Virus record (IMG/VR): IMGVR_UViG_3300027861_000087
Coordinates: 1 to 36,726 of that record
Length of the DNA: 36,726 bases
Origin: a virus
Reading direction: 5' to 3' (one strand)
The notes under the pieces are model-generated. The model was not told the DNA's origin. It ran no database searches and was given only the letters and a program-made list of their open reading frames with translations. Both the position numbers and the translations under genes were made by a program. Below are positions 1 through 36,726 of this stretch, piece by piece (positions within the stretch are counted from its first letter, which is position 1; every line of letters begins with the position of its first letter).

Positions 1-1
1 T

Positions 2-343
2 ACATTATGAGTAGATCAAAATTCTAAACTAAATGATATTGAGTCTAGACTTGAAAAAGATGATTTCTTTAATCAATTTAAAGAGGCAGGTAAAACATAT
101 TCTGAATATTGAATGTCAGTTGATCCTCAGGCATGATGAGAAATTTTGGCAGATATTGAAGAAAATTGATTTACTCCTCAGCAATTAATTTTATTGCAAA
201 ATGCTGATTATATTATGTGAAAATTTAAAGGTTTACCAAAAAGTCCTACATCTACTGATGGATGACAAAAACCTAAAATAAATACTAGTAATATGAGTAT
301 GATGGATAGATTAAAAATAATTAAAGAAAAACATCTAGGATAA
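2..343 (+). CDS. C-terminal part of a probable scaffold or pre-capsid protein
   Basis: This ORF is open from the window edge and ends 25 bases before the capsid start, so its N-terminus is missing. The visible 113 residues are charged and helical-looking, with several UGA-encoded glycines and a basic C-terminus ending in R-L-K-I-I-K-E-K-H-L-G. Position directly before the major capsid gene, and the short basic tail, fit a scaffolding protein, whose C-terminus usually binds the coat protein. That role is inferred from position; I do not recognise a family motif. It could also be the tail of a head maturation protease. Confidence 0.6.
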
Positions 344-368
344 TTTTATTTAAGTAATTTTTAAAAAA

Positions 369-1688
369 ATGAACTTATTAGACTATTTTAAAGATGTTCT
401 AAGAGAACAACTTATATATGATAAAGATAAATCTGATCATATTATAGATACACAAGATGTAATGCTTGAAGATATCGTTGCTGTAGGTGGAGAAAATGCT
501 CCATGAGTAGAAAAAATGAATAACAATAAATTTGAAATTGTTGCTAAAACTGGTTGAATGACTGCTTATGCAGGATGAGAAGCAGGATGATTACATAAAT
601 CAGGATCTGTTTTTGGTAAATCAGAACTTGCTCCTAAATTTGTTAGAGCATACTTTGTTTTAACTCATGTTCAATTAGTTGCTGTTACTTCTAGTGATTC
701 ATCTGTAATTAATGCTTCTACTGATTATTCAGAAGAAATCAGAAATGCTATGGCTAGAGCAAAATCTAGACATTTAAGATGAGATGGTACTGGTATTTCA
801 GGTGCATTACCTGGAGATGTTGGTGTACAAACTTGAACTTCTATAGTTGTTTCAGGTAGAGCTCCTGGTACTTTCGCTTCTCATAATATTTACGGTCTTG
901 GTACTGATGAATTTATGGATGGAGAACCTGTATTATTTGGTACTAAAGCTATGCTTGATGGTGGTACTGCAATAGCTAGAGTTATTGAAACTGTTACTGA
1001 TGAAACTACTTTAAAATTAACTGCTACTGCAACTGTTTGAGCTGCTGTAGGTGCTAATAATAGAGGAGGTACTAATGCTGATACTTGGTATGTAGTAAGA
1101 GGTACAATCGCTAGTAATGAATGGGGTAAAGTACCTATGGGTATATTTGGTTTAATTGATGATGGTACTTTTGTTCCAACTCTTCAAACTAAAGTTAGAT
1201 CTACTACTCCATGGATGAAATCAATAGTTTTAGATAAAGCTAATGCTACTGCTATTATACAAGATTTTAAAACTCTTTATAATAAATTTAAAAAGTTTGG
1301 TAAAGCTAAATATTTTAAAGTATCTGAGGATGTTTACGATAAATATAGTCAAGCTGTTACTCTTACAAGTTCTGCTTTAAGAAATGCTACTGATTATAAA
1401 TCTAAACTAGGTGTAGGTCATAGTTGATTAGTATTTAACTATGGTAACTCAGGAGAAATTCCAATACTAAGTGATACTTTCTTCCCTTATGGACAAGTAT
1501 TATTAGTTGATCCATCAGTTTTCTTTGAGGCTTCTTTATTTAATGAAGACTTCATACCAGGATATTTCATGAAAGCTATAGATGCTGCAACTGAATTATC
1601 TTATGAAACTGCAAGAGGAGCTTATCTTAATTTCTGAACTTATGGTTCTAGAAAACTTTGAGCTAAAATCAACTATCAATCAGTCTAG
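369..1688 (+). CDS. major capsid protein (HK97-fold-like)
   Basis: A 439-residue protein with the composition and layout of a phage coat protein. It has an N-terminal helix region, then A-G-G-E-A-G-G-L and S-E-L-A-P-K-F-V-R-A-Y-F-V, a long Gly/Ala/Thr-rich beta middle, and a C-terminal part with P-I-L-S-D-T-F-F-P-Y-G and a YETARGAY-like segment. The length is typical for HK97-fold coats. Eleven or more Gly codons are UGA. It probably assembles the head on the portal encoded at 34225. The start is the first ATG after an A7 run, with no Shine-Dalgarno. A hairpin follows the stop, as expected for a highly expressed gene with an attenuated downstream operon. The family call rests on pattern and gene order, not on one diagnostic motif. 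Confidence 0.75.
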
Positions 1689-1733
1689 TTATCTGATATG
1701 TAGGAGAGCTTTTGCTCTCTTATTATTAGATAA
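1689..1733 (+). terminator. hairpin after the capsid gene (probable attenuator)
   Basis: GAGAGC (1704-1709), loop TTTT, GCTCTC (1714-1719) forms a tight GC-containing stem. It is enclosed by outer arms TTATCT (1689-1694) and AGATAA (1728-1733). The T tract is poor, so partial termination or 3' end protection of the capsid mRNA is more likely than complete termination. The next gene follows in the same direction. Confidence 0.6.
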
Positions 1734-1770
1734 TTAGTATCTAAATTTTTATTTTATAATATTTATTATT

Positions 1771-2961
1771 ATGTCTACTCCAACTGAGTTAGAAATTTGA
1801 GCTGCTGCTGTTTTACAACAAAAAGAAGCTAAAATAAAATTAGAAAAATCTATAGAATCATTATCTGAAAAAGATAAAAAACTATCAGATCAAGTTAAAT
1901 TAAAAGAAACTAATTTAAATGATTTAACTAAAAGCATTGAAAAAGCTAATTCTGAATTAGAAAAAAAAGAAGCATGAATTAAAAAACAACAAGATATGGT
2001 TGAGAAAGTTGTGCAAGAAAAAAATGATAAAATTCAAAAAGATCAAAAACAATTAGAAAAAGATCTATCTGAAAATGAAAAAATAAAAGAAACTTTAGAA
2101 ACTGAAAGGCAAAAAATTGAAAATGTTAAAGCTGATACAACTTCTAGAAAAGCTGAAATGGATACTAAAGAATTTGAATTAGATTGAAAAGAAAAATCTA
2201 TTGAATTACAAATAGAAACTTTAACTAAAAAAGAAAAAGAAGTTAAGGATATTTTATCTAGTATAGAAAAAGAAAAAAAAGCTAATATTGTTTCATCTGA
2301 AAAAATTAGAAAAGAAACTGAAAAACAAAAGAAATTAATGGAGGCTAATGAAGAAAGAACTTTAGATTTTCAAGCTATTTATAAAAAAGCTAATACTGAA
2401 AAACAACAAAATCAAGAAGTTTTATCTACTATTGATAATGCTGTTTGACAAGTTCAACAAGTTACTGTTTTATTAAGACAAGAATTTGAAAGATTAGTAT
2501 GAAAATTAGGTGTAGATATGCCTTATACTAGTTTAATTTGACCTGAATTTCAAGAAACTGTAGGGATGGCTTTATTATGAAATGTTTATAATGATAAAAA
2601 AGCATTAAAAGCTATTTTAAAAAGAGTTGAGTGATTTGAAGAAGAATTATGAGATTCTGAAAGAGAAGAATTATTAGCTAAAATAGTTGAATTAGAATCT
2701 AAAGTAAATGAAAATTCATGAGATGATCAACTTATTACGCAACAAGCAGAACAATTAAAAAATTTAGAAGCTAAATGTGAAATTGATATTAATACAGTTA
2801 TTAAAAATAAAGATAAAATTATAACTGATTTACAAAATTCTTCTAATGAAACTTGAAAAGAAATTACTAAATTAGTTCTTGAAAATGAAGAATTAAAAAA
2901 AGAAATAGAAGAATCTAAAAAAGATATTTCTCCTGTAGAATCAGAAGAAATTGCTAAATAA
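1771..2961 (+). CDS. long coiled-coil virion-operon protein, function unknown
   Basis: A 396-residue protein, almost entirely Lys/Glu-rich heptad-like sequence from about residue 15 to 215 and again from 300 to the end. A short less-charged central region lies around residues 225-285 (V-T-V-L-L-R-Q-E-F-E-R-L, Y-T-S-L-I-G-P-E-F). UGA encodes Gly at about ten sites. It sits between the capsid gene and the tail fibre, so a virion, scaffold or tail-assembly role is possible. No enzymatic motif is visible. The start at 1771 follows a leader ending TTTATTATT, as for its neighbours. Confidence 0.75.
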
Positions 2962-2985
2962 AATTAATATCTAATTTTTATTATT

Positions 2986-3156
2986 ATGGATAATGATTTA
3001 GAAAAAAATAAATTTGAGTTAGATAGTTGAAAAATAAAACTAAAAACTTCTGCACAAATAGCATGAATTAATGATATTTGAAATAGAGATATCAATGATA
3101 TGGAAAAAAATAAATTTGATACTAACTGATATATTAGAATTATAACTGCTATATAA
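2986..3156 (+). CDS. small hypothetical protein
   Basis: A 56-residue ORF containing four UGA codons, 24 bases after the previous stop and 2 bases before the fibre gene start, so it looks translated within the same operon. It contains two similar segments, D-L-E-K-N-K-F-E-L-D and D-M-E-K-N-K-F-D-T-N, about 33 residues apart, suggesting a small internal duplication. Function not recognised. Confidence 0.6.
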
Positions 3157-3158
3157 CT

Positions 3159-5954
3159 ATGAGTGAACATATTTTTACACCTGATGAATTTGCTGATTTA
3201 CCTATACCTCATCTAGAAGAACATAAATTTACCTTAACTGCTGACTGAAAAATAGCAATTAGGGTAATTTGAGGTACATGATGAGATATGTTAAAAGCAA
3301 CTTATGATCCTAGATTAATTGCATGAGATGTTTTTGATTATGAAAACATGACTTGATTTACAGTTGATTCTGAACAATTTACTTGAAATTGAAAAGCAGC
3401 TAGTCCTTTAGCTCTTTCATCAAATATGACTAATTTAGTATGATTCTTTAATGGTGCTACAATAGATAATGTACAATGAAATATTGTATCAGATTGAGTA
3501 ACTGTAACAGCAAGTCTTGAAAAATTTTGAGGATGAGATATTGTATATAAAAGTTCTTTATGATTTCAGACTATAGATTGTACTCCTGCACAAACTGTAA
3601 CATTAACACCATGAAGTGATGAAGTGCCACAATTAAATCATATGTACATAGATGTAATTACTAATACATTTAAAAATTCTACTTCATGATTTCCTGTAAC
3701 AGAATATGTACCTTTAGCTGTAACTTATATTGGTAGTGCTACTTTAGTCCAATCTGATGGAACATATAAAACTCATCAATGGTCTGATCATATAGATAAC
3801 GAAAGTTGAGTATGACATTTAACAGATATTAATCAATGGATTAGAGAACAACATGCTACTCATGTAGATTGAGCTGCATTAAGTGAATCATGAAGTGGTA
3901 CATCTACAGTTCAAATAGAAATTGCTAGTTGAGTTATGTATCAATTACATAGGCATGTAACAGAAAGTATATCATTACCTGCAGATTTTTATATTATAAA
4001 TGATGAAACTACTGCATTTAATAATACAAATAATTTAGCAGATATTGTAACTGATTCAACATGATGATCATTAAATAATAAATATTATTCTTTAGTTGTA
4101 TGGTATGTATATAGTGAAATACCAGGAGATAGTAAATTATATATTAATAAATCTAGTGGTGTTTATAGTAGTGAATCTGATGCTAGAGCCGACTGATTAA
4201 AATATACTAATTTTAATATCCCTACTGAATTTAAAGGGACTTGAATATTAATTAAAAGATTAATTTGTAGATTAAGTTGAGGTAATGTAACTATATATCC
4301 ATGAGCCTGAGATGACCTAAGATGAACTCTACCAAATACTGCTGCATGAAGTTCTACATCTATATCAAGTACATTCTTAGATTCTACTTTTGAAATACAA
4401 AATATAACAGATAGTACTAAAAAAATAAAATTCTCAGCTGCATGAATATCATCATGAACTACAAGAACTGCTACTATGCCTGATAAGGATATAATCCTAG
4501 CAGATAATGCAGATCTAATACTAAAAGCAGCAATATCATGACAAATATTTACATGAGCTATAAGTGCTACAAATTTATCATGAACTAATACATGAGATAA
4601 TGCTGCTAATACAAATAGCTGACTTATACATACTACAGGAGTAGAAACAAAAGCAGGACTGATGACATTTAGTGATGGATTAATGACTGAAAAATTAAAA
4701 TTTTATAATGATAGAATAGAAAATTATTTAGAAGATTCAGATAGTTCAATACATATAAATTATCTAGGTTATAATTCTTGACTTACAAGATTTAGGTCTT
4801 TGAATATTTATGATTGAAAAACTAATATTATAATGAGAGTAGATTGATCTACTCGTAAAATTTGATTTGGTACAGTAACACCTAGAGAACAAGTTGAGAT
4901 AATGACTCCAAATTGAACAAGTTGTGATTTATTACTAAGTGAAAGTTCTACTTATGGTTGGAGATTAAGAAATAATCAAAGTTGAAATAATTTTCAAATA
5001 GACGGAACTTCTGATTTTTCAGCTTATAGTACAATGTTAACTATTAGTACTGCAGGTAATGTTTTAGTATGAACTACTACAGATGATTGATATAAATTAA
5101 ATGTAAATTGAGAAAGTAATATTAATTGAACTACAATTAACTGAGCAGCTATTGAGGTTAATTCTTTATGAAGTTGAGATAGGAATAGTTTTGTTGATTT
5201 TCATTCAGATGACACTAATACAGATAGAAGTGCTAGGATAATTAGATGACCTTGAGTTAATTGATCATTTTCTCTTGCTAATGTATGAACTTGAAGTTTA
5301 GCTTTATGAACAAATAATTCTGTAGATTTTACAATATTTAATTGAGGAGATATATGAATGGGTACTCCTCTACCTGAATGAAAAGTACATATAGTTTGAA
5401 CAGCAAGTCAATGATTATTAGTTTTTGATGCAGGTTCTAGCTTCCCATTAGTTATTAGAGCTCAGTGAGATGTTTGAAGTACAGCAAATTCTTCTGCATA
5501 TAGAATGTGATTAGAATATTGAGTTTGATGAGCTGAAAATTGATATATAGATTTTGTTAGATGAACTTCTTGATGAAATTGATATTTAAGATTTTGAACT
5601 TCTTGAATTGATAGAATGACATTAGATAGTTGATGAAAATTAACTGTAGACTGAGATCTTTGGACACAATCAAATTTTTTAATAAATAAAACTGGAACTT
5701 GATGGACTGGAGCATTTCAATTTTTAAGAGATTGAAGTGCAATGGTTACAGCACAAGTAACTGATGTTGATGATTTAAAAATTTTTTCAAATAGTACAGC
5801 TAAATTATTAATACATAATTTTTCTGAAATTCAGTTATACACAGCATTATTAAAAACTAATGCAAAAGTAAATCACTCTTGATTACCTACATCATCTTCT
5901 TGATTATCAAGTTGAGATTTATGGAATAATAGTTGAATTATCAATATAATTTAA
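3159..5954 (+). CDS. tail fibre / receptor-binding structural protein
   Basis: A 931-residue Gly/Ser/Thr-rich protein. The middle (around residues 460-480) holds A-I-S-A-T-N-L-S-G-T-N-T-G-D, a linker very common in phage fibres. Next come repeats of the G-I-G-T-x-x-P-x-x-K-L-x-V-x-G type (I-G-F-G-T-V-T-P, V-G-T-T-T-D-D-G-Y-K-L-N-V-N-G, I-G-M-G-T-P-L-P-E-G-K-V, L-R-F-G-T-S-G). It ends with G-L-P-T-S-S-S-G-L-S-S-G-D-L-W-N-N-S-G, also a frequent fibre or structural-protein terminus. It has by far the densest UGA use in the window because of its glycine content. It should sit on the virion surface and contact the host. Early termination by a UGA-reading release factor would destroy it, so it depends on host recoding. 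Confidence 0.85.
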
Positions 5955-5970
5955 TAATTAAAAAAATATT

Positions 5971-6150
5971 ATGGATTTTATACTAAACTTATTATCTTTT
6001 TTATTAACAGACACAGATATTAAAGAAATAAAAAATACTACTTCAACTTGATATACAGTAGAAGAAAAAATTGAAAGTGATAGATTAATTGATTTAGAAT
6101 TACAAGAAAATTTAAAATATTTAGATTCTTTAATTAATCCTATAGACTAA
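5971..6150 (+). CDS. small hypothetical protein
   Basis: A 59-residue ORF, 16 bases after the fibre stop. It begins with a hydrophobic segment (M-D-F-I-L-N-L-L-S-F-L-L) and is acidic after that. It has one UGA-Gly (S-T-G-Y-T-V). Last gene before the hairpin and promoter at 6154-6214. No family recognised. It could be a small fibre accessory or a chaperone-like protein; nothing in the sequence decides. Confidence 0.55.
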
Positions 6151-6153
6151 AAA

Positions 6154-6195
6154 GTCAAAAAGATTTGACATAAACAAAAAATAAAATAGTATACA
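6154..6195 (+). promoter_or_regulatory. promoter with palindromic operator, upstream of the counter-defence genes
   Basis: GTCAAA (6154-6159), AAGA, TTTGAC (6164-6169) is a perfect 6-bp inverted repeat that overlaps a -35 box TTGACA (6165-6170). A 16-bp spacer leads to TAGTAT (6187-6192); TATACA at 6190 is an alternative -10. The same palindrome/-35 arrangement recurs at 24908 and 36141. It should drive the genes from 6226 on, under control of a repressor or activator. Confidence 0.7.
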
Positions 6196-6214
6196 TTTAC
6201 TATTTTATTTTTTT
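6176..6214 (+). terminator. intrinsic terminator overlapping the promoter
   Basis: AAAATAAAATAGTA (6178-6191) and TACTATTTTATTTT (6198-6211) are perfectly complementary (14 bp, loop TACATT) and are followed by more T. It would stop read-through from the fibre operon. The -10 box of the promoter lies in the left arm, so transcripts begun here start near the loop and escape the hairpin. Confidence 0.65.
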
Positions 6215-6225
6215 ACTTAGCAAAA

Positions 6226-6522
6226 ATGGTATCTCCTGAATACGAGAATCCTACAGAAACTGAACTATACGATTTTAGTACAGCACTAGATGGATTAAAA
6301 GATGGGAAAAAAATTACAAGACAATGATGGAATTGAAAAAAAATGTATCTATATCTAGTTCCTGCAGCTAACTATCCTGCTGAAACAGAAATAGCTAAAC
6401 AAGAATTTTGAGAATTAGTCCCATATAATGCTTATATAGCAATGAAAAATGCACAATGATCAATATGTATGTGGTCTGCAAGTAATAGCGATTTGCTTGA
6501 ATCAGATTGGATTATTTTATAA
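6226..6522 (+). CDS. tad2: Tad2-like anti-Thoeris protein (DUF2829)
   Basis: A 98-residue protein matching the DUF2829/Tad2 family along its length: D-F-S-T-A-L-D-G-L-K-D-G-K-K-I-T-R-Q-G-W at the N-terminus, then N-G-K-K-M-Y-L-Y-L-V-P, Y-P-A-E-T-E-I-A-K-Q-E-F-G, P-Y-N-A-Y-I-A-M-K, and a C-terminal S-D-L-L-E-S-D-W-I-I-L. Family knowledge: Tad2 proteins are small oligomeric sponges that bind the cyclic ADP-ribose-type signal of Thoeris defence and stop effector activation. Both glycines flanking the W-N of the G-W-N-G motif are UGA here, strong evidence for the Gly reassignment. It is the first gene after an operator-controlled promoter and is followed by another candidate sponge. Some DUF2829 proteins are unstudied, so activity is inferred. 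Confidence 0.85.
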
Positions 6523-6534
6523 AACTATACTAAT

Positions 6535-6759
6535 ATGTCAGAAATTAAAACAATGACTCTAGAGAATTCTAGAGATTTAAGAGCAGAAATGCAAGAAACT
6601 ATTGATGAAATGAATACTAGAGCAAGAACTAGATCATTATCATTATCATTAGCAATAACTAAACTTGAAGAATCTAAAATGTGGTTAGGTAAACACATGT
6701 GAGAAATTGGATGAGAAGACCTTAATAAAAAAAGAGATGAAGAATTAAAAAATAAATAA
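6535..6759 (+). CDS. Acb2/Tad1 hairpin-like small protein (possible cyclic-nucleotide sponge)
   Basis: A 74-residue alpha-helical protein, 12 bases after the Tad2-like gene. The C-terminal half reads S-L-S-L-S-L-A-I-T-K-L-E-E-S-K-M-W-L-G-K, which resembles the helix of the Acb2/Tad1 hairpin family (S-L-A-L-T-K-L-E-E-A-x-x-W). Family knowledge: Acb2 proteins are small hexamers that sequester cyclic di- and trinucleotides used by CBASS, and Tad1 binds Thoeris signals. The pairing with a Tad2-like gene under one operator-controlled promoter supports a counter-defence role. The N-terminal helix is charged and less diagnostic. Similar helical segments occur in unstudied phage proteins, so this is a moderate call. 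Confidence 0.55.
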
Positions 6760-6781
6760 TTTATAATTAAAATATAAAAAA

Positions 6782-7201
6782 ATGATAACTTTAACAAATT
6801 CTAAAATAGAAAGTATTTATAATACATTACTAACAGTAGAAACAGCAAGTACAGATTTAGACTTTTCTATTAAATTTAAAAATAAAAGAAATTACAAAAA
6901 ATTAAAAGAAGCATATACTAATATAACAGATACTTTCAATGAAATATTTGAAAAATATTGAGAAAAAATAACTAAAGACAATAAACAATATTGGGAATTT
7001 AAAGAAAATAAAGAAATAGTAGATGAAGAAATTAAAAAAGTTTATGAATTAGAAGTAGAACTTGATATTAAACCTATTAATATTATAGCAAAAGAAGACT
7101 CTGAAACATGAATAACAGATACAAAATGACTTAAAATCACAACAAAACAAATGGAAACATTAGAAGACATCTTTGAATTTCAATTTATAGAGGGAAAATA
7201 A
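6782..7201 (+). CDS. DUF1617-like phage protein
   Basis: A 139-residue protein, acidic and helical. The order of features resembles phage DUF1617 proteins: an N-terminal L-T-N-S-K-I-E-S-I-Y, a helical middle with K-Y-G-E-K-I and a Tyr/Trp-containing segment (K-Q-Y-W-E-F-K), V-E-L-D-I-K-P-I, and a final helix with K-Q-M-E-T-L-E-D-I-F-E-F. No catalytic motif is seen. In Firmicutes phages such proteins lie near tail and lysis genes, as here. A strong terminator follows within 20 bases. Confidence 0.45.
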
Positions 7202-7216
7202 TTTGTAATTATTCTA

Positions 7217-7260
7217 AATAAGTGTATATTAATATTAATTTTATATACTTATTTTTTTTT
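7217..7260 (+). terminator. intrinsic terminator directly before the next ATG
   Basis: AATAAGT-G-TATA (7217-7228) pairs with TATA-T-ACTTATT (7242-7253), and a T9 run ends at 7260. The ATG of the holin-like gene is at 7261, immediately after the T run, so read-through RNA would carry the hairpin as its leader. Confidence 0.75.
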
Positions 7261-7632
7261 ATGCCTTGAAGTTACGAAAGCGATATAGCTGAATTAAAAA
7301 CAGACATTAAATATATATCTAGAACTCTTGCTAAAGTAGAAATTGTTTTAGAGAAACAACTAGCTACAGAAGAAAAATTAAGTGTAGCTAACAAAAGAAT
7401 ACTAAAAAATGAAGAAGCTATACAAGCAAGTTATTTAAAAAATGAGGAAATAGTTAAATCAACACATCAAAAATTTGAATTAGCTTTAAAAACTCATTAT
7501 ACAGAATGTAAATTAGCTTTAAAAACTCATGATGAAAAGTTTACTAAAATAGATAATTTAAAATCAAAAATCATAGGATGATCTATAGTTATTAGTACTG
7601 TTTTATGATTTGTACTTAATAAAATGTTTTAA
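7261..7632 (+). CDS. holin-like / XhlA-like membrane-anchored coiled-coil protein
   Basis: A 123-residue protein. A charged helical N-terminal domain (about residues 1-98) contains a near-duplicate K-L-A-L-K-T-H / E-L-A-L-K-T-H repeat. One C-terminal membrane helix follows (I-I-G-G-S-I-V-I-S-T-V-L-G-F-V-L, about residues 101-118) and a short basic end N-K-M-F. This is the topology of XhlA/hemolysin-type phage proteins, which act with holins. It opens the lysis cassette ahead of the amidase at 8496. UGA encodes one of the paired glycines in the membrane segment. Confidence 0.55.
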
Positions 7633-7633
7633 T

Positions 7634-8089
7634 ATGAAAACTATAAATAAATTACTTAGATATAAATTTAATAGAAAACAAAGAAGATATCTAAAAAAAC
7701 AATGATATATAAATTGATGTTGAGGTAAATGATGATTCAATTTTTCAGATTCAATGTTTTATATTATTAAAAATTTAAATTGATATAATAAAGACTATTA
7801 TTATATACTTTTAGCTGATCTAGAAAAATTATGTTGAGAACATGATATAGATTTTACTCTAGGATGAACAAAAATGGACTTTAGAAAGGCTAATTTAATT
7901 TTTGCTTATAAAGTATTCAAATTAGTATCATGGGATAGATGGAGGCATATTTTTGGTAGAATAGGATTATTATTAGTGATATATGTATTATTGAATAGAC
8001 ATGGTAAAGGATATTTTAATTTTTGAAAGAAAAAAGAATTAAAAGAATTATTTATAAATTATGAAAAAAATAATGAGAAACTTTATTAA
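7634..8089 (+). CDS. phospholipase A2-like (HD-dyad) membrane-associated protein
   Basis: A 151-residue basic protein. Residues about 23-35 are G-Y-I-N-G-C-G-G-K-G-G, resembling the glycine-rich calcium loop of secreted PLA2 folds. Further on, L-C-G-E-H-D-I-D-F-T-L-G-G-T-K-M-D-F-R-K-A-N resembles the C-x-x-H-D-x-x-Y/F...G-G...D-x-x-x-A-D/N pattern seen in phage PLA2-like proteins. A hydrophobic segment (I-F-G-R-I-G-L-L-L-V-I-Y-V-L-L) follows near residues 112-126. It lies between the holin-like gene and the amidase, so membrane lipid attack during lysis is an attractive idea. Sequence match is partial; activity is inferred. Confidence 0.4.
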
Positions 8090-8231
8090 ATGAAAAGAAA
8101 AAGATATATTTGATTATACTAATTTACAGGTAAATAGAATTAAAGAACAAAAAGAATGTTGAAATTGTCATATATTATATCAACATATTGAAATGTATCA
8201 AGATATTATACATAACCTTTTAGAACTATAA
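8061..8231 (+). CDS. small CxxC protein
   Basis: A 56-residue ORF overlapping the end of the previous gene by 29 bases in another frame. It has a basic N-terminus (M-K-K-I-M-R-N-F-I-K) and a C-G-N-C-H motif near residue 35 that could be half of a metal site, with the histidines of H-I-L-Y-Q-H. Two UGA codons are read through. The overlapping start is chosen because later ATGs leave almost nothing. Function unknown; possibly a spanin-like or regulatory lysis peptide, but no lipobox or clear membrane helix is visible. Confidence 0.5.
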
Positions 8232-8242
8232 AAAACTATTTT

Positions 8243-8479
8243 ATGATTACAGAAAAACAAATAATAGCACATATAAGATTAAAAGATTTATATCAAAAAG
8301 ATTTTAAATATTTAAAAGATATTGAAATGTGGAATAAAATTAATCCTATATTATGGTATAGATTATGAGAAGATTGGATTAAAAGAATTATTCAAAAAAG
8401 AATAGATAGAAAAATAAGAAGATATAAAAATGTTTGTAAAAAAAATAATAAAAAACAATATATAAAAGCATATAAATAA
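8243..8479 (+). CDS. small basic hypothetical protein
   Basis: A 78-residue, strongly basic protein with a Trp-rich centre (E-M-W-N-K-I-N-P-I-L-W-Y-R) and a Lys/Arg tail (R-K-I-R-R-Y-K). It has one UGA-Gly. It is 11 bases after the previous gene and 16 before the amidase, so it is probably part of the lysis operon. No family recognised. Confidence 0.5.
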
Positions 8480-8495
8480 TATTAACTTAAAAATT

Positions 8496-9260
8496 ATGAA
8501 AGAATGTAAAGCAATTTTTATTGTAGCAGGGCATAGTTCATCTAATCCATGAGCTGAATATAATTGATTAAAAGAAAGGGATATAGTTATGAGTATTACA
8601 GAAATGTTATCAGAAAAATTAGAATCTCATACAGATATAGATATATTTGAAATGACAGAAGATTTAAGTTTAAAGGAAAAAGCTACTTTTATAAATAAAG
8701 TATGTACTGAAAATTGATATAATTTAGATAATTCAATATTATTAGAAATACATACTAATTCTACTGAAAAGCCTAATACTTGAACATGAATAGAAACTCT
8801 TATATATAATAATTTTAAACCTTGAATAGAGTTAGCAACTGATATTAATGCTAAATTAGCTTTTCATACTTGATTACAAAATAGAGGTTATAAAAATGGT
8901 AAACAATTTTATATTATAAATAGTACAGTTCCTCTAGCATGAATAGTAGAATGTTGATTTATTAATACAGATAATGATAGAAGAATATTATCAAGTAATA
9001 AAACAAGTATTGTTTATTGAATATATGATTGATTAAAAAAATATATATGATTTAAGGAAGTTAATATTTTTAAACCTGATTGGACAAAAGAAAAAGTTGA
9101 GGCATTTAATAAAATGGAAGTTAATGTTTATAATCCTGAACTATTAAAAGAAAAAATTAATGAATTAACTAAACAAAATGAAGAATTAGAAATAACAGTA
9201 AGATATTTACAAGGTAGAATGGATAAAATTAAATTATTTGCAAATATGGAAAATAGATAA
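8496..9260 (+). CDS. endolysin: N-acetylmuramoyl-L-alanine amidase (Amidase_3)
   Basis: A 254-residue zinc amidase. The metal ligands are recognisable: A-G-H at His13, E27 in L-K-E-R, His86 in L-E-I-H-T-N-S. The catalytic Glu152 is in I-V-E-C-G-F-I-N, the usual E-x-G-F-x-S/T-N motif. The glycine of E-C-G-F is UGA. Residues about 205-254 form a charged helical tail (coiled-coil-like) rather than a known wall-binding domain. It cuts the bond between MurNAc and the stem peptide and is the last gene of the lysis cassette. No signal peptide is evident, so release would need the holin-like protein. The stop codon overlaps an imperfect operator copy at 9256. Confidence 0.85.
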
Positions 9261-9294
9261 AAAGTTTTGACATTATAAGATTTTTTAATAAACT
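9256..9294 (+). promoter_or_regulatory. promoter with imperfect operator copy
   Basis: -35 TTGACA (9267-9272), 16-bp spacer, -10 TAAACT (9289-9294). The left half-site is degraded (GATAAA, 9256-9261) but the right half TTTGAC (9266-9271) and 4-bp spacing match the operator at 6154. It would start RNA near 9301, in front of a terminator at 9386 and the structural operon at 9481. Confidence 0.55.
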
Positions 9295-9385
9295 AATTTT
9301 GTTCTTGCTACTTGTAGTAGAATAATAAAATACTGGAGTAAAGATTATTTTTTCTTTTGCTATTAAAAATAAATCAATACTTTTC
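9295..9385 (+). ncRNA. possible short leader RNA or small RNA between promoter and terminator
   Basis: The promoter at 9267 and terminator at 9386-9420 bracket a stretch of about 90 bases with no ORF. It holds CTAC-TT-GTAG, a copy of the AATAAAATACTGGAG word found in front of the leftward early genes, and a 20-base word (9343-9362) repeated exactly at 31357-31376. An RNA product is inferred only from this arrangement. Confidence 0.35.
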
Positions 9386-9420
9386 AAAAAAAAAGAGATG
9401 GCTCACCCTATCTTTTTTTT
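9386..9420 (+). terminator. terminator-like hairpin with A and T runs
   Basis: An A9 run, GAGATGG, loop, CC..TATCT, then a T8 run. The stem AGAT-GG / CC-ATCT with flanking A:T pairs could terminate in both directions. The structural operon starts 60 bases later, so either it has its own unseen start or read-through is regulated here. Confidence 0.55.
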
Positions 9421-9480
9421 GATTTTTTAAAAAATATAACTATATTAATAATATATATTTTATTTATTTATTTTATCAAT

Positions 9481-10023
9481 ATGAATTCTTATGACTTACA
9501 AACTGATTTACAAACTCTAATATGAGATACTAGAACTAAGTGGTTGCCTGATGATCTAGATAATTGAACTAAATGAGAGGCTTTAAAAGTAGCTATTAAA
9601 TATGGTATTAAAGAAACTTTTGATAGATTAAAACAAAATACTCTTTATTGAAAGCAAAATAATACTGAAATTGTATTAACTACTATTGATGGAATAGTTG
9701 ATATACCTGCTGATTTTGAAATAGATTATAAAATATTTAATGCTTTTTCAGAAGAAATATTTGATTTTACTATTCAAAAAAAGCAAGGTAAAATTATTTT
9801 AGATGATGAAAGTAGTCAAGATATTACTTTACAATATCTTGTTAAAGAAAATACTTTAAGTGTTAATGCTGATGAACCTTATCTAGATGAACATTTTAGA
9901 GATTCTATAACTGCTTATGCTATGGAAAAATATCATTTAGCTCAATTTGACTGGGATAATGCTGCAAAAAGTGTAGCCTATGCTGAGGATAAAATAGAAG
10001 ATTTAATTTCTAAATACTATTAA
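9481..10023 (+). CDS. head-to-tail connector / adaptor protein (probable)
   Basis: A 180-residue acidic protein. The N-terminal helix region (D-L-Q-T-D-L-Q-T-L-I-G-D-T-R), a central beta part with D-I-P-A-D-F-E-I-D-Y, and a C-terminal helix region with L-D-E-H-F-R-D-S-I-T-A-Y-A-M-E-K-Y resemble connector/adaptor proteins of tailed phages. These dock on the portal. It is the first gene of the neck and tail block and lies 2 bases before the next start. The call is by pattern and context. Confidence 0.5.
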
Positions 10024-10025
10024 AA

Positions 10026-11735
10026 ATGGCTAGAAATAGAACAAAACAATTAAGAAATGCTAAACATCCTATAAGTACAGTTGATAATAATATGGGTTGA
10101 TTAATTGCTAATTGAACTAAATATAAACTTAGAAAAAATACTTATACAGATTGTATGAATATTATTCTATCTCAAAAATGAGGATTTAAAAGAAGAAGAA
10201 CTGCTACTCAATTATGAGTAGAACCTGATTCTAATTTAGATAGAGTTTATTGAATTTGATACCAAAAAGACTTTTGATGGATAAGAGTTAAATGAGATAG
10301 AATACAAACCTTACCTACTTCATCATCTACCTGGACAACTATTGTTTCATGATATACTATAACATGAAACAATTTTGTGGATTTTATAGAATTTAAAGCT
10401 ACTGCTACAAGTGGTTCTACTACAAATACTATTTCTGAGGAATCAGCTGAAAGATATTTAAAGGTAAATACTCTTATGACTGCTAATGAACATATTTGAA
10501 AATTATTAAAAATATGAAGTGAATATAAATTAATTATTTGAAATACTACAACAATAATTTATATACAAGAAAGATTTGAATGAACTTATGCAGCTTCTAC
10601 TACTGTAACAATAACTGATCAAGTAAATGCTGTATATATTATTTCTCCAGGTAAAGATGTTAAAATATGGAGAGGTTGAGCTACTTTAGAAACTTTATGA
10701 TTTTCTTTTGATAGAGCTGTACTTCAAAGTCATGGTTGATTAAGAAATAATGGTAGATTATTTTGAATTAAAAATGATAGTAAAGTATATGTAAGTGAAG
10801 TAGGTACATGAGAGTTTTTTCAAAAAGATTCTTTTATGCCTGTTAATATACCAGGTAATTTAATCTGATTATCAGAAGTAAGTGGTAGAATAGTTGTTTA
10901 TGCTGATTTTTGAAGATTAAGTATAGTTTGAGATAATCCTGATAATTTTCAGGTTATACCTACTAAATCTACTAAATGAACATTATCTGCAGGTAGTATA
11001 GCTAGTTGAAATAATGTAGAATATTATTTATCTCATGAGGGTATAGAATTTTTACAATCAGTTGAATGAGCTACTGTAACTGAGGGAATAAGTTTAAGTG
11101 ATAATATTAGAGAAAAATTTAAACAACATACTGATTTTTCATGATCTCATGGAACTGTAAGTAATTGAAAATATTTTTTAAATATACAATGATTAGTTTA
11201 TATTTATGATTTAGAAAACTCTGTAAAATTTCATAAACCTATCTTTACTTTAGCTGAGTATGATGAATGTAGTCAAGAGGTTGTAAGTAATGCTGTAGCA
11301 TGAGAATGGACTTGTAGTATGGATGTTAGCTGACAACTTGTATTTTGACAAGGTTGATTAACTTATAGAATTACTGATGAAAAAATATGACCAGAGGATA
11401 CTCAATCAAAATTAAAATATATGATAGAGTTTCCTATTCAAGATATGTGAGATTTAAGATTAATAAAAGCTATACAAAGATATTGAATTTATTTACAAAA
11501 TGATAAAAGTTTAGTAAATGCTAGAACTAGTATAAAAGTATATTTTAGTAAAAATGAAGAAGATTATGTTTTAGCTAGAGAAGTTGAAAATATTTTTGAT
11601 ATAGAAGTATTTTTTAGTGAAAAAGTATGATCTTATTCTATAAAAATTGAAATAGAAGATTTAGATAATGAAGTAGATACTCAAATAGAGTTTTTATATT
11701 CTGAACTACAATTTTATTTTTTAAATAAAAAATAA
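10026..11735 (+). CDS. tail tube/nozzle-like structural protein (beta-propeller type)
   Basis: A 569-residue, beta-rich protein. Its N-terminus (D-N-N-M-G-G-L-I-A-N-G-T, then D-C-M-N-I-I-L-S-Q-K-G-G-F-K-R-R-R) resembles the opening of podovirus nozzle/stabilisation proteins, which begin with a variable loop, a D-C-x-N segment and a K/R-R-x-G/T stretch. Repeated strand-turn segments such as G-I-G-Y-Q-K-D-F-G-G-G and S-G-R-I-V-V-Y-A-D-F-G-R suggest a propeller. It fits after the connector gene. More than 40 Gly residues are UGA-coded. Its stop overlaps the next start (TAATG). Confidence 0.6.
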
Positions 11736-13165
11736 TGTGAAATTCTAATATAGAGTTAGATTCAAGAATTATGAAAGTTGAAAGACTTTTAGAAAATTAT
11801 AAATCTACTATAGAACCTAAAAGTTGAGAGTTCGTATGACAACATTGGTATAATACTGCTACTGAGGTATTAAATATGTGGACTTGAAGAGAATTTACTC
11901 CTGCATATTGAAAAAGTATAGTACAGGATTTAGAATGAAATAAAACTCTTATACAACAAAATACTGATAGTATACTATTAGAAGTTACAGATAGAATTAC
12001 TGCTGATAATTCTTTACAATCTAGTATAAGTCTTAATGCAACTGCAATATCTTTAGAAGTTACAGATAGAACTAATGCAGATGGTGTATTACAATCTTCT
12101 ATTACAATTAATTCAAATAATATTAATTTAAAAGTTTCAAAAGATGATGTAATTAATCAAATTAATATTTCTACTGAATGAATATTAATTGAAGCAAATA
12201 ATATAGAAATAAGTTGAAGTACAACTTTTAGTTCAGGTTATGATCCATCTACAAAAATAGTATCATGATGAGCTGCTGCAGATGTAAATGGATGAGTTAC
12301 AACAATAAATTGATGAAAAATTACTACTAATTCAATAACTGCTTGATCAATAGCTTTTAATTATGCTTGATCAGCTAGTGAATGAGGTAATGCAAATGAT
12401 ACAGATAATGTTAATTGAACATCAGCTAGTACAGTAAAAACATGAGCTGCAAATTGAACATCAGCTAAAACAGCTACAGATAGTGCTTTAGTCTTTTCAG
12501 ACAGTAGATATAGATATAAAAATTGGTTAGATAGCAATTTAATAACAGATACTAAAGTTAAAACATGATTTACAGGTGTAATTATGGATTGAAGTGGATT
12601 ATTTTGATATAATTCATGAACAAAAAATTTTGAAATTGATACTTCATGAAATGCTTATTTTAGATGAGATTTACATGCTCTTAGTTGAACTTTTGCATGA
12701 AACATAACTAGTTCTGCTGTAATCACATGAGGTACATTTAGAACTTCATCATGAGATGAAAGAGTAGAAATGACATCAGATAGAGTAAATTTTTATAATT
12801 CATGAGCTGTATCTTGATATTTTGAAACATGATGATTCTTATGATTAACATGAATTATATGTAGATGAGATTTTGGAGTAGATTGAGATATTACAAGAAG
12901 TTTATTTTTGAGTGATTTATATTCGGCAGATATTATTTTAGAATGATCTAGTAATAGAATATATTGATATGATTGAACTAATGGAAGTATATATTTTAGT
13001 AGCTCTAGTTGGCAAATTACACGACCTGTAAATTTTAGTAGCAATATATCTGTAGATAATAATATTGATTTAGTATGAACAACTACACCATATATAGAAT
13101 TTGATTGAATCAAACTTGAAAAAAGTTGAACTGATTTATATTGGAATTGAGTTAAGATAAATTAA
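11735..13165 (+). CDS. tail tip / fibre-like protein
   Basis: A 476-residue protein. Residues about 75-150 have two repeats of the L-Q-S-S-I-x-x-N-x-x-x-I-x-L-x-V type with L-E-V-T-D-R-I / L-E-V-T-D-R-T before them, as in tail tip (gpJ-type) C-termini. A Gly/Asn/Thr-rich linker region follows with N-G-T-S-A-S-T-V-K-T-G and N-G-T-S-A-K-T-A-T-D-S-A. The C-terminal half is beta-rich with F-N-S-G-T-K-N-F-like turns. It probably contacts the host surface. The second codon is UGA (ATG TGA), so a host that stops at UGA would make no protein. Confidence 0.65.
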
Positions 13166-13170
13166 TAAAT

Positions 13171-13198
13171 TTGAAAAAATATATAATATAAGTATATT
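13171..13198 (+). promoter_or_regulatory. promoter without operator
   Basis: TTGAAA (13171-13176), a 16-bp spacer, and TATATT (13193-13198). No palindrome overlaps it, unlike the promoters at 6154, 24908 and 36141. It would serve the ejection-protein genes from 13229. Confidence 0.5.
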
Positions 13199-13228
13199 AA
13201 CAATAGATTATTAAATAACTTTTTTTTT

Positions 13229-14257
13229 ATGGCTTTTAATAAAAATAGTATAGTAGATTACTTAGACTCTCAATGACAAGATTCTAGTAGATCAGCTAGA
13301 AAAAAACTTGCAGCACAATATGGTATAAAAAACTATAATTTTCTTTGACCACAAAATTTAGAATTATTAAAAAAAATGAGAGAAACTGCTCCATCTAAAG
13401 ATACTGCTAAAGATACTACTTTAGCTCCTAAAGATACTATATGAGTTGCTGATCAAACATGGGAACAACAAAATGCAAAAACATTAAAAACAATTCAAGA
13501 TAAATATAATCTTAATAGATTACCTACTAAAAAAGATATAGAATATTTTAAAGATACATGAGATTTTGATAAATGATTATATACTAAAGATATATGAGAT
13601 AAATCTAAAGGTAATAGTACTGATGTTATTGAAGATGTAACTATATATTGAAAAAGAGATGAATACTTAAAAAATTATATATGAGCTTTAGAAGAATCTT
13701 TTGATGAATCTACATGATTAAAATTACAAGAATATTGAGAAGCTAAAACTGATTATGAAACTGATATACAATATTATAGACAAGATTTTGAAAAAATAAC
13801 TAGTAGAAAAAATCAAGATTATTTTAAATGAATAGCTTTACAAAATAAAGATTTTAGTAAAAGTCTAGATTATGTAGCTAATTTATGAGCTAAAACAATT
13901 TGAGCTTTAGAATGATTTTGAAGATCAAGAATAGTTGAAGCTACTGGCGAAAAAATAGAACAGGATGTAAGATATAAATTAGATTTTGATAGAACTATGG
14001 AAGATTTATCTATATGAAAAGAAAGGAAAGAAGCTAGATATAAATTAGACCTGGAAAGATTAGCTCAATCTAAAGCACAATTTGAAAAAGCTAGGGAAAC
14101 TGAAAAAAGAGTATGAACTATTGAAGCTACATGAGATATTGCTAGATATTATGATACATTAATTACTGGTAAAACTCTTAGTGAAGATGAAGCAGCTAAA
14201 AGAAGAAAAGAAATTGAATGATGATGAACTGGTATTGAAAATATTTATAACTTTTAA
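13229..14257 (+). CDS. virion-associated protein with probable wall-binding N-terminus
   Basis: A 342-residue protein. Residues 7-50 (S-I-V-D-Y-L-D-S-Q-G-Q-D-S-S, then A-R-K-K-L-A-A-Q-Y-G-I, N-L-E-L-L-K-K-M) match a short module seen in phage tail and wall-hydrolase proteins that is often taken for a peptidoglycan-binding or LysM-like unit. A low-complexity K-D-T-A/P linker follows, then a long charged helical region (about 130-310) with R-Y-K-L-D repeated twice (D-V-R-Y-K-L-D-F-D-R, E-A-R-Y-K-L-D-L-E-R). It ends in a G-G-G-T-G turn. It starts the block of large internal virion proteins. Exact role unknown. Confidence 0.55.
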
Positions 14258-14268
14258 CTTTTAATATT

Positions 14269-15957
14269 ATGGTAAATAGAATTAAAAAAGGAACTTGAAC
14301 AAAGATCTTTAAATGATTTACTGAGGATCAAGTTAAAATACCTGATGTAAATGTACCATCAGATGAAAAATTAATTATTTCTCAACAAAATTCTACTTAT
14401 TGAAAAGATAATAAAGTGGATAATATTATTGCCTCTCAATACCTGGATGTAAAAGATAAAACTACTGAAACTTATGTAGATAAAATAGGTATGGAAACTG
14501 GTATATATGCTGATATACAAAACATAGATAGTAAAATTTTAGATACTTATAGAATACTATGAATGCCTGATAATGATATTTTTAGTAGGCAAGATATAAG
14601 TTCACAAGAAAAAGTTGCAATGTCTACAGAAAGAAGAAATATATCATCTAATAGAATATCACAGTTAAGAAAATTACAACAAGCTAAACAATCTGAAATA
14701 AAAGAATTAGCAGAGTTTGAGGCAGGTAAAGCTAAAGCTCAGGAGAATGCTTATAAAGAGGCTATAGCTTATCAAAAAACATTATTAGATCAACAAAAAT
14801 TTGGTTTAGAAGAAAAAAAGTTTTGATTAAGTGTATGAAAAGCACAAACTGATTTAGAATTAAAACAAAAACAATTTGGTTTAAGTCAGCAAAAATTTGG
14901 TTTAGATGAATCTAAATTTATTGCTTCTGAGGTAAAAGATTCTGATTTAATAATATGAGATTTTTGAAAAGTTGATGTATGATGAAAATACTGAGAATGG
15001 AATGTTACTCAAACTTATGGTACATCCTCTGTTTTAGCTTCTGATAATGTACAATTAGCTAGTGGTAAGGTATGAACTCCTGGAATAGATCTAGCAGGTA
15101 CTTTATGAGATAGTATAAGTGCTTTTGAATGATGAAAAGTTATATCAATAACATCATGACAAGTAAATATACCTAAGGATAAATGGGAAGAAAATGGATG
15201 AAGTTATTGAAATCAAATAATTATTGAAGATAATAAATGACAACTTCATTATTATAATCATTTAGAAAATGTACAAAATTATAAAGAATGACAGGCTATT
15301 CAAAAAGGTCAATTAATAGGTACTATGTGAAATACTGGTACATCTACAGGGGTGCATTTAGATTATAGGGTTAAAAGTGATAGATGATGGGAAGATCCTA
15401 GAAATTACATGAGTAAGAAATGAGATAAAACAGAAAATATAAATTATGAAACAGTTGAAGATTATTTTAAAGACACTAGAACAAAAAAATTTGCTAAAGT
15501 ATCAAGAGAACAAATGGAAAAAGTTTTATTTGATGATGTACATAATAAAAAATTTAAATTTTCTTATAAGGATAAAGATGGTCATACTCAAATTTCAGAT
15601 GAACTAACAAGTTTTATAAAATCATGAGTTTTAAATGAAACTGATATTAAAGAATATAAACAGTTAGCTAATGCTAATAAATATAGTAGTATAGATATTA
15701 ATGTAATAATACCTAAACTAGAAAAAGTACAAAGTAGGCAGAGTATGATAAGTGTACTTACTTCATTAGCTGTAAATTGACAACTTGATTGAGAATTATT
15801 TGAATGAGCAGAAGAATTTTATATATGAGATGGGGATGGTTATAATGCTATACAAGAATACTTTCCTGATAAAGTGGATGAAATACTTAAAGAAGCAAGA
15901 TCTAATGCTGATACTATAAAGGAAAAATATAAAATTTGAGTTTATAACATAAATTAA
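14269..15957 (+). CDS. ejection/tail protein with a degenerate M23 peptidase domain
   Basis: A 562-residue protein: helical N-terminal part (to about 230), an M23/lysostaphin-type beta domain at about 238-380, and a helical C-terminus. In the M23 domain, G-N-Q-I-I-I-E-D, L-H-Y-Y-N-H-L (His327, His331) and G-T-M-G-N-T-G-T-S-T-G-V-H-L (His363) are clear. Family knowledge: zinc is held by the H and D of H-x-x-x-D and by the last H of H-x-H. Here those positions read T-P-G-I-D (Thr270, Asp274) and H-L-D (Asp365), so two zinc ligands are changed. The domain may be inactive or act as a wall-binding module; otherwise it is a local wall hydrolase for DNA entry. The previous stop is 11 bases upstream. 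Confidence 0.75.
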
Positions 15958-15960
15958 TAT

Positions 15961-15992
15961 AATAGGATTAATATTTATTAATCCTATTTTTT
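15961..15992 (+). terminator. intrinsic terminator abutting the next start codon
   Basis: AATAGGATTAATA (15961-15973) pairs with TATTAATCCTATT (15976-15988), then T5. The next ATG is at 15993. As at 7217, the hairpin doubles as the leader of the following gene. Confidence 0.7.
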
Positions 15993-18900
15993 ATGTGATT
16001 TGATTTTGGTTCTATTCTATCTTATGGAAGTAGTAATATAAAAAAAATAATAGATTCTTGAAAGGATATTAATATTTCAAATATTTGAAAACAAATATCT
16101 GAAGATTTTTCTGAATGAAAAGAAATAGCTATAGAAAAACATGATTTTGAATCTCCTTTTATTAAAATTTCTGAAAATCAAAATAACTTATTAGAAAAAA
16201 TAGATAACAGATATAAAGAATATACTGAAATACAATCTTATATCGATGTCCCTTTTTCTGATCTAAATGAATTTGCTAGAAATAAAATAATTGAATATAA
16301 TAAACCTGAAAATATTTTATCTAAATCTGAGGAATTTGATTATAAAAATTTAATAAAAAAACAAAAAACTTACTCTATTAAAAGAGAAGAAGTTTTATGA
16401 CAAGAGTCTGATAATTTAACTTCACAAATATCAGAATCTTTACAATCAGCATGATTAAGATGAAGTGATGAAGTTTCAGAAAATGATACTTTTTGATCTA
16501 AATTAATGTGAAGTTTAATTACTGCATGATGAAGTATTTCTAATTTACCTGATGATATAAAAGAAGACTTTAATAATTATATTAATAATAGTAGAACTAG
16601 AATAGATAATGAAAATAAAAAAATTAAAGAAATTAAAGAAAATGCTAATTTAAATATTTTAGAAAAAAATATTGAATATGCTAAAGTAAACTTTGATTCT
16701 TTTAAGGAAATTATTTGATGAAGTTCTTGATGACAATTTTTAGAACATACATATAAACATTCTGTAGAATGAATGTCTAAAATATGAAAATGATTTACAT
16801 CTGATTCTTTTGCAGAATGAATATCTGAAATCTGAGCTTGATCAGTATGAGTAATTTTTTCTCCAATAACTGCATTTTTTGAAAAAGATGTTACAGGTTC
16901 TTTATGAAAAACTACATGAGAATTAATGGCTGTAGCTATTACTCCTATTGCTGCAGGAACGAGTCAAAGTTTAAAAACTATGTGAGTTGATGATAATATA
17001 GCAGAAAACTGGGGTATTATAGCTGTTGGAGCTTTACCTTTTATAATGAAAAGTTGAAAAAATCCTTGAAAAGTTTTAGCTAATGAAACTGCTTTTTTAT
17101 GAAAATTACCTAAAGAGTATCAAGGAATGTATGTAAATATAAAATGAAAAGTAAATAAGATAGATAGAATGGAAGTAGAATTACAAAATAGAATTGCTTT
17201 AGAAAGATGAGAAGTAACTGAATTTCTAGTAAAAGATAAAAAATGAAATTATGCTTATGAACCAATAAATAAATGAATATCTAATATTAGAAAACTTACA
17301 AAAGATTTTATAGATGCTTTAAATAAAAAAGACTTTAAAAAAGTAAATGAGATAAATACAAAAATTTTAGAAAGATATAAAATTTTAAAAGTTGAAAAAA
17401 ATAGTCTTTTTAAAGAAAGATTATGAGATTATATTAGTTGAATAGCAGAAAAATTATGAATTAAACAAAACTTCTTATCTGAACAACATACATGATTTAT
17501 GGAGGTTGTAAAAGAAGTTCCTATTGATATAACTAAAGTAAATATAAAACCTTTTGTAGACTTTTTAAATAAAGATTTTACTGCAAGTGTTTATGGTTCA
17601 GTTGCATGATTAAGATGAAATAGAGAATTTAAAGATAATTCTTTAGAAAGTACAGTTAAAGAATTAATACTACAACATGATATTTTTAAGGATCTTACTC
17701 CTATTGATAAAAAAGTAGTTGTAGATAATGCAATAGAATTTTATAAAAAAGAAAGTGTAGCTGTTAAAAAAGCAGTTTGAGTTATTGATGTAATACAAAA
17801 AGATAAATGAATTTATTCTAAAGAGGCTTTAGAAGAATTAGCAGAAATGTGAATTGAAGCTACTAAAAAAGATTTAGGAGTAATGGAAAATTTACCTGAA
17901 AAAATAAGAGCTATTGAATTTTTAGTTAAAAAAAATATTTTAAAAGATAATTGAATTGATCCTAAAAATATTAATTTAAATTCTTATTGAATATCAAAAT
18001 GATCTAGTAACTTTTTTTCAAATCATTATATAGAAAAACAAAAACAAGACTGAGGAATATTTCATATACCTATTTCTGAATTATCTAAACAAAGAATAAC
18101 TAAAGAAATAAAAGATTTTGATGAGCTAATTAAAATAACAGATAAAATAAGTGAAACACCTTTAATAAAAACTTATTCGAATAGTAGATTAACTAAAACA
18201 GATTTTATAGAAAAACAAAAGGATATGTTTTTTAAAAAACTAGATTCTAAGAAATGACAAGAAATTATCATGGATTTAGAAACTAGTCAAGCATGAAATT
18301 TAATTTATACTGATGGTATAGTTACCTGATGATGATGATCTACTTTTCCTAAATGGATTAAATGAAAAGATGTAAGAAAAACTACAGTTATTGAAAAAGT
18401 GTTAGAACATATAAAAAATAAAAACATTGATATTAAAACATTGCCTGAACAAAAATTAATGGAACAATTAATGGAACAATTATGAAGTGTTTTAAAAGAT
18501 ATTTATACTGATATGGAATTTAAAAATATTAAAAATGAAATATGAGCTATTAGAATGAAAAAAGAAAATTTTAAAAAATATAAAGATTATGAATCTGCAT
18601 TTAATGATCAAATTAATATAACTAAAAAATTAGAAAAAGATATAAATATTTTAGAAAATGAAAAAAATAAAGTAAAAGCTAAAGAATATAGAAAATTATT
18701 ACAAGAATATTATAATAAAGTTTTTAGTTATCAGGATAAAATATGAAAACTTTGAGAAAAGTTAGAAAAAAAAGATATAAAAATAAAAGATTTAAGACAA
18801 GATTTAGCTAATGAAAAAACTAAAAGAAAATGGTTAAGAGATTTAAAAAAAGATTATCCTAGTATAACTAATTATACAGCTAAAAGAATAAGAGAGGATT

Positions 18901-21488
18901 TAAAATTTAAATCTCTTGATCTATTAACAGATTCTCAATTTATAGATTTTTTTAATAAATATGAAGCAAAATTAAATGAATATTTAGATTTACAAATTGA
19001 ATACAAAACTCTAAGAAAAAATATAGCTGAAAAAGGTATATTACATATAGAAAACTTATTTAAAATAAGTGGATTACCTAAGAGTATGAAAGATTATTCT
19101 ATAAAAGATTTTAATGAAGCTCAAAAAATAATAGATTGATTACAACAATGAGATCAAATTTTATCAGAAACTATGCTAAAAAGTTTTTCAGATTTATGAA
19201 AAGATGTAAAAACTACAAGAGAAGCTACTATAGATTTAAGAAAAAATATAAAAGGTTTTGATGTAGAAATTAATAAACTTCAAGAAGAACAAATAAATAA
19301 AATTAAAGATGAAATTATTTCTAAAGAAAATAGTGTAGAAATAAATACTAAAAAATTAAATAAAAATCCTAATGATTTATTAGCAAAAAAAGCTATAAAA
19401 GAAGATTGAATATGAATAAAACAGTTAAAAAGTAAACTAGAAGATTATCAAAATAAAAAATTCGTAATTGATTTTACAGAAGTTCCTGAATATAAAAAAA
19501 TATCCGAAGAAATTGAAATATTAGAAAATGATATTTTATCAGCTGATGAAAAAGTATCAGAAGTTATACAAGAAAAAATTGATAATTTAAAAGAAAATCA
19601 AAATAAAATAATTGAAGATATTAATGATTTAGATTTTAAAGAAACTCCTAAAGAAACTGAAAGTAAGATTAAGCAAAATAAGCCCTATAAGTGAAGTTAT
19701 TTAGAAAAGGCTTTATATGATACCTCTTTTGCTATGAAAGATGGATTAAATCAATATGTTATAGAATCCTATAAAGCTAAACAAGCTCATTACGATTTAA
19801 TACAACAAAAAGAAATTGATACATTTAATTTATTATTAAGTAAAGCTAGAAAAGATAGAGGATTTAAATTTATAAATACTGATGAATATATAATTGAATT
19901 TATTGAAAAACCTGAAAAACAAGCAAAATTTATTGAAGATGGATTTGTTTCAAAGGCAGAAATAGAAATAGCTATGTGGTTAATAAGTGATTTTAAGCAT
20001 AAAGCAAATATATTAGAACAAAGAAATGCTTTAGATACAAAAGTAGAATGATATGTTACTCATACATGAATAACTACAGCTGAGGTATTAAAACAAGAAT
20101 GATTTAAAAGTGCTTTAAAAAATATTTTTAGAAATAAAACAAGTGAGTTAGATTTCTGATCTATTACATGAGATGGAACTGAGGCTCTTTGATTTACAAA
20201 ATGGTTTAAATATGCAGTTGAAAGGAAATGATGATTAAGGACAACTAATGATTTATGAAGAATATACCATAATTACTCTAATGCTTTTTATAAAAAATTA
20301 GCTATAGATGATGTTTTACCTGAGGCTATACTTTATGTACAAATATTATGAGATTCTAAAAAGGTTGAAATAATAAAATCACACTTTAATAAATTAAAAT
20401 GAAAAGAATCTTGATTTATTACACAATGATGAACAATTTGAGAATCACTAAAGTTTTTTAGAAATTTAATATCTATAAAAGATTTATGATGAAACTTAGT
20501 TACAGTTTGAGCTTCGATACTTTGAGTTATTAATGCAAATTGATATATTTTATGAGCTAGATGAACAATTAAAGCAAGTCTTCAAAAATACTTTTCAAAA
20601 GAGGCTAGAGATATTATTAAAAAATATGAATGAACTTTATGAAGAAATGCTTTAAAAGATTTTAAAAAAGAAGTATGGGATAATACAGCTATACCAACAT
20701 ATCTAAAACCTTTTGAATGACTATGGATATGATTATCTGCAGTTTTCCAGTCTTGATTAAATACAGCTTTTATTTGATTATTGACTAAAGAAGAATTATC
20801 TTCATGAATTGTTTCTGATAAAAGAATAGCTGAAATAAAAATAGAGATGTGAAAAACTCATGCTTTACCAGGTACACAATCTATTTGGGGTAGTAATGAG
20901 GCAGCTAAAACTTGATTACAATATAAATGATGGGGTATTCCTTATGCTCATAGAACTATTTGAGCATTATGAGAAATAATAACATGAAATAAAAAAGATA
21001 AAGTTCATTGATTAAAAGAATTATGGAAGTTATCAAAAATTTCTTTATTGGCATTATGAATGTATTTGTATTTTACTGATGAAGATTCAAGAAAAAAATA
21101 TAGTATTAAAAGAATGTATTCTGAGGCAGTATGAGCATATTCTGCAGCTGATATTAATTTATGGAGTAGTGTTAGAATGATGTGAGAATTAGAAAGTATA
21201 CAAAAATTATTAAAAGATTTTGTATATATGGAAGAATATAAAAGAAAAAGTTGAAAAGATGATTTTTTTCAATATAAGAAAGAAGATAAAAAATGGATTA
21301 CGGATATAAAAAAAATAATTACTCCATGAGCAATTAAATGACCTTATAAAGTTTATAAAGATATTGTACCATGAGATGAACAAGAAAGTGGTTTAGATGA
21401 TGATTTTAATTTAGATTTAGATTTTGAATTAGAGGATGATATAGATGTTTCTAAAGATTTTGAATTAGATTTAGATTTTGAATTATAA
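15993..21488 (+). CDS. giant internal virion / DNA-ejection protein (1831 aa)
   Basis: One uninterrupted frame of 1831 codons that spans more than 100 UGA codons. Long Lys/Glu helical stretches (about 800-1250) alternate with hydrophobic Gly/Ala segments: I-G-A-G-S-V-G-V-I-F-S-P near 285-300, G-G-N-L-V-T-V-G-A-S-I-L-G-V-I near 1500-1520, a possible membrane segment S-L-L-A-L-G-M-Y-L-Y-F near 1685. The C-terminus is an acidic repeat (F-N-L-D-L-D-F-E-L-E-D-D and F-E-L-D-L-D-F-E-L). Size, position after the M23 protein and composition fit an ejection or tape-measure-like protein; T7 gp16-type proteins are the closest analogy. The start codon is followed directly by UGA. No catalytic motif is seen. 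Confidence 0.7.
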
Positions 21489-21522
21489 AAAAATACTAGG
21501 ATTAAGTCCTGGTATTTTTTTT
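21488..21522. terminator. bidirectional terminator between convergent operons
   Basis: AAAAAATACTAGGA and TCCTGGTATTTTTT form a stem with loop TTAAG and runs of A and T on both sides. It separates the rightward virion operon from the leftward early operon. The stop codon of the small gene at 21502 lies in the loop. Confidence 0.8.
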
Positions 21523-21642
21523 AGCTTTTCTTTTAGCTCTAGATCTATTTCTTTTTTTCTCCTCTTTTATTTTATATAAAGGCTGTTTTATTTTTTTTGT
21601 AGATCAGAATAAAAACTTTTTAATTTTTTCAATTAATTTCAT
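21502..21642 (-). CDS. small, highly basic protein
   Basis: A 46-residue protein with about twenty Lys/Arg. It ends in S-R-A-K-R-K-A-K-K-N-T-R-T, nucleic-acid-binding in character. It contains one UGA-Gly (F-L-F-G-S-T). Last gene of the leftward early operon; its 3' end lies in the terminator hairpin. Start is 2 bases after the next gene's stop, which suggests translational coupling. Function unknown. Confidence 0.55.
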
Positions 21643-21644
21643 AA

Positions 21645-21737
21645 TTATTTATTAAATCAAATATAAAATATATAAAACATTAATATTATGAATCATACTA
21701 CATATAAGTAAAGTTCTAATTTTTGTGTATTTTTCAT
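21645..21737 (-). CDS. single-span membrane peptide
   Basis: A 30-residue ORF: M-K-N-T-Q-K-L-E-L-Y, then a hydrophobic segment V-V-G-F-I-I-L-M-F-Y-I-F-Y-I-G-F and a short N-K end. Two UGA codons are read as Gly in the membrane part. It packs exactly between its neighbours (2 bases on each side), which argues for a real gene despite its size. Function unknown. Confidence 0.5.
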
Positions 21738-21739
21738 AA

Positions 21740-22003
21740 TTAATATTTTCAATCAGTAACATTATAACTATCTAAAAATATATCTGTTTTACATGGATAT
21801 ACTTCTCATATAATTCATTTCAAGATCATATCTCATTCATTTGCTTTATATGTACCCTCTAAAGTTTCTATAGTTAGTACAAAAGGTTTTTTACTTAATA
21901 CTTTAATAGGTCTTTCACGAGTACTCCATTTCATAATTTGATCTAAAAAATCAATATGACAAGGATAAAATTCTATTTCTACTGGTTTCTTTTTAGCTTT
22001 CAT
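21740..22003 (-). CDS. conserved small phage protein (K-K-P-V / G-x-Y-x-A-N-E-G-D family)
   Basis: An 87-residue protein of a type common in phages: it starts M-K-A-K-K-K-P-V-E-I-E-F, has I-E-T-L-E-G-T-Y-K-A-N-E-G-D in the middle, and ends with I-I-G-E-V-Y-P-C-K-T-D-I-F. In relatives this reads P-G-D-x-I-I-x-G-x-x-G-E-x-Y-P-C-K-P-D-I-F. The glycines of N-E-G-D, L-K-G and I-G-E are UGA. The role of this family is not known to me. It is part of the leftward early operon. Confidence 0.7.
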
Positions 22004-22012
22004 AAATTATAT

Positions 22013-22282
22013 TTAATAATGTAAAATCATTTTTCATTTTTCTAACATTCAACTATTATAAACTAATAATTCAGTTATATTATTTTTTTCTATTACTTCT
22101 AAAACTTCTTTAACTAATTTCTTCATAGATTCTTTTTGTAAAACACTTGACATCTCTAATAATATTTCTTCTGTAATAGGTGTAGTATCTATTTTATTAC
22201 TATATGTAGCAACTGTATCTCATCAAAACTGTTTTGGTATTTCTCAGGTAAGAAAAGGATTTATATTATTTATTTCTTTCAT
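22013..22282 (-). CDS. hypothetical early protein
   Basis: An 89-residue acidic, helical protein starting M-K-E-I-N-N-I-N-P-F and containing K-Q-F-G-G-D-T and a final L-L-V-Y-N-S-G-M-L-E-K-G-K. Its ATG lies inside the 3' end of the broken gene upstream (22266-22518), in a different frame. Not recognised. Confidence 0.55.
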
Positions 22283-22518
22283 TATTTTTAGTATTAAGAT
22301 ATAATTTTAATATAATAGAATAGTTAGCTAAATCTTGTAAGGTATCTTCTATAGCCTCATCCTTAACTTGTGCCTCCTGGTCTATTAAAGTACTGATTCT
22401 ACTAATTTAAAATTTCAAAATGGATCAGATTTTGTATAATCTGCATTTTTTGTTCCATTATTTTTACCATTCTTTTAGTTGTATCTCTAAAAGCTCCTTT
22501 AAATTCTTCTTTATTCAT
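22266..22518 (-). pseudogene. broken small phage gene in three frames
   Basis: Three consecutive fragments read like one family protein. Frame 1 from the ATG at 22518: M-N-K-E-E-F-K-G-A-F-R-D-T-T-K-R. Frame 2 after a run of six A: N-A-D-Y-T-K-S-D-P-F-G-N-F-K-L-V-E-S-V. Frame 3 from about 22397: I-S-T-L-I-D-Q-E-A-Q-V-K-D-E-A-I-E-D-T, then L-Q-D-L-A-N-Y-S-I-I-L. In phage relatives the D-P-F-x-N-F-x-L-V-E part and the V-x-D-E-S-I-E-D-T-L-x-D-L-A-N-Y part are separated by about 20-25 further residues, missing here. So there is both frameshifting and a deletion, or sequence error. The uninterrupted first frame ends at 22402 (38 aa). Confidence 0.6.
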
Positions 22519-22520
22519 TT

Positions 22521-22661
22521 TTATTTATTAAATTCTAAAATTTCTCAATTATCTAGATAACACTTTCAATTTTCATAATTTTTAAGAAGTGTATTTTTTG
22601 ATTCACAATAATTTATTAGGTCTTTATATCCTTTTATTTTATTTATTTTTAAAGGTGTTAG
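22521..22661 (-). other. open frame without a start codon (possible gene remnant)
   Basis: Between two early genes there is a 46-codon open frame with sensible composition (G-Y-K-D-L-I-N-Y-C-E-S-K-N-T, C-Y-L-D-N-G-E-I-L-E-F) and two in-frame UGA, but no ATG, GTG or TTG. It ends 2 bases before the broken gene's ATG. A remnant or a gene with an unusual start are both possible. Confidence 0.3.
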
Positions 22662-22719
22662 TTAATAATTCATACATAACTAGATCTACTATATTTGAGT
22701 AGTCATACTTGGAGTATAT

Positions 22720-23070
22720 TTATTCTTCATGATCTCAAATTGTTATATAATATTTTTTTAATGTTCTATATTCATTTAAGGTTAAATCTTCTCATAATAG
22801 AATATATTTTTTTAATATAGGTCTTAAATGTCTTTTTATTTTCATAAGATTCTTATAAACTAATCTATCATGAGTTAATTTATCTCTTTTATAAATTGTT
22901 TTTATTACTCAGTCCTGGTATAATATCATATATTGTTTAGCTAAAACAAAAAAAGTTTTAGTTCTTATATTATAACTAATAGTATTAAAATGTCTTTTAA
23001 ATTCTTTTAATATATCAATATCTATTTCCCTTTCTTTAGCTCTTAATTGTGCATGTAAAGATAATTTCAT
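22720..23070 (-). CDS. basic hypothetical protein
   Basis: A 116-residue basic protein. N-terminal M-K-L-S-L-H-A-Q-L-R-A-K-E-R is followed by a part resembling the small toxin-like or phage proteins with R-x-K-x-F-F-V-L and K-Q-Y-M-I-L-Y-Q-D-G-V-I-K-T-I-Y. The second half is Lys/Arg-rich and helical. It has three UGA-Gly. The resemblance is loose, and I do not assign a function. Confidence 0.55.
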
Positions 23071-23081
23071 AATTATATTAT

Positions 23082-23357
23082 TTAAAATAAACTATCTTGA
23101 TTCTCCTCAGGGATTCATTTTTGAATAAGATCTATTACATCTTTATATTTTTCATATACCCTTTTATCTTTTCAGAATTTTTGTGTAACATATTGTTGAG
23201 ATTTTAAAAATTTAATAGCCATCTCTTTATTCATTTTATTTTCTTTTTTTTCTTTTTTGCTAAAAGTTTTTTCTACAGGTCAAAAACAAAATTCACAAAT
23301 CTTTGACATATTTTTATTAACTTTTAAACATTCTTTACATTTATATATTACTGACAT
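23082..23357 (-). CDS. zinc-ribbon protein
   Basis: A 91-residue protein. Residues 7-30 contain C-K-E-C and C-E-F-C, a treble-clef/zinc-ribbon-like pair with 11 residues between them. The rest is a charged helical tail. Such small zinc ribbons in phage early operons often bind nucleic acid or RNA polymerase; here that is inference. It sits 11 bases upstream of the next gene and 1 base after the previous one. Confidence 0.6.
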
Positions 23358-23358
23358 G

Positions 23359-23829
23359 TTATTTTTTCTTAGGTTTTATATCTTTACCATCCATAAGTTT
23401 AACAATATTAAAATCATTAGTATCTTCTAAAAAATTTATTTGAAATATTTGTCATTTTTTTCTAGTCTTTTCATCAGTAATTTGATATAATCATGTTAAT
23501 TTTTCCATTTCATCTTGTAAAGTATCTGTCATTTTTTGAGATAAATTTACTTTTTCTAAAATATATCTAGTTCTTTTTAGTAAAAATACTGCTAAACCTC
23601 TATCTTTTTTATTATCAGCTGATGGTTCAACTCTAATAAAATTATTATCCTCCAGGTACTTATTTAAAGCTATTCTTCTTCTATTCTCTAACATTTCTAT
23701 ATTAGCTAAAGCTGTATCTACTTGTTGTTCTGATAACTTAGCTTTTTTATCTTCTTTTACTTTCTTTTTTCTATTTAATTCTTTTTTATATTTTTTTCCC
23801 CCCATTATAACCTGTTTATTTTTTTTCAT
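23359..23829 (-). CDS. hypothetical charged protein
   Basis: A 156-residue protein. A very basic N-terminus (K-K-Y-K-K-E-L-N-R-K-K-K-V-K) with a G-G pair is followed by a helix (E-N-R-R-R-I-A-L-N-K-Y), then a beta-like C-terminus F-Q-I-N-F-L-E-D-T-N-D-F-N-I-V-K-L. Two UGA codons lie in the last third, so under the standard code it would be cut at 112 residues. Six G in a row encode the early glycines. Function unknown; it abuts the replication protein gene by 6 bases. Confidence 0.6.
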
Positions 23830-23835
23830 TATATA

Positions 23836-24516
23836 TTATGTATTATTAAAATAAGTATCATTAATTAGTTTTTTAAGTCAGATATTAACAAGATTAATAT
23901 AAAACTTTCATGCTGTATTAGGAGTTTTTTCTTTTATATCCTTTTCAACACTATCTTTCATCCTTTTAAGTCTTCCAGGATCATTTTGTTCTAATTCTAA
24001 TATTTTATCTTGTATTTTTTTCTTTATCTGATCAGATTCTAATTTTTCTAAAGCCTCTTTTTTATCTTTAGCAAGTGCTATAGCTTTTGCTTTATCTCTA
24101 TTTATAGAACTTTTAGCCTCTTGTCAAATATCTATTTCATCAGTCCATCTTTCCTGATGTAACCATGCAGCAGGTGCAGGTATAAACTCTTTATTATTTG
24201 TTTTTATCCGATTATCCCATTGCTTTAAATATTGCTTTAATCAGGTAAAAATATTATCAAATACATCCTCTTTTAATAACATGAATTTAGTTTCTGCTGC
24301 TTTTTTTCAAACTTTTTTTGGATACATGCTCCAAAATTTATCAAAAGTAGCTTCATGTTTAGTAAGTTTTTGTTCAATTCTTTTTATTATCTTTTTATGA
24401 AAATAATAGAACTGATCATCAACTCAGCACATAATCCGTAAATCTAACCCCATCCTTTCTACTGAAAATTCTCAATTTTTCAATATTCTTTTATGTAAAA
24501 TAACGGTTTTATCCAT
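23836..24516 (-). CDS. phage replication protein (DnaD/primosome-like)
   Basis: A 226-residue protein. The segment F-D-K-F-W-S-M-Y-P-K-K-V-G-K-K-A-A with a following helix, then I-P-A-P-A-A-W-L-H-Q-E-R-W-T-D-E is the signature of phage replication-initiation or helicase-loading proteins (F-x-x-F-W-x-x-Y-P-x-K ... P-x-x-W-L-x-x-x-R-W). A charged coiled helix and a less conserved C-terminus follow. It likely recruits the host replication machinery to the phage origin. Its leader carries the AGTAAAATACTGGAG word, and it is preceded by the first gene of the leftward operon. Confidence 0.75.
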
Positions 24517-24558
24517 AAAAAATATCAGTTTATGTAGTAAAATACTGGAGTAAAAATA
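24517..24558 (-). repeat. leader element before the replication gene
   Basis: Contains the + strand word AGTAAAATACTGGAGT (24536-24551), the same word (AATAAAATACTRGAG) that precedes most leftward early genes. No full second hairpin here. Confidence 0.55.
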
Positions 24559-24861
24559 TTATTTCTTAAAAACATTATCTACATGTGCTATTATAATGTC
24601 TTTAGATTCATTCTGTAATACAATATACCCTCTGTATCTTGCTTTTCAGAATCTATCTATATATGATGGTTTCTTAACTACTTTACCAGTTATAAAAGAT
24701 CATTCTACTGTTTTTAATTTCACAGTATTTCAGATATGTATTTGTCTATTAGAAAAAAGCCCATATTCTATAAGGTTATATTTGCTATTTTCTAGTTTAT
24801 TATCCCATATCTTTTCAAAGTCCTCTTTTCTTTTTTGGTCAATGCTAATCATAATCATCAT
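24559..24861 (-). CDS. first gene of the leftward early operon, function unknown
   Basis: A 100-residue protein, first after the divergent promoter. It starts M-M-I-M-I-S-I-D-Q-K-R-K and has a beta-rich centre with G-N-T-V-K-L-K-T-V-E-G-S-F-I-T-G, R-F-G-K-A-R-Y-R-G-Y-I-V-L-Q. That Gly/Lys beta pattern resembles a small SH3-like or nucleic-acid-binding barrel, but no family is certain. ATGs also exist at 24858 and 24852; the longest is taken. Its position next to the operator makes it an immediate-early gene. Confidence 0.6.
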
Positions 24862-24884
24862 ATAAAAAATATTTTTACAATTTT

Positions 24885-24946
24885 AGTATATTTAAAATAC
24901 TGTTTATGTCAAAACTATTTGACATAATAATTAATATTGTTATATT
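24885..24946. promoter_or_regulatory. divergent promoters sharing one palindromic operator
   Basis: GTCAAA (24908-24913), ACTA, TTTGAC (24918-24923). Rightward: TTGACA (24919-24924), 16 bp, TATATT (24941-24946). Leftward: TTGACA (complement of 24907-24912), 16 bp, TATACT (complement of 24885-24890). Both -35 boxes lie inside the same palindrome, so one bound protein would act on both. It drives the leftward replication operon and the rightward regulator operon. Confidence 0.85.
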
Positions 24947-24980
24947 GTAAAGGTATTTTATTATTAACTAAATAACAATT

Positions 24981-25304
24981 ATGTTAAATTTTAGTGAAGA
25001 AAAGTATCCAAAACTTGATGGCAATATAGGTTATAAAGCTGTATATGATGATATAAGTATTTATGTTTGAAGAAATACTTTAATTAAAAATAAAGCCTTT
25101 CAACTTTTATATTATCATAAATGAATACTTATATGAAGATCTTATTGATCATTAAATTTATATGAAGCAAAAAAAAGAGCTGAATTATGATTAAAACAAA
25201 TACTTAAAACACCAGTATTAAAAAAAATAAGAGTTGAATGAAAAAATAAATTTAAAGAAATATTAAATAATAAAGTAAATATTCTATGACAAAAAATAAA
25301 TTAA
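24981..25304 (+). CDS. first rightward early protein, function unknown
   Basis: A 107-residue basic protein with Y-V-G-R-N-T-L-I-K-N, F-Q-L-L-Y-Y-H-K-G-I-L-I-G-R-S-Y-G-S-L and a Lys-rich C-terminus. It looks like a small alpha/beta DNA-binding protein; the pattern of strands (I-Y-V-x-R-N, K-G-I-L-I-G-R-S-Y-G-S-L-N-L-Y-E-A) could fit an AP2/integrase arm-type fold, but I am not sure. Its last 19 bases overlap the RHH gene start. It is preceded by the leader GTATTTTATTATT at the likely transcript start. Confidence 0.55.
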
Positions 25305-25432
25305 TAGAAAGAGTATGGCTTAGAATATCTGAGTTAAACAAAAAAAAATTAGAAGAGTCTGCAAAAGATAATGGTAGAACTCTTGGATGAGAGGCTAATA
25401 ATATTTTTGATAAATATTTTAAAAATAAATAA
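25286..25432 (+). CDS. ribbon-helix-helix (Arc/CopG-type) regulator
   Basis: A 48-residue protein with the RHH layout: an N-terminal beta strand (R-V-W-L-R-I-S), a first helix (E-L-N-K-K-K-L-E-E-S-A-K-D), the turn D-N-G-R-T-L-G-G, and a second helix (E-A-N-N-I-F-D-K-Y-F). Family knowledge: such proteins bind as dimers to palindromic operators. It is in the operon controlled by the divergent promoter and is therefore the best visible candidate for binding GTCAAA-N4-TTTGAC. The pairing is inference. It starts inside the end of the previous gene. Confidence 0.7.
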
Positions 25433-25437
25433 CAAAT

Positions 25438-25875
25438 ATGAATGAATATATAGACACCGATTCTTATCTTCCTGAGGATGTAGAATTTGGTACAAAACAA
25501 AAACAAAAAGCAGAAAAAGATCTAAATAGACAAATGTTTTTTTTAAAAATTAAAATGTTTTTTCTGAAACTCATGCACTTCCCTACCCTGCTACTAGATT
25601 TTTTAAAATATAGTTTATTTAGCTTAACAAAGCTATGGGGGATAGTACTATTATGAATAATGATATTGTTTTTATACTTGACTGATAGTTATACTGTTAT
25701 ATATTATAAAGTATTAATAAGTCTAGAAAGGAATACTGTTGAATCTGTAGAAAAAAGTATAATTCTAAAAGAACAACAATTAAAAATTGCTAATAATAAT
25801 ATGTCTTGTTATCAGAATCAGTTTAAAAGAATTGCTGATAATATGAGTGTAAAAATTTGATTTTGTAAAAAATAA
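25438..25875 (+). CDS. membrane protein, possible superinfection or signalling role
   Basis: A 145-residue protein: an acidic N-terminus, an amphipathic Phe/Leu-rich region (about 34-60), a membrane helix (L-W-G-I-V-L-L-G-I-M-I-L-F-L-Y-L, about 66-82) interrupted by one UGA-Gly, and a charged helical C-terminus ending with a basic F-C-K-K. GC content in the middle third (25561-25640) is a little higher, with codons CTG, CCC and GGG otherwise rare here. The function is not recognised; an exclusion-type membrane role is possible because it is an early operon gene. Confidence 0.55.
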
Positions 25876-25879
25876 TATT

Positions 25880-26053
25880 ATGACTTATTTAAATGTAAAG
25901 AATAAAAGTATACAATATGAAAAAAATAGTGAATGACTCGTAGAATTAGAATTTGATGAAGATTATATAGAAAGTTTAACTTTAGAAGAAGTAAGAGATA
26001 TTATAAAAATAGAAATAGATCAAATTATAGATTATAAATTTAATTACCAGTAA
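25880..26053 (+). CDS. small acidic protein
   Basis: A 57-residue protein: N-terminal M-T-Y-L-N-V-K-N-K, then a run of acidic residues E-L-E-F-D-E-D-Y-I-E and a helix T-L-E-E-V-R-D-I-I-K-I-E. One UGA-Gly. It has DNA-mimic-like acidity but is too short to name. Confidence 0.5.
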
Positions 26054-26054
26054 A

Positions 26055-26282
26055 ATGAAAAATAGAATACAAAAAGATGTTATATTTTCAGTTGAATTAA
26101 ATAAATTAAAAAATTGAGATAGTGAAATAGTGGATGATATATTTCCTGTACATAGATTTATAGAGGATGTTAAGGAAAAAGTCTTTATAGCTTTAGATAT
26201 GAGTAATTTTGATAAATATATGGCTACTCATCCTGATCAAAGAATACAATTTTTAAAAGAAAACTGAGATATTAATTTTTAA
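26055..26282 (+). CDS. small hypothetical protein
   Basis: A 75-residue protein, 1 base after the previous stop. It contains D-I-F-P-V-H-R-F-I-E-D-V-K-E-K-V-F-I-A-L and ends with D-I-N-F. Two UGA-Gly. Not recognised. Confidence 0.5.
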
Positions 26283-26292
26283 ATAACAAATT

Positions 26293-26484
26293 ATGAATCT
26301 AGTAGCAGAATTAATAGAAAAAAAAGTATGACTTGTTTATAGAACTAATAATACTTTATCTATTGATAATATAAAAAAAGACCCTGACATAGCAACTATA
26401 GCTAATTTTTCTAGAATAGCTGAAATGGAATTTGAAAAACTATGATTCAAAAAACCATTAGTTGATATTTATTTAATAGATTAA
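26293..26484 (+). CDS. small hypothetical protein
   Basis: A 63-residue protein with two UGA-Gly. Pattern L-V-A-E-L-I-E-K-K-V-G-L-V-Y-R-T-N-N-T then a helix with R-I-A-E-M-E-F-E-K. 10 bases after the previous stop and 2 before the next start. Not recognised. Confidence 0.5.
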
Positions 26485-26486
26485 TT

Positions 26487-26687
26487 ATGAAACAAAATAT
26501 AATTGAAATAACAGCTATAGAAAAAAGTAAATGATACACTTGTGAAATATGTCTAGATTCTGAATGTTACGAAAGAACTTATAGAACTCATAAAAATCTA
26601 GAAGAAGTTAGAAATATTTGCTGAGATAAAATAGCAAATATATTAAAAGAAAATTGACATTTAATTGATTACTGTAATTTATGTTAG
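26487..26687 (+). CDS. cysteine-rich (probable zinc-binding) small protein
   Basis: A 66-residue protein with C-E-I-C near residue 19, a second Cys cluster around 27, and C-N-L-C at the very end. The spacing fits two zinc half-sites brought together by folding. Three UGA-Gly. Its last bases overlap the start of the TerS-like gene. A regulatory or adaptor role is likely but not shown. Confidence 0.55.
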
Positions 26688-27469
26688 AATGATCAGAATA
26701 TTTTTATTGACAACTATTAGAATCTCAAAAAGTTTTTGCTAAAAGCATGAATCACAAAACTAGTTGAGATTATTTTAAGGTATTAAAAGCATATAGAGCT
26801 AAAAAAAACTTACCTATATACCAGGATTTAGCACTTCACAAGGTCTTTGATGAAATGTTTGGTATATATAAAGCTAAATCTAGTATTAGTGAATGGATAA
26901 ATAGAGTTCCTACATTATTAGAAAATGAAAAAGAATTAAATGAATTATTAGATTGAGAAAATAGATTAAGTTCTAAACAAAAGGATGAAAAAAAATATAC
27001 CAGGTCAGAATGGGAACAATTACAAAAATTAGAGTGATATAAACTAAATACAGATTATAGAACTATGATGGCTAAATTAAATAATCCTAAAATAACTAAT
27101 AAAGAACTCATGCAACTTACATGAGCTAGTCAAAGACTCATCGCTAATATTAATAATTATTGAATAACTATGTCTAATTCAGATAAACAAAAAGAGTTCA
27201 TTGAAATGACTGAGGAAATAATGAATCTATGACATAAAAGATTACTTAGAGAGATAGAAACATTACCAGTATTTAAAATGCAGGACTTAAAAGCATTATC
27301 AGGTATAGTAGATGATGTATTTAAGCAAAATAGATTGCTCACAGGTCAGTCTACAGAAAATGTAGCTCACTGAGTTGATGATATATATGAGGCAATATTA
27401 AAAAAGGCTGAATGAGTTAAACAGATCTGAGAATGAGAAGTTGAAGTTGCTAAAGTTATTAAAGAATAA
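26681..27469 (+). CDS. putative terminase small subunit or DNA-binding packaging protein
   Basis: A 262-residue helical protein. The N-terminal half has N-L-P-I-Y-Q-D-L-A-L-H-K-V-F-D-E-M-F-G and S-S-I-S-E-W-I-N, which could carry an HTH. The C-terminal part V-D-D-V-F-K-Q-N-R-L-L-T-G-Q-S-T-E-N-V resembles the end of phage TerS-like proteins (I-x-x-x-N-R-L-L-x-G-x-x-T). In this genome TerL is 4.7 kb away with a leftward gene block between. The ATG at 26681 overlaps the previous gene by 7 bases; the ATG at 26689 is out of frame. A terminator follows at once. The call is moderate; a replication or transcription function cannot be excluded. Confidence 0.4.
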
Positions 27470-27504
27470 AAAAAAATCCCTTACTTAATTAGTAGGGGAT
27501 TTTT
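27470..27504. terminator. terminator between convergent operons
   Basis: AATCCCTTACT, loop TAATT, AGTAGGGGATT, then a T run on the + side and an A run in front, so it can act on both strands. It ends the rightward early operon and overlaps the last codons of the leftward gene at 27481. Confidence 0.8.
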
Positions 27505-27696
27505 ATATATGTTTTTAGTACTCCACCATCAAACAACATGATTATTGTTATTCAATATAGCTCACTCGGTTAATCGTTGCTGTATGGATGAATAAATACT
27601 TGTTTTTAGTTCTTCTGTGATAGTTAGTTTTAATCTTTTTCAATTTTCTTCTCTATGTTTTATATATATTCACTTTCAAAATATTTCAAATATCAT
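27481..27696 (-). CDS. small hypothetical protein
   Basis: A 71-residue protein: I-F-E-I-F-G-K-G-I-Y-I-K-H-R, then a helix with T-E-E-L-K-T-S-I-Y-S-S-I-Q-Q-R-L-T-E-G-A, and V-V-G-W-W-S-T-K-N at the end. Five UGA-Gly. 10 bases after the methyltransferase stop; its stop lies in the terminator. Not recognised. Confidence 0.5.
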
Positions 27697-27706
27697 GATA
27701 TTTAAT

Positions 27707-28208
27707 TTAAAGTTTAATATAATTAATTTGTTTAGGTAAATTTATTTTATAACAAATAAATATAGAATGAAAAGGAGATCATCAAGTTTTTTCTCATGCT
27801 AATATTTTTGGATTCAAATAATTAATTCTTTTTTCTGGAATAATTATTTGAAAATCTATATTTCATAATAAGTTTAAAGCCTCTACCCCCCCCCAAATGC
27901 TCTAACCTTTGCAAAAAAATAAAAGGCTTTCATAATTCAATAGATCTTTTAATAAATTTTTTATTTCAATTAAAAGGTGGATTCGTAAACCATATATCCC
28001 ATTTTTCTTTTGGCTCACTCAGTAAACAATCTATTTTATTGTTTCATACAACTTTAAAGCCTCTTTTTTCTAAAGCTCTTGCAAGGTGTCATTGTCAATA
28101 ACAAGCCTCCCAATAAGTTTGATTTCTAGGTAAAAAATCCTGAATATAGTCTAATGCTATATCAGGTGTATATAACTCGTTAAAATTCGCAAGTTTCGGA
28201 TAACTCAT
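27707..28208 (-). CDS. DNA methyltransferase interrupted at a G9 tract (frameshifted)
   Basis: An N6-adenine/N4-cytosine-type methylase. Motif I reads W-E-A-C-Y-G-Q-G-H (residues about 33-41); motif IV is F-T-N-P-P-F-N-G (about 76-83); then G-K-P-F-I-F-L-Q-R-L-E-H-L-G-G. The C-terminal family part, Q-I-I-I-P-E-K-R-I-N-Y-L and S-P-F-H-S-I-F-I-C-Y-K-I-N-L, is present but in the next frame. The break is at a run of nine G (complement of 27886-27894). As given, the first frame stops at 27822 (128 aa); with eight G it would read through to 27707 (166 aa). The protein would methylate phage DNA, perhaps against host restriction. The break may be phase variation, decay or a sequencing error. Confidence 0.75.
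27886..27894 (-). repeat. homopolymeric G9 tract (C9 on the + strand)
   Basis: Nine C in a row in an otherwise AT-rich genome, inside the methyltransferase exactly where the reading frame must shift by one base. It is the only homopolymer of this length in G or C in the window. Confidence 0.9.
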
Positions 28209-28290
28209 TTAAAAAATATTAAAAATTAAAATACTGGAGTTAAATTCTCCTTATTGCCTCACTCAGTTAATAGAGAGGCAATAGTAAAAT
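28209..28290 (-). repeat. hairpin leader module (methyltransferase)
   Basis: Word ATACTGGAG; hairpin GGAG (28236-28239) / CTCC (28247-28250); second hairpin TATTGCCTC (28252-28260) / GAGGCAATA (28275-28283). Lies in front of the methyltransferase ATG and ends at the previous gene's stop. Confidence 0.7.
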
Positions 28291-28428
28291 TTAAATTTCT
28301 TTTATAGATTCTAATTTTTCTCACAAATATTTTCACTCATTAAAAGCTATATTAAATAACACATCACCTCTAATTGAAGCCCTTATATTTTGTTTTCTCA
28401 TACTTGTTTTTACTAAAAAAGTTTTCAT
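28291..28428 (-). CDS. small hypothetical protein
   Basis: A 45-residue basic-then-acidic peptide: M-K-T-F-L-V-K-T-S-M-R-K-Q, R-G-D-V-L-F-N-I-A-F-N-E-G-K. Two UGA-Gly. Leader modules lie on both sides. Not recognised. Confidence 0.5.
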
Positions 28429-28515
28429 AATAATATAATTAAAATAATAAAATACTAGAGATTTTTTAAATTCTCCATAGATTAACTAAGTTTATATTAG
28501 TAAATCTAGCAAAAT
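28429..28515 (-). repeat. hairpin leader module
   Basis: Contains AATAATAAAATACTAGAG, GAG/CTC hairpin 1, and TAGATT...AATCTA hairpin 2 near 28478-28508, before the start codon of the gene at 28428. Confidence 0.7.
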
Positions 28516-28701
28516 TTAACAATAGATTCTAAATCCTTTTTCTTCTAAAAATGCAATTCTTTCTAAAGTAGTTTTTATTTTTTCTAATCATGCAATTTTA
28601 AATTCTTCTCATGATTCATATATAGCAAGTCATAATTCACTTTTTTTAGTTCCTCTTGATATTCTTATATCAATAATTTGTCTTTCTTTTTCAAATAACA
28701 T
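28516..28701 (-). CDS. small hypothetical protein
   Basis: A 61-residue protein with E-R-Q-I-I-D-I-R-I-S-R-G-T-K-K-S-E-L-G and a helix with E-K-I-K-T-T-L-E-R-I-A-F-L. Three UGA-Gly. Its stop is at the edge of the leader module of the next gene. Not recognised. Confidence 0.5.
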
Positions 28702-28702
28702 T

Positions 28703-28918
28703 TTAATTATAGTTAAATATTAATCTAAAACTTTTAAAATTAATTTCTTTAAAGCCTAGTTTTCTAAAATTAGTTGATTCTATCCATTTATATTTAATTC
28801 ATTTTTCTTTTAAATGTATTAAAAAATCCCCGAATTTATCACTATTTTTAAACTTTACTTGAAAGTTTTTATTATTTACTTCAATACTTTGGTATTGCTT
28901 TTGTAAAACACTTAACAT
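28703..28918 (-). CDS. small hypothetical protein
   Basis: A 71-residue basic protein, with F-Q-V-K-F-K-N-S-D-K-F-G-D-F-L-I and Y-K-W-I-E-S-T-N-F-R-K-L-G-F. Only one UGA codon. It abuts the downstream gene by 1 base without an intervening hairpin module. Function unknown. Confidence 0.5.
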
Positions 28919-29005
28919 ATATAATAAATTAATTAATAAAATACTAGAGCTTTTTAAATTCTCCACCTTGCCACCCTTTACAGAGTAGCAAAAGTAAAAT
29001 TTAAA
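28919..29005 (-). repeat. hairpin leader module
   Basis: Word AATAAAATACTAGAG (28935-28949), a GAG/CTCC hairpin, and an arm pair TTGCCACCCT...AGTAGCAA (imperfect) between the word and the previous gene's stop. Confidence 0.6.
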
Positions 29006-29377
29006 TTAATCTTTATAATCTTCTATCCATTGAATAAAAGAATCAAATTTAAATCAATACTCACTTTCTTTATACTCTTCTATATATTCAATTAATTCTT
29101 TTTTAAACATATTTATTCTAGATTCTGTATAAGATTCTGTTTTTTCTTCTTGTTGTATAATTCTTATAAATTCTTTTAAATCCTCGTTAGATTCAAATTC
29201 ATAATCAGTATCAGAACGACCATCAGTAGTATGTATCATGTTATTTCATAATATTCTATATTTATTATCTGCTACTCTTCATACTCATGAATAACCCTCT
29301 TTTAAAATTTGTTCTAAAGGTTTTCTTTTTACTCCTGTTCTTCAATTCCAAGAATTAGTTAAAATTGTTACTATCAT
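29006..29377 (-). CDS. hypothetical protein
   Basis: A 123-residue protein. N-terminus: M-I-V-T-I-L-T-N-S-W-N-G-R-T-G-V, a beta part with K-Y-R-I-L-G-N-N-M-I-H, then an acidic helix. Five UGA-Gly break it in the standard code. It has no recognised motif but is among the larger genes in this block. Confidence 0.55.
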
Positions 29378-29462
29378 ATTGCTATAATTAAAATAATAAA
29401 ATACAGAGATTTTTAAATTCTCCTTAGATCCACTAATATTATATTAGTAAATCTAGCAAAAT
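29378..29462 (-). repeat. hairpin leader module
   Basis: AATAATAAAATACAGAG, GAG/CTCC hairpin 1, TAGAT..ATCTA hairpin 2 with loop ACTAATATTATATTAGT, before the gene at 29377. Confidence 0.7.
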
Positions 29463-29573
29463 TTAAATTTTATTCATGATAGTTTTATCTTTTTTTACTT
29501 CAAATAAAGGCTTTAAAGTAATATAAAATCAAATCATAAATATAATAAATTCTAAAAATTGTATACTAAACAT
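29463..29573 (-). CDS. small membrane peptide
   Basis: A 36-residue ORF with a hydrophobic segment F-L-E-F-I-I-F-M-I-G-F-Y-I and a basic tail. One UGA-Gly inside the membrane part. Flanked by leader modules. Small size keeps confidence moderate. Confidence 0.5.
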
Positions 29574-29669
29574 AATGTATAAAATAAAATAATAAAATAA
29601 TAAAATACAGAGTTTTTTTTAATTACTCCATAGAATCTATATAATTTTATATATAAATTCTAGTAATAA
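29574..29669 (-). repeat. hairpin leader module
   Basis: Tandem AATAAAATAATAAAATAC word (29582-29611), GAG..CTCC, TAGAAT..ATTCTA hairpin 2, before the gene at 29573. Confidence 0.65.
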
Positions 29670-30032
29670 TTAAATATTGCATTGTTTAGATATTTTTAAT
29701 AATTCAATTAATATTTTTTTTTCTTTAACTCCTAAACAATTATTTAATAAATACTCACAAGTTTCTTTTATTGTATGTTTTCACTCATATATTTCTTTAC
29801 TCATTGCATTGAATCATAATATTTTTAATAATTCTATTCATTTTTCTATTGTTTTTTCTTTAGGATCTTTAATGTTTTTATTTATATATAAAAATATATC
29901 TTTCATAATTACTACTGGACTTGATACAGTTACTCAATTTTCTATTTTTAATACTCTATGTACTCAGTCAGATCATAAACCTTTAAAATCAGAATGAATA
30001 CTATTATATTCTTTTTGTGTTATTTCTTCCAT
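29670..30032 (-). CDS. hypothetical protein
   Basis: A 120-residue, helical, mildly acidic protein with H-S-D-F-K-G-L-G-S-D-G-V-H-R-V, V-I-M-K-D-I-F-L-Y-I-N-K and K-G-I-E-L-L-K-I-L-G-F. Six UGA-Gly. Function unknown. Confidence 0.55.
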
Positions 30033-30116
30033 AATATGTAAATAAATAATAAAATACTAGAGATTTTTAAATTCTCCATAGATTCACTAATATTATATTA
30101 GTAAATCTAGCAAAAT
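30033..30116 (-). repeat. hairpin leader module
   Basis: AATAATAAAATACTAGAG, GAG/CTCC hairpin 1, and TAGATT...AATCTA hairpin 2 identical in layout to the one at 28429. Ends at the stop of the gene at 30117. Confidence 0.7.
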
Positions 30117-30404
30117 TTAATTAGCTATTAGAGTACATGAGCCACAACAGTTATATACTCTAACTTCATTATTATCTAGATCAAAACTATTTCTAGATCC
30201 TGGAACTAACCAAAGCCCAACGATTCAAAAATCATGTTTTTTAGTAAAATCTATTCTTTCAGATTCTACTCTTATATTTTTTGGATCTTCTACTGAATCT
30301 ACACAGTCTATCATACCATTAAACGAACTTGTTTTTTTAATATAAAGATTATCTTTATTCTTTTTAATCCAACTTTTTAAACTTGCTCTTGTAAACTTAG
30401 CCAT
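30117..30404 (-). CDS. conserved small phage protein (N-C-C-G-S family)
   Basis: A 95-residue protein. F-T-R-A-S-L-K-S-W-I-K-K-N, S-S-F-N-G-M-I-D-C-V, F-G-I-V-G-L-W-L-V-P-G-S-R and a C-terminal Y-N-C-C-G-S-C match a family I recall in many phages (L-G-I-x-G-x-W-F-V ... N-C-C-G-S). The role is not known to me. The glycine of F-G-I-V-G is UGA. Confidence 0.65.
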
Positions 30405-30493
30405 AATATATAATAATAAAATAATAAAATATTAGAGATTTTTTAATTTCTCTATATTGATTCACTCAGTTTAGAGGGAATCAATAACAAAAA
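30405..30493 (-). repeat. hairpin leader module
   Basis: AATAATAAAATATTAGAG, GAG/CTC hairpin 1, and TATTGATTC..GAATCAATA hairpin 2 whose loop CACTCAGTTTAGAG resembles the loop of the module at 28209. Confidence 0.7.
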
Positions 30494-30805
30494 TTAAACT
30501 TTTAATAAATAATCAATTACTTTTTTTTCTGCATTAGAATCAAAATCTAAAGTATAATTATAATAATTCTTTCAATTAACTTTTCTAGTCTTTCAGATTA
30601 ACAAGCCTTTTAGTTGTAAAAAATAAGTTTGATTCATTATAGAAAACATAATAGATCTTTTAGTTTTCTTTATATCCTTTATAGCTTGTATAAAGTCTAG
30701 TTTCTGAAAGTGTTTATATTTGAATCTATCTTTTATATTATCTATACTAGATCCACTATTAAAAGTATAATATCTTAAGTTTTCAGAAGTTATATATATA
30801 TTCAT
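30494..30805 (-). CDS. hypothetical protein
   Basis: A 103-residue basic protein with F-I-Q-A-I-K-D-I-K-K-T-K-R-S-I-M-F-S-I-M and L-L-I-G-K-T-R-K-V-N-G-K-N-Y-Y-N-Y. Two UGA-Gly near residues 70-80 would truncate it in the standard code. Not recognised. Confidence 0.55.
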
Positions 30806-30828
30806 GATAAGTAAATTATAAATTAAAA

Positions 30829-30969
30829 TTAATATCAGTAGTTTTCTGATAATATAACAAGTTCAATATTAGATAGATCTTCAAATAATCTTCATTTTAG
30901 ATCCTGTAAAATGTTTTCATATTCTATATGTGAATATAAAAAACTATAATAGTCTTCTCTTAAATTCAT
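30829..30969 (-). CDS. small acidic hypothetical protein
   Basis: A 46-residue acidic ORF, E-D-Y-Y-S-F-L-Y-S-H-I-E-Y-E and D-L-K-G-R-L-F-E-D-L-S-N-I-E-L. 23 bases before the next gene, no hairpin module between the two. Function unknown. Confidence 0.5.
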
Positions 30970-31056
30970 AATAAGTAAAGTAAAATAATAAAATACTAGA
31001 GTTAATTTTTAATTACTCTATAGAATCTATATTATATATATAAATTCTAACAATAA
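30970..31056 (-). repeat. hairpin leader module
   Basis: AATAATAAAATACTAGAG (30984-31001), GAGTTAATT..AATTACTC hairpin 1, TAGAAT..ATTCTA hairpin 2. Confidence 0.7.
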
Positions 31057-31305
31057 TTAATAATTATAGTATAGATCTGAATTAGCTTTATTCATTAAAT
31101 CATTTTGTATATTATAACTAACTTCTAATTTATCTAATCTTTTAAATGAATATTGTATATTGTCCCTATATCTTTTTAATAATACTTTAAATCTATTTAA
31201 TATTTTAATATCAGAACTTAAACTTAAACTTGATTTTTTTAATCTTTTTAGATTATATATATTAAAATATAGATATTCTAGTTCTCTACTTTGTGTATCA
31301 GACAT
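31057..31305 (-). CDS. first gene of the far-right leftward block, function unknown
   Basis: An 82-residue basic helical protein (Y-N-L-K-R-L-K-K-S-S-L-S-L-S, F-K-V-L-L-K-R-Y-R-D-N, F-K-R-L-D-K-L-E-V). It contains no UGA, unlike most genes here. It is preceded by a leader module with a TGATC/GATCA hairpin (31341-31355). The nearest upstream promoter candidate on this strand is TTGACA (complement of 31817-31822). Confidence 0.6.
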   Translation of the reverse strand: MSDTQSRELEYLYFNIYNLKRLKKSSLSLSSDIKILNRFKVLLKRYRDNIQYSFKRLDKLEVSYNIQNDLMNKANSDLYYNY

Positions 31306-31694
31306 AATTTTTTATAATAAAATAATAAAATATCAGAGCATGATCTTATATGATCAGATTATTTTTTCTTTTGCTAAGATACAAAAGACTTTAAGAAGAA
31401 AACAAAAGAAGTCAAAACTTTTTTTATAGGTAAAATCAAAAGTCTTTAGTTTTTAGCAGTAGTAAAGCAAAAGATTTTTTAATAAATAAATAAAATAAAA
31501 CCCTTTCAGATTCATAAATAGTAAAATAAACAATAAAATCTATGTTTTATAGGTCTTTTGTATACAAAACTTGAACATTAACTAAACTTTTTAGCTATTT
31601 AAAGGGATAAACTAAAGATAAAAAGATTATTTCAGATGGATTTTACATGTTTCTAAAATATATTATACAACATTTAATAATTATGTATAATAAT

Positions 31695-31713
31695 TGTATA
31701 AATAATTTATACA
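31695..31713. repeat. perfect palindrome TGTATAAAT-A-ATTTATACA
   Basis: TGTATAAAT (31695-31703), A, ATTTATACA (31705-31713). Related half-sites TTATACA (31673) and TTATGTATAA (31681) lie just before it, making an iteron-like cluster of four. Confidence 0.7.
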
Positions 31714-31816
31714 TCATAGTTAAGTAATGGCTTTGTATAGCTAACTTCAAGTACTTAGATATAGTTTTTATTATTACTATTTATAATTAGTTTTTTTATT
31801 GTTTTATTTTAACATG

Positions 31817-31822
31817 TGTCAA
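31817..31822 (-). promoter_or_regulatory. weak candidate -35 for the leftward early block
   Basis: TTGACA on the minus strand, with AATAAA 16 bp on. The -10 is poor, so this is only a suggestion for the promoter of the genes from 31305 on. Confidence 0.3.
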
Positions 31823-31859
31823 GTTTGGTTCTAATACTGAATTACTAACCTTTCTAATT

Positions 31860-31885
31860 GTTCCCTTATTATGTATTAAGGGAAC
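31860..31885. repeat. inverted repeat GTTCCCTTA / TAAGGGAAC
   Basis: Perfect 9-bp arms (31860-31868 and 31877-31885) with an 8-base loop and no T run on either strand, so an operator or structural site is more likely than a terminator. Confidence 0.6.
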
Positions 31886-32189
31886 TAATCAAAAAATCAA
31901 AAAGTGTTTTAAATCTTTTAAATATAGAAGAATCTGAACTTGAAACATATATTTTAAACCTTTAAAATTGACCTTTTTTGTACAAAAAATTGAGCTTTTT
32001 TTACCCTCCTCCATCATTATAAAAGAAAGGGATTTTAGACACTTGATCCGATTCATCCACCTCCACATATACATTTTTGATATAAATACACTTTTTGGTT
32101 GCTACCCCCCTTAAAATAAATATAATATATAAAATTTTAGGTAATTTTTTAAGCAAAAGAAAAAAATATTTTTTTAATTTTTTTGAAAC

Positions 32190-33851
32190 ATGACAAATTT
32201 ATTAACAGAAAAACAAAATTATATCATAGAAAAACTATGAGATTTTAATCGGAGAATAGCGAATCTTTATTATATAGTAGATGAAGACTGAAATAAAATA
32301 AAATTTAAACCGAATTTTATACAAAGAAAAATTATTGCTGCTATAAAAAATAAAGATGACTGATATATAAGGCATATTATTTTGAAATATAGGCAAGGTT
32401 GAGTATCTACTTTATTTACTTTATTGCTTCTAGATGAATTTTTATGGGGATGAAAAAATATTTATAATGTAATTATTGCTCATGAGAGAAAATTATTAAC
32501 GAGTTTATTTAAGAAAATTAGATTTGCCCTGGATAATATAGATCCTGAATTTAGAACTTTTATACCACCGATGGATTCTGATAATGCAAATGAGCTTTTT
32601 ATTAGAAAAACGAATAACAGATTAGCTGTAACTTTAGATACTAGATGAGAAACACCAACTAGAATACATATTACTGAGTTAGCCTGGAGAGAATTTGCAA
32701 AACAAGCTAGTTTACTTTTAGCTGTAAATCCTCTGAGAAAAGCGAAAATTACAATTGAATCTACTGCAAATTGAGTATGAGATCCTTTTTATAATTTGAC
32801 CATGAAAGCTAGAGCATGAGAATGAACTTATAAGCTGCTTTTTTATCCTTGGTATATAGAAGAAAGGAATAGATCTAAAATACCATATTGATATTGATTA
32901 AATGATAAAGAAATAGATAAATGAGAATTAAAGTATAGAATAAATTATAGTGAAAAAGAAAAACAAATAAAAACATTATATGATTTAGATGATGAACAAA
33001 TTTACTGGAGAAGAACTCAAATTGATGATGCTATGGCAATGTGAGAAGATTGAAATAAAAAATTTGATCAAGAGAATCCTGATAGTATTGATACTGCCTT
33101 TGTAGCGAGTTGAACACAAGTATTTGATTTATCTTTAGATTTTAAATTAAATAAACCTGAATATGAGGTTTGAGATTTTAAGATTTTTTGAACACCTGAG
33201 GATTGAATGGTTTTTGGTATTGATACTGCTGAATGATGAAAATCATGAGATTACTCTGTAATTAGTTGAATGAATAGATCATGAAAAATTTTAATTACTT
33301 ATAAAAAAAGAGTAGAGGACTTTCAATTAGCTGAGGCAATGGATCAGATTTTGAGTTTAAAATATAAATGAAAATATTTTGTAGGTACAATTTTGATAGA
33401 AAGAAATAAATGAAGTTCCTTTGTTGCTGAGGCTAGACATTATGATTGGTTTTATTTATTACTAAAATGAAGAGATCAAACAGCTACTAGTGATGATACA
33501 AAAGAATATTATTGATTTTGGACTGGATGATGAAGTAAAGAAGTTTTAATAAGAGATTTTAGAAAATGAATATATAATCATCAATTAGAATTAACACAAG
33601 AAATATATACAGAAATATCAACTTATATATATAATAATTGAAAAGCTGAGGCTATGAGTTGAAAACATGATGATATGATAATGGCTTCTATGATAGCTTA
33701 CCATTGAGTTTTATATGAACATTTTATAGCAACTTATACAAATATAAAAATAGAAAGGAAACATGTTAATGCTTTAGAAAAATTTGATCAGGAATTGTTA
33801 AGTTGAAATTATGAACAAAAAGAATATAGTGAATGGGATGATGAATATTAA
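32190..33851 (+). CDS. terL: terminase large subunit (TerL)
   Basis: A 553-residue protein with ATPase and nuclease domains. The adenine/Walker A region is K-Y-R-Q-G-G-V-S-T (residues 66-74), matching K-x-R-Q-x-G-x-S-T; the second G is UGA. Walker B and the catalytic Glu are in R-I-H-I-T-E-L-A-W. The nuclease metal residues are in F-G-I-D-T-A-E-G-G (Asp345), I-L-I-E-R-N-K-G-S-S and K-H-D-D-M-I-M-A (Asp494). It packages DNA through the portal. It uses GCG, CCG, ACG, CGG and TTG codons more than its neighbours, a possible sign of a different origin. It lies right after the non-coding region and opens the morphogenesis operon. Confidence 0.95.
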
Positions 33852-33859
33852 ATCATCCA

Positions 33860-33908
33860 AACATAATTAATATTATGTTAAGTATTTTATTTAATTATTA
33901 TTTTTTAT
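33860..33908 (+). repeat. rightward copy of the hairpin leader module
   Basis: Hairpin AACATAAT (33860-33867) / ATTATGTT (33872-33879), then AAGTATTTTATTTAATTATT and the ATG at 33909. The same layout as the leftward early-gene leaders. Confidence 0.6.
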
Positions 33909-34196
33909 ATGGATTTGATATTGATAATATGTATTACAAATATTGTAATAATTGGAATTGCTTTTTATATGATGATGAGAATTTTTAATAATTTAACAAA
34001 TAAATTATTGCAAATAGAAATTGTAAAAAAAGCTAAAACTTTTCAAGAAGCTAAAGAATTTTGAACTAAAGATATTGCAGCTGAACAAAAATTTGAAAAG
34101 AAAATTGTAGATGAACAAGAAAAAGCATTTGCAACAATACAAAAAAAAGAACTTACTCCTGAGGAAAAAGAAGAAGCTAACTGGAAAAATGTTTAA
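33909..34196 (+). CDS. membrane-anchored coiled-coil protein, unknown function
   Basis: A 95-residue protein: an N-terminal membrane helix (L-I-L-I-I-C-I-T-N-I-V-I-I-G-I-A-F-Y), then a long charged helix (E-A-K-E-F-G-T-K-D, E-K-E-E-A-N-W-K-N-V). Located between TerL and portal, unusual for a membrane protein; it could be a small head or spanin-like protein, or a lysis accessory. 58 bases after TerL and 28 before the portal. Confidence 0.6.
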
Positions 34197-34224
34197 TTTA
34201 TTTTTATTTTTTTAAAAACATATT

Positions 34225-36015
34225 ATGATTTTATGAAAAACTGCTGCAGAAATTATTATACTGCAAGATGAAAATATATCTGAATGTAAAACATTTAGAT
34301 CTGAATGGGAAAGAACTGCTACTGCTATAGAATTATCTTACAAAGGTATAAAGTTTCCCCAACATAATTGGAAAAAAGATATATATAGAAATAATCCTAA
34401 AGAAAAAGTAGTTGTAAATATTTTAAAAAGACAACATAGAAGTATACAAAACTATTTTTTGAATAATGAACCTGCTGTAAGTGCTAGAAGAAAATTAGAT
34501 ATGTGATTTGATGATCTAGAAAAATCTAAACTTTTGCTTACAAGAGATTTTACTGAATGAGATTTTTATGATGAAGAGTTAGATAATATTGTAAATTACT
34601 GATTAAAAAGATGAGTAATTTATGCTTTGGTTATAATGACTGAAAAATGAGAATGTGAAGTAAGTGTATCTGATTCTATGGACACATATATAGATGTATC
34701 AGCTCAAAGAAAAAAAGATATTAGATTTTTTATAAAAACATTTACTTTAAATATAAATGTAGTTAAAGAAAAATATAAAACTGGTTTAAATAATGATTTA
34801 GAAAAAATTGATTTAGATCGGGATAAAATCCAAAAAGATAGAGAAAAAACTTTAAGTGAAGAAAAAAAGAATATTATAAAAGAACCTGCTGATGTTGATA
34901 CAATTCTTTTTAGAGAATGATGGTATTTAGATTATAAAGATTGAAAACAAATTTTAGTAAAAGTTTTAAGTATAAAAGATAAAGTTATAGAAATTACTGA
35001 ATATCCTACTTATGATTTTTTACCTGTAGAATATTATGCTCCTATAAATGATCCTGATAATTTATATCCTGATTCATGGTATACATGAGTTTTAGAACCT
35101 GAAAGAATTGTAAATAGAATTTTAAATAAGTTTGTAACTATAGTAGAAACTGGTTGAAGATTTGTTTATGTTAGAGAGGGAACTAAACTAACTAAATGAA
35201 AAAATAACCTCTTAAATTCAATCTGAGTAGATGTTATAGAAATTTGAAAAGCACAAGAATTACCAAAAGAAGCAACTCTACTTACAATAAGTCAATCTCA
35301 AATGGTATTACTTGAAAAAATGATTAGACAAGCTGAGGAAGAATGATGAATGAGGCAAGATATAATGTGAAGTACTAGCCTTTGAGCTGATGCTTCATGA
35401 AGAGCTATTGAGGCATTACAAGCAGGTAGTAAAGGGAATGTTTGAATGGCTATGATAGAGTTAAATAAATTTATGAATAGATTAGCAAAACTATTTTTTA
35501 AAATGTATAAAGCCTGAGGTTCTAGTGAAATGACAATTTATGATCCTGATAAAGATTTAGAAACTACAATAGATCCATCTAAATTATGAACTCCAAGATT
35601 ACATATAGAACCTAAAAGTGCTTTTGATGATATAACTGAAAAAGCTGATTGAATACAAATGTTAGAATTTGTGAAAAAATTTAATCCTGATACAAAAGTT
35701 TCTCCTGAGGTAATAATGAATATTTTTAAATTAAAAAGTGATTTAGCTGAACAAATAGAATATGAAATGAAAAAAGAAGAGAATCCTGATATGAAATTAG
35801 CTGAGGCTACTATTGCTTTACTTTTACAATGAAAAAGACCTGCTGTATCTGAAACAGATGATCATCAAGTACACATGGCTTTACTTTGAAAATTACTTGA
35901 AAGTAGCTGAAAAGAAATGCCTGAACAATTACAAAAAAATATTATTGATAAATATAATACTCATAAGGCATACATGGGATGAGATCCTGCTGATGATGAA
36001 CATAGACAAGAATAA
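34225..36015 (+). CDS. portal protein
   Basis: A 596-residue protein in the usual place after TerL. The N-terminal part is acidic-helical with R-R-K-L-D-M-G-F-D-D-L-E; the middle has D-F-L-P-V-E-Y-Y-A-P and S-W-Y-T-G-V-L-E-P-E-R-I-V-N-R-I-L-N-K; next comes M-G-S-T-S-L-G-A-D-A-S-G-R-A-I-E-A-L-Q, a portal-like helical stretch. The C-terminal half is a long helix (crown/wing). Family knowledge: portals form dodecameric rings that thread DNA. The residue pattern and position agree, but no short motif is diagnostic. More than 20 Gly are UGA-coded. A strong terminator follows. Confidence 0.8.
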
Positions 36016-36037
36016 TTATTGTATACATTTTTTGAAC

Positions 36038-36075
36038 AAAAACCATATTGCTGATCTTAGCGATATGGTTTTTTT
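36038..36075 (+). terminator. intrinsic terminator after the portal gene
   Basis: AACCATATTGCT (36041-36052) pairs with AGCGATATGGTT (36059-36070), followed by T run to 36075. Confidence 0.8.
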
Positions 36076-36104
36076 ATCATATTGCTGATGTCGGTAATAT
36101 GATA
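36076..36104 (+). repeat. second hairpin similar to the terminator stem
   Basis: ATCATATT and AATATGAT arms with GCTGATGTCGGT between. The CATATTGCTGAT part repeats the first hairpin, as if the terminator had been duplicated. No T run. Confidence 0.6.
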
Positions 36105-36140
36105 AAGTTACTTATTTAAAGCCAAATAATATTTTTTTGT

Positions 36141-36179
36141 GTCAAAAGAATTTGACTATATCTATTTTATATATATACT
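36141..36179 (+). promoter_or_regulatory. promoter with palindromic operator for the integrase operon
   Basis: GTCAAA (36141-36146), AGAA, TTTGAC (36151-36156); -35 TTGACT (36152-36157), 16-bp spacer, -10 TATACT (36174-36179). Same geometry as at 6154 and 24908. It drives 36246 and the integrase downstream. Confidence 0.75.
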
Positions 36180-36183
36180 TCCC

Positions 36184-36245
36184 TTAACTTCAATATATTA
36201 ATTTATGAGAAGTTAAAAAGTATTTTATTATTTTATTACTTAATC
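36184..36245 (+). repeat. hairpin leader module before the gene at 36246
   Basis: TTAACTTC (36184-36191) pairs with GAAGTTAA (36209-36216), followed by AAGTATTTTATTATTTTATT and the ATG. This matches the leader design of the leftward early genes, here on the + strand. Confidence 0.65.
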
Positions 36246-36503
36246 ATGACAACTACAATATTATGAAGACCTCTTACTTTTTGAGATGAGGCACAAATTG
36301 AGGCAATAAGAAAAAGAGAAGTTAATACATTATTATATCAGAATAAAGAATATAAAGAACTTGATAATAAAATTAATGAATGTAATAATGAAATTAGTAG
36401 TCTTGAAGATTATATTGATGATCTTTATTATGAAAAAGAAGAACTTAGAAAAACAATACTAAAAAGGAATCCATTTTTAAATACCTTTAATATTAATAAC
36501 TAA
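36246..36503 (+). CDS. small coiled-coil protein in the integrase operon
   Basis: An 85-residue protein with an N-terminal G-R-P-L-T-F-G-D-E-A-Q-I-E-A-I and a coiled helix (E-Y-K-E-L-D-N-K-I-N-E-C, Y-Y-E-K-E-E-L-R-K). Two UGA-Gly. Position in front of the integrase suggests an excisionase-like or regulatory role, but it does not look like a winged-helix excisionase. Confidence 0.5.
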
Positions 36504-36506
36504 ATC

Positions 36507-36605
36507 ATGAAAATAAAAAAGATACAAAAAATATTTACAAAGTGGAGTGATACACAAAAAAAAGAAAAAAAATTATTAAAACTTTTTAAATGATTAATAA
36601 AATAA
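36507..36605 (+). CDS. very small basic peptide
   Basis: A 32-residue Lys-rich helical ORF with K-W-S-D-T-Q-K-K-E-K and K-G-L-I-K at the end. 3 bases after the previous stop, 2 before the integrase ATG. Possible leader or Xis-like factor; it may be a chance ORF. Confidence 0.4.
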
Positions 36606-36607
36606 AT

Positions 36608-36726
36608 ATGAAATTCGTAGAACCAATTAGAGAAAAATCAAAAATTGATGAAATAAAAAAAATATTAAAAGATGATAGAAATTTTAGAGATTTATTATTT
36701 TTTGTAGCATGAATCAATTTTGCTTT
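36608..36726 (+). CDS. int: tyrosine recombinase (integrase), N-terminal fragment
   Basis: Only 39 codons before the window ends. F-V-E-P-I-R-E-K-S-K-I-D-E-I-K-K-I-L-K and N-F-R-D-L-L-F-F-V-A-G-I-N-F-A match the start of phage tyrosine integrases (F-x-E-P-I-R ... N-x-R-D-x-x-L-F-x-x-G-I-N-T-G-L-R). The catalytic part is outside the window. It implies a temperate lifestyle or prophage origin. Its operon is under the operator-containing promoter at 36141. Confidence 0.7.

What the first reader, a model, noticed from the sequence alone, without database searches (positions are those of the whole stretch)
28209..31365. Repeated hairpin leader module in front of small early genes
At about ten places the region before a leftward ATG has the same plan: hairpin 2 (variable sequence, conserved stem), hairpin 1 (GAG/CTC), then CTCTAGTATTTTATTATTTT and the start codon. 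The stems vary by compensating changes (TAGATT/AATCTA, TATTGATTC/GAATCAATA, TATTGCCTC/GAGGCAATA), so structure is kept. It is not a simple terminator, since T runs are broken. It may be an attenuator, processing site or translation element that makes each gene an independent unit. Copies of the pattern also precede rightward genes at 33909 and 36246.
Basis: seen in the sequence. Interest (0 to 1): 0.8.

Follow-up and report, generated by a model that had tools for sequence, protein, structure and literature searches.

The report
Repeated processing-type hairpins between phage genes
A virus of an uncultured Gracilibacteria-type bacterium carries the same three-strand RNA hairpin element between eight pairs of adjacent early-type genes, and distant relatives carry it too; it is probably a cutting-and-protecting site that turns one long message into single-gene messages, much as phage T7 does, but this is inferred from sequence only.

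Summary
The pattern is real. The window is a TGA=Gly (code 25) phage. Eight copies (not about ten) sit on the minus strand, each filling the gap from one gene's stop codon to the next gene's ATG. The lower stem shares its 3' strand with 'hairpin 1', so the two exclude each other. A covariance model finds 13 further copies in four related phages, all in the same leftward small-gene operon. Over 18 copies, 95.7% of pair cells are paired (shuffled 60.5%), 19 of 22 pairs show compensatory change, and there are 73 G-U against 0 A-C pairs, so the selected molecule is the transcript. Cutting at the bulge would leave a 5'-terminal hairpin in 18 of 21 copies. The operon's first gene and its closely packed gene pairs lack the element. 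Best reading: an RNase III-type processing site, working like T7 R-sites, that yields downstream mRNAs with a protective 5' hairpin. No cleavage was shown. A ribosome-sensing switch is the main rival, because the upstream stop codon usually lies in the lower stem. Rfam has no match.

The parts
28239..28294 (-). module 1: long hairpin (lower stem, R.G mismatch, bulge, upper stem) before gene 27822-28208
   Evidence: R2 57.5 bits, E 9e-13; upstream stop TAA 8 nt before the mismatch
28236..28250 (-). module 1 hairpin 1 GGAGaatttaaCTCC (alternative to lower stem)
   Evidence: 5'-terminal hairpin in fold
28465..28519 (-). module 2 long hairpin before gene 28291-28428
   Evidence: R2 59.1 bits
28457..28476 (-). 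module 2 hairpin 1
28953..29004 (-). module 3 long hairpin before gene pair 28703-28918 / 28516-28701
   Evidence: R2 59.6 bits
28946..28964 (-). module 3 hairpin 1
29412..29466 (-). module 4 long hairpin before gene 29006-29377
   Evidence: R2 60.1 bits
29405..29423 (-). module 4 hairpin 1
29618..29673 (-). module 5 long hairpin before gene 29463-29573; third-position change carried through all three strands
   Evidence: R2 49.9 bits
29609..29629 (-). module 5 hairpin 1 GGAGT...ACTCT
30066..30120 (-). module 6 long hairpin before gene 29670-30032
   Evidence: R2 63.6 bits
30059..30077 (-). module 6 hairpin 1
30442..30497 (-). module 7 long hairpin before gene 30117-30404 (U-A instead of C-G above the mismatch)
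   Evidence: R2 56.8 bits
30434..30453 (-). module 7 hairpin 1 AGAGA...TCTCT
31008..31060 (-). module 8 long hairpin before gene pair 30829-30969 / 30494-30805
   Evidence: R2 47.2 bits
30998..31019 (-). module 8 hairpin 1 AGAGT...ACTCT
27822..31305 (-). leftward operon of 11 small genes (code 25) that the modules divide; first gene 31057-31305 has no module
31309..31335 (-). U-rich leader motif TGATATTTTATTATTTTA before the first gene, without the module
1685..1739 (+). likely analogue in the late operon: hairpin overlapping stop TAG of gene 369-1688, unrelated sequence, same alternative 5' hairpin TTAGAT...ATCTAA
   Evidence: single case, no covariation test

Best explanation
Each copy is an intergenic RNA processing element. 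In the polycistronic leftward transcript, the end of one gene and the start of the next leader fold into a 20-24 bp hairpin with a fixed mismatch and bulge. A double-strand-specific ribonuclease, most likely the host RNase III, cuts the 3' strand at the bulge. The upstream mRNA keeps a 12-14 bp hairpin at its 3' end. The freed strand (GG[A/U]G...) refolds with CUC/UUC downstream into hairpin 1, which then sits at the very 5' end of the downstream mRNA and shields it, followed by an unstructured U-rich ribosome-entry leader and the ATG. Shown here: the hairpin, its conservation, that it acts as RNA of the coding strand, the mutually exclusive pairing, the position between genes, and RNase III in the host family. 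Inferred: the cut, its position, the enzyme, and the protective role.
For: 18-copy alignment: 95.7% of cells paired against 60.5% shuffled; covariation 0.928 against 0.261; slid versions at most 0.23; 19 of 22 pairs with two-sided change. G-U 73 against A-C 0 over upper and lower stems, window copies alone 17 to 0, so selection is on the transcript. Constant geometry: 20-24 bp in most copies, R.G mismatch, C-G or U-A, one-base bulge. RNA beginning at the GG next to the bulge forms a 5'-terminal stem in 18/21 copies, against 1-7 at starts on its 5' side (14 one base 3' of it) and a mean of 5.6 after shuffling. Column 49 pairs with both the lower stem (UA, GC, AU) and the hairpin 1 arm (AU, CG, UA; permutation p 0.0005). 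Absent before the operon's first gene and in the 2- and 24-nt gaps. RNase III (TIGR02191) in 44 of 48 host-family genomes. T7 R0.3, R0.5, R1, R1.1, R1.3 and R4.7 have similar size, and the early ones lie between stop and start; a bulged R1.1 gives single-strand cuts while a fully paired variant is cut on both strands (PMC8708148).
Against: No RNA data: no cleavage, no 5' end and no RNase III dependence was seen. The upstream stop codon lies in the lower 5' arm in most copies (7/8 in the window), which the processing model explains only as compactness but a ribosome switch predicts. Hairpin 1 is weak in the AT-rich window (-1.5 to -4.6 kcal/mol) and poor or missing in 3-4 of 21 copies. The sequence boxes known for E. 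coli RNase III were not tested for this host's enzyme.
Confidence: 0.52

Rival explanations
1. A ribosome-sensing switch. The ribosome ending the upstream gene sits on the stop codon in strand 1, opens the lower stem, and lets strand 2 pair with strand 3 (hairpin 1). Upstream translation thus sets the structure of the downstream leader and tunes its translation, decay or transcription.
For: Stop codon inside or next to the lower 5' arm in 7/8 window copies and most relatives; the two folds differ by only 3.1 kcal/mol on average (0.6 to 7.3), and blocking strand 1 gives upper hairpin plus hairpin 1 in most copies; three-strand covariation.
Against: Neither fold covers the ATG, which lies about 25-55 nt further on; hairpin 1 is not followed by a continuous U run and no module scores as a terminator; two copies have the stop well upstream (window 28995 at -13, L026 705 at -57).
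Confidence: 0.22
2. A passive stabiliser or insulator (REP-like): the hairpin blocks exonucleases and stops ribosome or structure interference between genes, without being cut.
For: Intergenic hairpins directly after stop codons are typical 3'-end protectors (established knowledge); hairpins also follow late genes.
Against: Does not explain the invariant mismatch, bulge and GGAG, or why hairpin 1 begins exactly at the bulge.
Confidence: 0.13
3. A binding site for a phage RNA-binding repressor that shuts down all early genes together.
For: Conserved mismatch-bulge core (GC / UGG[A/U]G) on variable stems looks like a protein recognition site.
Against: The first gene of the operon lacks it; the sites are far from the ATG; no regulator was identified among the small genes.
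Confidence: 0.09
4. A DNA-level element: recombination site like integron attC, single-stranded hairpin promoter like those of phage N4, operator or promoter.
For: Palindromic sites between small same-direction genes; the module persists while the window's small genes have no detectable relatives in the other phages.
Against: 73 G-U against 0 A-C on the transcript strand; a hairpin read on the template strand predicts the opposite; sigma-70 matches not above shuffles (44 against 44.1).
Confidence: 0.03
5. Chance words in AT-rich sequence or an alignment artefact.
For: The window is about 20-29% G+C.
Against: Copies in relatives at 24-31% G+C with up to 55% G+C in the hairpin itself, covariation far above shuffles.
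Confidence: 0.01

Closest known systems
RNase III processing sites of phage T7 (R0.3, R0.5, R1, R1.1, R1.3, R4.7)
   Same: Hairpin with upper stem, internal irregularity and lower stem; early sites lie between stop and start codon in the early operon; in R1.1 irregular pairing gives a single-strand cut, with maturation and protection of mRNAs (PMC8708148).
   Different: T7 has larger internal loops and recurring upper-stem sequence; here the defect is one mismatch plus one bulged base, sequence is free, the stop codon is built into the stem, and the 3' strand also forms a second hairpin. Cleavage not shown. Unrelated hosts and phages.
5'-terminal leader hairpin of T7 phi10 mRNA (from memory)
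   Same: 5'-terminal hairpin followed by an A/U-rich leader.
   Different: In T7 it starts at a promoter; here the sequence upstream varies freely, so a promoter is unlikely and the end would arise by cutting.
Transcription and translation attenuators with 1:2 and 2:3 pairing
   Same: Three strands with mutually exclusive pairing, a translated region at strand 1.
   Different: No terminator or sequestered ATG in either fold; repeated at up to eight junctions of one operon.
Integron attC sites
   Same: Variable palindromes with extrahelical bases between small genes, stop codon near the 5' arm.
   Different: Selection is on the transcript strand as RNA (G-U only); no integrase was sought here.

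Membership tests
T7-type RNase III processing site | hairpin of about two helical turns with an internal irregularity | tested here: met
   20-24 bp in most copies with R.G mismatch and bulge
T7-type RNase III processing site | lies between genes of a polycistronic phage transcript | tested here: met
   polycistronic transcription itself is inferred
T7-type RNase III processing site | host has RNase III | tested here: met
   TIGR02191 in 44/48 genomes of the family of the MAG that holds a relative
T7-type RNase III processing site | cut by RNase III at the internal irregularity | not testable with these tools
   needs enzyme assay or 5'-end mapping
T7-type RNase III processing site | proximal, middle and distal box sequences | not tested
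   boxes are defined for E. coli enzyme; preferences of the Gracilibacteria enzyme are unknown
Intrinsic terminator | stable stem followed at once by a U run | tested here: not met
   no module called; only one terminator-like site in the region, elsewhere
Attenuator (1:2 / 2:3) | mutually exclusive helices supported by covariation | tested here: met
Attenuator (1:2 / 2:3) | one fold ends transcription or hides the start codon | tested here: not met
DNA hairpin element (attC, N4 promoter) | structure selected as DNA, no bias towards transcript-strand wobble | tested here: not met
   73 G-U, 0 A-C
Any Rfam family | score above gathering threshold | tested here: not met
   no match at the modules

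The most novel reading that the evidence does not exclude
A previously undescribed phage RNA class: a stop-codon-embedded, three-strand switch placed at nearly every gene junction of an operon, in which the ribosome ending one gene decides whether the junction is cut or refolds, so that each gene's message is matured only according to translation of its neighbour.
Probability: 0.2. Interest if true: 0.82.

Novelty: new variant of a known kind. Interest (0 to 1): 0.62.

Why it matters
It would give the first view of how phages of uncultured, TGA-recoded Gracilibacteria handle their mRNAs, and show that T7-like cutting of early messages into single-gene units exists, probably independently, in a distant phage lineage. 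The three-strand plan (one cut giving a 3' hairpin to one mRNA and a 5' hairpin to the next) is a compact design that can be tested in a test tube and used in synthetic operons. The covariance model is ready for annotating such phages, where most small genes have no recognisable relatives.

Tried and rejected
Terminator reading: rejected (a hairpin with a T run, the kind a terminator has, is found near 36050 after the portal gene). Promoter or operator: sigma-70 matches equal shuffles, variable upstream sequence, and the first gene lacks the module. DNA recombination or N4-like hairpin promoter: rejected by G-U against A-C. DROSHA mGHG motif resemblance: looked up and dropped, since it needs a non-G mismatched base. 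DNA pattern searches of IMG/VR for the exact window motif found nothing; the type-B pattern found only known relatives plus L036, whose match lies in a standard-code coding region and was judged chance. Portal search found no relatives. Weak hit L006 5786-5847 (E 0.016) is a long hairpin after the portal gene and was not counted. Full-record search of relatives with R1 found nothing although the same loci match directly, so its first-look filter is not trustworthy for this model. The window's leftward region is not similar at DNA level to any of 50,697 phage records.
Full report
WHAT THE WINDOW IS. The 36,726-base window is a virus record. Large frames open only when TGA is read as glycine (code 25), the code of Absconditabacteria and Gracilibacteria. 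The terminase at 32190-33851 is about 42% identical to those of other code-25 phages, one of them in a contig of a Gracilibacteria MAG (L026). From 31305 down to 27822 runs a leftward operon of eleven small genes. Only a methyltransferase-like one has a recognisable family above E 0.001.

THE OBSERVATION. Eight intergenic gaps of 82-96 nt in this operon hold the same element. The gaps before 28701 (1-2 nt) and 30805 (about 24 nt) do not, and neither does the leader of the first gene, 31305. A covariance model from the eight finds them at E 1e-8 to 1e-12 and nothing else in the window below E 0.1.

THE ANATOMY. Read 5' to 3' on the transcript: strand 1 (usually containing the upstream stop codon), a purine, C or U, an upper hairpin of 12-14 bp, one bulged U (rarely A), G or A, G, strand 2, a short A-rich loop, strand 3 (CUCU), a U-rich stretch, ATG. 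Strand 1 pairs with strand 2 (lower stem, 8-9 bp). The purine faces G as a constant mismatch. The C-G pair between mismatch and bulge becomes U-A in two copies.

RELATED PHAGES. Model hits and a geometry descriptor found copies in L008 (the same phage as L003 and L004), L022, L024 and L026, in their leftward small-gene operons next to the terminase. A second model (R2) built from 18 copies recovers 6, 3, 1 and 3 copies in these four phages, with E-values from 1e-13 to 1e-4. Eighteen of the 21 copies were used to build R2, so for those the score is by construction; the three further L008 copies (7429, 6818, 6148) were not. Among 48 genomes of the host family only L026's own phage contig scores well, apart from one weak match at E 0.03. 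The window's small genes have no detectable relatives in these operons, while L008, L022 and L024 share several. The element has thus outlasted the genes it separates.

TESTS. On the 18-copy alignment 95.7% of cells pair, against 60.5% after shuffling; the covariation score is 0.928 against 0.261, and sliding the partner by one to three columns gives at most 0.23. Nineteen of 22 pairs have changes on both sides. G-U pairs number 73 and A-C pairs none (window copies alone 17 to 0), so the selected strand is the transcript. Some relatives were picked with a rule that allows G-U, which biases that count; the window copies were not. Hairpin 1 scores 176 against 110 (sd 8) for shuffled downstream sequence. 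At one column of strand 2 the base matches both its strand-1 and its strand-3 partner through A, U and C versions (permutation p 0.0005). If RNA starts at the GG just after the bulge, 18 of 21 copies begin with a stem at base 1. Starts up to eight bases 5' give 1-7, the next base 3' gives 14, and other starts 3' give 0-3; shuffled sequence averages 5.6.

MECHANISM. The simplest reading of a long imperfect hairpin whose 3' strand is designed to refold, starting exactly at the bulge, is a cut there. The host family has RNase III (44 of 48 genomes). T7 R-sites refolded here have the same size and place between stop and start (site coordinates other than R1.1 are from memory, and those given for R0.7, R3.8, R6.5, R13 and R18.5 did not show a clear R-site hairpin in my folds). 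R1.1 is cut on one strand, while a fully paired version is cut on both (PMC8708148), so a conserved mismatch and bulge suits a single cut. Such a cut would leave a hairpin at the 3' end of one mRNA and hairpin 1 at the 5' end of the next. The absence of the element before the operon's first gene and in closely packed gene pairs fits processing and does not fit a promoter or a translation signal needed by every gene. The U-rich stretch is a separate element: TAGTATTTTATTATTTTA about 10 nt before ATG also precedes 31305 and 36246.

WHAT SPEAKS FOR A SWITCH. The stop codon is inside the lower stem in 7 of 8 window copies, and the two folds differ by only about 3 kcal/mol. A terminating ribosome could thus favour hairpin 1 and protect the junction from cutting. 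Neither fold hides the ATG or makes a terminator, so an effect on expression would have to go through stability or processing. The two ideas can be combined.

WIDER PATTERN. Late-operon gaps show similar stop-overlapping hairpins of unrelated sequence: window 1685-1739, L022 14018-14076, L026 14333-14396, and L045 16187-16240 (R2 E 0.003). The window one also has an alternative 5' hairpin. These are single cases without a covariation test.

LIMITS. There is no transcript data. The related set is five phages, and copies inside one phage are not independent. Rfam has no match and the one relevant phage paper found does not mention such hairpins (PMC10746230); subscription literature was not searched.

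Noticed in passing
window 27886-27895: A run of about nine C (G on the coding strand) inside the methyltransferase-like gene 27822-28208, a possible slippage or phase-variation site; the gene matches only part of its family profile (phrog_799).
   Followed up: no
window 1685-1739 (+): Long hairpin overlapping the stop codon of gene 369-1688, followed by an alternative 5' hairpin TTAGAT...ATCTAA: the same three-strand plan with unrelated sequence in the late operon.
   Followed up: partly
window 36050-36125 (+): Two strong hairpins in tandem after the portal gene, the first followed by a T run: a likely true terminator.
   Followed up: no
window 31335, 36218, 6198: U-rich motif TAGTATTTTATTATTTTA about 10 nt before ATG also at genes without the module; no Shine-Dalgarno-like sequence was noticed before the starts inspected, so it may be the ribosome-entry signal of this phage.
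   Followed up: partly
L006 5786-5847 (+): Very long near-perfect hairpin after the portal gene of a related code-25 phage.
   Followed up: no
L024 7714-7775 (-): A different stop-overlapping long hairpin at the junction that in L008 and L022 carries the module, suggesting replacement by an unrelated hairpin of like size.
   Followed up: no
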